NCBI GenBank assembly: GCA_000309945.1
Contig: CM001633.1
Coordinates: forward strand, 133,264 to 197,263
Direction: 5' to 3'
From: Leptolyngbyaceae cyanobacterium JSC-12
GTDB lineage: Bacteria; Cyanobacteriota; Cyanobacteriia; Leptolyngbyales; Leptolyngbyaceae
DNA length: 64,000 bases
The notes below the pieces were generated by a model that searched no databases, was not told the DNA's origin, and was given only the letters and a program-made list of their open reading frames with translations. This document shows, in pieces, positions 1 to 64,000 of this stretch; within the stretch, counting starts at the first letter, position 1, and each line of letters opens with the position of its first letter. A program made the position numbers and the translations under genes.

Positions 1-136
1 AGCCAAACTCATCTGCCGACTTATACCCCCTCCCCAGAATCGAAACCTGATTCATCGGCAAACCTTCCTTCTCAAGTTCAGAGTAAGCGGCTTCTGCCTG
101 GATGCGATCACTCAAAACAGCAATAACATAACTCAT
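1..136 (-). CDS. N-terminal part of a small stress-type protein (cut by window edge)
   Basis: The minus strand reads 45 codons from an ATG at 136 and runs off the left edge. The peptide begins MSYVIAVLSDRIQAEAAY and goes on through a GLPMNQVSILGRGY stretch, a beta-alpha-beta pattern. It resembles the small cyanobacterial proteins whose N-terminus looks like the YflT/GSP17M general-stress fold (family recalled, not searched). No catalytic motif is visible in the part present. It lies downstream of, and on the same strand as, the caspase gene that starts at 1632, with 60 bp between the caspase stop and this ATG, so co-transcription is possible. Function unknown. Confidence 0.6.
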   Translation of the reverse strand, partial: MSYVIAVLSDRIQAEAAYSELEKEGLPMNQVSILGRGYKSADEFG

Positions 137-195
137 AGGGTTAAAGGCTCTCATGAAAACAAAGAGCTTAGTATCATCATTTACATATTATGGTT

Positions 196-1632
196 CTATT
201 TTGCTTTTGGTTGCTGCACAAAAGTAGAACGAGCAGCAAGGCAGTCTCCCATTAAACCAGTTTCATCCACCTCGCGTTCCAGGCGTTGCCAGATGCTCTT
301 GCGATCGCCAAATTCAGTATAAACGTCATTCATACGCAGCTTTTCGCGAGTCGCGTCAATGTAAAACCCATCCTGGCGGGGTGAAATGCTGCTAACGATC
401 ACTTGTGGTCGCGCCGATGGGCTACTTGCCCCATTAACTAACTTGATACATAAACGACTCCCCCGCTTGCCAATTTCACGCCGAGAGGCACTAAACTGCG
501 GGTCTTCCGTGTAATACACACCTGGTTTCGGCACTCGCAAAATTGGGTCATTAGTGAAATTCAGGTCATTGGATTCAGGCGAGTTAGGCAGATTTGCCGC
601 ACCGGCATCGCGGATTCTCTGAGGGTTAGATTTCACTGCTTTTTTCGCTGTTGATCGTTGGGTGGGTGTTGCAGCGTTGGGTAGATTGAGGGGAGTTAAA
701 CGTTGGGTTTCCTGAAATGCTCCATAGCCCATCACTCCCAACAAAATACTTGCCACGCCTGCTCCCACTGCGACTTTCCAAAAAGGGGAATGGGCAGTTT
801 CCGGCGATAAGATAACGGAACCCATGTTCGCTGCACTCATGCGTTGCCGCGAGATCAGTTGTTCAAAAATGTTGCCCTGCTTAACTGCAACTCGTGGAAT
901 AGCAATCAATTCTGGAGTCAAAGCTGGGTTAATCCGTAGACGCGGCATTTGAATAGGTTGCCCGTGCTGCAAATTGAGCTTAGGCAAGCGATCGCGCACA
1001 TACAGAAACCAATGTTCCAGATTAGCATTCTTGTAACGGCTCAGTGCTTGCAACCCTTCCAACAAGGCACTTGTAAAGGAACCCTGCTGTAGGACTGGAA
1101 TAGCCTGAGACAGTTGATTGTAATCAGAAGCAAATAGAGTAGTGACTCCTTCTGGATCGGTACCAAAGCCTTGCCCGAATTTTTGAGTATCGGTGCGACA
1201 TGCATCAATCAGTAAAATAATCTTGCTTGTACCACAGCGCTGCAGGCATTCTACTAAATCATCAAGTGCGATCGCACTGTGTTCAGGATTCTCTGGATCC
1301 GCATCACTGGGCATTAAATAATCACGATTAGCATAGTGCAAGCCATGCCCACTAAAAAAGAACCAGAGTGTATCCTCCGGGGTAAGGAATGGACTGGCAA
1401 ACCGGACTTGCAAAAACTGCTTCAAATTCGAAAAGGTTGGTTGAGTGAGAATTGTAATGCCCTCGCTCAACGTCAGATTTGGAGCATCATCCGAAAAGTA
1501 ATAAACTTGCTTGACAGTTAATGCTTCTGAAAGAGCGTCACGCACCACTGCGGCATCTTGTTTTGCATACGGCAATGACTTCATCTGAAGATATTGATTA
1601 ATCCCAACTGCGATCGCCCAATGGTTTGCCAT
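196..1632 (-). CDS. Orthocaspase (caspase-family peptidase C14) with C-terminal membrane segment
   Basis: Clan CD cysteine peptidase of the bacterial orthocaspase type. From the chosen start (MANHWAIAVGINQY) the catalytic histidine is in FFFSGHG at about residue 96 and the catalytic cysteine in LIDACRTD at about residue 145. The p20-like domain fills roughly residues 1-240. A single hydrophobic stretch (VAVGAGVASILLGVMGYGAF, about residues 285-305) could anchor the protein, leaving a roughly 170-residue C-terminal part with no recognised domain. The reading frame is open 54 bp further upstream, but the family-typical start is the ATG at 1632, because the upstream 18 residues are basic/Cys-rich and unlike the family. 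Caspase-type specificity for Arg/Lys is family knowledge. The substrate is unknown. Confidence 0.85.
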   Translation of the reverse strand: MANHWAIAVGINQYLQMKSLPYAKQDAAVVRDALSEALTVKQVYYFSDDAPNLTLSEGITILTQPTFSNLKQFLQVRFASPFLTPEDTLWFFFSGHGLHYANRDYLMPSDADPENPEHSAIALDDLVECLQRCGTSKIILLIDACRTDTQKFGQGFGTDPEGVTTLFASDYNQLSQAIPVLQQGSFTSALLEGLQALSRYKNANLEHWFLYVRDRLPKLNLQHGQPIQMPRLRINPALTPELIAIPRVAVKQGNIFEQLISRQRMSAANMGSVILSPETAHSPFWKVAVGAGVASILLGVMGYGAFQETQRLTPLNLPNAATPTQRSTAKKAVKSNPQRIRDAGAANLPNSPESNDLNFTNDPILRVPKPGVYYTEDPQFSASRREIGKRGSRLCIKLVNGASSPSARPQVIVSSISPRQDGFYIDATREKLRMNDVYTEFGDRKSIWQRLEREVDETGLMGDCLAARSTFVQQPKAK

Positions 1633-1780
1633 TATCATTAACCTAACGTCTACTGAACATCGACAAGTCGAATATTTCTTGAACACAGATTAACTAACCT
1701 ATCTCAATAATCCAGCTCGCGGTGTATTATCCGGACGGTACTCTGCAATTTGAAGCAGGCTTAAAGAATCAATTAAATAC

Positions 1781-1805
1781 AAAAAAAGCTCTCAAGAATG
1801 AGAGC
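1781..1805 (-). terminator. Rho-independent terminator, minus strand
   Basis: Read on the minus strand, GCTCTC and GAGAGC form a 6-bp stem around a 6-nt loop, followed directly by seven T residues. This is placed to end transcription coming from the DUF3352 gene (1949-3562, minus) before the caspase gene. The stem is short but the U-tract is perfect. Confidence 0.7.
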
Positions 1806-1839
1806 AATGAATTTACACTGTTGTTCGGGAGGAATTTCA

Positions 1840-2004
1840 ATGGCAAGACGCTACACTCGACGCGAATTTATCACAGACGCCTCGTTTGCGCTGGGTAGCA
1901 GCCTATTGTTAAAGCTACTGGCACCTGGCGATCGCGCAATCGTCCCCATTACTTTGTCTTCTTCAATGCCAGTAACACATCTACTTCGCCCGTCGAAGCA
2001 TTAA
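1840..2004 (+). pseudogene. Tat-signal leader remnant of a lost exported protein
   Basis: A good ribosome site (GGGAGGA, 7 bp before ATG) starts a peptide MARRYTRREFITDASFALGS, which has a classic twin-arginine motif (TRREFI) followed by a hydrophobic h-region (ALGSSLLLKLL). After about 30 residues the frame crosses a HIP1 octamer at 1928-1935 and runs antisense into the last codons of the DUF3352 gene, ending at 2004. The leader resembles those of Tat-exported solute-binding proteins, but nothing of the mature domain remains. It is best read as the stump of a deleted gene. A functional 54-residue peptide is possible but less likely. Confidence 0.6.
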
Positions 2005-3562
2005 CCTGGGTGGAGGTCATGCCGATGCCCTTGATGGAATTAAGCACGGCTGCTGAGTCGGGCGGAATAGGAGATTGGGTAAGGGCAGCAAAGCGATTGA
2101 CCAATGTCATGGTTTTGTCCATGTCTACATACAAGTAGCCGAGGTTTTGCTTGGGCAGTGAGCCAGTTGCCGCTTTGAAATTGGTACTGCTATCTAATGC
2201 TTGGCTAGGCTTTGCCGTTGCAACTTCAACCATCGGACCACCCAACGCCACGAAGAGAGAGTCATCATCAAGCCAGCCATGCCCCAGAATTGAACCTGGC
2301 ATCATGGGACTGCTCCATTCCGTCACCTTTTTACCTTGCACATCGCGCTGTTGCACCAACATGGCGTTTGATCTCGCAAATTCGTCTAGCTTGGCAAAGG
2401 TGGCTTCCGCCGTTTTGCGATCGCTGGTGTCAAACACCATCACACCACCAAACCCGACTTGGGACAGAATGCCGCGATCAGAGGGAATCAGAGCAATCCC
2501 AAACTCCCCATCCATCCATCCAAAAATGTCTTTATCTAAATCAAAATTGGCAGCTTTTGCCGACTCGCGGGCAGTATTGAGGGTTTGCTCAGCCATTGGG
2601 TCAGATTTAACTTGTTGAGTTGCCTGAGTCCAGATGCGGCTGATGTTGCCGCCACTGACCATTGCCAGTGTTTCGGCTGGAAATTGCGCTACTACTTTGC
2701 CAGGAACGGGCTGGTAATCAAACTTAGGTGCATCAGGACTCATAGTAATGGAGGCTTTCATCCGCAGCCCTTCGTCGTCTACTCCTACTCCGGCAACTAT
2801 TGACTGAACTTTTTGCATCTCTTGCAGGTTGATGGACGATGCAGAGTCTTCCTTGGAAAGGTTCATCAACTTTTGGGTTGCGTCAGAATAATCCAGCAAA
2901 TAGACTTGGGCGATCGCATTTGGTACATCCACCCCTTTATTTAGAATATTCTCTGCACCAGGTTTAGAAGCAAGAGACGGTGCTCCTTGGGCGGTGTCAA
3001 CGGCTGCTTCAATCGTCTTCTGGTCTTGGGCAACCATCAGGAAATCCTTTACTACGGTGGCGTAGGTAGAGTTGGCTTCGTTAAATAGAATTTTATTGCC
3101 CTTGTATTCGGCTTCCTTACTCTTACTGCCCTGATTTGCCAACTTACCAGCAAACTGCATAGCAGCGATCTTGTCGCGGATATTTACAACAACTAACGTG
3201 CTGGGTGCATCAGGCTTGCTCTCATTAGGCAAAAGCGCAATCATGCCATTTCCCACCCAGGGTTTAATATCTTTGTCAAAATCAATGTTATTTTTCGCTA
3301 ACAGATCTTGCTTAATCGTCTGCAATCCTTTGCTTACAACCTGCTTGGCTTCGGGAGTGCCAAATTGCTGTAGTTTTGTCCAGTTTTGCGGGTCACTGGA
3401 GACAAATGCGACTAAATAAGCTTCATCGGGCACTGTTTTCGCGATCGCCAGCGGACTTGTTCCATCTTTTGCAGGTCCTTTGAGATACATGTAGGCAGCG
3501 GCACCGCCTGCCAATACTACCGCAGCACCAACAGTAGGAAGAAGTAGTTTCTTTCCAGACAT
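1949..3562 (-). CDS. DUF3352 domain-containing protein
   Basis: A 537-residue protein beginning with a short basic segment and one hydrophobic helix (LLLPTVGAAVVLAGGAAAYMYL, about residues 6-27), so it is probably anchored with the bulk on the far side of the cytoplasmic membrane. The remainder matches the cyanobacterial DUF3352 family by its repeated pattern of two similar halves (for example VPDEAYLVAFVSSDP near the start and FPAETLAMVSGGN in the middle), and its length is normal for that family. No catalytic motif is evident and the function is unknown. It is followed by the terminator at 1781-1805 and preceded by 446 bp of non-coding DNA shared with the divergent symporter. Confidence 0.8.
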   Translation of the reverse strand: MSGKKLLLPTVGAAVVLAGGAAAYMYLKGPAKDGTSPLAIAKTVPDEAYLVAFVSSDPQNWTKLQQFGTPEAKQVVSKGLQTIKQDLLAKNNIDFDKDIKPWVGNGMIALLPNESKPDAPSTLVVVNIRDKIAAMQFAGKLANQGSKSKEAEYKGNKILFNEANSTYATVVKDFLMVAQDQKTIEAAVDTAQGAPSLASKPGAENILNKGVDVPNAIAQVYLLDYSDATQKLMNLSKEDSASSINLQEMQKVQSIVAGVGVDDEGLRMKASITMSPDAPKFDYQPVPGKVVAQFPAETLAMVSGGNISRIWTQATQQVKSDPMAEQTLNTARESAKAANFDLDKDIFGWMDGEFGIALIPSDRGILSQVGFGGVMVFDTSDRKTAEATFAKLDEFARSNAMLVQQRDVQGKKVTEWSSPMMPGSILGHGWLDDDSLFVALGGPMVEVATAKPSQALDSSTNFKAATGSLPKQNLGYLYVDMDKTMTLVNRFAALTQSPIPPDSAAVLNSIKGIGMTSTQVNASTGEVDVLLALKKTK

Positions 3563-4008
3563 TCTTAATTTCCTCAGAATTAGATTGAATGAAATGGGGT
3601 TTAGGAGGGGAATGACTCGGCACCTGATGGATTAACTCTGTAAGCGCTTAAGTTTAGAATTCCCTAAGTTTGGCGATTTCACACGATTGAGGTTCCAGAT
3701 AAGGTGAGAAGTTCACAAGTTTATTGGGGGCGAATGCTTGAGGAATTACAGAGTAATCTGTGCACTCCGCAATTTCTTGATTATCAACAACTAACAGTCA
3801 CAACATCGGGTACAAGGTCTGTTCCGGAGAAAAGCGATTTTTAGTTAGCTTTAGCGAAGCACTCTTCTAACTTTTACAGAGCCATGGAGTACTTTTATGC
3901 AGTCCATTGGACGGATTACCTCTTTATCCACTCTGTTTATAGGGGACTCCTGCCTGTCCTCAATCATCGGTAGAATAGTCGCGCAAACCTCTTCACTCTG
4001 TCACTTGC
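3563..4008. other. Non-coding region between divergent genes
   Basis: This 446-bp gap lies between the starts of the DUF3352 gene (minus) and the symporter gene (plus), so it must hold both promoters. I see no gene, tRNA or clear operator in it. A small CAGA/TCTG inverted pair near 3750 is too short to interpret. Confidence 0.5.
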
Positions 4009-5280
4009 ATGGACGTAGCCAATAAACCGCGATCGCTCAATCTTTCTAACCTGATTCTGATTTTTCTCGCCGTTGGCATTTTATTTGGAGTTGGGTTGAA
4101 CCTATATTTTCCTGATACTGTTCAGCCCCTGGATCACTATTTTCTTGCACCCGTTGGCAAAGCCTTTTTGCGCTTGATTCAATTTGTTGTTGTGCCAATT
4201 GTGTTTTCTTCCTTGATTTTGGGACTAACGCGAATTCGGGATGCTAGCCAAGTGCGGCGATTTATCGTGAAATTATTGATTTGCTACGTACTTACCAGTG
4301 CAGTTGGAGTAGCACTGGGAATGATAACAGCCTTATTGCTCAAACCTGGCAGTGGCTTTAGCGTGCCATTACCAGCGTCTACCCAGATCCATCAGGGGCA
4401 GTCCATTTTAGACTGGTTAATTAGCCTGATTCCAATCAATCCGCTAGAAGCGTTGAGCACTGGAAACTTGCTGCAAATCATTTTTTCAGCCGCGCTGATT
4501 GTAATTGGCATTCAAATGGCGGGTGAGAAGGCGAATCCGTTCGTTGAGTTGATTGAAAGCATCTATGTCATCAGTGAAAAGACTCTATCAGTAATCTTAT
4601 ACACAGCCCCTCTGGGTGTATTTGCATTAATTAGTTCAGTCATTGCTACACAGGGATTCAGACTGGTTTCTAACTTGTTTTTTTATGTGGTGGGTTTGTG
4701 GTTGGCAACGATTGTGATGCTTGGTTTCTATATTGTGATTTTGACTGTGCTGGAAAAGAACCCCCTCCGCTTTTTTCAATGCTTTTCTCCATCTCTTTCA
4801 TTAGGATTTGGTACAGCCAGTTCAACAGCTACGTTACCTGTTGTGTTGCAAAATGCTGAAGACTATGGGTTGCGGGAAGAGATCGCAGGGTTTGCAGTCC
4901 CGATTGGGACTGCCATCAAGCGAGACGGCTCGGCAATTCTACAGGGATTTAATGCGTTGTTCGTGGCGCAAATTTATCATGTTCCTATTACGCCAGAATT
5001 GTTAACGGCGATCGCACTCAGTGCATTGCTGGTTTCCTTTAGTACACCTGGTGTTCCAGGCTCTGCCTTAATCACGATGGCAACAGTGCTTTCAGCCGCC
5101 GGATTACCGCTCGAAGGCATCGCGATTGTGGCAGGGGTTGATCGTTTAACTGACGGGATTAAAACCGTACTGAATATCATTGGCAACCTCTGTAATGCGC
5201 TCCTGCTAAGTAAATGGGAGCAGCTGTCAGCGACTGACTCTTCGCTGGTGCAGCCTCGCCTGTCTGAACAAACTGATTAA
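4009..5280 (+). CDS. Dicarboxylate/amino acid:cation symporter (SDF/DAACS family) with altered ion-site residues
   Basis: Secondary transporter of the glutamate/dicarboxylate family, 423 residues, with the expected eight helices and two re-entrant hairpins. HP1 is seen as GTASSTATLP (residues 269-278), HP2 as STPGVPGS (345-352), and the last helix as VDRLTDGIKTVLNIIGN (377-393). In helix 7 the usual NMDGT is KRDGS (304-308). In helix 8 the family Asp-x-x-Arg...Asn-x-x-x-Asp pattern is D382, K385, N389, N393, so the substrate Arg is Lys and the last cation-binding Asp is Asn. These positions bind Na+ and substrate in archaeal GltPh and animal EAATs, so substrate and coupling ion may differ from glutamate/Na+. 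It starts at ATG 4009 and stands alone. Confidence 0.85.
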   Translation: MDVANKPRSLNLSNLILIFLAVGILFGVGLNLYFPDTVQPLDHYFLAPVGKAFLRLIQFVVVPIVFSSLILGLTRIRDASQVRRFIVKLLICYVLTSAVGVALGMITALLLKPGSGFSVPLPASTQIHQGQSILDWLISLIPINPLEALSTGNLLQIIFSAALIVIGIQMAGEKANPFVELIESIYVISEKTLSVILYTAPLGVFALISSVIATQGFRLVSNLFFYVVGLWLATIVMLGFYIVILTVLEKNPLRFFQCFSPSLSLGFGTASSTATLPVVLQNAEDYGLREEIAGFAVPIGTAIKRDGSAILQGFNALFVAQIYHVPITPELLTAIALSALLVSFSTPGVPGSALITMATVLSAAGLPLEGIAIVAGVDRLTDGIKTVLNIIGNLCNALLLSKWEQLSATDSSLVQPRLSEQTD

Positions 5281-5462
5281 CTACAGTCGTCAACTCACCA
5301 TAATCAGGACAGTTCTGTCTAGGCAACCATCAAGCTAGCACTATTGCATCTTCGCTAAAATGGTGGTAGCAGACAGCTTGTTTCAACGTCCTCTCCATAT
5401 CGGAGTTGGCAGATTGCAGCAGCGTTTGTCACCAGTTCCCTGCCCTTGTATCGATACCGACC

Positions 5463-5819
5463 ATGATGAAACTGATGGATTATCCAGCCGCGATCGCAGA
5501 AAGAGAGCGGCTTTTGCTCCGCACAGATCAACACATTCGTCGTTTGCAGGATATTGTTAACCGACTTGCCGCCGAAATTGATACTGAGATTGCCTTCGAT
5601 AGTGAACTCAAAAACGATGCGCAGCGCAAAGCCAAGCGATTAGAGCTAATGAGTTCTGCCGAATACCGTAAAGCCGTCACAAATTTGCAAATTGCCCAGG
5701 ACGAACGTGCCGAAATTGAAATTGATCTAAACCTGCTGCGCAATCAATTCTCGGTGATTAAACTGCAACTACGGGAAGCGATCGCCACTCGTGAGCTACA
5801 AGTAATCGACGCAGCCTGA
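5463..5819 (+). CDS. Small coiled-coil protein of unknown function
   Basis: About 118 residues from the ATG at 5463 (MMKLMDYPAAIAERERLL). The frame is open further upstream to 5406, but that part looks non-coding. The body is almost wholly charged helix with heptad-like spacing (RTDQHIRRLQDIVNRLAAEI, then AQDERAEIEIDLNLLRNQF), so a coiled coil of two long helices is predicted. It has no membrane segment and no cysteine in this version. I do not recognise a named family. It lies between the symporter and bciB on the same strand, with gaps of more than 100 bp on both sides. Confidence 0.65.
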   Translation: MMKLMDYPAAIAERERLLLRTDQHIRRLQDIVNRLAAEIDTEIAFDSELKNDAQRKAKRLELMSSAEYRKAVTNLQIAQDERAEIEIDLNLLRNQFSVIKLQLREAIATRELQVIDAA

Positions 5820-5932
5820 TAACCATCCGATTGCTGAAGACAGGATGTTTAGCCTGGAATCACCAATCTGCCCCCGCTCTACGGTAGGATTGTTGGAAAC
5901 GACAGTCTTGGATAAGAAAACTCATTTCCCGC

Positions 5933-7144
5933 ATGACTTCTGTAGCTGCCAACAATACTGCCCACAAAAAAGCCAGAGCACTTAAGCCCTCCAGCCGCCG
6001 TCCTGCCAAGGAACTCTGTAGTGAGTGTGGACTCTGCGACACTTACTACATTCACTACGTCAAAGAAGCCTGCGCATTTTTAACTCAGCACATTGCGGAG
6101 TTGGAAATTGAAGCACATGGACGCAGCCGCGATCTAGAAAGCCAGGACGACTGGTACTTTGGCGTGCATCAAGACATGATGGCAGCCCGTAAGAAAGATC
6201 CCATTCCTGGAGCACAATGGACAGGAATTGTCAGCAGTATTGCAATTCAAATGCTGACACGGGGCATGGTGGAAGGCGTGGTATGTGTACAAAATACCGA
6301 GGAAGACCGCTTCCAGCCCAAGCCTGTGATTGCCCGCACAACGGACGAAATTTTGGCAGCACGGGTCAACAAACCCACCCTTTCACCGAATCTGTCTGTG
6401 CTGGAGCAGATTGAACAATCTAATATGAAGCGCTTACTAGTGATTGGGGTAGGATGTCAGATCCAAGCTCTCCGCACAGTGGAGAAACAACTGGGATTAG
6501 AAAAGTTGTACGTGCTGGGAACGCCTTGTGTGGATAATGTTACTCGCGCTGGATTGCAAAAATTTCTCGATACCACCAGCCGATCGCCTTCAACGGTCAT
6601 TCACTACGAATTCATGCAAGACTTTCGGGTTCACTTTAAGCATGAAGATGGCTCAACTGAAATGGTGCCCTTCTTTGGCTTAAAAACCAATCAATTAAAA
6701 GATGTGTTTGCTCCTTCTTGCATGAGCTGTTTTGATTACGTCAATTCGCTAGCAGATCTGGTGGTGGGTTATATGGGTGCGCCGTTTGGTTGGCAGTGGA
6801 TTGTGGTGCGAAATGATCGTGGTCAGGAAATGCTGGATTTGGTGCGAGACCAGATTGCAACACAGCCTGTAATGTCGCAGGGCGATCGCAAACAAGCAGT
6901 ACAAAACAGTATTCCTGCCTACGATAAAGGGGTAACCCTTCCTATGTGGGCAGCCAAACTGATGGGCGTCGTGATTGAACGAGTAGGACCGAAAGGCTTG
7001 GAATATGCCCGTTTCTCAATTGATTCCCACTTTACTCGCAATTACCTTTACGTTAAGCGTCATCATCCCGAAAAGCTAGAATCCCACGTACCTGAGTACG
7101 CTAAACGTATCGTCAGCCAGTATAAATTACCGGGACGTTTCTGA
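5933..7144 (+). CDS. bciB: Ferredoxin-dependent 3,8-divinyl (proto)chlorophyllide 8-vinyl reductase
   Basis: FrhB/HCAR-family iron-sulfur flavoprotein. In most cyanobacteria this enzyme (Synechocystis Slr1923 type) reduces the C8 vinyl group of divinyl chlorophyllide with electrons from ferredoxin. The N-terminal cluster motif CSECGLC gives C29, C32 and C35. Further conserved cysteines occur in GVGCQ, GTPCVDN and APSCMSCFDY, the set used for two [4Fe-4S] clusters. The MGAPFGWQW segment is also typical. The 403-residue length fits the family. The related 7-hydroxymethyl chlorophyll a reductase of plants is the main alternative name, but the cyanobacterial members are assigned to vinyl reduction. 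It appears to be a single-gene unit. Confidence 0.88.
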   Translation: MTSVAANNTAHKKARALKPSSRRPAKELCSECGLCDTYYIHYVKEACAFLTQHIAELEIEAHGRSRDLESQDDWYFGVHQDMMAARKKDPIPGAQWTGIVSSIAIQMLTRGMVEGVVCVQNTEEDRFQPKPVIARTTDEILAARVNKPTLSPNLSVLEQIEQSNMKRLLVIGVGCQIQALRTVEKQLGLEKLYVLGTPCVDNVTRAGLQKFLDTTSRSPSTVIHYEFMQDFRVHFKHEDGSTEMVPFFGLKTNQLKDVFAPSCMSCFDYVNSLADLVVGYMGAPFGWQWIVVRNDRGQEMLDLVRDQIATQPVMSQGDRKQAVQNSIPAYDKGVTLPMWAAKLMGVVIERVGPKGLEYARFSIDSHFTRNYLYVKRHHPEKLESHVPEYAKRIVSQYKLPGRF

Positions 7145-7247
7145 AAACCTGTATAAAAACCCGTATGAATGGAAACGAAGTTTTGACCATACTGTACCTC
7201 TTTTATACCTGGAATCAGTATCGCCAACTACCAGCGTTATGAAAGGA

Positions 7248-8063
7248 TTAGAGGATTTGAGACAGAAATTTTTGGGTACGTTCTTCCCTAGGATGGTTAA
7301 AAAATTCGTCTGGTGTACCCTCTTCAATCAATAGCCCATCTGCCATCAGCACCACCCGATCAGCAACTTCGCGAGCAAAGCCTACTTCATGGGTAACACA
7401 CACCATTGTCATGCCAGACTCCGCTAGCGATCGCATCACATCCAGCACTTCTCGCACCATCTCTGGATCTAAGGCAGACGTGGGTTCATCAAACAGCATA
7501 ATTTTGGGTTGCATTGCCAATGCTCGTGCGATCGCCACCCGTTGTTGTTGCCCGCCTGAAAGTTGCCCTGGATATTTTCTTGCCTGGTCTAAAATTCCCA
7601 CCCGCTCTAGCAATTGCATTGCTACTTCTTCCGCTTGCATCTTTGACCAGCGGCGTACCCAGATTGGTGCAAGAGTCACATTTTGCAAAACCGTCAGGTG
7701 AGGAAACAGGTTGAACTGCTGAAACACCATCCCTACCTCTTGCCGAATCGCTTCGACATTCCGCAAATCTTCCGTTAAGTGAATCCCATCAATGATAATT
7801 TGTCCCCTCTGATAAGATTCCAGTGCATTAAACGTCCGAATAAACGTGGACTTACCTGAACCAGAGGGTCCCATAATCACGACCACTTCCCCCCGATTCA
7901 CAGTCAGATTTACCCCGCGTAACACGTGAAAATCATTGTCGTACCACTTTTCAACTGCCGTCGCCACAATCATGGCATCGGCATCTGGTTTGGCAGCGAT
8001 CATATCAATGGAATGAGCAGACATCTCAGATTCCTTGCTCCCGTCCTGAATTAATGTTGCCAA
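7248..8063 (-). CDS. Polar amino acid ABC transporter ATP-binding protein (orphan ATPase)
   Basis: ABC ATPase of the GlnQ/BztD polar amino acid uptake type, 271 residues. The Walker A motif GPSGSGKST is at residues 65-73, the Q-loop at FQQFNLFPH, the signature LSGGQ at 168-172 and Walker B IMLFDEP at 188-194, followed by the switch histidine in CVTHEVGFA. About 33 residues precede the domain. Its start overlaps the end of maf by 13 bp; an internal ATG (MSAHSIDM) is an alternative start. No permease or binding protein lies nearby, so it must work with subunits encoded elsewhere, as is common for cyanobacterial amino acid transporters. Confidence 0.88.
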
Positions 8064-8710
8064 AAGTCGGCAATATCGTAACCCAACTCAGACAACATTT
8101 GCCGCAACAGAGGCAGGCTCAACCCAATCACATTGCTATGGCAACCCTCCAGCCGTTCTATCAACAGCCCACCTTTTCCTTCCAGTGCAAAACATCCTGC
8201 GCAGTTGAGCGGCTCACCCGTCCCTACATAGGCTGCAATCTGGCGATCGCTGGCGTTGGCAAAATAGACCTGAGTCATTTGGCAACGAATCAGCGTGGTG
8301 GATTGGGAGCTGGGGATCGGCGTGTAAGGGGTTGGGGAAGAGGAATTCTGCGGTAGTAATTCGATCAGGGCGTGCCCAGTATACAGTCCACCGACTTGAC
8401 CGCGCATTTCTTGCCAGCGTGCGATCGCATCCTCAGGACTATCAGGTTTGCCGTAAATCTTGCCATTGATTGCCAGCACAGAATCACAGCCCATTACTAA
8501 CGTAGGAACAGTTACTTTAGGAGCCAGTTGAGTCGCCACTGCATCCGCTTTACGAATGGCTAACGTTTTAACCAACAAAGCTGGATCAGAACTTTGGATT
8601 TGATCTTCGTCAAAATAACTAGGCTGCACAATTGGCTCAATTCCTGCAGTTTGCAGCAATCGCTTACGCGCTGGAGAAGCGGAAGCCAGGACAAAGTGTG
8701 GAGTTGCCAA
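8051..8710 (-). CDS. maf: Maf-family nucleotide pyrophosphatase with an internal insertion
   Basis: Maf/YceF/YhdE-type house-cleaning NTP pyrophosphatase. The N-terminal [12 protein letters not shown] motif (residues 8-19), the GCDSVLA segment with catalytic Asp (74-80) and KPDSPEDA (88-95) are intact, so activity on non-canonical or m5-type pyrimidine nucleotides is expected from the family. Between [10 protein letters not shown] and [13 protein letters not shown] there are about 17 extra residues (about 121-137, Ser/Pro/Thr-rich) that the family normally lacks. Their DNA resembles the G-rich intergenic repeats of this genome. The gene lies 17 bp after cyanoP and overlaps the ABC ATPase, so the three form one operon. 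Confidence 0.88.
8299..8350 (-). other. In-frame low-complexity insertion inside maf
   Basis: This stretch encodes the extra Ser/Pro/Thr-rich loop of Maf. On the plus strand it is G-rich with runs such as TTGGGAGCTGGGGATCGG, unlike the flanking coding DNA and like the purine-rich halves of the dispersed repeats at 14431 and 47522. Its length stays in frame. It would fall on a surface loop between two conserved strands. Confidence 0.5.
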
Positions 8711-8727
8711 TTTCCTGTTTCCTATTC

Positions 8728-9270
8728 CTAGTACACAGTAAATGATTTCACAGCTTGTTCCAGCTTGGGTTTCATTTTTTCCCAGCGAGCTTCCGGAGTC
8801 GAAGCATTAAAGGTATAAAGTTTTCCTCGGCTAACTGCAACACTTGCCAGATTGTGGCGTTCCTGATTGTCGCTTAGTTTAACGAAATATTCCAGCAAGT
8901 AATATTGCTTGCCATCCACTTCGCGAGCTTCTGCGCTAACTAATTCAGCTTCACGACCAGAACCCGGAGGCGCGATCGCAGTTTTAGACAATTTATAACC
9001 AACCTGCCCAGGGTCACCTAAATCCTTTAAGCTTTTCTCTCCCGAAACCGGGTTAATTACCACACTGACATTTTCAGTTTGTTCAATGATGTCGTGAAAC
9101 ACCACATCAGGTCCATCAGACACCTTGATTTCAAGCCAACCATTAGGATAGAGGAACTGGTAGCCATCTACTGCGTCTACAAAGCTCTTGAAACCAGCTA
9201 ACCCGCTCACACATCCTTGTAAACTCAAACCGACAACCATTAACAGCACAACTAGCAATCGCTTGAGCAT
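8728..9270 (-). CDS. CyanoP, PsbP-like lipoprotein of photosystem II
   Basis: PsbP-domain lipoprotein. From the ATG at 9270 the signal peptide is [20 protein letters not shown], with the lipidated cysteine at residue 20 (lipobox LQGC). The PsbP fold follows, from [20 protein letters not shown] to the C-terminal [11 protein letters not shown]. In cyanobacteria CyanoP is a lumenal lipoprotein that helps early photosystem II assembly and is less critical for oxygen evolution than plant PsbP (family knowledge). The frame is open seven codons upstream (MARGSRK), but the shorter start gives the better signal peptide. It is the first gene of the cyanoP-maf-ABC ATPase operon. Confidence 0.85.
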
Positions 9271-9350
9271 TTTTCTACTGCCTCTCGCCATTCACCAAAC
9301 CACTCCTTCCATTCTCCCACCTTCCATACCCTTTTAAGAAAAGTAACGCT

Positions 9351-9686
9351 ATGCTCAAACTCCTTGGAATCATTTTCACAACTGCTATGTTGACGGTTTT
9401 ATTGCTTCAAGGACGTTCTAGCGCCCAATCCCCGATTAATCTACAGGCAGATATTTATAGCCTGCGGTCAGAAGTTAGCCAACTCCGGGCTGAAATTTCT
9501 CAACTGCGATCGCAACGGGGTTTTACACCCTCTACACCCACATCTGCGCCCTCTCGCCGTGTTCGTTCTCCCGAACTCACTGATGAGCAGATAATTGATC
9601 GATTAGCAACCTTAGCAATTGAAGCCAAAGATCGCCTGAATGCGTTAGAGAGTAGAGTTTCAGGCTTGGAAAAGCGCCTTCGCTAG
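9351..9686 (+). CDS. Exported coiled-coil protein of unknown function
   Basis: A 111-residue protein with a signal peptide (LLGIIFTTAMLTVLLLQGRSSAQ, cleavage likely after SSA or SAQ). Next come a leucine heptad segment (IYSLRSEVSQLRAEISQLRS), a Ser/Thr/Pro linker and a second helix ending in LESRVSGLEKRLR. The two heptad segments suggest a periplasmic or lumenal oligomer. It diverges from cyanoP with only 80 bp between the two starts. I do not recognise a named family, although such short exported coiled coils are common in cyanobacteria. Confidence 0.7.
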   Translation: MLKLLGIIFTTAMLTVLLLQGRSSAQSPINLQADIYSLRSEVSQLRAEISQLRSQRGFTPSTPTSAPSRRVRSPELTDEQIIDRLATLAIEAKDRLNALESRVSGLEKRLR

Positions 9687-9972
9687 AACAGCCTTGATTA
9701 CTAAATCATTCACTGTAGAATAGCCCTACTCTTTGCTGCACAACTCAGCCGAGCTTGAGGAAATATCGAAGATTTACAGACAGCAGATGGAAATAGCTAA
9801 ACAGCAAGCAGAGAATATTGAATGATTGTCACCGGGGACAGATAGTCAGATCGATTCGATCGCTATTTGCCATCACACCAGAACTAAATCACCGATCAAT
9901 TTCTTGACAACTGACTTGCTGGAATGGGATCTGTGGATGTGCAGCAAAAGAGGCAGGGGCGAGAAGCAAGGC

Positions 9973-11163
9973 ATGAGTATCAGTCTGTGCATGATTGTGA
10001 GAGATGAGGAAGCCACTCTAGGAGAATGCTTAGAGAGTGTGCGCGATCTGGTGGATGACATGATTGTGCTCGATACGGGTTCCAGCGATCGCACTATTGA
10101 GATTGCCCAAGCTGCTGGAGCCAAAGTATCTTCCTGCGAATGGCAGAATGATTTTGCCGCCGCCCGGAATGCAGCCCTGAAGCAAGTTGAGAGCGAGTGG
10201 GTGTTAGTTTTAGATGCGGATGAAGTGCTGGTGCCCGAAATCATTCCAGTTCTGAAGGTTGCCACCCAGGATGAGCATTGCCTGGTGGTAAATTTAGTCC
10301 GCCAAGAGTTAGGAGCCAAGCAAGTTCCTTACTCTCTAGTATCGCGATTGTTTCGCAAGCATCCAGATCTTACCTTTACCCGTGCTTATCACGAATCAAT
10401 CGATGACAGTGTGTTGAGTTTAATTGCACGAGAACCCCACTGGAGAGTGCTGGAACTGGCAGAGGTTGCCATTCGCCACACGGGGTATGAGGCAGATGCG
10501 ATCGCCCAACGTCGTAAAGTCGAACGAGCACGTTCCATCCTGGAAAGCTACCTGGCAACTCATCCTGATGATCCCTATACTTGCAATAAATTGGGGTCAC
10601 TGTACTTAGATGCTGGAGAAGTTGAGAAAGGGCGAGATCTGTTACAACGAGGATTGCAACAAACAGCATCACTTGAACCAGCAGTTTGTTACGAGTTGAA
10701 TTACCATCTGGCATGTACTTACAGCCAGTCGGGAGAATTTGATCAGGCAGAAAAATACTTCCAGGCTGCCGTTGAGCAACCGATTTCGCCTTACCTCAAG
10801 CTAGGAGCCTACAACAATTGGGGCACAATGCGGATGCAGCAAAACAATCCCGTTGCTGCTGTCATTCTGTTCCAAAAAGCGGTAGAAACTGATTTGGGCT
10901 TTGCTTTAGGTTTTTTTAATTTAGCAACTGCCCTGAAAGCAGCAGGTAAATTAGAAGGCGCGATCGCGTGCTATCAACGAGCTATCGAACTAGAACCCAC
11001 CTACGCTGAAGCCTATCAGGGATTAGGAGCAGCCTGGCTCAAGGGCGGACGGGTATTTGAAAGCCTGGAGTCATTTCGGAAAGCGATCGCCCTGTACCAG
11101 CAGCAAGGTTCTCCAGAAGGCGATCGCCTCCAACAAGTGCTCAGAGAGATGAATCTAGGCTAA
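9973..11163 (+). CDS. Family 2 glycosyltransferase with C-terminal TPR repeats
   Basis: The N-terminal GT-A domain starts at SISLCMIVRDEEATLGECL and has the LDTGSSDRT motif and the metal/nucleotide-sugar Asp pair in VLVLDADEVL (D81, D83). It resembles WaaE/KdtX-type family 2 enzymes of about 220 residues. The second half is a set of at least four tetratricopeptide repeats (for example YTCNKLGSLYLDAGEVEKG and FFNLATALKAAGKLEGAIAC). The ATG at 9973 was chosen because the conserved domain starts there; the frame extends to 9826 with unlikely sequence. The sugar donor and acceptor cannot be told from sequence. Envelope polysaccharide or protein glycosylation is a reasonable guess. Confidence 0.8.
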   Translation: MSISLCMIVRDEEATLGECLESVRDLVDDMIVLDTGSSDRTIEIAQAAGAKVSSCEWQNDFAAARNAALKQVESEWVLVLDADEVLVPEIIPVLKVATQDEHCLVVNLVRQELGAKQVPYSLVSRLFRKHPDLTFTRAYHESIDDSVLSLIAREPHWRVLELAEVAIRHTGYEADAIAQRRKVERARSILESYLATHPDDPYTCNKLGSLYLDAGEVEKGRDLLQRGLQQTASLEPAVCYELNYHLACTYSQSGEFDQAEKYFQAAVEQPISPYLKLGAYNNWGTMRMQQNNPVAAVILFQKAVETDLGFALGFFNLATALKAAGKLEGAIACYQRAIELEPTYAEAYQGLGAAWLKGGRVFESLESFRKAIALYQQQGSPEGDRLQQVLREMNLG

Positions 11164-11281
11164 CCATGTCCTGCATTGCACCTGTTGGGGCTGAGCCAAC
11201 ACCTTCTGAACAGGAAAGTAATGTCTACCAATACCAATTACTAAGGCAGACCGAACCATTTCAAGAATTATTATTGTGCTA

Positions 11282-12580
11282 TTATTGTGCTCGAAATTTC
11301 ACTTTCAGTCCATCTTTGGGGCGGCGTGTGGGAATAATTGCAGCGTCCAAATTCTGATCAGGTAAGATTTCCCACTGGTAGTAGCGTAACAACTGAGCCA
11401 TTACTAGTTTCATCTCTAATTTGGCAAATGCCATACCGATGCAGATGCGAGAACCACCACCAAATCCAATCAGATGGTAGGGTTGGGGCTTTGCCTCTTG
11501 CCGTTCTGGGCTGAAGCGATCGGGATCAAACTGCTCAGGGTTTCTGTACACATGACTCAAACGATGTGTCTGCAAGATGGAGTATTGCAATAACCATCCT
11601 TTCGGCACATGATAACCATTAAACTCAAACGGTTTGATCACACCCCGAAAACCACCTGCAACAGGAGGATGAAGCCGTTCGATTTCGCTCAACACCTGAT
11701 CTAGATAGGGCATTTTGCTAACCTCATCCAGGGTGGGAGATGCAGAGGATGGGGAAGCGAGAAATTGGGTCTGCTCAATACGGGCGGTTCGCAATATCTC
11801 TGGATGGCGGGCAAGTTCCAGACAAGCCCAGGTGAGCATAGCGGTGGTGGTTTCGTGTCCGGCGAAGAGCAGCAATAATGCCTGGTCACGAATTTCGGAG
11901 AGGGAGAGCGTATCGCCAGTTTCGTCTACTGCTTGAATTAGTAAACTCAGGGCATCGTTGCTGGGCTGCTGTTGCCGCTCTTGAATCACGGTTGTCAGGT
12001 GTGCCAGCAGTTGCTTGCGGGCATTGAGGGATTGCCAAAAATTTGCCCCAAATAGCCCATTGGTGAGTTGGGTGAACAGGCGACTGAGACGGGCAGTGTC
12101 CTGTCCAGGTGGAGTGCCGAGAAAAATCTGACTGGCAATATCAAAAGTGAGTTGTTTGAACTCGGTATACCAGGCAAATTCACCCAACTGCTCCCACTTT
12201 TGTAAATAGGTTTTGGTAATAGCGTTGATGGTTGCAACGTATTTCGACAAAGCAGGACCATGAAAGGCTGGCATCATCAACTTGCGATTACGGCGATGTT
12301 CCTCGCCTTCTTGCACAAACAGCGATCGCCCCAACAAGATCTTAAACGTCAGGGGCCAGCCTTCCCGCCATGACAAATACTCCATCCCGTTGGACAGGAC
12401 AAACTCTGCCGCTTCCGGTCCCACCATAAACACCGAATTCCGCCCCAACACCTGCGTTCTAAAAATCGATCCATACTGCTCGTAGCGCTTTTTGACAAAA
12501 TCTGGGTCAGTAATAAACTGCCAGGTTTCGCCCCAAAAAGGCAAGCTGGGATTGCCAGGGGGTAAGGAAAGAGAGGACAT
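11282..12580 (-). CDS. Cytochrome P450, CYP120-like
   Basis: A 432-residue soluble P450. The heme-binding motif FGGGSRICIG places the thiolate ligand at C380. The I-helix oxygen-activation motif is FAGHETTTA and the K-helix ExxR is EIER before LHPP. The N-terminus (LPPGNPSLPFWGETWQFITDP) is close in style to CYP120A1 of Synechocystis, which hydroxylates retinoic acid and related retinoids, and to the CYP26 group, so a retinoid or carotenoid-derived substrate is inferred. It is divergent from groEL, with 166 bp between the start codons. An 11-bp tandem duplication (ATTATTGTGCT twice, about 11270-11291) touches the stop end. Confidence 0.88.
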   Translation of the reverse strand: MSSLSLPPGNPSLPFWGETWQFITDPDFVKKRYEQYGSIFRTQVLGRNSVFMVGPEAAEFVLSNGMEYLSWREGWPLTFKILLGRSLFVQEGEEHRRNRKLMMPAFHGPALSKYVATINAITKTYLQKWEQLGEFAWYTEFKQLTFDIASQIFLGTPPGQDTARLSRLFTQLTNGLFGANFWQSLNARKQLLAHLTTVIQERQQQPSNDALSLLIQAVDETGDTLSLSEIRDQALLLLFAGHETTTAMLTWACLELARHPEILRTARIEQTQFLASPSSASPTLDEVSKMPYLDQVLSEIERLHPPVAGGFRGVIKPFEFNGYHVPKGWLLQYSILQTHRLSHVYRNPEQFDPDRFSPERQEAKPQPYHLIGFGGGSRICIGMAFAKLEMKLVMAQLLRYYQWEILPDQNLDAAIIPTRRPKDGLKVKFRAQ

Positions 12581-12632
12581 AGAAAAGAGGATAATTGTGA
12601 TTCACCATGAGCAGCAGATTATCATGCTATGA

Positions 12633-14396
<1,764 letters not shown>

Positions 14397-14430
14397 GTTC
14401 CCGTGTACTGCTGAAGTAATACCGCTGAAG

Positions 14431-14590
14431 TAGAAAAACTGGAAATGGGAAATTGGGAAGGTTAGGGGATTGATGGGGGATAGTGAGCCGGTCAGGGATT
14501 GAAAATCAACAGATTGGCTAAAATCTGTAATCTAAAATCTCCCCTAACTCTCTCATCTCCTATATCGCCATTCCCAATTCCCCACAGCCT
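14431..14590. repeat. Dispersed intergenic repeat between groEL and the TetR gene
   Basis: The 429-bp gap 14397-14825 has no gene. Its first part is a purine-rich arm (GGGAAATTGGGAAGG, then TTAGGGGATTGATGG) and, after CAGATTGG...AATCTGTAATC, a complementary pyrimidine-rich arm with TAATCTAAAATCTCCCCTAA and CCATTCCCAATTCCCC. It therefore forms an imperfect long inverted repeat. The AATCTAAAATCT core recurs at 44625 and 56535. The rest of the gap (14600-14825) is AT-rich with nothing recognised. Confidence 0.6.
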
Positions 14591-14825
14591 AAGTTTCACC
14601 ATTTGCCTGATTGGTTAGATTAAATTGGAGGGTAATGTAGTTGTTCAACAAAGGAATAAGAACTTAGGACGAATAATATACCTAAAAAGTAGTCCACCAA
14701 ATATCGTTAATGCAGTATTTTATACGCCCTTTTCTGAGTCGCTTCATTTTTTCTGACTGGATAGCAATTAAGTAGTTAATATGAACTACTACCATGATAA
14801 AAATAGTCATTGGCGTTTTGTTGAC

Positions 14826-15458
14826 CTAGATTTCGTAGGTTTGTAAATAGGCAGTGAGCAAGGTTTTAGTTTCAGCAATCAGTTGAATTCGGAACGTGCG
14901 ATCGCGGGTATGAGAAAGCCACAGCAATTCATTCACAACTTTGATGGCAGTCATCGCAATTAGCTCACATTTCTCTGGCGTTAAAGAAGCATTTCGTTGT
15001 GCCAGGAATTGGGCAAATGCTACCAAAATTTGCTGATCGTATTCATCAAGGTTCCTGGCATCAGCAACCGTCATTAAATCGATCAAGTGGTTTAGCACGG
15101 CGCGATAGCCAGGATGATCGGTCGCAAATTGATCAAAGGCATCTACCACACGATCAACATATTCTGCAATTGGAGCATCTGCCATTGCCGCATGAAGCTG
15201 CACAAACAATCGATACTCTTGCTCAAAATATCGGTCGGCTAATGCCTTCAGCAACGCTTCTTTATCTGGAAAAAACTGATAAAGCGTCCCAACGGGCACC
15301 TCTGCCCGTGTTGCGATCGCTCGTGTAGTGGTTTGGTCATACCCCACTTCAATAAAGAGTTGTTCTGCCACATCAAGAATCCGATTCACTCGCTCTTGAC
15401 TGCGGGCTTGCTTGGGTTGTCGCCGTATTTTGGCAGGTTTCTGGAGATCGGGTGCCAT
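14826..15458 (-). CDS. TetR/AcrR-family repressor
   Basis: A 210-residue regulator. The N-terminal DNA-binding domain runs from KQARSQERVNRILDVAEQLF through TTRAIATRAEVPVGTLYQFF to KEALLKALADRYF, a textbook TetR helix-turn-helix at about residues 18-75. The C-terminal part is the variable ligand-binding and dimerisation domain. It is divergent from the Coq4-like gene with 97 bp between starts and a perfect palindrome in between, so it probably represses itself and that gene. The inducer is unknown. Confidence 0.88.
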   Translation of the reverse strand: MAPDLQKPAKIRRQPKQARSQERVNRILDVAEQLFIEVGYDQTTTRAIATRAEVPVGTLYQFFPDKEALLKALADRYFEQEYRLFVQLHAAMADAPIAEYVDRVVDAFDQFATDHPGYRAVLNHLIDLMTVADARNLDEYDQQILVAFAQFLAQRNASLTPEKCELIAMTAIKVVNELLWLSHTRDRTFRIQLIAETKTLLTAYLQTYEI

Positions 15459-15480
15459 AGTCCACTTTCATGATTGACAA

Positions 15481-15501
15481 AATATGAACATCATTCATAT
15501 T
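15481..15501. promoter_or_regulatory. Putative TetR operator
   Basis: A perfect inverted repeat, AATATGAA-N5-TTCATATT, sits 22 bp upstream of the TetR start and 54 bp upstream of the Coq4-like start. Size, symmetry and place between divergent genes are those of a TetR-family operator. A weaker ATGAA...TTCAT pair follows at about 15502-15524. Confidence 0.75.
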
Positions 15502-15555
15502 ATGAAAAGGTGAGCGACGTTCATGTTTAATCTCATCCTATCAGTGGAGGTCACG

Positions 15556-16275
15556 ATGAAGTTAATCACATCTCCCACCAGCCAACTCAACTCCAATTCG
15601 CCCCTTAATCGGCAACCAATCGCCACTTTAAAGGGATGGTTGCGGACATTCCAAGGTGCAAAAGCATTTCTGGCGATCTTGTTGGATAACAGCGGCAATC
15701 TAGACCTGATTGATGAGTTGGGTTTTAGTTTACTGGATAGTCCTGCCTTTCAGCTTGCCATAGCAGAGATGAAACACGATCCTGATGTTGCGGCTATCCT
15801 TGCCGAGCGGTACATGGCTCCAGATCACAATCTAGGAGCGTTGTTGCAATTACCACCAGACTCATTGGGCTACAAATATGCCAGCCATTTACAGCAGGCA
15901 GGATTTGAACCCATTATGATTAACCTTCCCATTACATCAGAGAGCCGTTATGTGGAAAATCGCTGGCAACAAACCCATGACATCTGGCATGTGATTACCG
16001 GATTTGATACCAGTGAGATTGGCGAAATTGGGCTGCAAGCGTTTTATCTGGCGCAGTTTCGGCTACCGTTATCGAGTTTGCTGATTGCCAACGCGCTGAT
16101 TGCCGCGACGGTGTTCCAACCGGAAGCCTTATCACCGTTGTTGACAGCGATCGCGCGGGGTTGGGAAATGGGTCAAACTGCCAAACCATTGATTGCGCAA
16201 AAGTGGGAGGAAGCCTGGGAAAAACCCGTTTTGGTCTGGCGACAAGAATTAAATGTGCAACCAATCACACTATGA
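15556..16275 (+). CDS. Coq4-family protein
   Basis: About 239 residues from the ATG at 15556, which has a GGAGG site; the frame extends 11 codons upstream. It carries the COQ4 metal motif HDx2Hx11E intact as H141, D142, H145 and E157 within QQTHDIWHVITGF. In eukaryotes and some proteobacteria COQ4 organises ubiquinone synthesis and has recently been linked to C1 decarboxylation and hydroxylation of the ring. Cyanobacteria make plastoquinone and phylloquinone, not ubiquinone, so the substrate here is open. The divergent TetR gene and its palindrome suggest inducible expression. The last base pairs overlap a small ORF as ATGA. Confidence 0.82.
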   Translation: MKLITSPTSQLNSNSPLNRQPIATLKGWLRTFQGAKAFLAILLDNSGNLDLIDELGFSLLDSPAFQLAIAEMKHDPDVAAILAERYMAPDHNLGALLQLPPDSLGYKYASHLQQAGFEPIMINLPITSESRYVENRWQQTHDIWHVITGFDTSEIGEIGLQAFYLAQFRLPLSSLLIANALIAATVFQPEALSPLLTAIARGWEMGQTAKPLIAQKWEEAWEKPVLVWRQELNVQPITL

Positions 16276-16478
16276 CGAAATGCTGTCTCTGTTGGCGTGC
16301 TATGCGTCTCACTTACCCCTGGTTACCGCTCCTGATTATGGGTTGGCGCACATTAAAAGCCTCTGGGCTGGACCGCGATCACACTCAGGTTCGCTTCTGG
16401 CTTTTGTTAAACCGGATTGATTTTGCAAATCTGTGGGCGATCGCGCTAGAAATGATCCAACCTGAATATTGGGCATGA
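16272..16478 (+). CDS. Possible small translationally coupled ORF
   Basis: An ATG at 16272 overlaps the Coq4 stop (ATGA), giving a 68-residue frame rich in Leu, Trp and Arg and ending in ALEMIQPEYWA. The overlap is typical of coupled genes, but the composition is odd (CCLCWRAMRL near the start) and a second frame over the same DNA also stays open for about 50 codons. No family is recognised. It may be a decayed gene end and not a working protein. Confidence 0.3.
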   Translation: MTKCCLCWRAMRLTYPWLPLLIMGWRTLKASGLDRDHTQVRFWLLLNRIDFANLWAIALEMIQPEYWA

Positions 16479-16488
16479 ATCAGGGTTT

Positions 16489-16574
16489 ACCGCAGGTAAG
16501 TTTGCCTGTTTTGGCATTACTGACCTGCGGTTGAGGTTGACCTTAGTGCAAGCTATCGGGTGATGCTTGCTTTT
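16489..16574. terminator. Terminator region between convergent genes
   Basis: Two inverted repeats lie between the Coq4 unit and the convergent DUF4347 gene. ACCGCAGGT...ACCTGCGGT (16489-16531) is a 9-bp perfect pair with a long loop. GCAAGC...GCTTGC (16548-16570) is followed by TTTT on the plus strand. The second is a reasonable plus-strand terminator for the Coq4 unit. Confidence 0.5.
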
Positions 16575-16579
16575 AGCCT

Positions 16580-19500
16580 TTAGGCGAATAAGAACCGGGC
16601 TGTATTGCTACTTGCCAGGTTTAGTCCCAATGTATCGGCTGTGAAGCCGCTGACATTCCGTAACTCTAGCAACAATTGCCCCGTGCCAAATCCAGCATTT
16701 TCGGCAATACCATCGCTGAGACGGAAAAATGTGCTGCTACCATTACTGATGACATCAATTGCGTCAACGCCTTCAAAGCTGAGTAAGTCTCCACCTGTCC
16801 CGCGAGTAAATTCACTCACAACATTGAAGCCATTATCGACACCCCGGTAAACCACGGTATCAATGTCAGTGTCCACACCAAGACTCAGGATGTTATTGCC
16901 TGATCCGCCATTGAGAGTGTCGGCACCCAGCCCGCCAATCAAAATGTCGTCACCATCGCCGCCGCGTAGCAGATCATCCCCACTCAACCCATCGAGAATG
17001 TCATTGCCTCCCTGAGCATTAATCACATCGTTGGAGTTATCAAAGCCAGTGACGACATTATCCAGGTTATTGAGGAATGTGACACTATTTTGGCGCAACA
17101 CCTGATTGATGATTGCATCCGCATTGATCACATCAAAGCTGTCTTGAACAGCAGTTTCACTGTTGAACAAGATATTGCCCAAATTTACACTGGCTCCAGT
17201 CTCAACGCGGAGATTATCCAGGTTTTCAAGAGCAAAGTTCTGGAGAATAACCTTAGTAGTGCTATTACCTTCAAAGGTGATTTCTAAATCACTACCGGCT
17301 TGAGTCAGCAGCATGTTTCTAGCAGTGAATTCAGCCCCAGAGAACTTCAACGTGTCAACCTCTGCAATGATGTCTGATGTTGGATTGACACCCACTCCAA
17401 CACCACCAAAATTCTGAATCACTGTGGTTTCGATAGGAATGTCAAAGGTTTTGGCACCACCTGCTCCATCCAGAAGGTCGTTAACTCCGCGAATTGTGAC
17501 GGTGACGATTTCTGTGGCAGTTGCGCGGTTGTTATCACTCACGGTATAGCGGAAGCGATCGCTGGCAGTTTGCCCAGCATTGAGTGCCTGAAACGCAGTG
17601 CCCGGATCATAGGTTAGGGTACCATCTGGGTTACGTGTCACGCGACCTAATGTTCCAGTCGTGTCAATGGTGACAATTCTTAAGACATCAGTGATATCCG
17701 GATCGCGATCGTTCGCCAATACATCAACCGTTACAGCGGTATCTTCATCAGTGGCGATCGCATCGGGCTGGGTGATAGGCGGGCGATTCACAAACCGAAC
17801 ATTGCCGAAAATATTGGCGTTATCTGTGGCAAGGTTCAGCGCATTCGATGCCTGATTGTTCAGGAACGAGATACCTGCCGACTCAAAGTTTGCACCCTGC
17901 ACGATGATTTGCGCGTTGGCATTTGGGTTGGCAAAAATCGCGCCTCCTTTACCCTGTCCAGCAGTACCGGCGACAACTCGTTCACCCGAAATTGATGGTG
18001 GAGTGAGTCCGCCCAGACCGCCAATTGAGAGATTATTTTGGAAGGTGGTATTACTCAACGTCAGAGTGCCTTCCCGTAGGAAGATCGCACCGCCTAAACC
18101 AGCGCCGCCACCACCAGCACCCACCGATCCTCCAGTCCCTGGATTGTCACCAGATGCATTGGAGATGCCATTTCTACCCTGTGTACCACTGGCACCGTTG
18201 CCACCAAATTGACCACCCACTCCGCCAGCTCCAGCAGCGCCACCCACGCCAACCGGAGCTGGGACGAAAAAGCCCAAAATATTGGCCCCACCGCCGCCGC
18301 CAGCACCGCCGCCGCCGCCGCCACCGCCAAAGCCGCCGTTGCCACCATTGCCGCCGTTGCCGCCATTACGACCGCCAAACGCAACACCCGCGCCACCAGC
18401 ACCGCCGCCGCCACTGCCACCAGCACCGCCGCCACTGCCGAAGGGTCCCGTACCGCCGTTACTACCGTTGCCGCCCGGAGTGCGATCGTTGCCAGCTGCG
18501 GTACGCCCGGCTGCTCCTCCTCTGCCGCCAGCCCCCAAAGAAATACTATTGTTCAGGAAGTTAGCAAAGCCGCCGTTGCCGCCGGTTGCGCCAGCGAAGC
18601 CATCGCCAGAATCCTGACCACCCCGTCCGCCAGCATTTGCTACACCATTGGCACCATTGCCACCGATTGCCTGGTTGTCAATAAAGCGCATATTGTCTAG
18701 CGTAACGTTGCCGCTGTTGATTACCAGGGCACCACCTAAGCCAGCGCCGCCGCCACCGCCGCCGCTCAGTCCTGGTCGTCCAAAGGCTCGCCCGCCTGTA
18801 ATCGTCAGGTTGGAAAAGGTCACATCAGTGTTAGACCCATCAACTTCAAAGATTTGATGCTGTCCGCCGCCATTGATGATGAGGTTGCCATTGCCGATGA
18901 AATTAGTGTCATCTCGAATGGTGGGTAAAGACAAAGTCAGATTAATCAAACCGGAAACGCCAGTGAGGTCAATGGTGTCTGCTCCAGGGGTGCGGTTTGC
19001 TTGCAGAATCGCTTCAATTAGGGTGGTTACACCATCTCCGTCGTTGATGGCATTGCCTGTGCTGGTAACAGCGATCGTGCCGAGCACTCCTGGATAAGCT
19101 TCCTGAAGTTCTTGCGAGAACGCCACTGGAGTTTGAACTGGGCCGATCTGAACTTCCAGTTCCCAGTTCCCGCCCAGGGCTGCATTGCCTGTAGGATAGG
19201 CGGTTGCGGCAACATTGGCACCAGTATAGTGGTGGATTTGTTGGAGAAACCATTGGGACGTACTGGCTGATTCCGATGCTGCGACGTGACAGCCATAAAT
19301 CAACAGATCCGCGCTTGGCTGCAAGGCATATCGCCACTGCCATAGATCAAAGGCGTAGGCTTGCAGGGTATGGAGATTGAGGTGAGTGCTGCCAAGTTGA
19401 ATACTACCAGGTGCACCATGAGACACAATATGGAGTGCCGTAATCCCGGTTTGCTTATGCAAAATTTCCGTGATTTGGGTGACGCCATCCCGATCGCGAG

Positions 19501-19672
19501 CCAGCATTACAACCGGAATTGTTGGATCAATTCCAGCAATCAACTCATCCAGGTCATCTAATTGGGCATCTAGAATCAGCAGTTCAGAACTGCGATCGCG
19601 CCAGACCGGAGTAGTCAAGTTGTCAACAGAATTAGCATGAAAAAGTTGGGCAACAGAAATTGGGGCTAACAT
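16580..19672 (-). CDS. Large surface protein: DUF4347, Gly-rich beta-helix, cadherin-like and RTX repeats
   Basis: A 1030-residue probable secreted protein. Residues about 20-190 are a DUF4347 domain with HIVSHGAPG (H85) and LLIYGCHVA (C128), a His/Cys pair in clan CD-like order. Residues about 200-300 look like a pectin-lyase-like right-handed helix. Residues about 300-535 are extremely Gly-rich (runs of GG/GA/GN), interrupted by helix rungs such as NSGNVTLDNMRFIDNQAIGG. A cadherin-like/tandem-95 domain follows (DEDTAVTVDVLANDRDP) at about 640-735. RTX nonapeptides (GGDGDDILIGGLGAD) occupy about 888-928 and bind Ca2+. There is no N-terminal signal; RTX proteins normally leave by type I secretion with a C-terminal signal. 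Adhesion or a sheath role is inferred. Confidence 0.82.
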   Translation of the reverse strand: MLAPISVAQLFHANSVDNLTTPVWRDRSSELLILDAQLDDLDELIAGIDPTIPVVMLARDRDGVTQITEILHKQTGITALHIVSHGAPGSIQLGSTHLNLHTLQAYAFDLWQWRYALQPSADLLIYGCHVAASESASTSQWFLQQIHHYTGANVAATAYPTGNAALGGNWELEVQIGPVQTPVAFSQELQEAYPGVLGTIAVTSTGNAINDGDGVTTLIEAILQANRTPGADTIDLTGVSGLINLTLSLPTIRDDTNFIGNGNLIINGGGQHQIFEVDGSNTDVTFSNLTITGGRAFGRPGLSGGGGGGAGLGGALVINSGNVTLDNMRFIDNQAIGGNGANGVANAGGRGGQDSGDGFAGATGGNGGFANFLNNSISLGAGGRGGAAGRTAAGNDRTPGGNGSNGGTGPFGSGGGAGGSGGGGAGGAGVAFGGRNGGNGGNGGNGGFGGGGGGGGAGGGGGANILGFFVPAPVGVGGAAGAGGVGGQFGGNGASGTQGRNGISNASGDNPGTGGSVGAGGGGAGLGGAIFLREGTLTLSNTTFQNNLSIGGLGGLTPPSISGERVVAGTAGQGKGGAIFANPNANAQIIVQGANFESAGISFLNNQASNALNLATDNANIFGNVRFVNRPPITQPDAIATDEDTAVTVDVLANDRDPDITDVLRIVTIDTTGTLGRVTRNPDGTLTYDPGTAFQALNAGQTASDRFRYTVSDNNRATATEIVTVTIRGVNDLLDGAGGAKTFDIPIETTVIQNFGGVGVGVNPTSDIIAEVDTLKFSGAEFTARNMLLTQAGSDLEITFEGNSTTKVILQNFALENLDNLRVETGASVNLGNILFNSETAVQDSFDVINADAIINQVLRQNSVTFLNNLDNVVTGFDNSNDVINAQGGNDILDGLSGDDLLRGGDGDDILIGGLGADTLNGGSGNNILSLGVDTDIDTVVYRGVDNGFNVVSEFTRGTGGDLLSFEGVDAIDVISNGSSTFFRLSDGIAENAGFGTGQLLLELRNVSGFTADTLGLNLASSNTARFLFA

Positions 19673-19921
19673 TCAGATTTCTCCTTCGAGGTAAAACGTG
19701 AAATATCCTCAACAGGGTTTCGTTTTCTTACACGATGGAAAAATCAGGAGTATGCAAATACTGCTGGATTAAACCCATGATGCAGCCATGAATGCGTCAA
19801 GTAAGCTTGGGACACCAGCGCGTGATTCTCTGTAAAGATTTGGGAAAACTAACCCTATCCTGATGTGGTTTTATCTGAGCTTTCATTAGGGGTTGGTCCT
19901 TCAAAGAACGATGTTTTGCTC

Positions 19922-20056
19922 ATGATGAAAATTTCCTCTAAGTTGCTTGGAAGCTTTATTGGTATTTCTCTATTAACTGGAATTGTTGGTGCAGTTGCTA
20001 TTATTCAAAGTCAAAAAATTGCTGAAACCTTAGCGATCGCCCTGACACATCACTGA
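19922..20056 (+). pseudogene. N-terminal fragment of a membrane sensor kinase or chemoreceptor
   Basis: Starting at ATG 19922 the peptide MMKISSKLLGSFIGISLLTG continues as a strong transmembrane helix (IVGAVAIIQSQKIAETLAIA), which is how many cyanobacterial sensor histidine kinases begin. It stops five codons after a HIP1 octamer at 20033-20040 (LTHH*). A kinase C-terminal fragment lies on the same strand at 22205-22546, so the two may be the ends of one broken gene, but nothing in the sequence proves it. Confidence 0.6.
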
Positions 20057-20142
20057 TGCAGGTGTTTAATCAATTTCGCTCCAACGCTCAAAAGTGACAT
20101 TGAAATCGTGGACTTCGAGGTCGTATAGCTCTACGCAGGTGC

Positions 20143-20219
20143 GTTAGGACATTGGAATTAGAGAGGGAGTGGGGGCGTTGCCCCCAGCCAGGGGTTCCAC
20201 CCCTGCACCCCGTCCTAAC
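20143..20219. repeat. Double-hairpin repeat inside an outer inverted repeat
   Basis: Two adjacent perfect hairpins, GGGGGC-GTT-GCCCCC (20171-20185) and CAGGGGT-TCC-ACCCCTG (20189-20205), are enclosed by GTTAGGAC (20143-20150) and GTCCTAAC (20212-20219). The compact nested structure, in a gap between gene fragments, looks like a non-autonomous mobile or REP-type repeat and not a terminator: it has no T-tract. Confidence 0.65.
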
Positions 20220-20274
20220 CACAATGACTACCGCTATAACGTCACTCATTTGGAGCAAGTGCCTACTCAAAAGG

Positions 20275-20890
20275 CTACTTTTGCATCAACTCCATTGTCA
20301 TCGTTGATGCAACTTTAGTGCCAAATGGAATGGCGTTAAGATCTACCTGAAAGTTAGGGTTATGGTTTGAGAACGGAACTGTTTTACCTTCTGCCTTAGC
20401 TTTGGCAAACAGAGAAGGGTCTGCAACACCTACAAAGACAAAGGCCAATTGGATGTTCTTATTGTCACCCTTGAGCTGATGGATATCCTCCGAGCCAGTC
20501 GTCCCTGGAAAATCAGTGATGATTTTGTTGGCTCCAACCAGATTTGCCAACTGATGATTGATGCGATCGATCAATTCTTTATCATTCACCAATGGAGGGG
20601 AACCACCTTTTATTGTCAGGGTTGGCAACTGGTCCTCTGGCATTCCATAAGCACGCGCGATCGATTTGTTGACAGAAACAATCCCTTTCAACATTGTTTC
20701 CCGGACTTCTGGTTTGAACGATCGCAAACTGAGTTTCAGCAAGGCTTGCTCCGGAATCACATTATTGGCTTTCCCTGCCTGAAATGAGCCAACGGTAATC
20801 ACAGCCGCTTCCTGGGGATTGATCGCCCGTGCCACAATCGCCTGGATTGAGTCATCCAATTTTGCATCGATAGAGCCATCCTTGTTGCTG
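20275..20890 (-). pseudogene. C-terminal half of an M20-family amidohydrolase
   Basis: From about KLDDSIQAIVARAINPQEAA to the stop the sequence matches the dimerisation and C-terminal catalytic part of M20D peptidases/aminoacyl amidohydrolases (for example VITVGSFQAGKANNVIPEQA, GGSPPLVNDKELIDRI, FPGTTGSEDIHQL). The N-terminal metal-binding half is missing: upstream of about 20890 the frame reads antisense through an outer-membrane protein fragment. The C-terminal residues (NHNPNFQVDLNAIPFGTKV) look intact, so the truncation is probably recent. It cannot be catalytically complete. Confidence 0.8.
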
Positions 20891-20895
20891 AATGC

Positions 20896-21690
20896 GATCG
20901 CGCAGGCGGATGCTCCGACTCCCCAACCTTCTGACCTACAGCTTTCCGACCCACGGCCTTCCACTCAGCTCCCTGAGTCCTCACCTTCCGACTTGCAGCT
21001 CTCCCAACCACTCCCTGAGCCTGCATCTAGTGATTCGCCCTATGGCACTGCCAGCGATCGCTGGCAGATTTCAGTGTCACCCTACTTTTTTGTCCCCCTG
21101 CGTGTTCGAACCGATGCAACCGTAGCTGGGCGCAGCACCTCGTTCAAATTAGGATTGGGGGACTTTTTGGACTTCGATCGCGCCCTTAATGCAGGCTTGC
21201 GAGTGGAAGCGTGGAAAAATCGATGGGGAATTATTTTCGATGGCTTCTATATTTCTGCGAAGGATAGTGGCAATCTGGGGGTGACGTTTCCATTAAGGGC
21301 TTTGGAACGCTTTGGAATTAATGCCGCTATTAGAGCCAGTGCCGATGCCAGTCTATCTGTTCGCCAGGGAACGGTTGATCTGGCAGCCTCCTATCGCGCT
21401 GTTGATACAACTCTGGGCGGTTCAGAAGAATCGCCCAATCCCTTTCCCCGACTGGTCTTTGCCCCTATCTTTGGAGTTCGTACCAACATTCTGAGTCAAA
21501 AACTTGAAATCGAGGATATTCGGATTGACCTGATCCCGTTCATCGGTAGGACGATTCCAATTAATCAAGACTTCAGCTTTTCGAAAGTTTTTCCTGAACC
21601 CATGATTGGTGCCCAGATCGGGTTAGATTTATCCAGACATTGGGCAATTGGTGTTCGGGGAGATGTGTCTGGTTTTAATCTCTATGGGTC
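20896..21690 (+). pseudogene. Outer-membrane beta-barrel protein lacking signal peptide and C-terminus
   Basis: The frame from about AIAQADAPTPQPSDLQL reads like the mature start just after a signal peptidase site, then a Pro/Ser linker, then alternating amphipathic strands (WQISVSPYFFVPLRVRTDA, NRWGIIFDGFYISAKDSG, DLIPFIGRTIPINQDFSF, HWAIGVRGDVSGFNLYGS) typical of an outer-membrane barrel. The signal peptide is replaced by antisense M20 sequence at a HIP1 octamer (20894-20901), and the last strand is cut by the IS200 element at about 21690, ending in PRCSAA. Both ends are therefore lost. The protein family beyond 'barrel' is not recognised. Confidence 0.7.
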
Positions 21691-22204
21691 AATTCCCCGC
21701 TGCTCTGCAGCGTAAAATGCAGGGATGAGCGAGTACATCCACAAAAGTCATAACGTTACGGTTTTGCTATACCACCTTGTGTTTCCAGCAAAGTATCGGC
21801 GGGCTGTGTTTGATGAACAGGTCGATGAAGTTTTGCGAGAAGTTTGCCTGGAGATTGAGAAACGCTACGAGATTAAATTTATAGAAATCGGTGTAGACAA
21901 AGACCATGTGCACTTTTTAGTCCAATCGGTGCCGACATACAGCGTGACCAAATTGGTCAAAATGATCAAGAGTTTGACCGCAAGGGAAGTGTTTCGGCGT
22001 TGTCCTCAGGTGAAGCAAAAGCTATGGGGTGGAGAGTTTTGGAGTGATGGCTATTTTGCAAGTACAGTTGGGAAACACGGGGATGAAGGGATGATTGCGA
22101 ACTACGTCAAAAATCAGGGTAACGAATATCTCAAGCTACACCGAGATGAGCAGCTTACTCTTTTTTGATTCTGATACCCCGTCTGCTTGCAGCGGGGTAG
22201 TTCA
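21690..22204 (+). mobile_element. IS200-type insertion sequence (tnpA only) with both end hairpins
   Basis: A single tnpA is bracketed by the subterminal imperfect palindromes expected for IS200/IS605. The left hairpin is CGCTGC-TCT-GCAGCG (21698-21712). The right hairpin is ACCCCG-T-CTGC-TT-GCAG-CGGGGT (22176-22198) with a one-base bulge. No tnpB is present and no target duplication is expected for this family. Exact cleavage points are not certain; the boundaries given are from the shared CCCCG-containing ends. The left flank is the barrel gene and the right flank a histidine kinase, so the two sides are not halves of one gene. Confidence 0.85.
21725..22168 (+). CDS. tnpA: IS200/IS605-family transposase TnpA (HUH, Y1)
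   Basis: 147-residue single-tyrosine HUH transposase. The HUH motif is HVH at residues 61-63 in VDKDHVHFLVQ, and the catalytic tyrosine is Y127 in MIANYVKNQG. The start of the fold (NVTVLLYHLVFPAKYRR) and the LWGGEFWSDGYF segment are diagnostic. Length and all key residues are complete, so the enzyme may be active; it moves the element as single-stranded DNA by recognising the end hairpins described for 21690-22204. Confidence 0.95.
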   Translation: MSEYIHKSHNVTVLLYHLVFPAKYRRAVFDEQVDEVLREVCLEIEKRYEIKFIEIGVDKDHVHFLVQSVPTYSVTKLVKMIKSLTAREVFRRCPQVKQKLWGGEFWSDGYFASTVGKHGDEGMIANYVKNQGNEYLKLHRDEQLTLF

Positions 22205-22546
22205 TTTGCTAATGCGATCGATGCGTTACAAGAGCCTGTTCCACATGAACCAAACGTCAAGAAGCCAGCACAACCCAGCATGATTTGGATTTCGACTCAG
22301 GTGAAGGCTGAGGATCGAGTACAAATTGTGATTTCAGATAACGGTTCAGGGATACCAGAAACCGTGCGATCGCGTATTTTTACTCCTTTCTTCACAACTA
22401 AACCAATTGGTAAGGGCACGGGCTTAGGATTGTCGATTAGTTATCAAATTGTAACTGAAAAGCACAAAGGCACTATCTGGTGTGATTCTACACCAGGAGA
22501 AGGCACTAAGTTTGTGATTGAAATCCCGATTCGCCAACCTAAATAA
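22205..22546 (+). pseudogene. C-terminal ATPase domain of a histidine kinase
   Basis: The frame enters directly from the right end of the IS200 element at the kinase N-box (FANAIDALQE). It continues through the G1 box (ISDNGSGIP), F box ([13 protein letters not shown]) and G2 box (GTGLGLSI) to a normal kinase end (GTKFVIEIPI). The sensor, HAMP and phospho-acceptor histidine parts are missing. It resembles the ATPase domain of NtrB/GAF-type cyanobacterial kinases. It may be the other end of the fragment at 19922-20056. Confidence 0.8.
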
Positions 22547-22553
22547 CACCATG

Positions 22554-22583
22554 CCCATCCCTACTATTGGGCACTCCTTTATT
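22554..22583 (+). repeat. Direct repeat copy 1
   Basis: Just after the kinase fragment stop, CCCATCCCTACTATTGGGCA and the following CTCC-TTTATT match the copy at 23183-23210 (CCATCCCTA, one change, TATTGGGCAC, two changes, TTTATT). Each copy directly follows a truncated reading frame. The region from 22584 to 22974 has no recognisable gene; its minus strand could hold a decayed transposase end (KFLSQRRDRSVELGDKH), which I cannot confirm. Confidence 0.6.
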
Positions 22584-22974
22584 GGGCTTGCCCCCTTTGT
22601 AAAGTACCTTTGAAAACGGCACAACCCTAGTGAGCAGCAGCTAAACCAGAGTTTGATAAACACTGAAGCGTGGAATATGGCAATGTGCTTATCACCAAGT
22701 TCTACTGACCTGTCTCTCCGCTGACTGAGAAATTTGCAATATTCCAGAAACAATCAGATAGGAGAGCATGAGATGCTGGATACAAGTCTTTGAGTAAAGA
22801 ATACACCCGTCACAGAATACACTTTCTTCACATGGAAGTGTTCCAATTTTCCGTATATTTACAGAAATAATACAAACTATTGTCCATCTTCCTATTCTCG
22901 CTGCTCTTGCATATCTTTCCTATTTGGGAGTGATAGATTAATGACCAGTGAGCTTACCGGGAAAGCCTTTTGCG

Positions 22975-23181
22975 ATGCGCCTTCGTTTCCAACTCTTCAG
23001 CTTTGCGACTACTACCACCCTACTCTTCCTCTACTTCCTCACGTTCTCTCCTGACTGCTTTACCCCCTCCCTCCCCGCTACACAGGGAATCACACCACCC
23101 TTGGAGGCAAGCGATCGGATATTGAAACACGTCTGGATGGTCAATCTAGAAAAAAAGATATTCTCGGCAATGAGCGACTAA
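22975..23181 (+). pseudogene. Signal-peptide-bearing gene start, truncated
   Basis: From ATG 22975 the frame gives a clear export signal (MRLRFQLFSFATTTTLLFLY, then FLTFSPDC) and about 45 further residues without recognisable domain, ending just before the second copy of the direct repeat. The Ala/Thr/Pro part after the signal (FTPSLPATQGITPPLEASD) looks like the N-terminus of a larger exported protein or sensor. It could also be a genuine 68-residue lipoprotein or peptide, since a cysteine follows the hydrophobic stretch, but no proper lipobox is seen. Confidence 0.4.
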
Positions 23182-23182
23182 G

Positions 23183-23210
23183 CCATCCCTATTATTGGGC
23201 ACCGTTTATT
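23183..23210 (+). repeat. Direct repeat copy 2
   Basis: Second copy of the 28-30 bp repeat described at 22554, 629 bp downstream, with about three mismatches and one gap. It lies 101 bp upstream of the metacaspase start. Confidence 0.6.
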
Positions 23211-23311
23211 TTGATTGGCAATGGTTTGTAGGTATCTTTCATTGGTGCTTAGCAGTTGGCTGTTAGAAACAACTCATAATTCATAACCAATTCAATTAAG
23301 GAATTTTGCCT

Positions 23312-25534
23312 ATGTCTTTAATCAAACGTCGTCATTTTTTGCAATTTGCTGGATCAACTCTGGCAACTATGGGACTTAGTCAACTCGATATTTTTCGTCA
23401 GGGAGACCGCTATGCCAGCGTTCTAGCGCAAAGTACTCCCCGCAAACTTGCCTTACTGGTTGGCATCAATCAATACACAGGGCAGGTACCCTCCTTGAGA
23501 GGATGTTTAATGGATATAGATTTGCAGCGCGAGTTGCTGGTGCATCGATATGGCTTCAATCCCAAGGATGTTCTAGTTGTTGGCGATGGAGATGCTTTAA
23601 AGCCTAATCGAGAAACTATTCTAAAGGCATTTGAAACTCATTTAATTCAACAGGCAAAACCAGGTGATGTTGTAGTTTTTCACTTTTCTGGACATGGTTC
23701 TTTAGTTCAAGATCCTGACCCATTACCAGAACTAATTCTGAATCAGAACGGTGAAAAGAAAGTGGTTCCTAACCGCGATCGCGTCAACGGTACGATGGTT
23801 CCTTCGGAACGTAGTACAGGCAAGTCCGATCAGGTACAGGACATTATGGGGCGGACGTTATTCTTACTGACCCAGGCACTCCAAACTGATAATGTCACAG
23901 TCGTTTTAGATTGTTGTCATTCTGGCGGCGGTACCCGGGGGAATTTGCAGTTTCGGGCAATTCCCTCTCGCTTGGGGAGTAATCTTATGAATCCATCTGT
24001 AGCAGAATTGGAATATCAGAAACGCTGGATGCAGAATTTGAAATTGTCCGGAGCGCAATTTGCGGCGATGCGCCAAAAAGGGATTGCCAAAGGGGTGGCG
24101 ATCGGGTCGGCGAACTATGATCAGCTGGCGGCTGATGCTCCGTTTGATAATAGTGCATTTTATGCGGGTGCCTTTACTTACCTGCTAACCCGCTATCTTT
24201 GGCAACAATCGGTAGAGGAATCGATTGGCACAGTATTTGTGAACTTGGCACGGGCAACCCGCGATGTTGCACAGAGTTCTGGTGTGGCTCAGGAACCGAT
24301 TTTTGCAGTCAATCCAGAGCGAAATCGGCAACAACCAACCTACTTTCTGAAACCGACCACACCATTTGCAGAAGCGGTTGTGCAAATGGTTCAACCCAAT
24401 GGCATTATTGAGTATTGGTTAGGGGGGATTTCGTCTCGCAGCTTAGCAGCGAATCAAAAGGGAACGCTATTCAGTGTGTTAGATGCAACTGGAAAGGAAG
24501 TCGCGCTGATCGAGCAGGAACGACGCACGATGTTGGTTGGTTTTGGCAAACTGAAGACTGGAACAATCACCAGTGTCCAGCCAGGAAGCTTGTTGCGGGA
24601 GCGAATACGAGGATTGCATTCGGATTTTAAGTTACGGCTAGGGCTGGATGTATCGCTGGAAAAAGATTTGGAGACAATTCGAGCGGTGTTAAGCACGGTC
24701 GATCGCATTCAATTGGTGTCCTCAAACGAGGCAATGAACTATCGGCTAGGACGCATGACAAGCAGTTATCAAACGCTGGCGCGATCGCAGTCTAGCATGG
24801 TGCCACCTGTGAATAGTTTTGGCGTGTTTACAGCGGGATTAAAACCACTGAATGGGACATTTGGAGAGCCAGGCGAATCAGCAACTGAGGCGGTAACTCG
24901 GTTATTGCCCCGTTTACGGTCGTGGTTAGCGGTGGAGATATTAAAGACGATCGGTGGTACTGATGGCATCATCACTGGCGGCAACAGCAGCGGCATTACC
25001 GTTGAAGTCACTGCGGCTGGTACAACAGGGGGAAGAGTTGCGCCGAATCAATTCAAACCAGGGACAGAGATTCAAATTAAACTGCGGAACTCCAATCCCA
25101 GCGATCGCTACGTGGCTGTATTAGCGATCGGCAGTGCTGGTAATTTACGAGTCTTGTTTCCCTATTTCGATGCTCCTGAAGAGGCAGCGCGAGTGTTTGC
25201 GGGTAGAGAATATACGCTACCAGAACCTGGCGTGCGGTTCCCCTTGAGCCAAACTCCAGGTGGGCTGGAAATTTTGGTGCTGGCAAGCGGCAAACCGGTT
25301 CGAGATGCTTTGCTGGCATTGCGAGACATTGCCGCTCGTGGTGGAGTGTCATCTAGTCGTTCTATCTCTCCACAACCCATGCAAGGTGAGGATGCGATCG
25401 CAACCATGACAGCATTACTTGGAAGTATTGACCGGAATACACGCTCAGACATTAGCGTTGCCAGTGATGTACAGGCTGTTGATACCAGACAAATTACAGT
25501 GAGTTCAACAGCGATTGAAGTTGTACCTGGCTAA
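23312..25534 (+). CDS. Tat-exported metacaspase-like peptidase C14 with DUF4384-type tail
   Basis: A 740-residue caspase-family peptidase. The N-terminus has a twin-arginine signal (SLIKRRHFLQFAGSTLATMG), placing the enzyme outside the cytoplasmic membrane. The caspase domain starts at KLALLVGINQY and has the catalytic His in VVFHFSGHGS (about H128) and Cys in VVLDCCHSGGG (about C202). From about residue 330 the protein continues into a long C-terminal part whose end (IQIKLRNSNPSDRYVAVLAI to GLEILVLASGKPV) resembles DUF4384. The ATG at 23312 is preceded by AAGGAA; an in-frame TTG lies two codons earlier. It stands alone downstream of the rearranged region. Confidence 0.88.
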   Translation: MSLIKRRHFLQFAGSTLATMGLSQLDIFRQGDRYASVLAQSTPRKLALLVGINQYTGQVPSLRGCLMDIDLQRELLVHRYGFNPKDVLVVGDGDALKPNRETILKAFETHLIQQAKPGDVVVFHFSGHGSLVQDPDPLPELILNQNGEKKVVPNRDRVNGTMVPSERSTGKSDQVQDIMGRTLFLLTQALQTDNVTVVLDCCHSGGGTRGNLQFRAIPSRLGSNLMNPSVAELEYQKRWMQNLKLSGAQFAAMRQKGIAKGVAIGSANYDQLAADAPFDNSAFYAGAFTYLLTRYLWQQSVEESIGTVFVNLARATRDVAQSSGVAQEPIFAVNPERNRQQPTYFLKPTTPFAEAVVQMVQPNGIIEYWLGGISSRSLAANQKGTLFSVLDATGKEVALIEQERRTMLVGFGKLKTGTITSVQPGSLLRERIRGLHSDFKLRLGLDVSLEKDLETIRAVLSTVDRIQLVSSNEAMNYRLGRMTSSYQTLARSQSSMVPPVNSFGVFTAGLKPLNGTFGEPGESATEAVTRLLPRLRSWLAVEILKTIGGTDGIITGGNSSGITVEVTAAGTTGGRVAPNQFKPGTEIQIKLRNSNPSDRYVAVLAIGSAGNLRVLFPYFDAPEEAARVFAGREYTLPEPGVRFPLSQTPGGLEILVLASGKPVRDALLALRDIAARGGVSSSRSISPQPMQGEDAIATMTALLGSIDRNTRSDISVASDVQAVDTRQITVSSTAIEVVPG

Positions 25535-25793
25535 TAACTCTTAGCTAGACGCTAGCTGTATAAACCAAGCCCTGCAGAGTGGAGTAACTCTTGGTATAAT
25601 TGACCCAAATGTACTACATTCCCTCTTGATGTCTACCAGCAATTTGGCTAAATCACTACTCTAAGAGAATGCTTTAAAGGCCCGGTTTCTAGTGATTTGG
25701 ACGACTAAAGTCGTGACTACAAACAGAAGAACACGGATGAATGCGGCTGTTTTTTGGGGTTCGTCGTGATGGTTTTAACCATCCCCACTCTTT

Positions 25794-26513
25794 TCAAACA
25801 CCCTCTAAAGTAGAGGGTGTTTTTGAAGTAGAATTTTGGATCATCATTTCATGAATGACACGTTCTTTTGAAGCTAGTAGATGCTTTTTAATTGCTATGG
25901 CTGCGGCTTCAGAGTTTCGTTGAGCGATCGTGTCATAAATTTCTTGATGCTCAGTGCAAATATTCAAAACATTGCGATTATGTTGAATTGTTTGGATTCT
26001 CAAGAGCATCATTTTGTCAAATAAATGGTCCAGCATTGAGCGCAGTTGAAAGTTTTGAGAACTTTCAGCAATTAAACGATGAAAGCGATAATCTAAGTCC
26101 AGTAATTGAAAGTTTAATAACTGGGATGGTTTTCCTATCGATAGTTTTTCAGCCTGATGAATCATTCGTTGCAATTCCTGCAACTGCGAATCTGTCACAA
26201 ATTGACAGGCACCTGCAACTGATAGTTGCTCCAGAGCAATTCGACATTCATAAAACTCTGCTGCATCTCTTTCAGAAAATGTGGCAACGTGTAATATGTT
26301 TTCCGTATCCGTAGTCACTAATTCTTCGTGCTGGAGTAGCCGTAGCGCTTCTCGAACAGGTGTTCGGCTCACTTGCAAGTCTTTAGCAAGTTGTGATTCC
26401 ACTAACCGTTGCCCTGGAGGCAACTCGCCTGATAAAATTGCTGCTCTCAAAACCTGATAAGCTTGCTCCTTCAATGGCTGCTGTCGCTGGAGCGATCGCG
26501 AAATTCGAGACAA
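25794..26513 (-). CDS. GntR-family regulator, FadR/FCD subfamily
   Basis: A 239-residue regulator. The N-terminal winged helix is AYQVLRAAILSGELPPGQRL to VSRTPVREALRLLQHEELV (about residues 18-70). The C-terminal all-helical FCD domain carries the usual Asp/His metal positions in LDLDYRFHRLIAESS (about residues 145-160) and later helices with NICTEHQEIYDTIAQRN. FCD proteins usually sense small organic acids or nucleobase-related metabolites. It is divergent from a seven-gene same-strand cluster including an NCS2 permease, and the gap carries two palindromes, so control of that cluster is inferred. Confidence 0.88.
   Translation of the reverse strand: MSRISRSLQRQQPLKEQAYQVLRAAILSGELPPGQRLVESQLAKDLQVSRTPVREALRLLQHEELVTTDTENILHVATFSERDAAEFYECRIALEQLSVAGACQFVTDSQLQELQRMIHQAEKLSIGKPSQLLNFQLLDLDYRFHRLIAESSQNFQLRSMLDHLFDKMMLLRIQTIQHNRNVLNICTEHQEIYDTIAQRNSEAAAIAIKKHLLASKERVIHEMMIQNSTSKTPSTLEGV
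25796..25824 (+). terminator. Strong hairpin with T-tract between convergent genes
   Basis: AAACACCCTCTA-AAG-TAGAGGGTGTTT is a perfect 12-bp stem with a 3-nt loop, followed by more T residues on the plus strand. It can end plus-strand transcripts from the metacaspase gene. It overlaps the last codons (TPSTLEGV) of the convergent GntR gene. In the preceding gap (25535-25793) a small ACGACTAAAGTCGT hairpin near 25705 is also seen. Confidence 0.75.
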
Positions 26514-26576
26514 ACAGATATCTCCCTGGCTTAAAAAGACGGCAATTCTATTTTAAGAACCAAAAGGGTATCAGAT

Positions 26577-26621
26577 AGTACATTTCTTTTTGTACTAAAA
26601 GCGGTATACAGGATCCTGTAT
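26577..26621. promoter_or_regulatory. Two candidate GntR operators
   Basis: AGTACA-N8-TGTACT (26577-26596) and the perfect 16-bp palindrome ATACAGGATCCTGTAT (26606-26621) lie in tandem, ten bases apart, 64-108 bp upstream of the GntR start. FCD-type GntR sites are short palindromes often with a GTATAC-like core, which also occurs here (GGTATACA). The rest of the 326-bp gap to 26839 has no gene. Confidence 0.6.
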
Positions 26622-26839
26622 CCTTGTTCCCGTGTATTTGTCCTGAATCTATGCTCTATCCCCTCTCATGAACTCACTGAATTTTTGAGAGTTAGGGAAA
26701 GGGTGGGGGAAGAGCGTGCATAGAGAAGTTGGAAATATTGAACACAGTTTTCGTTCATTCAAAGAGGTAGATAACAAAAAGCTAAATCTTGAAGAGTTTC
26801 TCATCCCTTGCTATTAAACCTTTGGAGAATTTCAAACCC

Positions 26840-27292
26840 ATGCTTAAGCATTTCAAGCGCAGACTTAGCGCAGTTATTCTGTCTGTTGTTTTGGTCTTAA
26901 TGGCACAGATTAACGGTACTGCTTCCGCTCAAGCAACGCAACTTGGAGAGGTTAGAGCCTGGCAAGTGTTCGATGGGGCGGCAAATGAGCACGCTGCACT
27001 CAGTTACTCAGCTCCCACAGTGCTATTAGCAGATGTACCTGTTGAAGCCTCTGAAGTTGATGAAGCTGCGGCTTCTAAGGCTGCCAAGAAGGCAGAGAAG
27101 GCAGAAGCGAAAAAACTGAAGGAAGCAGAGAAGGCTGCCAAGAAAGCAGCAAAGGCAGAGGCAAAAAGACTAGAAGAAGAACAGGAGGCAGCAGAAGAGG
27201 CAGCGAAAGAGGCAGAAAAAGTGGCTAAGAAAGCTGCGAAAGCAGAAGCAAAAGCGAAGGCAAAAGCAGAGGCAGAAGCGGCAGCCAGTTAG
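26840..27292 (+). CDS. Exported Lys/Ala/Glu-rich helical protein
   Basis: About 150 residues from ATG 26840. A signal peptide (KRRLSAVILSVVLVLMAQIN, cleavage likely after ASA) is followed by about 60 ordinary residues and then an uninterrupted Lys/Ala/Glu helix from about residue 75 to the end (AAKKAEKAEAKKLKEAEKAA and so on). The tail resembles TolA-like or histone-like single helices, but no second domain is present. It is the first gene of the same-strand cluster next to the GntR gene, 29 bp before the DUF1275 gene. Function unknown. Confidence 0.65.
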   Translation: MLKHFKRRLSAVILSVVLVLMAQINGTASAQATQLGEVRAWQVFDGAANEHAALSYSAPTVLLADVPVEASEVDEAAASKAAKKAEKAEAKKLKEAEKAAKKAAKAEAKRLEEEQEAAEEAAKEAEKVAKKAAKAEAKAKAKAEAEAAAS

Positions 27293-27321
27293 TAACCGCG
27301 TCCGTTAAGAGGGAGAAACCA

Positions 27322-28110
27322 ATGACTGTCGTACCGCGTGAGAACGAGCCGTTTAGCTTGAGCGCTTTCTTGATCAGCGATGGACCTGCAGGGTTTTTGC
27401 TCAGTTGGGTTGCTGGATTTGTAGATACGTCTGCTTTCATCATTTTGTTTGGTATTTTTACTGCCCATGTCACTGGCAATATTGCCCTGGCTGGTTCATC
27501 CTTTGTCAGTTCTGATGCTCATACAACCATTACCCGGCTGTTGATGCTGCCCACCTTTGTTGTAGCAGTTGCCCTGACATCCCTACTGGCACGGTATGTG
27601 CGTCGTCGAAAGGGTCCAGTTTTTGCCATTTTGCTGACGGTTGAAGCGATCGCATTAGCGATTTTCCTGGTGATTGGCATCAGTCTTTCGCCTTCGTTAT
27701 TACTAGATGTACAGGAAGAGTTAATCCTGCCCATTGGGATGGCGGGTGTGGTGGCGATGGCAATTCAAAATGCGCTGATGAAAGAGGCAAAAGGCGTTTT
27801 CAAAAGCTACATTCCTACTACCGTTATGACGGGTAATGCCACTCAGTTGACTATTGATATGGTGCAATTTCTGAGTGCTAAGTTTACGCGATCGCCTGAT
27901 CCAGAAACTAACATGGAAGCAGCAGAAGCATTAGAACGGATGAGTCGTTTTGCTCCGGTCATCACAGGGTTCGCTCTGGGAGGATTTGCTGCTGCCTATT
28001 GCATTTTGCTATCAGAATCATGGTGGACATTGGTCTTCCCCGTTGTGATTATTTTTCTACTTGCAAGTGCAGCCTACGTTGAATATTATCGTCACTCATC
28101 AATAGCATGA
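27322..28110 (+). CDS. DUF1275 (YoaK-type) membrane protein
   Basis: A 262-residue polytopic membrane protein with about six helices. The N-terminal LLSWVAGFVDTSAFIILFGIF and the TAHVTGNIALAG motif are hallmarks of the YoaK/DUF1275 family, as is MAIQNALMKEAKG in the middle. Family function is not established (transport has been suggested). It follows the exported helical protein by 29 bp and has a GAGGGAGAAAC ribosome region, so co-transcription is likely. Confidence 0.85.
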   Translation: MTVVPRENEPFSLSAFLISDGPAGFLLSWVAGFVDTSAFIILFGIFTAHVTGNIALAGSSFVSSDAHTTITRLLMLPTFVVAVALTSLLARYVRRRKGPVFAILLTVEAIALAIFLVIGISLSPSLLLDVQEELILPIGMAGVVAMAIQNALMKEAKGVFKSYIPTTVMTGNATQLTIDMVQFLSAKFTRSPDPETNMEAAEALERMSRFAPVITGFALGGFAAAYCILLSESWWTLVFPVVIIFLLASAAYVEYYRHSSIA

Positions 28111-28199
28111 AATAGCTTATTAGGGCTGCATTCTGGTAAATCAATCACAAACTGCTTGAGCATTACTAATTAGTGTGTGCATAAATGGAGAGGTAACTG

Positions 28200-28802
28200 A
28201 TGAGACGTATATGGATCACAATATTAGCTTGTGCTGTACTTGTGCTGAACTTAGTCATTGCTAGTGCTGCACAAGCACAAGCGATCGCGGCATTTTCATT
28301 GCCCACGTTTCAACTAGCTGGGACACCCGATAACACAACTAGTTTGCTAACCCAGTTAGAATCTGAAATTCTACCCAAACTGGAAAACATTTTGTTTCCT
28401 GAACAGCGAGAACAATTCAAAACTGCTGTTGCAGAAGGAGCTAGTTTCCGTAAAGCATTCAAGTCATTAACACTAAACCCAGAGCAGAAAAGCAAGATAA
28501 AGGCACTGCTAAAGGAACTGCCTGCTACAGATGCTTTTGCATCACTGACACCAGAGCAGAAAAAGCAGCTCTTCATGAAAAAGAAAGAGTCCTTTATGCC
28601 AACCTCCGAAGAGATTGCTGAGAAAATCAACGCTGGTATGAAGATGAAAGAAGGTTCTTTGCCAGCAAATATCAGTGAAAAAATTAGCGAGAAAATGAAA
28701 GGGAAAGAATCTTACATTCCAACACCAGAAGCAATTAGCAAAAAAATCAGTGATGGTATGAAGACGATTCAGAGCAAAGTTGAGGAAGCGGTGAATGAAT
28801 AG
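28200..28802 (+). CDS. Exported protein with degenerate helical repeats
   Basis: 200 residues with a signal peptide (MRRIWITILACAVLVLNLVI, cleavage after AQA). The mature part starts with a helical segment (EQREQFKTAVAEGASFRKAF, SLTPEQKKQLFMKKKE). It ends with three related units: KKESFMPTSEEIAEKINAGM (128-149), KEGSLPANISEKISEKMKG (150-168) and KESYIPTPEAISKKISDGMK (169-190). The motif E-S-[FY]-[MI]-P-T-x-E-x-I looks like a helix cap plus amphipathic helix. The stop overlaps the DUF4079 start by 8 bp, so the two products are coupled and probably work together. No known family recognised. Confidence 0.7.
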   Translation: MRRIWITILACAVLVLNLVIASAAQAQAIAAFSLPTFQLAGTPDNTTSLLTQLESEILPKLENILFPEQREQFKTAVAEGASFRKAFKSLTLNPEQKSKIKALLKELPATDAFASLTPEQKKQLFMKKKESFMPTSEEIAEKINAGMKMKEGSLPANISEKISEKMKGKESYIPTPEAISKKISDGMKTIQSKVEEAVNE

Positions 28803-29277
28803 TGATGCTCCACTTTGGTTGAAATCATTCATCGCATTTACCCATCCTGTGCTTATGGTTGGTACTGTCTTCGGCGGACTCTATGCGCTATATTTGGGAA
28901 CCCTTGTCAGAAGAACTCGCACTGCCGATCCAGATGTGAGGAAACAACTGATTAAAGGAAAATTTAACCAAAAGCACTTTCAGCTAGGCTCCATTTTGTT
29001 AGCTGTTTGGGTTTTGGGTGGTTTAGGTGGCATAGCTGCGACTTACTTGCTTTATCACAAGTTGTTTGTCAATCCCCACTTAATTGTTGGGATGAGTTCC
29101 ATTGGCTTAGCTGCACTAGCAGCAATGTTTGCACCACTCATGCAGCAAGGCAAGGAATGGGCGAGAATTGCTCACATCACTTGTACTGGCTTTTTGATTT
29201 GTGCTGTTTTTTATCAGTCTTTTACAGGGCTAAAGATTGTTCAGAAAATGGTGCAAGAAATGTTTAGATTTGCCTAG
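28795..29277 (+). CDS. DUF4079 membrane protein
   Basis: A 160-residue protein with about four transmembrane helices (FIAFTHPVLMVGTVFGGLYA, LGSILLAVWVLGGLGGIAAT, LIVGMSSIGLAALAAMFAPL, IAHITCTGFLICAVFYQSF). The conserved histidines in FTHP, KHFQLG, and ARIAHI suggest heme or metal binding, as in cytochrome b561-like folds; DUF4079 is a cyanobacterial/plastid family of that shape. The start codon lies inside the end of the preceding gene (ATGAATAG), indicating translational coupling. Function unknown. Confidence 0.8.
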   Translation: MNSDAPLWLKSFIAFTHPVLMVGTVFGGLYALYLGTLVRRTRTADPDVRKQLIKGKFNQKHFQLGSILLAVWVLGGLGGIAATYLLYHKLFVNPHLIVGMSSIGLAALAAMFAPLMQQGKEWARIAHITCTGFLICAVFYQSFTGLKIVQKMVQEMFRFA

Positions 29278-29374
29278 TTTTTGGGCGTTGGCAAGTAATT
29301 CGCTAAATGGTGAAATAACAACGCCGACCGTTTGTTATAAGTTTTTAACGTGTAGTTTAGATTATGGAGAACCT

Positions 29375-30808
29375 ATGGCGCAGGCTGATAAAGGACTCAT
29401 TGTAGAGGATGCTCAGGAGCATGACCAACCACGAAGTAGTGAACTAATCTATGGACTCAATGACAAACCTCCAGTTGCTGAGTCGATCTTTGTCGCAATT
29501 CAACACGTACTGGCTGCATTTGTGGGAATCATTACCCCGCCGTTGATTATTTGCACGGCGCTAGGTCTAGACCCAGCAAATACCAGCTACATCATTAGTA
29601 TGTCGTTGTTTGCTTCGGGCATCTGTACCTTTATCCAATGTCGGAAGTTTGGTCCAGTTGGCTCAGGATTGTTAAGTTTGCAGGGAACTAGCTTTGCGTT
29701 TCTAGGTCCCATTATTGGAGTGGGGACAGTGGCGGTTCAGGGTGGTTCTACTCCAGAACAAGCATTGGCATTAATTTTTGGAGTCTGCTTCTTTGGATCG
29801 TTTGTTGAGATTATTCTCAGTCGGTTTTTGCATTTGATGAGCAGAATCATCACACCGATTGTGTCTGGAACCGTGGTGATGATTATTGGGCTGAGTTTGA
29901 TCAAAACTGGAATTATTAGTATGGCAGGTGGCACGATCGCCCAGAAGAATGGCACCTTTGGTAGCCCACAAAATCTGGCATTAAGCGGATTTGTACTGCT
30001 GATTGTCGTGTTACTAACAATTTCTAACAATCGTTTTTTGCGAATGGGCGCGATCGCGATTGGACTGATTGTTGGCTATATCATTTCGATGTTCCTTGGC
30101 ATTGTCAACCTTAGTGCATTGAGTAGTCTGCCACTGATTCGTCTGCCAATCCCGTTTCGTTACGGCATGACATTTGACTTTGGTGCATTTCTTCCATTTA
30201 TTCTGTTGTATATTCTGACCGCAATTGAAACTGTGGGTGATTTAACTGCAACTTCAGCCGTTTCTGGCGAACCTGTTAAAGGCTCACTGTATATACGACG
30301 AATTAAAGGCGGAGTGCTGGGAGACGGGGTAAATTCCCTGATTGCAGCCGTACTCAATACCTTTCCGAACACGACCTTTAGCCAGAACAATGGTGTTATT
30401 CAAATGACAGGTGTTGGCAGCCGATATGTTGGATACTATGTCGCTGGTATCTTCGCCTTACTAGGTTTGCTTCCCTTAGTAGGTGGTATTTTTCAAGCGA
30501 TCCCTCAACCTGTTTTGGGCGGAGCAACCACTGTCATGTTTGGGTCTATTGCTGTGGCAGGATTGAGTATTGTGACATCCACCAAACTCGATCGCCGTGC
30601 CATGATCATTGTGGCAGTTTCCCTGGCGCTAGGTTTAGGCGTGGTTTTTGTGCCTGAAATTTTCAATGACAAACCTATATTGATCAAAAACCTGTTTGGT
30701 TCCAGCATTTCCACCGGAGGTTTAACCGCTATCTTATTGAGTTGGCTCTTACCTCGGAATATGGGTTCTGCTAGCGAGCCAGCTGCTGAGGTTGAGGCTG
30801 AAGTGTAA
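29375..30808 (+). CDS. NCS2-family nucleobase (xanthine/urate/uracil) permease
   Basis: A 477-residue member of the nucleobase:cation symporter-2 family. FVAIQHVLAAFVGIITPPLI is the typical first helix. AIETVGDLTATSAVSGEP carries the conserved Glu of helix 8. TFSQNNGVIQMTGVGSRYVG is the NAT signature of helix 10, with the Q-N pair seen in purine (xanthine/uric acid) rather than uracil transporters. The start at 29375 (GGAGAACCTATGG) is chosen over the longer frame from 29237, which overlaps the DUF4079 gene. Its place in the GntR-flanked cluster suggests purine-responsive control (inference). Confidence 0.88.
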   Translation: MAQADKGLIVEDAQEHDQPRSSELIYGLNDKPPVAESIFVAIQHVLAAFVGIITPPLIICTALGLDPANTSYIISMSLFASGICTFIQCRKFGPVGSGLLSLQGTSFAFLGPIIGVGTVAVQGGSTPEQALALIFGVCFFGSFVEIILSRFLHLMSRIITPIVSGTVVMIIGLSLIKTGIISMAGGTIAQKNGTFGSPQNLALSGFVLLIVVLLTISNNRFLRMGAIAIGLIVGYIISMFLGIVNLSALSSLPLIRLPIPFRYGMTFDFGAFLPFILLYILTAIETVGDLTATSAVSGEPVKGSLYIRRIKGGVLGDGVNSLIAAVLNTFPNTTFSQNNGVIQMTGVGSRYVGYYVAGIFALLGLLPLVGGIFQAIPQPVLGGATTVMFGSIAVAGLSIVTSTKLDRRAMIIVAVSLALGLGVVFVPEIFNDKPILIKNLFGSSISTGGLTAILLSWLLPRNMGSASEPAAEVEAEV

Positions 30809-30940
30809 GGGGGATCTTTGATTGGTTGTACTTCAGATTGAAATACGACCAATCAAAGTCATTCGTTCGTAACTATGGAGTAAGTTAGCGATCGCGTAAC
30901 CTACGGATGCTAGTTTCGTACCTCTTTGAAATCATAAGTG

Positions 30941-32383
30941 ATGGACTTCATGAACCTGGATGTGTCAGTTGTCTACAATCTTTTTTCTACACCCATCGTG
31001 GCAGCGGCTGTAGAAGCTGAAAGTGAAGCGCTCGTTTTGGCGGGAGTGTTGCTGAGTTTGGCAGTCATTTACTTCGCCAGCAAACTGGGAGGCGAACTGT
31101 GCGTTCGTGTGAATTTGCCTCCTGTCCTTGGAGAGCTAGTATTTGGGGTAATTGTTGGGGTTTCCGCGTTACACCTCTTGATGTTTGCAGAGGCAGGCGA
31201 AGATGGCAGTCATTCCGTCATCATGAGCTTATTGCAGGCAACGGCACATATGAGTCCATCTGCCTTTACTCAGGTATTTCAAGCCCAAAGCGAGGTAATA
31301 TCGGTTCTGGCAGAAGTTGGTGTGGTCGTTCTGCTGTTTGAAATTGGGCTAGAGTCCGATTTGGAAGAACTGTTACGGGTTGGGATTCAATCCACCGTCG
31401 TTGCCGTAATTGGCGTAGTCACTCCCTTTATTTTGGGAGCATCTGGACTCATGTTGATATTCGATGTTCCGGCAATTCCTGCGGTATTCGCTGGGGCAGC
31501 CCTCACTGCAACTAGTATCGGAATTACAGCCAAAGTCCTGGCAGAAATGAAGCAGCTCAGCACCCGCGAGGGACAGATTATTGTAGGGGCTGCGGTCATT
31601 GATGATGTGTTGGGCATTATCGTGCTTGCGGTAGTAGCAGGGCTGGCGCGAGATGGAAAAGTGATGGTCGGTGATGTGGTTTATCTGATTATCAGCTCAG
31701 CTCTATTTTTCGTTGGAGCAATTTGGATCGGACGATTATGCAATCCGTTTTTTGTCAAGCTTGTTAACCAGATGCAAACCCGTGGACAGGTATTGTTGGC
31801 ATCGCTCTTTTTTGCTTTGCTACTCTCTTATCTATCAGCAATTATTCATCTGGAAGCGATCTTGGGAGCCTTCGCAGCAGGGCTGATTCTGGCAGAAACC
31901 GAAAAGCGAGAAGAACTACGCGCTCAAGTTGCACCTGTGGCAGATGTATTAATGCCAGTGTTTTTTGTTGTAGTAGGTGCTCGTACAGATATTAGTGTTT
32001 TAAATCCGTTTGTTCCTGAAAACTGGGAAGGGTTGATTATTGCTGCATTTTTGATTGTGATTGCGATTGTTGGTAAGCTGGTCACCGGGTTTGGAGTGTT
32101 TGGACAACCGGGAATCAATCGATTGGCAATTGGGGTTGGAATGATTCCACGCGGTGAAGTAGGGCTGGTGTTTGCCGCGATTGGGGCTGCCACAGGAGCA
32201 TTGAGTGAGGCGCTGAATGCTGCCATTATTGTGATGGTGATTCTGACAACCTTTTTGGCTCCACCCTTATTGCGTTGGTCATTCTCTCTAAATACCTCCG
32301 AGGTATTGGCTGAGGCATCCACTCCTGTTTTAGAAGGAGGAGAAGTTCTACAACCAGAGTTTGTTGAGTCAGATCCTCAGTGA
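30941..32383 (+). CDS. CPA2-family Na+(K+)/H+ antiporter
   Basis: A 480-residue cation:proton antiporter with about 12 helices. The ion-binding pair is GAAVIDDVLGI (Asp-Asp), the arrangement of electrogenic NapA/NhaA-type members rather than the Asn-Asp of neutral ones. Other family signatures are LPPVLGELVFGVIVG near the N-terminus, LFEIGLESD, LTATSIGITAKVL and MIPRGEVGLVFA near the end. An ATG at 30941 was chosen, with a GTG one codon upstream and another ATG at 30950. It follows the NCS2 permease by 132 bp on the same strand, and may supply or balance the ion gradient the permease uses (inference). Confidence 0.88.
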   Translation: MDFMNLDVSVVYNLFSTPIVAAAVEAESEALVLAGVLLSLAVIYFASKLGGELCVRVNLPPVLGELVFGVIVGVSALHLLMFAEAGEDGSHSVIMSLLQATAHMSPSAFTQVFQAQSEVISVLAEVGVVVLLFEIGLESDLEELLRVGIQSTVVAVIGVVTPFILGASGLMLIFDVPAIPAVFAGAALTATSIGITAKVLAEMKQLSTREGQIIVGAAVIDDVLGIIVLAVVAGLARDGKVMVGDVVYLIISSALFFVGAIWIGRLCNPFFVKLVNQMQTRGQVLLASLFFALLLSYLSAIIHLEAILGAFAAGLILAETEKREELRAQVAPVADVLMPVFFVVVGARTDISVLNPFVPENWEGLIIAAFLIVIAIVGKLVTGFGVFGQPGINRLAIGVGMIPRGEVGLVFAAIGAATGALSEALNAAIIVMVILTTFLAPPLLRWSFSLNTSEVLAEASTPVLEGGEVLQPEFVESDPQ

Positions 32384-32506
32384 GTTCGATGACTGAATTA
32401 GATTAGGGTAGACGTTGTGTCCGCCCTAATCAACCATGCAAAAGTCCGTTTCAAGCTTTAAGGCTATCTGTCTAGTAAATTCAATCGTATAGAGAGTCTG
32501 TTTAAG

Positions 32507-32749
32507 ATGGAATCGTTGTTAAGTTCAGTGGATTCTCAAGTTGTATTGTTGATTGCTGCGATCGCGATTGCAGTCCTGTTGCTGAGACTGTTTTTTCGGA
32601 TTCTCAATGTTGGGTTGGGAATCATCTTAACCATTGTGGCGATTTTTCTCGTGTTGCAATACGGATTTGGCATTACTCCAAGAGAACTGTGGTTCGAGAT
32701 CAGCCACCTACCTCAAGACTTGGTTCGGCTTGTCAAAAGCTTCGGCTGA
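32507..32749 (+). CDS. Small membrane protein of unknown function
   Basis: 80 residues with two adjacent hydrophobic segments (VVLLIAAIAIAVLLLRLFF and VGLGIILTIVAIFLVLQYGF) and a C-terminal amphipathic helix (HLPQDLVRLVKSFG). This is a common cyanobacterial small membrane protein type, but I do not know a name for it. It is the last gene of the same-strand cluster, 123 bp after the antiporter. Confidence 0.65.
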   Translation: MESLLSSVDSQVVLLIAAIAIAVLLLRLFFRILNVGLGIILTIVAIFLVLQYGFGITPRELWFEISHLPQDLVRLVKSFG

Positions 32750-33058
32750 GTCCAGCGATTCAAGACTGCCTTTTATCCTAGCTTTTGCTCTGGTGGGAGA
32801 CACGCAAGAGGCTTAAACCCCGTGTTCATCCAGGAGTTAATGTGCTTTGGTCGATTGGAAAAGTGCCGTACACTTTCTTGCGATAGATGCCTTATCGTGT
32901 GTCAGCGAAGTATGCTAGCTTATAAATGTAGTATAAGGCACAGAAAAAGATTCGGACATGCTATCTCGATCTGCTTAATAGTGATAAGCGGCAACGAGCC
33001 TGTATGGTGACAGGTTTGGAAGTGCCTCCTGCAATATCCAAAATTGAGGAGGTTTCCT
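32750..33058. other. Non-coding gap
   Basis: 309 bp between the small membrane protein and the 33059 gene. There is no tRNA, operator or convincing ORF. Immediately before 33059 lies a strong ribosome site (GAGGAGG). Confidence 0.4.
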
Positions 33059-33340
33059 ATGGAATTTCTGAGTCATCTTTCCCCAAAAGATTCTAATTGG
33101 CAGCTTTATCAGCAGTTGGAACTGCTGCCTGAGCACCTTTCTAGTCCACATAAGACAAGTATAGGGTTCCCGCTCGGATTGAACTGGTTCTGGAGACGCT
33201 TGATTGGGTTGCTAGTCGCTGAACTGGTCGCGGAAGAGCGTGTAAGCGAGTATCTTGATCGCTGTTGGGCACTCAATCCTTCTGACAGCCGATCTCGGCA
33301 TACCAATAGTTGGAAACAGTTGTGGATTCTGATGGATTAG
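33059..33340 (+). CDS. Small protein of unknown function
   Basis: 93 residues from ATG 33059, preceded by a near-perfect Shine-Dalgarno (TTGAGGAGGTTTCCT), which decides this start over one five codons upstream. The sequence (MEFLSHLSPKDSNWQLYQQL, then GLNWFWRRLIGLLVAELVAE) has Trp/Leu-rich amphipathic segments, no signal peptide and no cysteine cluster. Family not recognised. It is convergent with the chemotaxis operon end at 33400. The strong ribosome site suggests it is really translated. Confidence 0.6.
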   Translation: MEFLSHLSPKDSNWQLYQQLELLPEHLSSPHKTSIGFPLGLNWFWRRLIGLLVAELVAEERVSEYLDRCWALNPSDSRSRHTNSWKQLWILMD

Positions 33341-33399
33341 CAACTAACCTGAATCGGGAATATGACTTTGGACAGAAGTCAGGTAGGCAGTAAATCTTC

Positions 33400-36300
33400 T
33401 TAGATCGGCATTGGAGAACTTGCCTTGATGATTGACTCTAACGTTTGCAGGAGTTCTTGCTCGTTATAGGGTTTGGAGAAGTAAGCAGACGCACCTAAAC
33501 TCATCGCCAGTTGCCGATGTTTTTCGCCTGTTCGTGAAGTTAACATTGCAACAGGAATTTGTTCAAACTGAGGATTAGATTTGAACTTGGCTAAAAAGCC
33601 AAACCCGTCCATACGAGGCATTTCAATGTCGCAAATCACTGCTTGTACTGGAGAACCTCGTTGCAGTTTATCGATTGCGTCCAATCCATCTTTTGCTTGC
33701 TCAACCCGGAATCCCGCTTTTTCTAGAGTTAGCGCCAAGAAGCGGCGAATGTTAATCGAGTCATCCACAATTAAGACTGTAGATTTTGCGATCGCTGAGT
33801 TGGGAGTAGCCGTGATTGGCAATAACTCCCGATTTAGCTTCAGTAGCTCTTTCGGGATATTGAATGAGGTTAAAGTTGAACTGCGTTTGGAGTCACGGTC
33901 ACAGCTAACAATCCAATCCACCAGTTCGGTGACATTAACTAATGGAACCACTCGTCCATCTGCCACAATAGCACAACCTGTAAACCCTTCTGGCATCGCT
34001 AAATTTCCTTCTGTACGACGAACGGCAACCTCCTGTTCGCCCCAAGTTCGCTCAACCTGAATCGCAACTTGCTGATTTCCCTGATTGGCAATCAATATAG
34101 TTGGTGCATCAATACTGGGAGCCGTTTCAAGAGTTACAGGTTGACGGGGACAGTTAAACTGGAGCCAGCGAGATAATTCAATTCGTTTAATTGTTTGTTC
34201 TCGCCACACTAAATCTTCGCCATTTTCAAGTGAAGGAAGGGTTGTTAGTAGAAGTGTTTCTTTAATCGCATCTGTGGGAAATGCTAGCAATATGCCATTG
34301 CTTTCTGCCAACAATACGCGCACAACAGATAGGGTAAACGGAACTGATAGCGTGAACGTTGTGCCCAGCCCTGCACGAGTGTTAACACAAATTTCTCCTC
34401 GTATTTGCCGCAAGTTATCACGAACGACATCTAAACCAACGCCGCGACCTGACAAATCAGTTACGCGATCGCTGGTGCTAAAACCAGGCTCAAAAATTAA
34501 GGAAAGTAAATCGGCTTCATCCGCAGTTGCCAGCAATGTTGGATCTAAGCCTATCTGCTCCGCTTTTGCTCGAATTTTATCCAGTGAAATGCCCTTGCCA
34601 TCATCGCTAATCGTGATCAGAGTGCGATTTCCATGATGCGTTGCCTGAATTTCGATCGTACCTTCCTCTGGCTTACCCTGCGATCGCCGCGTCTCTGGAG
34701 TTTCAATTCCATGATCAAACGCATTGCGCAGAAGGTGCATCAGTGGGTCACTCAATGCTTCTAGAATTGTCCGTTCAATCAGCGTACTTCCACCTTTAAT
34801 TATCAGTTTGACTTGTTTCCCATACTGCAAACTCCATTCTCTTAAGGCCCGTGGAAACCGATTGACAATATCTGATAAGGGGCGCATCCGAATTTGAGTC
34901 AAATTGGCTTGCAGTTGCTTTCCTGTTTTATTCAATTCACGAACAGTTTGTTCTGCATCATCTAAACTTAAATCAATGTCTGCACTCACCTCCTGAATTT
35001 GAACGATTGTCTCCATCACTTGCTGCGAAAGCAAGTGTAACTCGTTGTATTGGTCTAACTCTAAAATGTCAAATTCCCTGGCAAAGGAGGATGAAATAGG
35101 GGAGACAGAAGCTGAAAATGCTTCTGGGTTGGAGGTCGCGTTGAACGTGCTATCGTTATTAGTTGGAGGCAGTAAAGGAACTCTAGAGATACCAATAGTG
35201 CGAGGAATAATGCGATCGTAAACGGTTTGTAACTGAGTGTTAGATTGCTCAAGCAGCCGTACCCGTTGCATCAGGAGATGAGCTAAATTTCGTAAACGTT
35301 TGAGATATAAGCTTAACCCATTTCGTTCGATAGTTAGTTCACTGAGAAAATCATTGAATTGATTGAGTTGGCGAACAGAAACACGAACTGTTGCATTTTG
35401 ATCAGCTTCTAAGGATGTAGCTGTTACATCTGGATTCGCTTCAAATCTGAAATTAGCTGATTGTGACTTTGGTATTTTATCAACTTGGAATGAGTCAGTT
35501 TCATATTCTTGAGTGATGACTGAATCAAAAATTGGTTGATCATCTGGAGCAATTGAACTGATGTCAGATTCAGTAACCTCATCTGTTTCAGTAATTAAGA
35601 TTTCAGTTGAATGAATTTCAGGTTTAGTGACCTCAGTTGAAGCTACTTTGGCGATTGCAAATTCATCTGAAGTGGTTGTTGGCGTAGGCACTGAGAACAA
35701 GTCCTCTTCAAGGAGGCTGGGTAGCAGGTCTATCTGTCCATTAAGAATAAGAGTTTGCGATCGCCGCCATGCTTTTAGTGCCGCTTGGGCAATAGAGGGA
35801 ATGAGTTCGGGAGTTGCCTGGGTAATCTGCTCAATTGCCACACAAAGCTGAGTGAATGGATGTAACTGCAACATCTTACCCAAACCACCCATTTCTTGCG
35901 CCAGGATAATAAGTTCTTCTTGCAAGCAGGGCTGGTTAGGATTTGCCAAAACCGCTTCTAATCGCTGTAAACAATCCTCTACTTCAGTTTCAAACAGCAG
36001 GGCAATCACATCTTGTCCGCTATCGGTTGAGAGAACTGAGACGGCGTCCTCATCAACTGGATCTCCCAGGCGATCATGCAATTGTTGAAAAATGGGTTCA
36101 ACCTGATACTCTGTCCAATCGGGATTGAGTGGCTGGTCTTGCTGATGCTGGTAAATGATTGTGCGTAGACAATCAATGCCACTCAGCAATAAATTTTCTA
36201 ATGCTGCATCAATCTGGATGGATTGATGTTGAGTTTTCAAGACCTTGAATGAATCTTCCAGGCGATGAGCGAGTTGACTGAGTAAATGGAACCCCATTAA

Positions 36301-36462
36301 GCCAGCCCCACCCTTGATTGAGTGGGCAGATCGGAGTGCAGCATTGATTTTTTGAATATCAATGCGCCCACCAGCAAGCCCCATCACAGCGGCATCCAGT
36401 GCATCCAGATAGTCCTGCGCCTCATCGAGAAACTGACGCCGAATTTCGAGTTCCTTTGACAT
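33400..36462 (-). CDS. pixL: CheA-type hybrid histidine kinase, PixL/PilL-like
   Basis: A 1020-residue kinase of Pil/Pix chemotaxis systems. The N-terminal Hpt domain has the phospho-acceptor in SAHSIKGGAG (H47). A second Hpt-like region (about 151-240) has lost its His: LAQEMGGLGKML stands where HxLKG is expected. After a long variable linker comes the dimerisation helix, then the ATPase with the N box LLRNAFDHG (N580), G1 ISDDGKGI (D620) and G2 SGRGVGLDVV. A CheW-like domain follows (about 715-860), then a receiver with D945 in ICDIEMP. It receives signals from the adjacent PixJ-like receptor through the CheW protein and phosphorylates the PixG/PixH receivers. It is the last gene of the five-gene operon, 31 bp after the receptor. 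Confidence 0.9.
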   Translation of the reverse strand: MSKELEIRRQFLDEAQDYLDALDAAVMGLAGGRIDIQKINAALRSAHSIKGGAGLMGFHLLSQLAHRLEDSFKVLKTQHQSIQIDAALENLLLSGIDCLRTIIYQHQQDQPLNPDWTEYQVEPIFQQLHDRLGDPVDEDAVSVLSTDSGQDVIALLFETEVEDCLQRLEAVLANPNQPCLQEELIILAQEMGGLGKMLQLHPFTQLCVAIEQITQATPELIPSIAQAALKAWRRSQTLILNGQIDLLPSLLEEDLFSVPTPTTTSDEFAIAKVASTEVTKPEIHSTEILITETDEVTESDISSIAPDDQPIFDSVITQEYETDSFQVDKIPKSQSANFRFEANPDVTATSLEADQNATVRVSVRQLNQFNDFLSELTIERNGLSLYLKRLRNLAHLLMQRVRLLEQSNTQLQTVYDRIIPRTIGISRVPLLPPTNNDSTFNATSNPEAFSASVSPISSSFAREFDILELDQYNELHLLSQQVMETIVQIQEVSADIDLSLDDAEQTVRELNKTGKQLQANLTQIRMRPLSDIVNRFPRALREWSLQYGKQVKLIIKGGSTLIERTILEALSDPLMHLLRNAFDHGIETPETRRSQGKPEEGTIEIQATHHGNRTLITISDDGKGISLDKIRAKAEQIGLDPTLLATADEADLLSLIFEPGFSTSDRVTDLSGRGVGLDVVRDNLRQIRGEICVNTRAGLGTTFTLSVPFTLSVVRVLLAESNGILLAFPTDAIKETLLLTTLPSLENGEDLVWREQTIKRIELSRWLQFNCPRQPVTLETAPSIDAPTILIANQGNQQVAIQVERTWGEQEVAVRRTEGNLAMPEGFTGCAIVADGRVVPLVNVTELVDWIVSCDRDSKRSSTLTSFNIPKELLKLNRELLPITATPNSAIAKSTVLIVDDSINIRRFLALTLEKAGFRVEQAKDGLDAIDKLQRGSPVQAVICDIEMPRMDGFGFLAKFKSNPQFEQIPVAMLTSRTGEKHRQLAMSLGASAYFSKPYNEQELLQTLESIIKASSPMPI

Positions 36463-36493
36463 AGTTGGGTTGGAGGATAAGGGTAAGGGATAC

Positions 36494-39400
36494 TCAATTT
36501 ACTTTGAAGATTTCAACTGAGGTTTGAAGTTCCTTGGCAACTTGAACCGTTTGCCGCAAAGAATCAGATACTGTGCGAGAAGATGCAGAAGTTTGTCCAG
36601 CCGTTCTGGCAACTTTTTCCATCAATCCTGCGATCGCCTGTGAGGTCTCCACTTGAGCAGCCGCAGATTGAGAAATAGATCGTGCTAATTCATCAATTTG
36701 GTGAGAAACTTGGAGAATTTTTTCGAGGCTCTGTTTTGCATTCTTAACTAGATGCGTCCCTTCTACAACCTGAGTTGTACCTTTCTCCATTGCCGTTACA
36801 ACTTCAGTAGTCTCTCGCTGAATTGCATCCACAATTTGCTCAATTTCCTGCGTCGCTACTGCTGATCGGGCCGCTAGTTCTCCCACCTCTTCTGCCACTA
36901 CTGCAAACCCTTGCCCCTCTTCACCCGCTCGTGCTGCCTCAATTCCAGCATTGATTGCCAATAAGTTCGTTTGCATTGCAATTTGGTTAATCAACGATAC
37001 TACTTTAGAAATTTGTTGCGACGATTCCCCTAGTCGTTTGACTTTCTTAGCTGTTTCACCAATGGTTTCTCGTAAGTGGAGGATGTTTTGTACAGTAGAA
37101 TCCATTGCTGCCCCACCCATTTCAGCCGTACTGGAAGCCGTATGAGCCACCTCTGCTGCCTGCTGGGCGCTATCTGCGGCTGCCAGAATTAACTGCTTCA
37201 TGTGCTCAACCGATTTCAGTGTTTGCATTGTTTCGTCTGCCTGGCGCATGGCTTCTTCAGCAAGTTGCTGCATGGCTCCCTCATTTTCGCCCAAGGAGGT
37301 GCCTACCTTCTTCGCAGACTGTTTTACCTGCAATACGATATAGCGCAAATTCTCCACAATTGAGTTGAAGAAGTCAGCTACGGTGCCAATTTCTCCGGCT
37401 GAAACATCTGCTCGAACAGTCAGATCGCCGCTGGCAGCCCCTTCCACATCTTTCAGTAATTCCAAAAGCTGCTCTTGCAATGTTTCTCTTTGGCGGCGTT
37501 GCTCTTGCGAAATGGTTTCTGCCTGTAATCGAGCCTGCTCTTTCTCTGCAAATAGATTGGCTTGTTCTAGGGCAAATCCAAGCTGAATTGCAGTCTGCCG
37601 TAAAAAGCTAATTTCTCCATCCTGCCACTCCCGCGGAGCGTTGCACTGGTGAGCACACAACAACCCCAGTAAGTTACCTGCAATCAGGATGGGTGCAACA
37701 ATATTCGCTTTAACTTCAAATGGTTCTAGCTGGTTCAGGTAACAGGGATCGAGTCCGGCTTTCGCAATATCAGTGAGGGCATGGACCCTCCCCCGGCGGT
37801 ACCGTTCAACATACTCTTCCGCAAAGCAGGGATCGGCAATGTTAGCTCCCAACGCCACGGGAAACCCTCGCCCAACCGATTCAGCCACGATCGTACCCTG
37901 CCAGGTTTTGTCGAATAGATAAACTAAGGCGCGATCGCACTTCAGCGCTTCTCGAACCCCCTGCACTGCTACACTAAACACTTGCTGGCGATCAAGCACT
38001 TCTCGCATTCGGAAGGTGATATCATTCAGCAAATTGGCATATCGGGCAGATTCTTCCTGCTGTTTCAGGAGAGTCGCTTGTTCCAATGCATAACTTGTTT
38101 GCACTGCTAATTGGTTGAACAAATCAATCTCAGAGGCAAGCCAGCGACGTGGGCCGGAACACACATGAGCACATAGTAAGCCAATCAGTTGATTGCGCTT
38201 AAAGATGGGTGCTGCCATGCTAGCTCGAATCTGGAACCCATCCAGGATCGGATGACAATGTTCAACAAAGTCAGCTACATGAACATCTTCAACTGTGGTA
38301 ACATGACCGATGCGATATGTTTCAATAAAGCCTTCTCGCATTGGCTCACTAATGTGTTCACCCAAAATTTCTTGCCAATTTCCAGTGATAGATTCAGCAA
38401 TGACAGATCCACTCCAATCAGAATTAAATTGATAAATCACTGCCCGATCTAAGTTGAGTACTTGGCGTAGTTCTCGAACTGTTGTATATAGTACGTCATC
38501 CCATCTTAAAGATTGGCGAATTCGAAGGGTAATTTCATTTAACTGTTGTGCACGTTTTGCTGTTTCCTGCTGTTGCTTGAGTAGCTTAGCCTGGTCAAGT
38601 GCAAATCCAAGTTGAATCGCAATTTGTCGGAAGAAATTAATGTCTGATTCTTGCCAAACTCGTGGTCCAGAGCACTGATGGGCAACGAGTAAGCCCTTCA
38701 ATTCTTCACCAACCAGGATAGGAGCAACCATATTGGCTTTTACTTCAAATGGCTCTAGTTGCTCCATATAGCATGGATCTAGCCCTGCTTCATAAATGTT
38801 GGATAGCACCTGAACCCGTCCACGTCGATACTTTTCAACATAGGATGCGGCAAAGCAGGGATCAGCGATTTGAGCACCCAGTGCAGGTGTCCAGGGGCTT
38901 TCAACGGATTCTGCAACAACAGAGCCTTGCCAGTTCTGATCAAATAAATAAACAACGGTGCGATCGCACTTCAGCACATCCCGCGTTTCTTCTAGAGTGG
39001 TTGTGTAGATGTGCTCTGGCTCTAACACTTCTCGCATCCGGAAGGTAATCTTGTTGAGTTGCCGTGCCCGCTCTGCTTCTTCAGCTTTTTCGGTTGCCAG
39101 GGTGGTTCCGGTGAGTGCTACACCAACCTGAGCCGCCAATTCTCGCAGAAATGTAATCTCATCCTGTGTCCAGATGCGGGTGGTTGAGCATTGGTGTGCC
39201 ACGAGCAAGCCTAATAGACGACCGCCCGATACCACTGGCACAACCAAGTTTGCCTTCACCTGCAAACGCTCTAGCAATTGCAAATGTGCTGCTGAATAAT
39301 TCGTTGCCAGCACGTCGCTAGTCGGCACATAACGCCCTTTGCGATACTCTTCCAGGATAGGGCGTGGAATACAAGCATCTGTGATTTTATCGTTGAGCGC

Positions 39401-41086
39401 TCTAGGAAAATTGCCCTCGACGGCTTCTGCAACAATCTTGCCGCTCCAGTTAGGTTCAAAGCAGTAAATCACCACTCGATCAACTGCCATTCGCTGTTTC
39501 GCCAGTTGCACAGTCAAGTCAAAGACAGTCTGGGTGTCGCCTCTGCCTGCTGCCTGCGCCAGCTCTGCATAAAACTGAGACTGTTTGATGACTTCAGTCT
39601 GGTGTTGCATTTGGGTTTTAACCGAAGTGATGAATTCATTAAAGCTGCGAGTGAGTCGCCGCAGTTCACCAGACCCATTGAGCGCGATTTGCACATTTAA
39701 GTTGCCTGCTGCTGCGTTATCGTAGGCGTGGCTTAATTCAGTCAGCACGGTTGCCCAGCGCCGCGATACTCGCGATATGCCATACGCCGCAATGGCAGCT
39801 AAGGTGAATACGACTGCCGCGATCGCCCATGCCCAGTTGGGATTGAACCGAACTTCCGACAAATCTACAGCGGAAACTGTGACCCAGTTACTACCTGGAA
39901 TCGTTGCCAGAGTATAAAGCTTGCCATTACGGGAAAACGTGGTAAGTAATCCTCGATTTTCACCGCTTCCGCTGCCATTCTCCTGATAATTGACCCACTT
40001 AATTGGGGATTGCGGGTCTAATATTTCTTTAGGTGAGGGTGGTTCAGTCAATAATTTCGTTGCGTCTTGAACAATGTCACTGCCTCCTAACATCTGAGCA
40101 GTGCGAGTAAATCCTTCAGCGGTGAGGGTTCCTACTGGCTTGAGTTGATTGTCTTCCAGTGCCAGAATCTGCACTTGCTGAGAGCTAGCCAGTCGAGTCA
40201 GCGGAATCACGCTCAAGGCACGACCGATTTCATTGACTGTAAACCGCCCCCGCACCGTCCCCAAAAATTTTGCGGTGTTGGGGTCTGAAATTGCCTGTGC
40301 CACATCTACCCCTGCTACTGCACCAGCTTTGTCTATCACTAAGCGTGTCAGTTCTCCATCCTGCTTGGTTTGCTTCCACCAGATTTTATCTCGCTGAATT
40401 AGTTCCGGTGTGGAATGAGTTGCAGCAATATAAACACCATTTCTGTCAGTTAATGACAGTTCCATAAACCCAGAGGTTTGAGCAATACGCCGGAGATTAC
40501 TGGTCATCTGTGTCGCTTGAGAGCGCAAAAGGCTCCAGTCTTTAGGTTTTACGTCTTTGTTTGATGCTCGTGCCAACCTCATTTGCTCCAGTTCTTCACT
40601 CATCCGCTGCGAAAATTCCACAATCGTTGGGTCGGGTGCCAACCTTTGAGGAACTCGACGGGCAGTGGTGAGGCGATCGCGGGTAGATTGGTTAACAGCA
40701 ATGACCTGGTCTTGCAAGTCTTGTTCTACCTGCTTCGTGTCGTGAGCTAGCGCCAGCCCATACGCTGCTAAGGCTGCAGTTCCGGCAGGAGCCAACACCC
40801 ACGGCAAAATGTTAAACATTAACTCGCGCCGCAATGATGACGGTGGATTTAAGGAATAGAGTGGAATCGCTTCAGAAGGCAAACCTGTTGATTTTTCAGG
40901 ACGATTTGGCATATCCACAAACTCATGCTGGTAGGGATGGCGCTCAGTTGTGGCATGACCTGCGGTAGGAGCAGCACCATTTGAGCGATCGCTCAATTCA
41001 GCATCCAATAGTGACGAGTCTGTAAAAATCAATTCAGGCGGAGTCTGAGCTTCGTTAAGATTCACGGCATCTGAACGTTCCATCAT
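36494..41086 (-). CDS. pixJ: Phototaxis receptor-type MCP with four cyanobacteriochrome-like GAF domains
   Basis: A 1530-residue membrane chemoreceptor. Order: cytoplasmic lead of about 90 residues; TM1 (about 93-113); periplasmic Cache-like domain (about 115-415); TM2 (about 418-437); HAMP (438-492); GAF1 (about 516-660); GAF2 (690-833); GAF3 (862-1003); GAF4 (1035-1177); second HAMP (about 1205-1255); MCP signalling domain with hairpin [20 protein letters not shown] (1381-1400). GAF2 has DPCF (C744) and C772; GAF4 has DPCF (C1087) and C1115; each pair is 28 apart, as in DXCF cyanobacteriochromes such as TePixJ. The residue after the second Cys is Tyr instead of the usual His. GAF1 has DACIP (C572) but Ala600-His601 at the canonical site. 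GAF3 has no DXCF Cys but HCH at 943-945. Blue/green light sensing is inferred. Confidence 0.85.
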
Positions 41087-41121
41087 AAAATTTCCTATTG
41101 AGCGAGTGGCGACAACAAAAA

Positions 41122-41634
41122 CTAGGGAGACGGATGCAGGATAGAGGAATGCAGAATAGCTTCAGCACTAAGAACTAACAGCACGTCCTGTTCGTGCACA
41201 GCATATCCTTGTAGGTGGCTTTGCAGCAGGGGTGAGAATTCACTAGGAGGGGGTTGTATGCCATCAGAGGGCATCCAAAAAAATCCACTAATTTGTTGCA
41301 CCGCCAACGCTAGGGGGACTTCTCCCACGCGTGTAATGACCAAGTTGTAATGCTGATGATTTGATCCCAGGTTGGCAATGCCCAGGAGATAGGCAACATC
41401 TACTACCCACAATACATGGCTACGACGATTCATTAAACCCAAAACGCAGGCAGGCATATTTGGCATTGGCGTCAGGCGATCAACTGGCAGGATATGAACT
41501 TCTTGCACCTGCTGCATTGCCAGTACAGCATTCACTCCATCAGCCAATTGAAAGCGCAAAAAGGGATCTCCAGGAGGACGTTCAGAGCGATTAGGCGCGA
41601 TCGCGCTTGTTGTTGGTAAAGTCAAGATTGACAT
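41122..41634 (-). CDS. pixI: CheW-like coupling protein (PixI-like)
   Basis: A 170-residue CheW-domain protein from [20 protein letters not shown] through [20 protein letters not shown] to the C-terminal [16 protein letters not shown]. The conserved NRRSxVLWVVD segment is the CheW signature in pilus-type systems. It couples the PixJ-like receptor to the PixL kinase. It lies 20 bp after the PixH receiver and 35 bp before the receptor gene in one operon. Confidence 0.9.
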
Positions 41635-41654
41635 AGGAGTGGATTCATTTCCAG

Positions 41655-42032
41655 TTAATTCACAACAGCTTGAACAGCACGCAATAGTTGCTCACGTGTA
41701 AATGGTTTCGTCAAGTAAAAGTCGGCACCTTGCTTCATTCCCCATAATCGATCAATTTCTTGAGATTTGGAGGTGCAGATGATAATGGGAGTCTTTTCAG
41801 TTACTGGATGCCTTTTCAGGCTACGGCATAGCTCAAAACCACTCAGCCCAGGCATTACAACATCTGTAATTACTGCATCGGGTTGATGCTCAATTGCTTG
41901 ATTAAGCGCTGCATTTGCGTTGACTACCCCAATGACGCTATAGCCACTTTCCTGCAAATAATGACGGATTAATTCCATTTCAGACGGAGTATCATCAACA
42001 ATCAAAATTGTTTGAGTTAGCGTTGTCGCCAT
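41655..42032 (-). CDS. pixH: Single-domain response regulator (PixH/PilH-like)
   Basis: A 125-residue CheY-like receiver. The acidic pair is VDD at residues 12-14, the phospho-acceptor D57 in VITDVVMPGLSG, the Thr/Ser switch in IIICTSKSQ and the Lys in YLTKPFTREQ. It has no output domain. In Pix/Pil systems this second receiver tunes pilus retraction or acts as a phosphate sink. It lies 17 bp downstream of the PatA-like regulator. Confidence 0.92.
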   Translation of the reverse strand: MATTLTQTILIVDDTPSEMELIRHYLQESGYSVIGVVNANAALNQAIEHQPDAVITDVVMPGLSGFELCRSLKRHPVTEKTPIIICTSKSQEIDRLWGMKQGADFYLTKPFTREQLLRAVQAVVN

Positions 42033-42049
42033 GCCTCGTTATCCTCCAA

Positions 42050-43117
42050 TCACGTTAGATGCTTAAACACCATTTTCATTAACTCTGGGCGAGTAAAGGG
42101 CTTTGTTAAATAACCAGATGCACCGACCAGCTTTGCTTTCGCTCGATCAATAAACCCCGTATTACCCGTCACCATTACAATCGGCGTTGTTTTGAAATTA
42201 GGATGTCTTCGTAACATTGAGCAAAGCTCGTACCCATCCAGATTTGGCATCCCTACATCGAGCAAAATCAAGTCTGGTTTGTAACGAATAATTTGAATCA
42301 ATGCTTTGAGTGGATCATTAATCATGACGATTGAAAGATTACTGTCTTCCAGAAATGAATTAATTGCCTGGAGAACAGTGGGACTATCGTCAATGCAAGC
42401 GATGGTATAATTAGCTTTGAGAGGATTGGATTTTGAGGCGGGGATTGATTCTTCCGTTCCAATCGTTGGGTCGGAACTCGAATCATAAGTTGCTTCAATT
42501 GACTCGCGTAAGGGAGCTTCTTGAAACGAAAAGGTAGAAGACCGCGCTACCGATTGTCGTCGTAACTGTGCTTGACAATGCTCTACCAGGGGACGCAATT
42601 CCAGTTGGCACAAGGGAGAAAAAACCGCGATCGCCTGAGATTCAATTAACTCGTGACTGCCTTCTGTAACTCGTAACAGCGATTCCAGTACTTCTTTTGC
42701 CAGTTCACCTACTAGATGAGTAACTTGGTTCTCATCCAAGTAATGCTGCTCAACTAACCACCGAATCGCTGAATAATCGGGCGGGATGAGGGACTGGGCT
42801 TCCTTATTTCGCTCAAACAGCGCTCGCGCCTGTGCTCGAACTGCACTCACCAAGCCTGGAACTTGCATACTCAGTTGATTCAGGTGGCGATCAAGCCGTT
42901 CAAAAGGATTAATAGAATTTGAGGCAAACGACACGTTGCCTTTTTCGAGAAAAATAAACCAAATCACTGCTCCACTAGTAATTCGCAAGCATCCGCTGAT
43001 TTGCTGGCTCGTAACCTGAGCAAACAGACTAAGAGGATGTAAGCGTTGAGGCATCTGAGAAGAACCGTAACCAATCATTGACACAGTATTCATAAGACTT
43101 TGGTTGCAAAGGGTCAT
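42050..43117 (-). CDS. pixG: PatA-family response regulator (PixG-like)
   Basis: A 355-residue protein with an N-terminal DUF4388/PATAN domain (about residues 22-180, LHPLSLFAQVTSQQISGCLR and VIWFIFLEKGNVSFASNS) and a C-terminal receiver with D287 in ILLDVGMPNLDG. PATAN-CheY proteins in cyanobacterial phototaxis systems interact with the pilus motor PilB/PilC to set motility direction. It is the first gene of the pixGHIJL operon. Other in-frame ATGs (MNTVSM) leave the start uncertain by about eight codons. Confidence 0.9.
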   Translation of the reverse strand: MTLCNQSLMNTVSMIGYGSSQMPQRLHPLSLFAQVTSQQISGCLRITSGAVIWFIFLEKGNVSFASNSINPFERLDRHLNQLSMQVPGLVSAVRAQARALFERNKEAQSLIPPDYSAIRWLVEQHYLDENQVTHLVGELAKEVLESLLRVTEGSHELIESQAIAVFSPLCQLELRPLVEHCQAQLRRQSVARSSTFSFQEAPLRESIEATYDSSSDPTIGTEESIPASKSNPLKANYTIACIDDSPTVLQAINSFLEDSNLSIVMINDPLKALIQIIRYKPDLILLDVGMPNLDGYELCSMLRRHPNFKTTPIVMVTGNTGFIDRAKAKLVGASGYLTKPFTRPELMKMVFKHLT

Positions 43118-43813
43118 AGCAAGCCTGAACTCACCTGCACCGCCATTGCGGGGAGGATTATCAAGCTAGGGCACACCCTGTTACTCAATCGGGAATGAAT
43201 TGCAGAAATAAGCCTGTCTGGCCAAACTGATGGTGAAATCCTGATACTCTTCTGAACCTTTCAGTGAGTTGGTGCAAAACTAACCTCTAACAGCTTTACT
43301 ATGCCACTACTGAGTAACGTTAGATAACCAGCAAGTTATGGAGGAAACTTTTAGTAATACTCACAAAGACACCCACAAAGACTCAAAATTGCATCTGCTA
43401 CAAGATAAACAGGTTCTAAGTCGATGGAGATGACAGTCCTGATTACCACAAAATTCTCGAAAGCCTGATTCCTGTACGTCACTAGGAATTGCTATCTTTA
43501 TGATGCCTTCAATCAGACTACAATTGACATAGCTCCTAGTTTTTCCAGTCTCGATGCATAAGGCAATTGATTAGCCAATCAGCCAAGTGGTAGATACTAG
43601 TACGCTGAATTACTTACTTTTTTAACACTCGGAGGTGGTGGGTACGCAAGGAATTTGGATTAAGATTTTGTAAAGAAAAGTAAAAAATTATGGGATTTTT
43701 CTGAGAAAATTCTTAGAACTGACTGGACAACTCTCTAAAGTGTTCCTGATCGGTTTTGATTTGTAGGTCAGATTGTTTTCATTTATTGTCTTAGCAAATT
43801 GAAAACGATCGCC
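43118..43813. other. 696-bp non-coding region upstream of the chemotaxis operon
   Basis: The longest gap of the window, lying between the pixG start and the stop of the 43814 gene, both on the minus strand. It must carry the operon promoter. I see a short imperfect tandem (ACTCACAAAGACACCCACAAAG, split as two ACAAAGAC-like units near 43361) and AT-rich DNA after 43640, but no tRNA, ORF or strong hairpin. It could hold a long 5' leader or a small RNA. Confidence 0.5.
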
Positions 43814-44506
43814 TTACTTACATCGCAGCGAATTAAAAACATTCGTTGCTTGTTTTTCAGCATCAGCACCAATCGCAGTAACAGTTACCTGGCGTTTACT
43901 GTTATCAAAAATGACCATGGCATCATATTTGACCGCATTCACCGGTGGAAGTTCGCTGTAAAGAGTTAACTCCCCTGTTTGAATCCGCACAGGCACTGTT
44001 TTATTACAAAAACGCAAATCTTCAGTCCGTGTTGAGCTGACTTGAAACTCTTCACCAGATCGGTAGGAAAATGAAAAATCAGGTGATGAAAACAGGTCTG
44101 TTGGTTGAGGTGAAGCTGGTTCTAGCGGAGTAGGGTTGGGAGTTGTGGTTTCAACATCTAACGGTACCCGCGCAATAAACAGTTCCACACCTGATAGCTT
44201 TGCCATATCTGCTTCAGTCAAACTGGCTGGGTCTTTGAGAAAAGACGAACTACTCACAATCGCCACTTTCGCACCACCCAGGTTCGCCCCAAACACCCCC
44301 TGCGCATCCTCCGGCACCCGATAACTCATCAAACTGCTTGCAATTTGGGAAGCTCGTTGAGGATTTGCTGCATTGCTAAAAAACTTGTACATTAACCCAA
44401 TTAGTCCCATTGAAACCAGCAGCACTGCGCCCAGGACTATCGCGATCGCTTCCCAAATCGTCACTGGGTACTGAGGTTGGGCTTGGGTTTCAGAGGTTTC
44501 GATCAT
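43814..44506 (-). CDS. Membrane-anchored protein of unknown function
   Basis: 230 residues with one transmembrane helix (EAIAIVLGAVLLVSMGLIGL, about residues 19-38) after a short Gln/Pro lead. The outer part has SQIASSLMSYRVPEDAQGVF and a Pro/Thr/Ser linker at about 120-140. It ends in a domain with two cysteines (LRFCNKTVP and FNSLRCK), which may form a disulfide. The type is common in cyanobacteria but I know no name for it. It lies downstream of ilvC on the same strand, separated by an intergenic repeat. Confidence 0.65.
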   Translation of the reverse strand: MIETSETQAQPQYPVTIWEAIAIVLGAVLLVSMGLIGLMYKFFSNAANPQRASQIASSLMSYRVPEDAQGVFGANLGGAKVAIVSSSSFLKDPASLTEADMAKLSGVELFIARVPLDVETTTPNPTPLEPASPQPTDLFSSPDFSFSYRSGEEFQVSSTRTEDLRFCNKTVPVRIQTGELTLYSELPPVNAVKYDAMVIFDNSKRQVTVTAIGADAEKQATNVFNSLRCK

Positions 44507-44529
44507 AGGATTTTTGTTTGAGAAGGGGG

Positions 44530-44679
44530 TTAGGGATTAAGGCGAGGGAGCAGAGAGAATTGGAGATTGCTGTTCTGATTTTTCCAATCTAGAAACTACA
44601 ATCTGTAATTCTTCTAGATTCTGGTTCCTCTAATCTAAAATCTTCCTGACTTCCTATCTCCCTATCCCCATTTCCTCTT
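44530..44679. repeat. Dispersed intergenic repeat
   Basis: The gap between ilvC and the 43814 gene contains a G-rich arm (GAGAAGGGGGTTAGGGATTAA, broken at 44540), AATTGGAGATTGCTG, then CTAATCTAAAATCTTCCTGA and a C/T-rich arm (CTATCTCCCTATCCCCATTT). It has the same layout as at 14431 and 56395. Confidence 0.6.
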
Positions 44680-45717
<1,038 letters not shown>

Positions 45718-45784
45718 TTAATCATATCAAAGATAGATAGACATCAGATGTTCGTTCAGGTTTTGACACAATTTTAAAGTCTCT

Positions 45785-45818
45785 ATTTTCAGCAAATGCT
45801 CTCCATTTTCAGCAAATG
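45785..45818 (+). repeat. Tandem repeat upstream of ilvC
   Basis: ATTTTCAGCAAATG occurs twice with a period of 20 bp (45785-45798 and 45805-45818), about 110-145 bp upstream of the ilvC start. The 20-bp phasing (about two helical turns) would suit two bound protein dimers on one DNA face. Confidence 0.6.
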
Positions 45819-45960
45819 TTGGAGAATACGATGTGCTAAAGCCAATGAGTAAACGGTTTACAAGCACGACACTTCAGCTTTTGTTGCCAACCACACCTGG
45901 AGAGATTGACTTGACTGTGCCATCTGCAGCTAAGGAGTAGCGACAGGTAGTTGCGCTTAA

Positions 45961-46605
45961 TTAAGGAGCCAGGCGCTCGATGAGCCAGGCATGATTTTCG
46001 CGGCGATAGCGGAGGCGATCGTGCAAGCGGCTAGGACGCCCCTGCCAGAATTCGATCGCCTGGGGCACAACTCGAAACCCACCCCAATGCGGCGGACGGG
46101 GAATGTCTTGATTTTCGTAGGTGCGGGTCAGGTCTGCCAATTGTTGTTCTAGCACTTGCCGATTTGGGATCACACGGCTTTGTTCTGATGCCCAGGCTCC
46201 AAGCTGACTCTCACGGGGACGGCTACGAAAATACGCCTCCGTTTCCTGGTCAGATACCTTCTCAACGCTGCCTTCAATCCGCACTTGGCGCTCCAACACA
46301 TCCCACCAAAACACTAGAACTGCCAAGGGATTGTCTGCCAGTTCTTGCCCTTTACGGCTTTCATAGTTAGTGAAAAACACAAAGCCGCGCTCATCCACTC
46401 CCTTGAGCAACACAATCCGGGCAGAGGGGATGGCGTCTTTTGTAGCAGTAGCGATCGTCATTGCGTTTGGTTCAATTAAATCCGCTGCTACAGCTTGTTC
46501 AAACCAGATTTGAAACTGCTGGATCGGGTCAGGATGGACTTCCGTTTCAAGCAGTTGTTGACGAGTGTAATTGATCCGGAGATCTGCGATTGAATAGTCC
46601 GACAT
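45961..46605 (-). CDS. pdxH: Pyridoxamine 5'-phosphate oxidase
   Basis: FMN-dependent PNPOx, 214 residues, making pyridoxal 5'-phosphate from [26 protein letters not shown], the [16 protein letters not shown]-binding segment, [33 protein letters not shown] and the C-terminal [10 protein letters not shown] with its conserved Arg-x-His/Arg residues are all present. Length is normal. It is 7 bp downstream of prmA on the same strand, so the two share a transcript. Confidence 0.95.
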
Positions 46606-46612
46606 AAGCTTC

Positions 46613-47521
46613 TTAAGATCGACGGATGTTCATGCAGCACCATTCACCCCGTTTCCAGAGGGCTGCAACTACCCAGCCATTTTCTTCCAGCGTATCAGCA
46701 ACAGGTTTTGCCTGATCCAGCAAAATGCCACTCAAAGCTCCCCAAGTGGTGGGTTTAACAAGGGGAGTCATTTGCGGCACTAGGTCAATAATCACTTCTG
46801 CCAGGATGTTGCAGACAATGCCATCCACGGGCACATCAACCATGGTTATGAGTTTATCCACACTGCCCTGTTCAACGATTAGCTGTTCTGGTGCAATCTG
46901 ATTCAGGCTGCGATTTTCTAGGGTAGATTTTACTGCCAGTGGATCGGTGTCTACGGCGTACACCTTTTGCGCACCGAGCAATAGCGCTCCTACGGATAAT
47001 ATCCCAGAACCACACCCAATATCAGCAATGACCAGATGATGACGCGGTTCAGATGTGATCTGAGGATCTCCCAGCCGCATTTCCAACGCTTCCAGGCAAA
47101 GCTGAGTTGTGGCATGATCCCCTGTGCCAAAGGCGACTCCTGGTTCTAGCTTCAGTAGTAAGCGATCGCTGTGTTCCGGGAGCGGTAACCAGGCAGGATG
47201 GATCAAAAAGCGATCGCCAATCTCCTGCGGCTGCCAATGCGCCTTCCAGCTACTTGCCCAATCTTCTTCATCAATCAAATTCCACTGAACGGCTGGAATG
47301 GGTAATCCAATACATAGTGCATCCTGCCGCAGCAATAGCGCCAACGCCGACAAATCCAGCATTTGTGCCTGAATTTGGGGCAAATAAGCTCGTACCAAAC
47401 TGGAAAACCCCTTATTCTCGCTCGAAGTTCCACGACTGCCGAACTGCTGTAACCGCCAGAAGATAGTTTCCTCCAGGGCTGGGTCACACAGAATTTGAAT
47501 TTCCCACCAGCTATTTGCCAT
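46613..47521 (-). CDS. prmA: Ribosomal protein L11 methyltransferase
   Basis: A 302-residue SAM-dependent lysine methyltransferase acting on ribosomal protein L11. The N-terminal L11-binding domain has [20 protein letters not shown]. The SAM motif I is [15 protein letters not shown] (about residues 165-180), preceded by [17 protein letters not shown] and followed by post-[11 protein letters not shown] and motif VCNILAEVI. It lies between serA (upstream) and pdxH (7 bp downstream), all on the minus strand, with a repeat-bearing 150-bp gap to serA. Confidence 0.93.
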
Positions 47522-47671
47522 GTCAGAAGAAGTCAGGAGTAGAAAGAGATGGGGGAGGGAGGAGGAGAAGGAAGAGGATGTAAAAAAGACTTTAGATGGG
47601 AGATTGAAGATTGTCCCAACGTCTCCATCACATTACCCCATCACCCCTACCCATTCCCCCAATCCTCAAAT
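47522..47671. repeat. Dispersed G-rich/C-rich intergenic repeat
   Basis: The gap between serA and prmA has a G-rich arm (GGGGGAGGGAGGAGGAGAAGG), GGAGATTGAAGATTGTCCC and a C-rich arm (ACCCCTACCCATTCCCCCAA). Same style as the elements at 14431, 44530 and 56395, but here without the AATCTAAAATCT core. Confidence 0.5.
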
Positions 47672-49255
47672 TCACAACGTCACCGTATATGCATCTCGGA
47701 TGCCAGGTACTTTCAAAATTTCTGCCATGATACCTTCTGGCAAGGGATCATCGATGCTGAGCACCATCACGGCATCCCCTCTAACGATTTTGCGCCCGAC
47801 CTGCATACTGGCAATGTTGACATTGAAGCTACCCAGAAGAGAGCCAATCTTACCGATGATCCCTGGCATATCGCGGTGCATAGTGAACAACATGTAGCGG
47901 TTAGGGGGAACGTTCACCGGAAATTCATCGACATTGGTGATGCGAATTTCAGAATCGCCCAGTAAGGCACCTGATACAGAATGCTCACCCAAAGAGCCTT
48001 TGGCAGACAATTGTAGCGAGCCTGTGTAGTCTTTGATAGCAGCATCACGAGTTTCTACCACATGAATACCGCGCTCTTTTGCTTCCAGGCTGGCGTTGAC
48101 GTAGTTAACTCGTTCCTGCAATGCATGAGAGAGGAGTCCTTTTAAGGCAGCAACAACGATTGGCTGGCTCTGGTTCGTTGCCAGTTCACCCTGGAGTCGG
48201 ATGTTGAGCGATTCAATGCGTCCGCCTGCCAGTTGCGCCACCAAATTGCCCAGGGTTTCTGCTAGTTGCAGATAGGGACGTAATTGTTCCAGCAAGTCAG
48301 GTCGGAGACCGGGAATGTTCACAGCTGAACGGGCAGGTAAGCCAAGCAACACATCACGAATCTGCTCTGCTACATCGATCGCCACGTTGATCTGAGCTTC
48401 TTCGGTAGATGCTCCTAAATGAGGGGTTAAGACCAATTCTTTGCCCAAACTGCGCAAAGCAGAATCGGCTTCTAGCGGCTCATTAGCGTATACATCCAGT
48501 GCCGCTCCAGCAATTCTGCCCTGCTTCAAGGCTTCAACCAGAGCTTTTTCGTCAATAATGCCGCCTCGCGCACAGTTGATGATGCGAGTGGTAGGTTTCA
48601 TTTTGGCGATCGCGGCGGCGTTGATCAAATTAGTGGTTTCTGGCGTTTTCGGTAAATGCAGGGTGATATAGTCTGCCTCTTGCAACAAAATATCCAGATC
48701 GACCAGACGACAGCCCAACTGTTCTGCCCGTTCATGGGAGACGAAGGGATCGTAAGCCAGTAGTTTCATCCCCATTGCCTGGGCAACAGTGGCAACGTGA
48801 GCACCAATTTTGCCCAACCCTACGATACCCAGTGTTTTTTTGTAAACTTCAACACCGGTAAAGCTTTTACGATCCCATTGACCGCTTTTGACAGATTGGT
48901 TGGCATCTGGAATATAACGCGACATACTCATCATCATCGCCAGAGCATGTTCTGCGGCAGCGATCGTATTGCCTTCGGGCGAGTTTACCACAATGATGCC
49001 CTTACGGGTTGCGGCTGGAACATCCACATTGTCCACCCCAACCCCAGCTCGACCAATGATTTTGAGATTATTTCCGGCATCAATCACATCTTTGGTAACA
49101 CGAGTCCCCGAACGAATCATCAAAGCGTCGTATTCGGGAATAATTTGGAGCAGGTTTTCGACAGAGAGATTTGTTTTTACATCAACCTGGGCAACTTGGG
49201 ACAGAATGTCGATCCCAGCTTGGTCAATTGGATCGGAAACAAGAACCTTTGGCAT
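47672..49255 (-). CDS. serA: D-3-phosphoglycerate dehydrogenase
   Basis: A 527-residue long-type PGDH, first enzyme of the phosphorylated serine pathway. The catalytic domain starts [14 protein letters not shown]. The Rossmann motif is [20 protein letters not shown], catalytic residues lie in [14 protein letters not shown] (Arg), then the Glu of DVYANEPLE and the His of LTPHLGAST. The intervening ASB domain ([18 protein letters not shown]) and a C-terminal ACT domain ([20 protein letters not shown]) follow, the ACT domain giving serine feedback. It starts at ATG 49255 and heads the serA-prmA-pdxH block. Confidence 0.96.
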
Positions 49256-49545
49256 GGCAGGCGCAGAGAATAAAAAACAGTAGAGTCGCCGAGCAACGGG
49301 AAGTCAGCAGTCCACAGATGCGCCATCAAACAGATGGTTGGACAAACCAGAGCAGCCGGTACTCTTTATTCAAAGAAAACTAGTTGAGATACGCAGACAA
49401 ATCGATTTTTTAACATACGTCATTTTGAAACCCAATTCTCGAATTCTGCCTGATTTTTTAATTTGGTGAAATGGGGAATGGGGAATGATCCTGGATCTGG
49501 GTAAAATGCCGTGATAGTTGTGGTATTCCTTTACTGATTTTTGGC

Positions 49546-50601
49546 GTGGCTGGAAGTTTGCGTCTGTTTCTGATACGAGTGGCGATCGCAGTTTTGGTGA
49601 TCCTGGGGTTGCAGAGTTGTGAGGTATTGGATCAACTTGCGGCTCCGACCGAACCCTGGTTAACGCCTGATGAACTAGCAGTGATTGTTAACCAGGCGGA
49701 CTCGTTGAGCGTTCAAATTGGCGAATATTATCAGCAAAAACGTCATATTCCCCGCAGAAATGTGGTCTCGGTTAACTTTATGCCAGATCGAGTTGAACTA
49801 TCACCCACAGAATTTCAACAATTGAAGGAAATGGTTGAGGCGCAAGTCCCAGCTTATGTGCAGGCATTTGCTTTGACCTGGGCAAAACCCTACCGGGTGG
49901 GGTGTATGTCAATTACGGCAGCATTTGCGCTAGGATTTGACACGGCTTATTGCGCAACAGATTGCCGACTAACAAAACCTAGTCCCTACTTTAATAGTCA
50001 GAGTCATCAACCGTATCGAGATTTGCAAATTCGCCCAACGATCGCGATTGCGGCAACCAGTTTAGATGCAGCAAAAGCTTTGATTGACCGGGGTGTGGCA
50101 TCAGATAGTACTCATCCTACAGGCACAGCCTATCTAGTCAGCACGAACGATAAACCTCGCAATGTACGGGCAGCCATCTATCCCCAAATTAAGCAATATC
50201 TATCATCTCGTTTCAACATTGAGATGGTCGAGGCAGACGCATTGCAAAATAAACCAGATGTAATGTTTTACTTCACAGGGGCTGCCCAGGTGAATGAACT
50301 GACGAGCAATTACTTTTTACCAGGTGCGATCGCCGATCATCTTACATCCTTTGGCGGCATGTTAACCGACAGTTCACAGATGAGTAGTCTCCGTTGGCTA
50401 GAAGCTGGGGCAACGGGTAGCTATGGCACCGTGGTTGAACCCTGCAACTTTCCTCAAAAATTTCCTAATCCCGGAATCGTTATGATGCACTATCTCAATG
50501 GCGACACATTACTAGAAGCGTACTGGAAAAGTATTGCTATGCCAGGTCAAGGTATCGTGATTGGAGAACCGCTAGCACGCCCATTTATGAATTATCGGTA
50601 A
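49546..50601 (+). CDS. TIGR03790-family lipoprotein
   Basis: A 351-residue protein of the TIGR03790 type (recognised from IGEYYQQKRHIPRRNVVSVN, the early family motif, and the C-terminal GATGSYGTVVEPCNFPQKFP). It starts at GTG 49546; no in-frame ATG exists upstream. The N-terminus ends in a lipobox (ILGLQSC, C25), so a membrane-anchored lipoprotein is likely. Several cysteines (VGCMSIT, AYCATDCR, EPCNF) may form disulfides. Function of the family is unknown. It is divergent from serA with 290 bp between. Confidence 0.78.
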   Translation: MAGSLRLFLIRVAIAVLVILGLQSCEVLDQLAAPTEPWLTPDELAVIVNQADSLSVQIGEYYQQKRHIPRRNVVSVNFMPDRVELSPTEFQQLKEMVEAQVPAYVQAFALTWAKPYRVGCMSITAAFALGFDTAYCATDCRLTKPSPYFNSQSHQPYRDLQIRPTIAIAATSLDAAKALIDRGVASDSTHPTGTAYLVSTNDKPRNVRAAIYPQIKQYLSSRFNIEMVEADALQNKPDVMFYFTGAAQVNELTSNYFLPGAIADHLTSFGGMLTDSSQMSSLRWLEAGATGSYGTVVEPCNFPQKFPNPGIVMMHYLNGDTLLEAYWKSIAMPGQGIVIGEPLARPFMNYR

Positions 50602-50706
50602 TTATTTGAGACAACCAAGGTGAGATGACATAACTGAGATGGATTTGACTTTACTGAAAAAAATGACTGGTAATTTATCGGTACTGGCTTCTTTACGCGA
50701 TCGTTT

Positions 50707-51756
50707 CTAAAGCTTAACGTCTTCTAACTCTTCCGATTCTACTAAAGTATCAGTGATGCCTGGTTCGCTTTGAGATTCAACATCTTCGTCCTTAACCACC
50801 TCCTCCTCTACTAAATTTCTAACTTGTGCTTCATCCTTTTCTACCACTACTTCCTCATCTCTTGTTTTCTCAGTATATTTTTCAGCAATATCCTGCTCTT
50901 CTATTTCCTCTTCCTTATCTTCTACCTCTTCATCTTCTATTTCCTCTTCCTCATCTTCCATTTCTTCATTCTCTATTTCTTCATCTATTTCTTCACTTTC
51001 TACCTCTTCATCTTCTATTTCCTCTTCCTCATCTTCCATTTCTTCATTTTCTGTTTCCTCCTCTTCATCCTCTATTTCCTCTTCCTCATCTTCCATTTCT
51101 TCATTTTCTGTTTCCTCCTCTTCATCCTCTATTTCTTCATCTTCTATTTCCTCTTCTTCTATTTCTTCCTCATCTTTTTCTATCAAGGTTGCATCCACTA
51201 CTTGAGGTTTATCTTCCACGCCGGTTTTCTCCAGTTCAATATCCACCTGCGCTGCCTCTAACTCTTCAGCATTGGTTGTTACAGGCTCCTGAGTAGTGAC
51301 TGATTCTGGCATCGGAGTAGGAGGCATTGCTTCAAGATCTGAAACCAACCCCTCCGGTTGAACTACTGGCTGAGCTTTGGCTACGGTTGGAACTGGTGGT
51401 TCTTTGGGTTTTGGAGCTTGCTGTTTGACAGAAGGTAGAGATTGGGGAGGTTGTTCAGGTAAATCAGTGAGTGAAGGTAACTTTTTTTGCGATCGCAATA
51501 ACCGAATTACACCACCATCCAAATAATTTTTGTTGGATTGTTGGGAAAGTTCAACAATCTTATGTCCCAGGCTTTCGCCATATTGATGGGCCACCTGTAC
51601 GGTACTAAAGGGTTGCTTGGAAAGGCTCGTAATCAAATGACTCAATTCCTTATTGCCGCTACGAGTCGATGAACCAATTCCACTCTCGGCAATGACTTTT
51701 TTGGCTCCTTTTAGAATGGCTTTTTCAATCGTTTTGCTGGGAATTTGCTGAGACAT
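50707..51756 (-). CDS. Protein with a long tandem-repeated acidic tail
   Basis: 349 residues. The first 115 residues are basic/ordinary (TIEKAILKGAKKVIAESGIG, then FSTVQVAHQYGESLGHKIVEL, GGVIRLLRSQKKLPSLTDLP) and could form a small helical domain. A Pro/Val-rich linker follows. Residues about 195-320 are almost only Glu, Asp, Ile, Met and Asn (units such as EDEEEETENEEMEDEEEEI). The tail would be disordered or a highly charged helix, and could bind cations or basic proteins. No signal peptide. No family recognised; the N-terminal part is the place to look for function. Confidence 0.6.
   Translation of the reverse strand: MSQQIPSKTIEKAILKGAKKVIAESGIGSSTRSGNKELSHLITSLSKQPFSTVQVAHQYGESLGHKIVELSQQSNKNYLDGGVIRLLRSQKKLPSLTDLPEQPPQSLPSVKQQAPKPKEPPVPTVAKAQPVVQPEGLVSDLEAMPPTPMPESVTTQEPVTTNAEELEAAQVDIELEKTGVEDKPQVVDATLIEKDEEEIEEEEIEDEEIEDEEEETENEEMEDEEEEIEDEEEETENEEMEDEEEEIEDEEVESEEIDEEIENEEMEDEEEEIEDEEVEDKEEEIEEQDIAEKYTEKTRDEEVVVEKDEAQVRNLVEEEVVKDEDVESQSEPGITDTLVESEELEDVKL
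50930..51150 (-). repeat. Coding minisatellite in the acidic protein gene
   Basis: Within the acidic tail a 57-bp unit is repeated in tandem: the plus-strand block at 51031-51087 is followed at 51088 by an almost exact second copy, and partial older copies extend to about 50930. 57 bp equals 19 codons, so copy-number change keeps the frame. Confidence 0.75.
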
Positions 51757-52083
51757 TTAAGCGTGCTTCCTTCCTTAACAACGTGATCAAACTTTCCGGC
51801 AAGCATAAGTTAACCGGAGGCTTTGTGCAATAAAGGCAAATTTCGGGAAATCTTTCTAACGATATCGTATCTAGTCTGGTTTCTTATGATGTCTCGAATA
51901 CACGCTGAAAAAAATTAGTTTTAATTAACAAACGATTAACCTGGCAATAAAAGATAGGACATCTCTACGTAGGAGGCTACTAGAGACAGTATAACGAACC
52001 GATAGCCTGTTGCTCCTGTCGTGCACTACCGGGTAACAATGATCAAACCTTGTAAGTAAAGACAATCAAGACATTTTTGCGAA
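51757..52083. other. Non-coding gap
   Basis: 327 bp upstream of the acidic protein gene. There is no gene, tRNA or strong hairpin. A weak inverted pair (CCGGCAAGCATAAGTTAACCGG, interrupted) lies near 51798. Confidence 0.4.
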
Positions 52084-52345
52084 TGTCCAATCCAGGATCT
52101 TTATCGGTGCTGACTGTAGTGCTTCAACGAGTTTTTGGCTATTCTCAAAATTGAGGCTCCGTGAAGTTGTGGCTGAACGTTCCGGGTATGGCAATAATAT
52201 TATTCAATTTGAGAATGAACTTAAGCAAGCTTGCAGTTACATCGGTATTACCTACCAAACATTTGGTGATTTATTGAAGCCTGCAATTTATCAGCAAGAA
52301 GAGTTGGGAAATGTTATTGCTCCTGATTCACCCAGCCAACTCTAA
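52084..52345 (+). pseudogene. Frameshifted short gene remnant
   Basis: An ATG at 52084 gives MSNPGSLSVLTVVLQRVFGY and stops after SQN. One frame over, the DNA continues as RLREVVAERSGYGNNIIQFE and ends NVIAPDSPSQL at 52345. Together they read like one protein split by a single-base shift near 52148. The first part faintly recalls the start of RecQ-type helicases (FGY...REVV), but the second part does not, so no identity is claimed. Confidence 0.35.
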
Positions 52346-52509
52346 ATTCATTAAGCAAGTCATCAATAGTTAGATAAATTTAAGGATGAGTTCTAGTTTT
52401 ATCTCTAAAACTATGACTTTAGTTAGATGAAACCTAAATAACAGATCGCTAATTTGAAGTTTAAGACTGAAACTAGCATTCATTTATTATCACTCTGGTT
52501 GGCTTTCTT

Positions 52510-53871
52510 TTAATGTACTCGGCTAAACCAACGAATCAATACCCGTGCTAGAGCATAAGGATTGTGGCGCAGCACTCCAGTATTTTCATCCTCTTCCATG
52601 ACATTGGCCAGAATAATACGTCGTCCTAGCCGTCCAACAACATCCCGATCCAGGGGGACAGGATTGGAATTTTCTTTCGCATATCGAATTAACGCATTAG
52701 CAGATGGGGTTTGTTTTTGCACGAGTACAGCTTCAAACAAGCGCTTACCGCAAGCTCGATCAATCGCGCGAATGTGGTCGCCAACGCTGTAGCCCTCAGT
52801 TTCTCCTTCCTGAGTCATTATGTTACACACATAGATGCGGGGAGCTTTGGACTGCGCGATCGCTTCGGCAATTTCAGGCACTAGCAAATTCGGAATAATA
52901 CTGGTATACAGACTACCCGGACCAATGATGATAAAGTCTGCATCTTGAATTGCTTTTAGTGCTTTCGGCAGGGCAGGTGGACTGGCAGGCGTACACCCAA
53001 CCCGCACAATCTTGCCTCGCGCTTCTGTAATATTGGATTCCCCTTCAATGTGTCGACCATCTGCCAAATCTGCCCATAGTCGCACATCACTGAGTGTTGC
53101 TGGAAGCACCTGCCCCCGCACTGCAAGCACTCGAGAACTTGCGGCGATCGCCTGCTCTAGATCGCCTGTGATTTCATTCATTGCCGTCAGGAATAAGTTG
53201 CCAAAACTGTGCCCCGATAACCCATCCCCCGCTCGGAACCGATAGCGAAACAGTTCTGTCATTAATTTTTCTTCGTCTGCTAGAGCCGTCAGGCAGTTAC
53301 GGATATCTCCTGGTGGCAATACGCCAATCTCGCGGCGCAACCGTCCAGATGAACCACCATCATCGGCAACAGTCACAACGGCTGTAATGTTTGCGCTATA
53401 AGCCTTTAAACCTCGTAGCAAATTCGAGAGTCCCGTTCCACCCCCCACTACCACAATGCGTGGACCCCGGTGCAAACGACGATGTGCCAGCAACACATCC
53501 ACCAAATCCTCATCCCCCTCCGGCATCAGGACTTCGGTAATAGAATTTAAGGTTCGTGTCTGTCCCCACCAAACGAGCAAAATCCCGGAAGCCATTGCCA
53601 ACGGACCGCTAATGTAGCTAGGGACTGTGTCTGCGATCGCGTTCAGGATAAAACCAAGAAACTGGGTAGTGTAGAAAACAGGTGTCAGCTTCATCCAGAT
53701 GGCAAAACCCAACGTCGCTAACAATACCCCCGTTGCACTCAGCAACAGCCATCGTTTGACTAGCAACCCTGGCGCAAGCCATTTGAACGAACGATTCATC
53801 CAATGCGGGGCACGACCAAAGGATTCGAGCCTCAGTGCATGAATAGCCTGTTTAAGTAAGCCGATGGTCAT
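52510..53871 (-). CDS. yvcK: YvcK/CofD-like regulator (UDP-GlcNAc-binding)
   Basis: A 453-residue protein. Two hydrophobic helices (about residues 41-60 and 88-104) precede the YvcK domain, which starts [20 protein letters not shown] (GGGTG at 143-147) and has [46 protein letters not shown] and [16 protein letters not shown]. In Firmicutes and mycobacteria YvcK (CuvA) binds UDP-GlcNAc and steers peptidoglycan precursor supply under gluconeogenic growth. The N-terminal membrane segments are the cyanobacterial variant. It is divergent from mlaF with a 404-bp gap carrying a strong hairpin. Confidence 0.9.
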
Positions 53872-54032
53872 TGCTTGTTAGGGGATAAAAAATGAAAGAC
53901 AATCAAGACTACTCTAAACGGTTTTGTTTGCAGCCGTAGATCGATCTCAGCACCCGAATTCATCATAAAGTCCAAGGAACAGTTGGCAGAATTTAAGTGA
54001 GGTTCATCTATTTCCAGTGTGCCTTTTCCATG

Positions 54033-54079
54033 TGAACTCTGATAAAACGAGGGATACATCCTTGTTTTACCAGAGTTCA
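54033..54079. repeat. Long near-perfect hairpin in the yvcK-mlaF gap
   Basis: Two 20-nt arms, starting TGAACTCTGATAAAAC and ending GTTTTACCAGAGTTCA, pair at 18 of 20 positions around a 7-nt loop (GATACAT). The gap 53872-54275 (404 bp) is between divergent starts, so this is not a terminator for either gene. No other gene is seen in the gap. It could be a small mobile hairpin or a structured RNA. Confidence 0.7.
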
Positions 54080-54275
54080 TCTGGAGGCTAGCTATTTTGG
54101 GAACTAATATACTCGATGTTTCACGTTTGCTCTTCTTATCTATTATTAAGAATGCACCTGACAGAGTAGCGCCGTTTAGCTAGAGTCATAGGAGCTTAAC
54201 GCATGAATTTTATTCATTTGAGGCATTGCTGCTAAAGGTTAGACTGATGTACGACTATTCCTGGTTCACATCCTA

Positions 54276-55058
54276 ATGGCTGAACCGTTGATTGAGCTAA
54301 AAGGGATTAGTAAGACGTTTGGCAATCAGGTCGTCTTAGACTCGGTTGATTTGACAATTTACCGAGGAGAAGCCCTTGCCATTATTGGTCCTTCTGGAAC
54401 GGGTAAATCAACCATCCTAAGGATTATTGCTGGATTGACTGCACCCGATGCAGGAGATATTTATGTGCAGGGGCAGCAACGGCGAGGCTTGATCGAAGAC
54501 GCTGAAGATCCTATCGGGATTGGGATGGTGTTCCAGCAGGCAGCCCTGTTTGATTCTTTGACTGTGAATGAAAATGTTGGGTTTTTGCTGTACGAACATT
54601 CCAAGTTACCTCACCGTAAAATTCAAGAGTTAGTAACTCAACGCCTTGAAATGGTGGGTTTGACAGGCATTGGCGATCGCTATCCGGCTCAGCTCTCTGG
54701 CGGGATGCGAAAACGGGTCAGTTTTGCCCGTGCTATCATGGCAAACCCCGAAAACCCCAAGGAGATCCCTGAAGTTCTGTTGTATGACGAGCCAACGGCC
54801 GGACTTGACCCCATTGCCTCGACTGTGATTGAAGATTTGGTAAGACAGTTGCAGTGTGCGGAAGGTGGCTGTAGTACCTATGTCATGGTGACTCATCAAC
54901 ACAGCACTATTCGTCGCACGGCTGACCGGATTGTGTTGCTATACCAGGGAAAAATCTGTTGGGAGGGGAAAGTAAATGATATTGAAACGACTGAGAACCC
55001 TCTGGTTCGGCAATTCTTTACTGGCAGCATTGAAGGACCGATCCAAGTGATAGGGTAG
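54276..55058 (+). CDS. mlaF: MlaF-like ABC ATPase of a lipid (MCE) transporter
   Basis: A 260-residue ABC ATPase close to MlaF/TGD3. Walker A GPSGTGKST is at 38-46, the Q-loop at VFQQAALFDS, the signature LSGGM at 140-144 (with RKRVSFARA, typical of the Mla branch) and Walker B LLYDEP at 168-173, and the switch His in MVTHQH. It powers phospholipid transport between membranes with an MCE protein and a permease. The MCE partner follows 88 bp downstream; the permease (mlaE) is not in this window. Confidence 0.9.
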   Translation: MAEPLIELKGISKTFGNQVVLDSVDLTIYRGEALAIIGPSGTGKSTILRIIAGLTAPDAGDIYVQGQQRRGLIEDAEDPIGIGMVFQQAALFDSLTVNENVGFLLYEHSKLPHRKIQELVTQRLEMVGLTGIGDRYPAQLSGGMRKRVSFARAIMANPENPKEIPEVLLYDEPTAGLDPIASTVIEDLVRQLQCAEGGCSTYVMVTHQHSTIRRTADRIVLLYQGKICWEGKVNDIETTENPLVRQFFTGSIEGPIQVIG

Positions 55059-55146
55059 GAGTCGGTTAGTCTTAACGAAATTGAAAGACCTCTTCAAACC
55101 CCTGCCATGATCTTGAGGCTGCCTGTCGTCTAAGTGGAGGAGCGTA

Positions 55147-56388
55147 ATGCGATCGCGAACCGTACGAGAAGGATCCGTTGGACTCTTAATTTTGCTGGGA
55201 ATTATTCTGTTTACGGGTGTGGCACTGTGGCTGAGGGGGCTAAACCCTGCTAATCGCAGTTTTAGGATTTTTATTGAATTTGCCAACAGCGCTGGCTTAC
55301 AAGATGGTGCTCCTGTTCGGTTTCGCGGTGTCACAGTCGGTAAAATTGTGGCAATTAAGCCCACTCCTAATAAAGTGGAAGTAGAAGCGCAAATTTCTCC
55401 TGCAGACATCATTATTCCCAGAGACGTAGTTGCGCAAGTGAATCAGTCAGGGTTACTCAGTCAAACGGCGATCGAACTCTCCCCGCGCAGCCAGCTAACA
55501 GGCACGGTAAAAACCAAACCACTTGATCGCGACTGTAACAACGAGCAAATCCTTTGCCACAATGCTCGCCTTCCCGGAGAACCAGGTGTCAGCGTTGATG
55601 AACTCATCCGTGCCTCAGTGCGCTTTGCCAACATTTATACTGATCCAGCCTTCTTCAACAACGTCAACTCCGTCGTTAAAAACACCTCCGAAGCCGCAGC
55701 AGAAATTACCAAGTTATCAAGAGAATTTAATCTCCTTACCCGAGATGCTCGGCAAGAACTCAAAACATTTTCTGCCTCAGCTGCCGCCATTAGCCGCACG
55801 GCTGACAAAATTGGGGTTACGGCTGACCAGGTAAACACATTGATCGCGGCGAACCAATCTACCTTGGTTTCAACCCTTGACAACTTGGGGCAAACCAGCA
55901 CTCAGCTTCGCAGCACCGTTAGCAATTTGGGAACCGTGTTGAATCGAGTCGATCAGGGGCAACTGCTAGAAAACCTGGAGACCCTATCAGCCAATGCGGC
56001 AAAAGCCTCTGCCAACCTGAAAGCCGCATCCGATGCCCTTAGCAGTCCCTCTAATCTTTTGATGCTTCAGCAAACCCTAGACTCTGCCCGCTCCACCTTT
56101 CAAAATGCTCAGAAAATCACGGCAGATTTGGATGAGTTGACTGGTGATCCCGCATTTCGGAATAACCTGAGGAACCTGGTAAACGGATTGAGTGGCTTAG
56201 TATCTTCCACTCAGCAACTCCAACAGCAAACCCAAACAGCTCAGATTCTGGCACCAATCGCTGCTTCTCTTAAACCTAACGCCGCAAGCGAAACGATGGT
56301 AATCCCTATTCCACCCGCTGTGAAGCAAGCAAAATCAGCCCAAGAGCGGGAAGAACGAAAAGAGACAGAGGCGGCAACCACCAGGTAG
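55147..56388 (+). CDS. mlaD: MlaD-like MCE-domain protein
   Basis: A 413-residue protein with an N-terminal transmembrane helix (VGLLILLGIILFTGVALWL, about residues 10-28), then one MCE domain (about 35-125) with FANSAGLQDGAPVRFRGVTV and LLSQTAIELSPRSQLTG. From about residue 165 to 370 it is a long coiled-coil-like helix (SEAAAEITKLSREFNLLTRD, ISRTADKIGVTADQVNTLIA), as in the tunnel-forming MCE proteins. It acts with MlaF in lipid trafficking. In plastids the homologue is TGD2, and it corresponds to Ycf22 of algal plastids. Confidence 0.88.
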   Translation: MRSRTVREGSVGLLILLGIILFTGVALWLRGLNPANRSFRIFIEFANSAGLQDGAPVRFRGVTVGKIVAIKPTPNKVEVEAQISPADIIIPRDVVAQVNQSGLLSQTAIELSPRSQLTGTVKTKPLDRDCNNEQILCHNARLPGEPGVSVDELIRASVRFANIYTDPAFFNNVNSVVKNTSEAAAEITKLSREFNLLTRDARQELKTFSASAAAISRTADKIGVTADQVNTLIAANQSTLVSTLDNLGQTSTQLRSTVSNLGTVLNRVDQGQLLENLETLSANAAKASANLKAASDALSSPSNLLMLQQTLDSARSTFQNAQKITADLDELTGDPAFRNNLRNLVNGLSGLVSSTQQLQQQTQTAQILAPIAASLKPNAASETMVIPIPPAVKQAKSAQEREERKETEAATTR

Positions 56389-56394
56389 AGAGAT

Positions 56395-56572
56395 GGCGGG
56401 AAAGATTGGAGATTGAGAATTGAAGTCTATGGGACTACGAAATTGGGTTAGGGTGCTGTATCGCCTCAAAACCAACAAGAATCTTAAGCCCTGTCCTAAC
56501 AGATTCTGTGTAGGTCTCTACCTGGTTGCTCCAATCTAAAATCTCCAATCTAAAATCTGCCCTCTTTTCTAC
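56395..56572. repeat. Dispersed intergenic repeat with doubled core
   Basis: Between mlaD and the convergent DUF3288 gene lie AGATTGGAGATTGAGAATTG, GGGTTAGGGTGCT, AGCCCTGTCCTAAC, and a doubled CTCCAATCTAAAAT unit (two copies in tandem, 56529-56559). The arms are complementary (GGTTAGG/CCTAAC, AGATTGGAG/CTCCAATCT), so the element folds back on itself. Confidence 0.65.
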
Positions 56573-56863
56573 CTAGCTCCAATCATCCCGTGGCGTTCCC
56601 ATTCCTCTATAAATTTGCTTAGTAGCATGAATTTGGCGAGTTCTTTCAAACAACGCTTCTTCTGTTAGTTCCCATCGTTCCAAGACTGTATCCAGATCTG
56701 CCTGAATATCTCGGGCACCAGGAAAGCCCCGATAGCGAATTCGCAGCCGTGCCAATTCTGCCAGGTTGAAGTCGGTTGGAGCACCGGATAAAAGTGCATC
56801 AACAGTGCGGCGATCGCTCTGCCACTGAGGATGCTGTTGGTCTTTTTGTTGGGTTTCAGCCAT
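56573..56863 (-). CDS. DUF3288 protein
   Basis: A 96-residue cyanobacterial protein recognised by FNLAELARLRIRYRGFPGAR (residues about 33-52) and the N-terminal QQKDQQHPQWQSDRRTVDAL. The second half is helical (LDTVLERWELTEEALFERTR). Length is normal for the family. Function unknown. It is convergent with mlaD. Confidence 0.85.
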   Translation of the reverse strand: MAETQQKDQQHPQWQSDRRTVDALLSGAPTDFNLAELARLRIRYRGFPGARDIQADLDTVLERWELTEEALFERTRQIHATKQIYRGMGTPRDDWS

Positions 56864-57292
56864 AGGGGATGGAATGTCCTCACTTCATAAAGAATTATTT
56901 GAAAAATTGGAGGTTACTCCGGAGAACCAGGAGGAATAGGGTATAGTTCCCGAATCCACATTTGGGGTTGTTAAAGCTCTAAGACCCACAGTTTACACCA
57001 GTAGAAAGGGAGGCTGCTAAATATGGCAAGAACATTTTAGGTGGAGACGAATTTGGAACTAGGCAAATCAATCAAACCCCAAACATTTTTTTAGGCTGAA
57101 ATTATTGCAGTAGACTGGCTAGTGAAAATCTGAGAGTTCCTGGATTTGATTGAGTCAACCTCAAGCATAGACACTCCTTTGGGATCATCCGTATCATGGA
57201 TCAGATGCATTAGGGAATGTCGTTGCAAAGCCAAGCAAAGTCAAGGAAGTTGCTAAGCAAGCAGATGTGTGTGATTAGGAGCGGGAAAACGG
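56864..57292. other. Non-coding gap upstream of ftsL-like gene
   Basis: 429 bp between the DUF3288 start (minus) and the ftsL-like start (plus), so it holds two divergent promoters. No gene, tRNA or hairpin recognised. Confidence 0.45.
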
Positions 57293-57859
57293 ATGACATC
57301 AGCATTAAAATCAACCCAACTTAAATCTAAGCCTCGCAGGCAAGCGATAACTCGTCCTCAGCGATCGCACCTGCAAACTGTTTATCCGGTTGCGCCCACT
57401 CCTGTTCAGCCTCGTCAACGCCCCAAGCCGCACCTGGCAGCTGTTCCCAATTTGCCTCCACGTCCTGCAGTCCGCCAGCTTCCAACTCATCGACCGATCC
57501 CGCCGTGGCTGCGGTTGTTGATTCAGCTTCAACGTGGCTCTGTGATTGTCACATTTGTTTTAGTAACGGCTGCTCTTGTGGTTTATGGCAGCACCATCTA
57601 TATGCAACAGCATTGGAGCAAGGAATACCGCAAACTGAAAACGATGCAACGCAGTGAACGTCAAATGATTGCAGCAGGTGAGTTGATCAAAAATCAGTTA
57701 ATTCAACAGGCAGAGCAACCTGGATCTGGGCTTGTGCCGCGAACATCAGAGCATACCATCGTGTTAGAGCCTGCGCCTGCGCGTCCGCCCGTTGCCGCCC
57801 CAATTCCAGTAGTAACGAAAATAGAAAAGTCTTCTGACATGGCTCCGTTGGGCTATTAG
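57293..57859 (+). CDS. FtsL-like bitopic cell division protein
   Basis: 188 residues: a long Pro/Arg/Gln-rich basic N-terminal arm (about 1-80), one transmembrane helix (SVIVTFVLVTAALVVYGSTI, about 87-106), a short coiled coil (WSKEYRKLKTMQRSERQMIA, about 112-140) and a Pro/Ala tail. Topology and the 12-bp gap to ftsI are those of FtsL in division operons; in cyanobacteria FtsL orthologues are poorly conserved in sequence, so the call rests on place and shape. The proline-rich cytoplasmic arm is much longer than in proteobacterial FtsL. Confidence 0.6.
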   Translation: MTSALKSTQLKSKPRRQAITRPQRSHLQTVYPVAPTPVQPRQRPKPHLAAVPNLPPRPAVRQLPTHRPIPPWLRLLIQLQRGSVIVTFVLVTAALVVYGSTIYMQQHWSKEYRKLKTMQRSERQMIAAGELIKNQLIQQAEQPGSGLVPRTSEHTIVLEPAPARPPVAAPIPVVTKIEKSSDMAPLGY

Positions 57860-57871
57860 GAGGAGGTTGTT

Positions 57872-59668
57872 ATGGCAAGCCCTACCTCGTCATTGCGTTC
57901 GGCTCGTAGTCGCAAACAACGTCCCAAGTTTGCTTTGCTACCTGCCTGGATTCATTCTCCTCAATTTCGGGCGGGACTCGTTTGGGCAATCTTAATGACT
58001 GGAACGGGACTCCTGGCGATTAATCTGTTCTATGTTCAAATTGTTAAGGGTCCGGCATTGCGGGCAGTGGCGCGGGGGAATCAGGTAACGGTTTTACGCC
58101 CCTTCGTACCTCGACGAGATATTGTAGATCGGGCTGGTAATGTACTGGCCCTGGATCGTCCGGTTTATACGCTATATGCTCACCCAAAGTTGTTCAAAGA
58201 GGAAAAGAGCGCGATCGCAGAAAAACTGGCTCCAATTTTGAACCGTTCTGCCGTCAGCATTGCCAAACAATTTGATGAAGGAGAGTCGGGCATTCGGATT
58301 GAGTATGCCCTGGTAGAAGACACCCAATCTCGTATTCATGACTTACGCATTGATGGGTTGGAACTAGTGCAAAATCAGCAGCGTCTTTACCCCTACAAAG
58401 AAGTAGCGGCTGATATTGTGGGCTATGTCAATGCCGATCACCAAGGGCAGGCTGGAGTGGAACTGAGCCAGCAAAATGTATTGCAACGCACTACAGAACC
58501 CGTGCCCTTACGGCAGATGGGAGATGGCTCTGTTATGCCAGACAAAATTCCCTCTGGGTTCTTAAATCTGGATGATTTGCAACTGCGGCTAACCATTGAT
58601 ACTCGGCTTCAGCGCGTTATTCAACCGATCTTGAAAAAGCAAGTCTCTGCTGTTAATGCCAAGCGGGGCGTAGTGATTGTAATGGATCCTCACACAGGTG
58701 AGCTATTATCGCTGGTATCAGAGCCATCCTATGACCCCAATGAATATTTCAAGGCAAACCCCGAACGGTTTAAAACCTGGGCAATTACAGATTTGTATGA
58801 ACCTGGTTCAACTTTTAAGCCAATCAATGTAGCGATCGCCCTGGAGGCAAAAGTTGCCACTCCTGACACCGTTGTAGACGACTCTAGCCAGATCACTGTG
58901 GATGGCTGGCCAATTCAAGGTGGGATGGGCGGTAGCTCGACGGTAACAGAGATCTTAGTCAACTCCAGCAACCCTGGCATGGTGCATCTTGTGGATCTGC
59001 TGAAGCCCGATGTGTATTATCAATGGTTACGGCGTTTAGGGTTGGGAGGTACAACTGGGATTGATTTGCCTGCCGAAATGGCTGGGCAGTTTAGAAATCG
59101 CAAAACCTTTGTAGAAACCCGAATTGAACGAGCCGTTACAGCATTTGGACAGGGCTTTTCGCTAACACCTATTCAACTCATTCAACTCCATGCCGCGATC
59201 GCAAACGGAGGCAAACTCGTCACTCCTCACGTTGTTCAAGGGTTGTATACCAGCAAAGGACAGCTTTACTGGAAACCCAATCTACGCCCAGCTCGGCAAG
59301 TCTTTTCAGCGGCCACCACGAAAGCGCTGCTGACCATGATGGAAGGTGCAGTGCAGGAAGGAACTGGGAAAGCTGCTCAGTTGCCAGGATACCGGGTGGC
59401 TGGTAAAACCGGAACTTCACAAAAAGCCAATGGTATGGGCGGTTATTCTGAAAGTGCCTACGTCACTAGTTTTGTCAGTATGTTTCCAGCTGACAAACCC
59501 CAATACGTTATCCTCACTGTGATTGATGAACCTGCTGGTGGTGGCTACGGTGGAACAGTCGCTGCCCCTGTTTCAAAGGAAGTAATGCGGGCGATCGCTA
59601 ACCTCAGGAACATTGCGCCATCGTCTCCAGTAGAAAAAGCAGAAGCAGGAGAGGAAAGTGGGGAGTAG
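57872..59668 (+). CDS. ftsI: Penicillin-binding protein FtsI (PBP3 class)
   Basis: A 598-residue septal peptidoglycan transpeptidase. A transmembrane helix lies at about residues 34-54, then the pedestal domain from RRDIVDRAGNVLALDRPVYT. The transpeptidase motifs are the SxxK box GSTFKP (S313, K316), the SxN box SSN (365-367) and the KTG box GKTGTS (512-514). The C-terminus is Glu/Ala-rich. AGGAGG precedes the ATG. With the ftsL-like gene it forms a two-gene division operon; FtsW is elsewhere. Confidence 0.92.
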   Translation: MASPTSSLRSARSRKQRPKFALLPAWIHSPQFRAGLVWAILMTGTGLLAINLFYVQIVKGPALRAVARGNQVTVLRPFVPRRDIVDRAGNVLALDRPVYTLYAHPKLFKEEKSAIAEKLAPILNRSAVSIAKQFDEGESGIRIEYALVEDTQSRIHDLRIDGLELVQNQQRLYPYKEVAADIVGYVNADHQGQAGVELSQQNVLQRTTEPVPLRQMGDGSVMPDKIPSGFLNLDDLQLRLTIDTRLQRVIQPILKKQVSAVNAKRGVVIVMDPHTGELLSLVSEPSYDPNEYFKANPERFKTWAITDLYEPGSTFKPINVAIALEAKVATPDTVVDDSSQITVDGWPIQGGMGGSSTVTEILVNSSNPGMVHLVDLLKPDVYYQWLRRLGLGGTTGIDLPAEMAGQFRNRKTFVETRIERAVTAFGQGFSLTPIQLIQLHAAIANGGKLVTPHVVQGLYTSKGQLYWKPNLRPARQVFSAATTKALLTMMEGAVQEGTGKAAQLPGYRVAGKTGTSQKANGMGGYSESAYVTSFVSMFPADKPQYVILTVIDEPAGGGYGGTVAAPVSKEVMRAIANLRNIAPSSPVEKAEAGEESGE

Positions 59669-59905
59669 GAAATCGGTGATGGGGACGATGAGGACGGTAT
59701 TACAATCCCACAAGATTGGTTGTTTTCGGATCATATTGCATATTGAAATTGATCGAGAGTGCCTGCCTAGATTTTTCAATTGCCGTCTCGATCTCCTCCA
59801 GTGGCACAAGAAACAACTCCCTTAGTTACACAGGGATACCGAAGCGATGAAGTAGAACAATCGCCACTTCAACTGCATTCATACTTGATCTCCCCATCTC
59901 CTCCT

Positions 59906-61966
59906 CTATCTCCGCATCCCACTCTCCCTCACCTGTTCTAACAACTGCTCCATGCTACGAGCGGGTTCTTTGCAGCTCAAGCCCTGACAAACCAAACCCA
60001 CAGCTCCCGCAGGTAAATCCACCTCTGTTTTATACATAACAGTCGGCTGGTATTGGGCAGCCAGGAGGGCGATCGCGTCAGGTGTAGCACGAACCAGAGT
60101 TTGATGCAGAAACCAATCCATGCCGACAAACAGGCTAGGGCATGCTTGGGGAGATCGTTCCATAACAGAGCCAAATGCTTTCAGGGTTTGTTCTGCCCTG
60201 TCCAGATAGCTCAGATCTTCGGTGAGGAGCGCCAGCCGCACGAGATTAGCAACAGCGACGCCATTAGCAGCAGGAGTGGCGTTATCCATGTAACTACGTT
60301 CCCGCACTAGTAAATCGGGGGTGCGATCAGTATTGAAGTAGCCACCCAATTCCACACTCCATAAGAACTCATCCAATTCAGCCTGTACTCGTACTGCCGC
60401 GTCTAGAAACGAACTCAGGGCAGCTACAGAATCAAGACTTTGATAAGCCTGATGCAAATCGAGGAGAGCCTTAATAAACAAGGCATAATCCTCGGACTGT
60501 GCCAGCACACTAGGCTGACCGTTGTAATTAACGCGATGCAATCGGTTCTCGACCCACTGACGCTCCAGGATGAATTGAGTAGCATTCACTGCCAGTTCCA
60601 GCCAGGAGCAGTTTTGAAACACAGCGGCAGCCCGCGCCAGACCAGAAATCATCAAACTATTCCAGGCAACAATCATTTTGGTGTCAGTAACGGGAGGAAT
60701 TCGTCCTGCCCAGGGCATTTCTTGGGCTTCCCGGTTGTTGCGGGCGGGGGGAAATGGCTTGATGCGATCAGTGCCAATGCCGTAACGAATTTGAAACAGT
60801 TTATCTAATGCGGTTTCAATCGCCTCACTCAACTGTCCAGAATGACGACGTTGCAGTACGTTGACCCCTTCAAAGTTACCCTTTTCGGTGATGGTCAATT
60901 GAGTTTGCATCTCTCTTAGTTCCTTTTCTGTAAGGAGGGTCGTGAGTTCGTCATAGCCCCAAACGTAGAAAGCTCCCTCCTCCGGTTCTGTAGCATCGGG
61001 TGACGTGAAGCTATCAGCATCTTGGGCAGCGTAGAAGTAGCCTTCTGGTGCAGTCATTTCCCGTTGCAACCATTCCACCGTCAGTGCGATCGCCCTTTTA
61101 AAGGCAGGTTCCTGCACATCTGCGCTCCACTGGTTTGCCAGATATTCCATAATCTGCCCATTGTCATAGAGCATCTTCTCAAAGTGAGGCACCGTCCATG
61201 TAGGGTCAACGGTATAGCGATGGAAACCGCCGCCCACATGATCAAAAATGCCGCCCAGTGCCAGATCGATGCCCCGCTGGGTGCTCACCTCCAATGCGTT
61301 ATAGCGAGACTTTGCCAAAAATCGCATAGCCCGTTGGGCAACATCCGCGTAGGGGATCATGGGAAAACTAGGCCCTACCGACTTCGATGAGATCACACCC
61401 GTGTTATATTCCAACCCATGTAAAAAGACATCCCGTGGCAATGCTTCGACGGCAGGTAAAAGGGTTGAGCTTTGCAAATTGCTCAAAATTTCTGCTTTGA
61501 CCGATTGCAGCTTGGTCTTTTCCTGGTCATAAAACCGCCGCACTCCTTCCAGTACTTGCAAAAAACTGGGTCGCCCATAACGCGGCTCAACCGGAAAATA
61601 AGTGCCGCCGTAGAAGGGAACCAAATCATCAGGGGTGAGAAAGATATTGAGCGGCCAGCCACCTTGCCCAGTCATCATCTGCAATGCCTGCATGTAAATG
61701 CTGTCCAGGTCAGGGCGTTCTTCTCGGTCTACCTTGATGGGGAGAAAGTTAGTATTCATAAACTTCGCAATCTCCTGGTCGGAAAAAGCTTCACCCTCCA
61801 TCACCGTACACCAGTGACAACTCGAATACCCCACTGATAGAAAAATCGGTTTATCTTCCTGACGCGCAATTGCCAGCGCTTCGTCGCACCAATACCACCA
61901 ATCAATTGGATTGTCAGCGTGTTTTCGAAGATACAAACTGTTGGCATTGGCAAGATGGTTTGGCAT
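59906..61966 (-). CDS. DUF255/YyaL (spermatogenesis-associated 20-like) thioredoxin-fold protein
   Basis: A 686-residue protein. The N-terminal thioredoxin-like domain starts NHLANANSLYLRKHADNPID and carries the CxxC-type motif SSCHWC at about residues 48-53 (numbered from M at 61966). It continues with KVDREERPDLDSIYM and GGWPLNIFLTPD. The rest is an alpha/alpha toroid resembling AGE/cellobiose epimerases (GGGFHRYTVDPTWTVPHFEK). Biochemical function of the family is not firmly known. An upstream in-frame ATG (62002) would add 12 residues. It is divergent from the DUF3110 gene. Confidence 0.88.
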   Translation of the reverse strand: MPNHLANANSLYLRKHADNPIDWWYWCDEALAIARQEDKPIFLSVGYSSCHWCTVMEGEAFSDQEIAKFMNTNFLPIKVDREERPDLDSIYMQALQMMTGQGGWPLNIFLTPDDLVPFYGGTYFPVEPRYGRPSFLQVLEGVRRFYDQEKTKLQSVKAEILSNLQSSTLLPAVEALPRDVFLHGLEYNTGVISSKSVGPSFPMIPYADVAQRAMRFLAKSRYNALEVSTQRGIDLALGGIFDHVGGGFHRYTVDPTWTVPHFEKMLYDNGQIMEYLANQWSADVQEPAFKRAIALTVEWLQREMTAPEGYFYAAQDADSFTSPDATEPEEGAFYVWGYDELTTLLTEKELREMQTQLTITEKGNFEGVNVLQRRHSGQLSEAIETALDKLFQIRYGIGTDRIKPFPPARNNREAQEMPWAGRIPPVTDTKMIVAWNSLMISGLARAAAVFQNCSWLELAVNATQFILERQWVENRLHRVNYNGQPSVLAQSEDYALFIKALLDLHQAYQSLDSVAALSSFLDAAVRVQAELDEFLWSVELGGYFNTDRTPDLLVRERSYMDNATPAANGVAVANLVRLALLTEDLSYLDRAEQTLKAFGSVMERSPQACPSLFVGMDWFLHQTLVRATPDAIALLAAQYQPTVMYKTEVDLPAGAVGLVCQGLSCKEPARSMEQLLEQVRESGMRR

Positions 61967-62099
61967 AGTTCCAGGTGCAAGCAACGCTCCTAAATTATGC
62001 ATCTTAAAGCGGTGCTCCTACTTTTTCGTGCCTCTGCCAGGCAAAAACGATTAGCGAAACTTAGATAAAATGAATCACACAAGACAGGGGAACGCAACG

Positions 62100-62492
62100 A
62101 TGCAAGTATACGTATTGCTGTTTAATGTTGGAACTGACAACGAGGGGTTACATACCCTACGGATTGGTGACCATAATGTAGTGCTGATGTTTGAAGAAGA
62201 GGATGATGCGACCCGATATGCCCTGCTGCTAGAAGCCCAGGATTTTCCGACAGCCTCAGTGGAAGCCCTTGAGCAAGAAGAAATTGAAGAATTTTGTGAA
62301 GCAGCTGGCTATGTTTGTCAACTAGTGCCAGTTGGGTTTGTGCCCCAGTCTGATGCAGAGCGATTATTGCTGGTGCCGCCAGAGAACAATATCGAAGAAA
62401 CCGATTGGCAATTGGAACGAAAAGAGTCGGAACCTGCGATCGCCAGTGACGAACTAGAACATATTCGGCGACGGCTGGAAGGATTGTTGTAG
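62100..62492 (+). CDS. DUF3110 protein
   Basis: A 130-residue protein from the ATG at 62100, which has AGGGGAA ten bases upstream. The N-terminal MQVYVLLFNVGTDNEGLHTL and MFEEEDDATRYALLLEAQDF are the DUF3110 signature, a cyanobacterial and plant plastid family. The C-terminal half is acidic (ENNIEETDWQLERKESEPAI). Function unknown. The stop is 2 bp before murQ, so the two are co-translated or at least co-transcribed. Confidence 0.85.
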   Translation: MQVYVLLFNVGTDNEGLHTLRIGDHNVVLMFEEEDDATRYALLLEAQDFPTASVEALEQEEIEEFCEAAGYVCQLVPVGFVPQSDAERLLLVPPENNIEETDWQLERKESEPAIASDELEHIRRRLEGLL

Positions 62493-62494
62493 AA

Positions 62495-63412
62495 ATGCGC
62501 AACTTGCAAGAACGAGGACATTTATTGACAGAGCAGGCAAATCCCAATAGCCAGAATTTGGATCAATTAACACCGCTAGAATTAGTAGATTTGTTTAACC
62601 AGGAAGATGCCAACGTGATTGTAGCAATTGCGAGGGCACGCGAAGCTCTGGCAGAAGCCATTACCCGCGCTGCTGATGCGATGCGCCAGGGTGGGCGATT
62701 GTTTTACATCGGAGCGGGAACTAGTGGACGCCTGGGTGTGTTGGATGCGGCAGAGTGCCCACCCACATTTTGTACCTATCCAGAACAGGTGCAGGGTATC
62801 ATTGCCGGAGGAGCCGGAGCGCTGGTTCGTAGTTCTGAGGATCTGGAAGACCGGGCAGATGATGGCGCTGCCGCGATCGCTCAACATCAGATTCGCGATC
62901 GGGATGTTGTCGTAGGGATTACGGCTGGTGGCACCACTCCCTACGTGCATGGGGCACTATTAGCCGCCCGTCAACGAGGCGCAACTACCGTGTTTATTGC
63001 CTGCGTTCCTCCAGAACAAGTCGATATTTCAGTCGATGTGGATATTCGTCTACTAGTTGGGCCCGAAATTTTGGCCGGTTCCACCCGTCTCAAAGCTGGA
63101 ACCGTTACCAAGTTGGCTTTAAATATCATTTCCACTGGAACAATGGTGCAGTTGGGCAAGGTGTATGGCAATCGCATGATAGATGTAGCAGTTACTAATA
63201 CCAAACTCCACGATCGCGCCCTCCGCATCCTGGCTGACCTGACTGATCTCTCCCGTGAAGAGGCTGCCCTGTTGTTAGAACGCAGCGGTCGCAACGTCAA
63301 ACGTGCCCTGCTAATGCACTGGACAGGGCTGGATAAAGAAGAAAGCGATCGCCTGCTGGTGCAACATCATGGACATTTACGAAACGCCATCAATGCCGTA
63401 AAACCCTTGTAG
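62495..63412 (+). CDS. murQ: N-acetylmuramic acid 6-phosphate etherase
   Basis: A 305-residue SIS-domain lyase that cleaves the lactyl ether of MurNAc-6-phosphate, giving GlcNAc-6-phosphate and lactate in cell-wall recycling. The family segments LFYIGAGTSGRLGVLDAAEC, GGAGALVRSSEDLEDRADDG, VVGITAGGTTPYV and the C-terminal LLMHWTGLDKEES are all intact. ATG 62495 follows the DUF3110 stop by 2 bp. No murK or anmK gene is present nearby. Confidence 0.93.
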   Translation: MRNLQERGHLLTEQANPNSQNLDQLTPLELVDLFNQEDANVIVAIARAREALAEAITRAADAMRQGGRLFYIGAGTSGRLGVLDAAECPPTFCTYPEQVQGIIAGGAGALVRSSEDLEDRADDGAAAIAQHQIRDRDVVVGITAGGTTPYVHGALLAARQRGATTVFIACVPPEQVDISVDVDIRLLVGPEILAGSTRLKAGTVTKLALNIISTGTMVQLGKVYGNRMIDVAVTNTKLHDRALRILADLTDLSREEAALLLERSGRNVKRALLMHWTGLDKEESDRLLVQHHGHLRNAINAVKPL

Positions 63413-63454
63413 AAGCAACCCTATTGTCCACAATCTCCAATCTTCCATCGCCTC

Positions 63455-64000
63455 TCACTTGCTGCGTTTGATGCGATCAATTTCCTTCTGAAGTTCATCA
63501 ATTTCCTGGCGCAATTTGTCTACTTCGGGAGGAGGGCTGGCCGTGGGGCGATCGCTGGGCTGAGAAGGCACTTCCACCGATCCTTCTGCTCCAGCTCGCA
63601 TATAATCGCCCTGCCGTATCCGACGATATTCCGCCGAGTCAAACCATGCTTTGAGAAAATGCACCCGCTCTACCGTAAAAGGATGAGTCAAAAACAACCC
63701 AGCCGAAATATTGTTGTAGAGAAAAAATTTGTAGACTTGGTTCAGTCCGTCTGAGTCTAAGCTCTGATATTGCTCAGACTGACGCTCAAACTCCTTCAAA
63801 TTCATCTCGTGCACGTAGCGGCTGCTACCGCCTGCCACTTTCATCATGCCGTTCATAATAGGTTTCAAATCATCCATCACCAGCAGAGCAGCGCGATCGG
63901 CAGAAAGTTCTGCTTTGCGGAGCCATTCATAAAACGCCATCACCAGCCCAGTGCTCACCAACGTACTCAAACCGAAAGTACGCTCTGCCAGTCCCGAAAT
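63455..64000 (-). CDS. M48-family metallopeptidase, C-terminal part (cut by window edge)
   Basis: The frame runs through to the right edge, so the gene starts outside. The visible part has RTFGLSTLVSTGLVMAFYEW and then the M48 helix with the third zinc ligand, RKAELSADRAALLVM (Glu of ExxAD). TLVSTGL and HPFTVERVHFLKAW are also as in HtpX-type enzymes. The HExxH motif lies beyond the window. It ends in an acidic/basic coiled coil (VDKLRQEIDELQKEIDRIKR). It is convergent with murQ. Confidence 0.85.
   Translation of the reverse strand: MSGLAERTFGLSTLVSTGLVMAFYEWLRKAELSADRAALLVMDDLKPIMNGMMKVAGGSSRYVHEMNLKEFERQSEQYQSLDSDGLNQVYKFFLYNNISAGLFLTHPFTVERVHFLKAWFDSAEYRRIRQGDYMRAGAEGSVEVPSQPSDRPTASPPPEVDKLRQEIDELQKEIDRIKRSK

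What the first reader, a model, noticed from the sequence alone, without database searches (positions are those of the whole stretch)
36494..41086. Chemoreceptor with four cyanobacteriochrome-like GAF domains, two of dual-cysteine DXCF type
GAF2 (C744/C772) and GAF4 (C1087/C1115) each have a DPCF cysteine and a second cysteine exactly 28 residues later, the spacing in DXCF cyanobacteriochromes such as TePixJ (C494/C522). The residue after the second Cys is Tyr in both, instead of the common His. GAF1 has a DXCIP-like motif (DACIP, C572) but Ala at the canonical place (A600-H601). GAF3 keeps neither pattern but has HCH at 943-945. So one receptor may hold two covalent dual-Cys photoreceptors plus two degenerate ones, a possible blue/green phototaxis array. 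Whether the chromophore actually binds is inference.
Basis: partly seen in the sequence, partly recalled or inferred. Interest (0 to 1): 0.8.

Follow-up and report, generated by a model that had tools for sequence, protein, structure and literature searches.

The report
Four-GAF PixJ-type phototaxis light receptor
This is a light receptor, probably for steering movement, in a cyanobacterium: two of its four sensor domains look like ordinary blue/green sensors, the first looks like a rarer one-cysteine type rather than a broken one, and the third is the odd one out.

Summary
The gene (36494-41086, minus strand, 1530 aa) is the receptor of a complete pixG-H-I-J-L-like operon, a PixJ-type cyanobacteriochrome chemoreceptor. 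GAF2 and GAF4 are ordinary DXCF domains: gapless hits to TePixJ, both cysteines, and the class's usual 28-residue spacing (214 of 224 dual-Cys GAFs). The Tyr after the canonical cysteine is common (53 of 224) and recurrent. The main correction is GAF1: it is not evidently degenerate. It belongs to a widespread lineage (DXCI[P/S/G], no canonical Cys) that keeps the second cysteine in 56 of 57 domains counted (a class picked partly by that cysteine), is about as constrained as GAF2, and fits the motif definition of the published DXCIP class, reported to bind bilin through that cysteine alone. GAF3 is the divergent one: Glu for Asp and a Cys-His slid by one residue, seen in this genus only. The full GAF order was found in 2 of 58 genomes, both of this genus. 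PcyA and heme oxygenase genes are present. Bilin binding, colours and phototaxis itself are inference. A new member of a known kind.

The parts
36494..41086 (-). pixJ-like gene: 1530-aa methyl-accepting receptor (TM/HAMP/GAF1-GAF4/MCP)
39620..39763 (-). HAMP domain (about residues 442-489); a hydrophobic stretch precedes it at about 416-441
   Evidence: Pfam PF00672 2e-09; hydropathy
39098..39577 (-). GAF1 (about residues 504-663): DACIP, second Cys C572 (39371-39373) present, canonical place A600-H601
   Evidence: AF2 model m220df12fcdb3
38573..39070 (-). GAF2 (about residues 673-838): DXCF type, C744 (38855-38857) and C772-Y773 (C772 at 38771-38773)
   Evidence: 3vv4 TePixJ 147.7 bits, gapless
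38060..38554 (-). GAF3 (about residues 845-1009): single Cys-His (C944 at 38255-38257) slid by one residue; Glu for the Asp of the Asp-motif; no second Cys
37547..38035 (-). GAF4 (about residues 1018-1180): DXCF type, C1087 (37826-37828) and C1115-Y1116 (C1115 at 37742-37744)
   Evidence: 3vv4 TePixJ 157.9 bits, gapless
36605..37153 (-). MCP signalling domain (about residues 1312-1494)
   Evidence: PF00015 3.6e-40
42050..43117 (-). pixG-like: DUF4388 plus receiver domain, 355 aa
   Evidence: 85% identical neighbour in L025
41655..42032 (-). pixH-like: single receiver domain, 125 aa
   Evidence: 90% identical in L025
41122..41634 (-). pixI-like: CheW, 170 aa
   Evidence: 81% identical in L025
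33400..36462 (-). pixL-like: CheA with Hpt, ATPase, CheW and receiver domains, 1020 aa
   Evidence: 76% identical in L025

Best explanation
A PixJ-type cyanobacteriochrome chemoreceptor for phototaxis, made with its own CheA/CheW/CheY set. Light is read by GAF2 and GAF4, each holding a phycocyanobilin-derived bilin (probably isomerised to phycoviolobilin) on C772/C1115, with C744/C1087 adding reversibly at C10, i.e. blue/green switching. GAF1 more likely than not also binds a bilin, through C572 only, as reported for DXCIP cyanobacteriochromes (green dark state, slightly blue-shifted photoproduct). GAF3 is a diverged single-Cys GAF with a slid Cys-His; it may bind a bilin in an altered pose or serve as a linker. 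The photostates are summed along the chain of GAFs into the MCP tip, which sets PixL autophosphorylation and PixG/PixH control of type IV pili. Shown here: the domains, the cysteines and their homologous positions, lineage membership, the operon, bilin-synthesis genes and T2SSE-family ATPase genes. Inferred: bilin attachment, colours, signal route and response. The confidence below is for the core (PixJ-type receptor, GAF2 and GAF4 dual-Cys photoreceptors); for bilin on GAF1 alone it is about 0.55.
For: Gapless homology of GAF2/GAF4 to TePixJ, with D492, C494, F495, C522, Q526 and N535 kept. pixG-H-I-J-L order with gaps of 17-35 bases (domains), kept at 76-90% identity in the genus mate L025. 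GAF1 within a lineage branch found without the motif columns (23 rows, one change, SH-aLRT 93, quick tree); Cys kept in 56 of 57; dN/dS 0.025 against 0.024 for GAF2. AF2 models of both tandems (mean pLDDT 87.3 and 85.4) match TePixJ structures with TMt 0.83-0.93. PcyA 341.9 bits, cut-off 206, the only Fe_bilin_red hit; two heme oxygenases; five T2SSE-family ATPases. DXCIP chemistry from passages of PMC5578081 and PMC6628166; pix pathway from passages of PMC5812497.
Against: No bilin, spectrum or phenotype was measured. That this DXCI lineage is the published DXCIP class rests on motif and missing Cys; no published DXCIP sequence could be put in the tree. In 3 of 5 genomes of the genus taken to be Synechocystis the PixJ1-like receptor has a first GAF with neither Cys, and in Synechocystis PixJ1 only the second GAF is reported to bind (PMC5812497), so first GAFs can be non-binders. 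TePixJ H498, W499 and Q526 are Pro, Ile and Leu in GAF1. The AF2 models are weak around the second cysteine: block pLDDT 69 (C572), 65 (C744), 59 (C1087). dS is near saturation (0.87-1.70), so dN/dS is rough. Of the 38 named loci with a DXCI receptor only 7 showed matches to both pixI and pixL in the stretch fetched (many stretches are short or end early). The first matches of the tandem models by E-value are a phytochrome GAF-PHY pair and a dual sensor histidine kinase, not TePixJ.
Confidence: 0.8

Rival explanations
1. Only GAF2 and GAF4 are photoreceptors; GAF1 is a structural, non-binding GAF (as the first GAF of Synechocystis PixJ1 is reported to be) whose Cys is kept for another reason, and GAF3 is decaying. 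This differs from the best explanation only in GAF1 and GAF3.
For: First GAFs in 3 of 5 genomes of the presumed Synechocystis genus lack both Cys; only the second GAF of PixJ1 is reported to bind. GAF1 lacks TePixJ's H498/W499/Q526 residues. GAF3 has the highest dN/dS of the four GAFs, 0.100, and a poor binding helix in the model.
Against: Besides the Cys that helped define the class, Asp (55 of 56) and the His at 523 (55 of 56) are kept in the DXCI domains, 51 distinct sequences. With the same profile the Cys-less first GAFs score 85 bits and the two DXCI first GAFs score 168 and 171. One Prochloron record holds four DXCI GAFs in a row in one MCP.
Confidence: 0.4
2. The receptor is not for phototaxis but is a chemoreceptor for another signal, with GAFs that bind no bilin.
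For: GAF domains serve many ligands (general knowledge); the genome has 70 GAF matches.
Against: Cyanobacteriochrome-specific cysteines and Asp at homologous places; best solved relatives by sequence are cyanobacteriochrome GAFs; pix gene order; PcyA present.
Confidence: 0.05
3. GAF2 and GAF4 bind bilin but the Tyr after the canonical Cys gives them a photocycle other than blue/green (for example a teal or orange product, or altered dark reversion).
For: The His at this place shifts during photoconversion in TePixJ (PMC6955287, passages); DXCF products are reported from teal to orange (PMC6628166, passage).
Against: Cys-Tyr occurs in 53 of 224 dual-Cys GAFs and needs 10 changes on a 98-row tree, so it is widely tolerated. 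The passages seen (search, passages) gave no spectrum of a Cys-Tyr DXCF GAF either way.
Confidence: 0.3

Closest known systems
TePixJ (Thermosynechococcus, PDB 3vv4/4fof/4glq; genome copy L104)
   Same: Both cysteines, DPCF, 28-residue spacing, MCP output, gapless GAF alignment
   Different: TePixJ carries one cyanobacteriochrome GAF by our profile, this has four; His after the canonical Cys in TePixJ, Tyr here; W499 is Tyr here
Synechocystis PixJ1 (TaxD1) and its tax1/pix operon
   Same: Gene set pixG-H-I-J-L, MCP (PMC5812497, passages; domains here); second GAF DXCF in the presumed genus
   Different: Two GAFs; in 3 of 5 genomes of the presumed Synechocystis genus the first GAF has no Cys at either place, here GAF1 keeps the second Cys. 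PixJ1 itself was not identified by name
Nostoc punctiforme PtxD (NpF2164)
   Same: Many cyanobacteriochrome GAFs in one MCP with Che genes beside it (PMC5812497, passage)
   Different: Seven GAFs, at least six reported to bind bilin; its sequence was not compared here
DXCIP cyanobacteriochromes (Fushimi et al. 2016, cited in PMC5578081 and PMC6628166)
   Same: GAF1 motif DACIP, canonical Cys missing, second Cys kept
   Different: Members of that paper were not available for alignment; the lineage found here also uses DXCIS and DXCIG
G007 receptor L012 (same family as the window genome)
   Same: DXCI first GAF, single-Cys GAF, two DXCF Cys-Tyr GAFs, MCP
   Different: Order DXCI / single-Cys / DXCF / DXCF; its single-Cys GAF has an ordinary Cys-His and Asp

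Membership tests
DXCF cyanobacteriochrome (GAF2, GAF4) | Asp-X-Cys-Phe motif aligned with TePixJ D492-F495 | tested here: met
DXCF cyanobacteriochrome (GAF2, GAF4) | Canonical Cys aligned with TePixJ C522, on the binding helix | tested here: met
   second residue of a predicted helix in both
DXCF cyanobacteriochrome (GAF2, GAF4) | Places with TePixJ among dual-Cys GAFs when motif columns are left out | tested here: met
   (98 rows, quick method): both lie with TePixJ in a branch of 31 rows, all dual-Cys, SH-aLRT 86 (not starred); 10 further dual-Cys rows lie elsewhere
DXCF cyanobacteriochrome (GAF2, GAF4) | Covalent bilin and reversible C10 adduct, blue/green photocycle | not testable with these tools
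   needs spectroscopy
DXCIP cyanobacteriochrome (GAF1) | DXCIP motif at the DXCF place | tested here: met
   DACIP at 570-574; exact DXCIP in 22 of 56 of the lineage, the rest mostly DXCIS/DXCIG
DXCIP cyanobacteriochrome (GAF1) | No canonical Cys | tested here: met
   Ala600; 0 of 56 of the class has it, but its absence was part of how the class was picked
DXCIP cyanobacteriochrome (GAF1) | Groups with the published DXCIP proteins | not tested
   their sequences were not to hand; Fushimi 2016 is not held
DXCIP cyanobacteriochrome (GAF1) | Bilin bound through the second Cys only | not testable with these tools
   needs zinc blot and C572A
PixJ phototaxis receptor | Cyanobacteriochrome GAFs fused to an MCP, in an operon with two receivers, CheW and CheA | tested here: met
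PixJ phototaxis receptor | Required for phototaxis | not testable with these tools
   needs a deletion strain
Single-Cys cyanobacteriochrome (GAF3) | Cys-His at the canonical place and Asp in the Asp-motif | tested here: not met
   H943 (Tyr in the genus mate) at the Cys place, C944 one later; Glu for Asp. A gapped alignment keeps Cys-His in register, so the first half depends on the alignment

The most novel reading that the evidence does not exclude
A four-sensor array in one phototaxis receptor: a one-Cys DXCI GAF, two blue/green DXCF GAFs, and a GAF3 that attaches its bilin through a Cys-His slid by one residue along the binding helix, a placement not seen in the other 399 GAF rows compared. 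The DXCI/DXCF tandem would then be the common photosensory core of a large family of cyanobacterial MCPs.
Probability: 0.15. Interest if true: 0.6.

Novelty: new member of a known kind. Interest (0 to 1): 0.36.

Why it matters
It does not open a new class, but it points to a testable and easily overlooked pattern: the first GAF of many PixJ-like receptors, readily dismissed as degenerate because it lacks the canonical cysteine, keeps one cysteine and stands directly before a DXCF-type GAF in 44 tandems collected here (32 after an 85% identity filter). If those first GAFs bind bilin, many such receptors would compare two colours, which bears on the open question (PMC5812497, passage) of how PixJ-type receptors act under so many colours of light.

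Tried and rejected
Chance or mis-frame: rejected. The ORF is open over 1530 codons and 88% identical to a genus mate over GAF1-GAF4 (92% over GAF1-GAF2).

Tyr after the canonical Cys as a special tuning feature: rejected as notable; 53 of 224 dual-Cys GAFs have it and the tree needs 10 changes.

GAF1 as decayed: rejected on lineage conservation and dN/dS. Synechocystis PixJ1 as a counter-example was examined: a genus was reached through a PcyA sequence and in 3 of its 5 genomes the first GAF of the PixJ1-like receptor has no Cys at all at the two places; the other two have two DXCF GAFs. This neither proves nor disproves binding by DXCI GAFs.

Errors of mine: the MCP query was cut out of frame; that column is discarded and was redone. 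In one search the TePixJ pocket table used a wrong residue offset and was redone. ORF residue numbers printed for L010 run one above the window's residue numbers.

Papers: Fushimi 2016 and two further papers looked up by id are not held. The term DXCIP was found in two papers (again). PMC9953108 was looked at in passages and not used. No whole paper was read; the papers cited were seen as passages.

The cysteine-to-bilin distance in the models was not measured: the tools give no coordinates and the models hold no bilin. The Foldseek tables do not say which GAF of a tandem matched TePixJ; the identities (43-44% and 48-51%) suggest GAF2 and GAF4.

Left out of counts: 9 of 374 GAF hits with a gap at both cysteine columns; 51 of 453 with under 85% of columns filled. 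The 98 tree rows are the 402 cut down by class limits and a 75% identity filter, with the window's, L025's, L012's, TePixJ and PDB rows always kept. The 402 rows include four PDB chains and some genes fetched twice (for example L011 and L025), so counts are of domains, not of independent events; distinct sequences are. For '56 of 57' I added L060 (62% to DXCI rows); two other rows whose nearest neighbour was DXCI at only 37-42%, three at 25-27%, and the three Cys-less first GAFs were not counted as lineage members (the last were not tested, and with them it would be 56 of 60).

Labels recalled, from no call: that PDB 2d1e is PcyA of Synechocystis (and hence that genus g60 is Synechocystis).
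Full report
WHAT IS THERE. Pfam gives HAMP, four GAF stretches and an MCP signalling domain. A hydrophobic stretch stands before HAMP (about residues 416-441); no N-terminal stretch passed the same cut-off. On the same strand, with gaps of 17-35 bases, lie upstream genes for a DUF4388-receiver protein (42050-43117), a single receiver (41655-42032) and CheW (41122-41634), and downstream a CheA with a receiver (33400-36462). This is the pixG-H-I-J-L set described for Synechocystis tax1 (PMC5812497, passages). The set is kept next to the receptor at 76-90% identity in the genus mate L025, Leptolyngbyaceae cyanobacterium C42_A2020_001. Of the 38 named loci with a DXCI receptor (see GAF1), 7 showed matches to both pixI and pixL in the stretch fetched, so for most of them the operon is not shown; many stretches end early.

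GAF2 AND GAF4. Their best solved relative is TePixJ (3vv4; 147.7 and 157.9 bits, gapless over 155 and 152 residues). A genome with a 100% match to that stretch (G063, L104) supplied the TePixJ gene. In TePixJ numbering, GAF2 and GAF4 keep D492, C494, F495, C522, Q526 and N535; H523 is Tyr, W499 is Tyr, H498 is Ser or Glu. Tyr at 499 is the majority form: 135 of 171 Cys-His and 38 of 53 Cys-Tyr members. The 28-residue spacing holds in 214 of 224 dual-Cys GAFs. Cys-Tyr occurs in 53 of 224; on a 98-row tree built without the motif columns it needs 10 changes, of which starred branches force 5, so it has come or gone repeatedly. Both GAFs lie with TePixJ in a branch of 31 rows, all dual-Cys (SH-aLRT 86, not starred); 10 other dual-Cys rows lie elsewhere. 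These two GAFs are therefore ordinary DXCF domains. In the AF2 models C772 and C1115 are each the second residue of the predicted binding helix, but the stretch around the second cysteine is of low confidence (block pLDDT 65 for C744, 59 for C1087). Foldseek finds TePixJ structures with target-normalised TM 0.83-0.93 for each tandem, without saying which GAF matched; by E-value the first matches are a phytochrome GAF-PHY pair and a dual sensor histidine kinase. No bilin is in the models and no distance was measured.

GAF1. The evidence leans the other way. (a) GAF1 aligns with TePixJ without gaps (109.3 bits, 145 residues); its DACIP cysteine C572 is on the DXCF cysteine and the canonical place is Ala600 followed by His601. 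(b) It belongs to a lineage: with both motif regions removed, all 23 DXCI/no-canonical-Cys rows in the tree lie on one side of one branch (SH-aLRT 93, quick method; shuffled labels need 20.9 changes on average) and GAF1 is inside it. (c) Over the 56 such domains collected (51 distinct), Asp492 is kept in 55, His523 in 55, N535 in 52, and 526 is Leu in 56. Cys and Ile are 56 of 56 by definition of the class; counted with the one close relative that has lost the motif (L060, 62% to DXCI rows), Cys is kept in 56 of 57. The search patterns lay outside the motif. (d) Against L025, dN/dS is 0.025 for GAF1, 0.024 for GAF2, 0.050 for GAF4, 0.100 for GAF3, 0.037 for the MCP part and 0.116 for the N-terminal part (dS 0.87-1.70, so rough). 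(e) 48 of 52 ORFs with such a GAF carry an MCP; the other 4 had 28-290 residues after the last GAF. In 44 cases (32 after an 85% identity filter) a DXCI GAF stands directly before a DXCF GAF. One Prochloron record (L069) has four DXCI GAFs in a row. Two papers, seen in passages, describe DXCIP cyanobacteriochromes as lacking the canonical Cys; one of them says that they attach the chromophore through the DXCIP Cys alone and have a green dark state and a slightly blue-shifted product (PMC5578081; PMC6628166). GAF1 fits that motif definition. Whether it groups with the proteins of Fushimi et al. 2016 could not be tested. Exact DXCIP is in 22 of 56; the rest mostly have Ser or Gly in place of Pro. 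In the model A600 is the second residue of the binding helix; the block with C572 has pLDDT 69.

Results against: TePixJ's H498, W499 and Q526 are Pro, Ile and Leu in GAF1. In a genus reached through a PcyA sequence that I recall to be that of Synechocystis (93% identity), 3 of 5 genomes have a PixJ1-like receptor whose first GAF has no Cys at either place and scores 85 bits; the other two have two DXCF GAFs instead. Only the second GAF of Synechocystis PixJ1 is reported to bind. So a first GAF can be a non-binder. With the same profile the DXCI first GAFs of L130 and L132 score 168 and 171. I rate binding by GAF1 at about 0.55.

GAF3. Its best solved relative is a dual sensor histidine kinase (6oap, 107.6 bits). 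It groups with single-Cys GAFs of related receptors (support 80-81). In the profile alignment H943 stands at the canonical Cys and C944 one later; the Asp-motif Asp is Glu. The genus mate has Y-C-H there, so the slide is shared by the two genomes, while the nearest outside relative, in L012, has an ordinary Cys-His. A gapped alignment keeps Cys-His in register with one insertion before and one deletion after, so the Cys-His pair itself is retained. Of the 402 rows compared, three, from two genomes of this genus, show the slide; one further hit (L002) is a misalignment. The third genome of the genus (G001, 84% complete, 840 contigs) gave only matches of 40-44% to GAF3, so the gene was not found there. 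The model's helix here is four residues long, starts three residues after C944 and lies in blocks with pLDDT 60-69, from an 11-sequence alignment. dN/dS is the highest of the four GAFs but well below 1. In insert-Cys GAFs, Asp-to-Glu variants still bound phycocyanobilin (PMC5240096, passages), so Glu alone does not rule out binding. GAF3 is best called altered, not dead.

HOW COMMON. Of 58 genomes (own included) only G000 and G002, of one genus, match over the whole GAF1-GAF4 length at E 1e-100; nine others match in part. Among the 52 DXCI ORFs, the order DXCI/DXCF/GAF3-type/DXCF appears only in L010, L011 and L025, which are these two genomes. L012 in the same family has the same kinds of GAF in another order, so the array has been rearranged within the family. 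GAFs like TePixJ's are in 143 of 388 genomes of the class at E 1e-40.

CHROMOPHORE AND OUTPUT. The genome has one Fe_bilin_red hit, which is PcyA by NCBIfam (341.9 bits, cut-off 206), two heme oxygenases and five T2SSE-family ATPases (the family includes pilus motors but also other secretion ATPases). Phycocyanobilin can therefore probably be made.

VERDICT. Observation confirmed; interpretation partly supported: right for GAF2/GAF4, not supported that GAF1 is degenerate, right that GAF3 is altered. The thing is a new member of a known kind. The most useful outcome is the lineage behind GAF1.

Noticed in passing
L069:152-4729 (Prochloron sp. MAG, ORF p151, 1526 aa): An MCP with four DXCI-type GAFs in a row and no canonical cysteine in any of them; L079 has two, and a cut third, of the same kind in a row.
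   Followed up: no
L012:1-3945 (G007): Receptor of the same family with the order DXCI / single-Cys / DXCF / DXCF, i.e. the window's domain kinds in another order.
   Followed up: partly
L057:1-3607 (record titled Parcubacteria group bacterium): A cyanobacterial-type DXCI-DXCF receptor on a contig labelled Parcubacteria; probably a binning error.
   Followed up: no
L144, L145, L146 (three of five genomes of the presumed Synechocystis genus): First GAF of the PixJ1-like receptor has no cysteine at either place.
   Followed up: partly
L053 ORF p7787, second GAF (residues 686-847): A close relative (91% outside the motif columns) of a Cys-Tyr DXCF GAF, with Ser at both cysteine places: it looks like a recent loss of both.
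   Followed up: no
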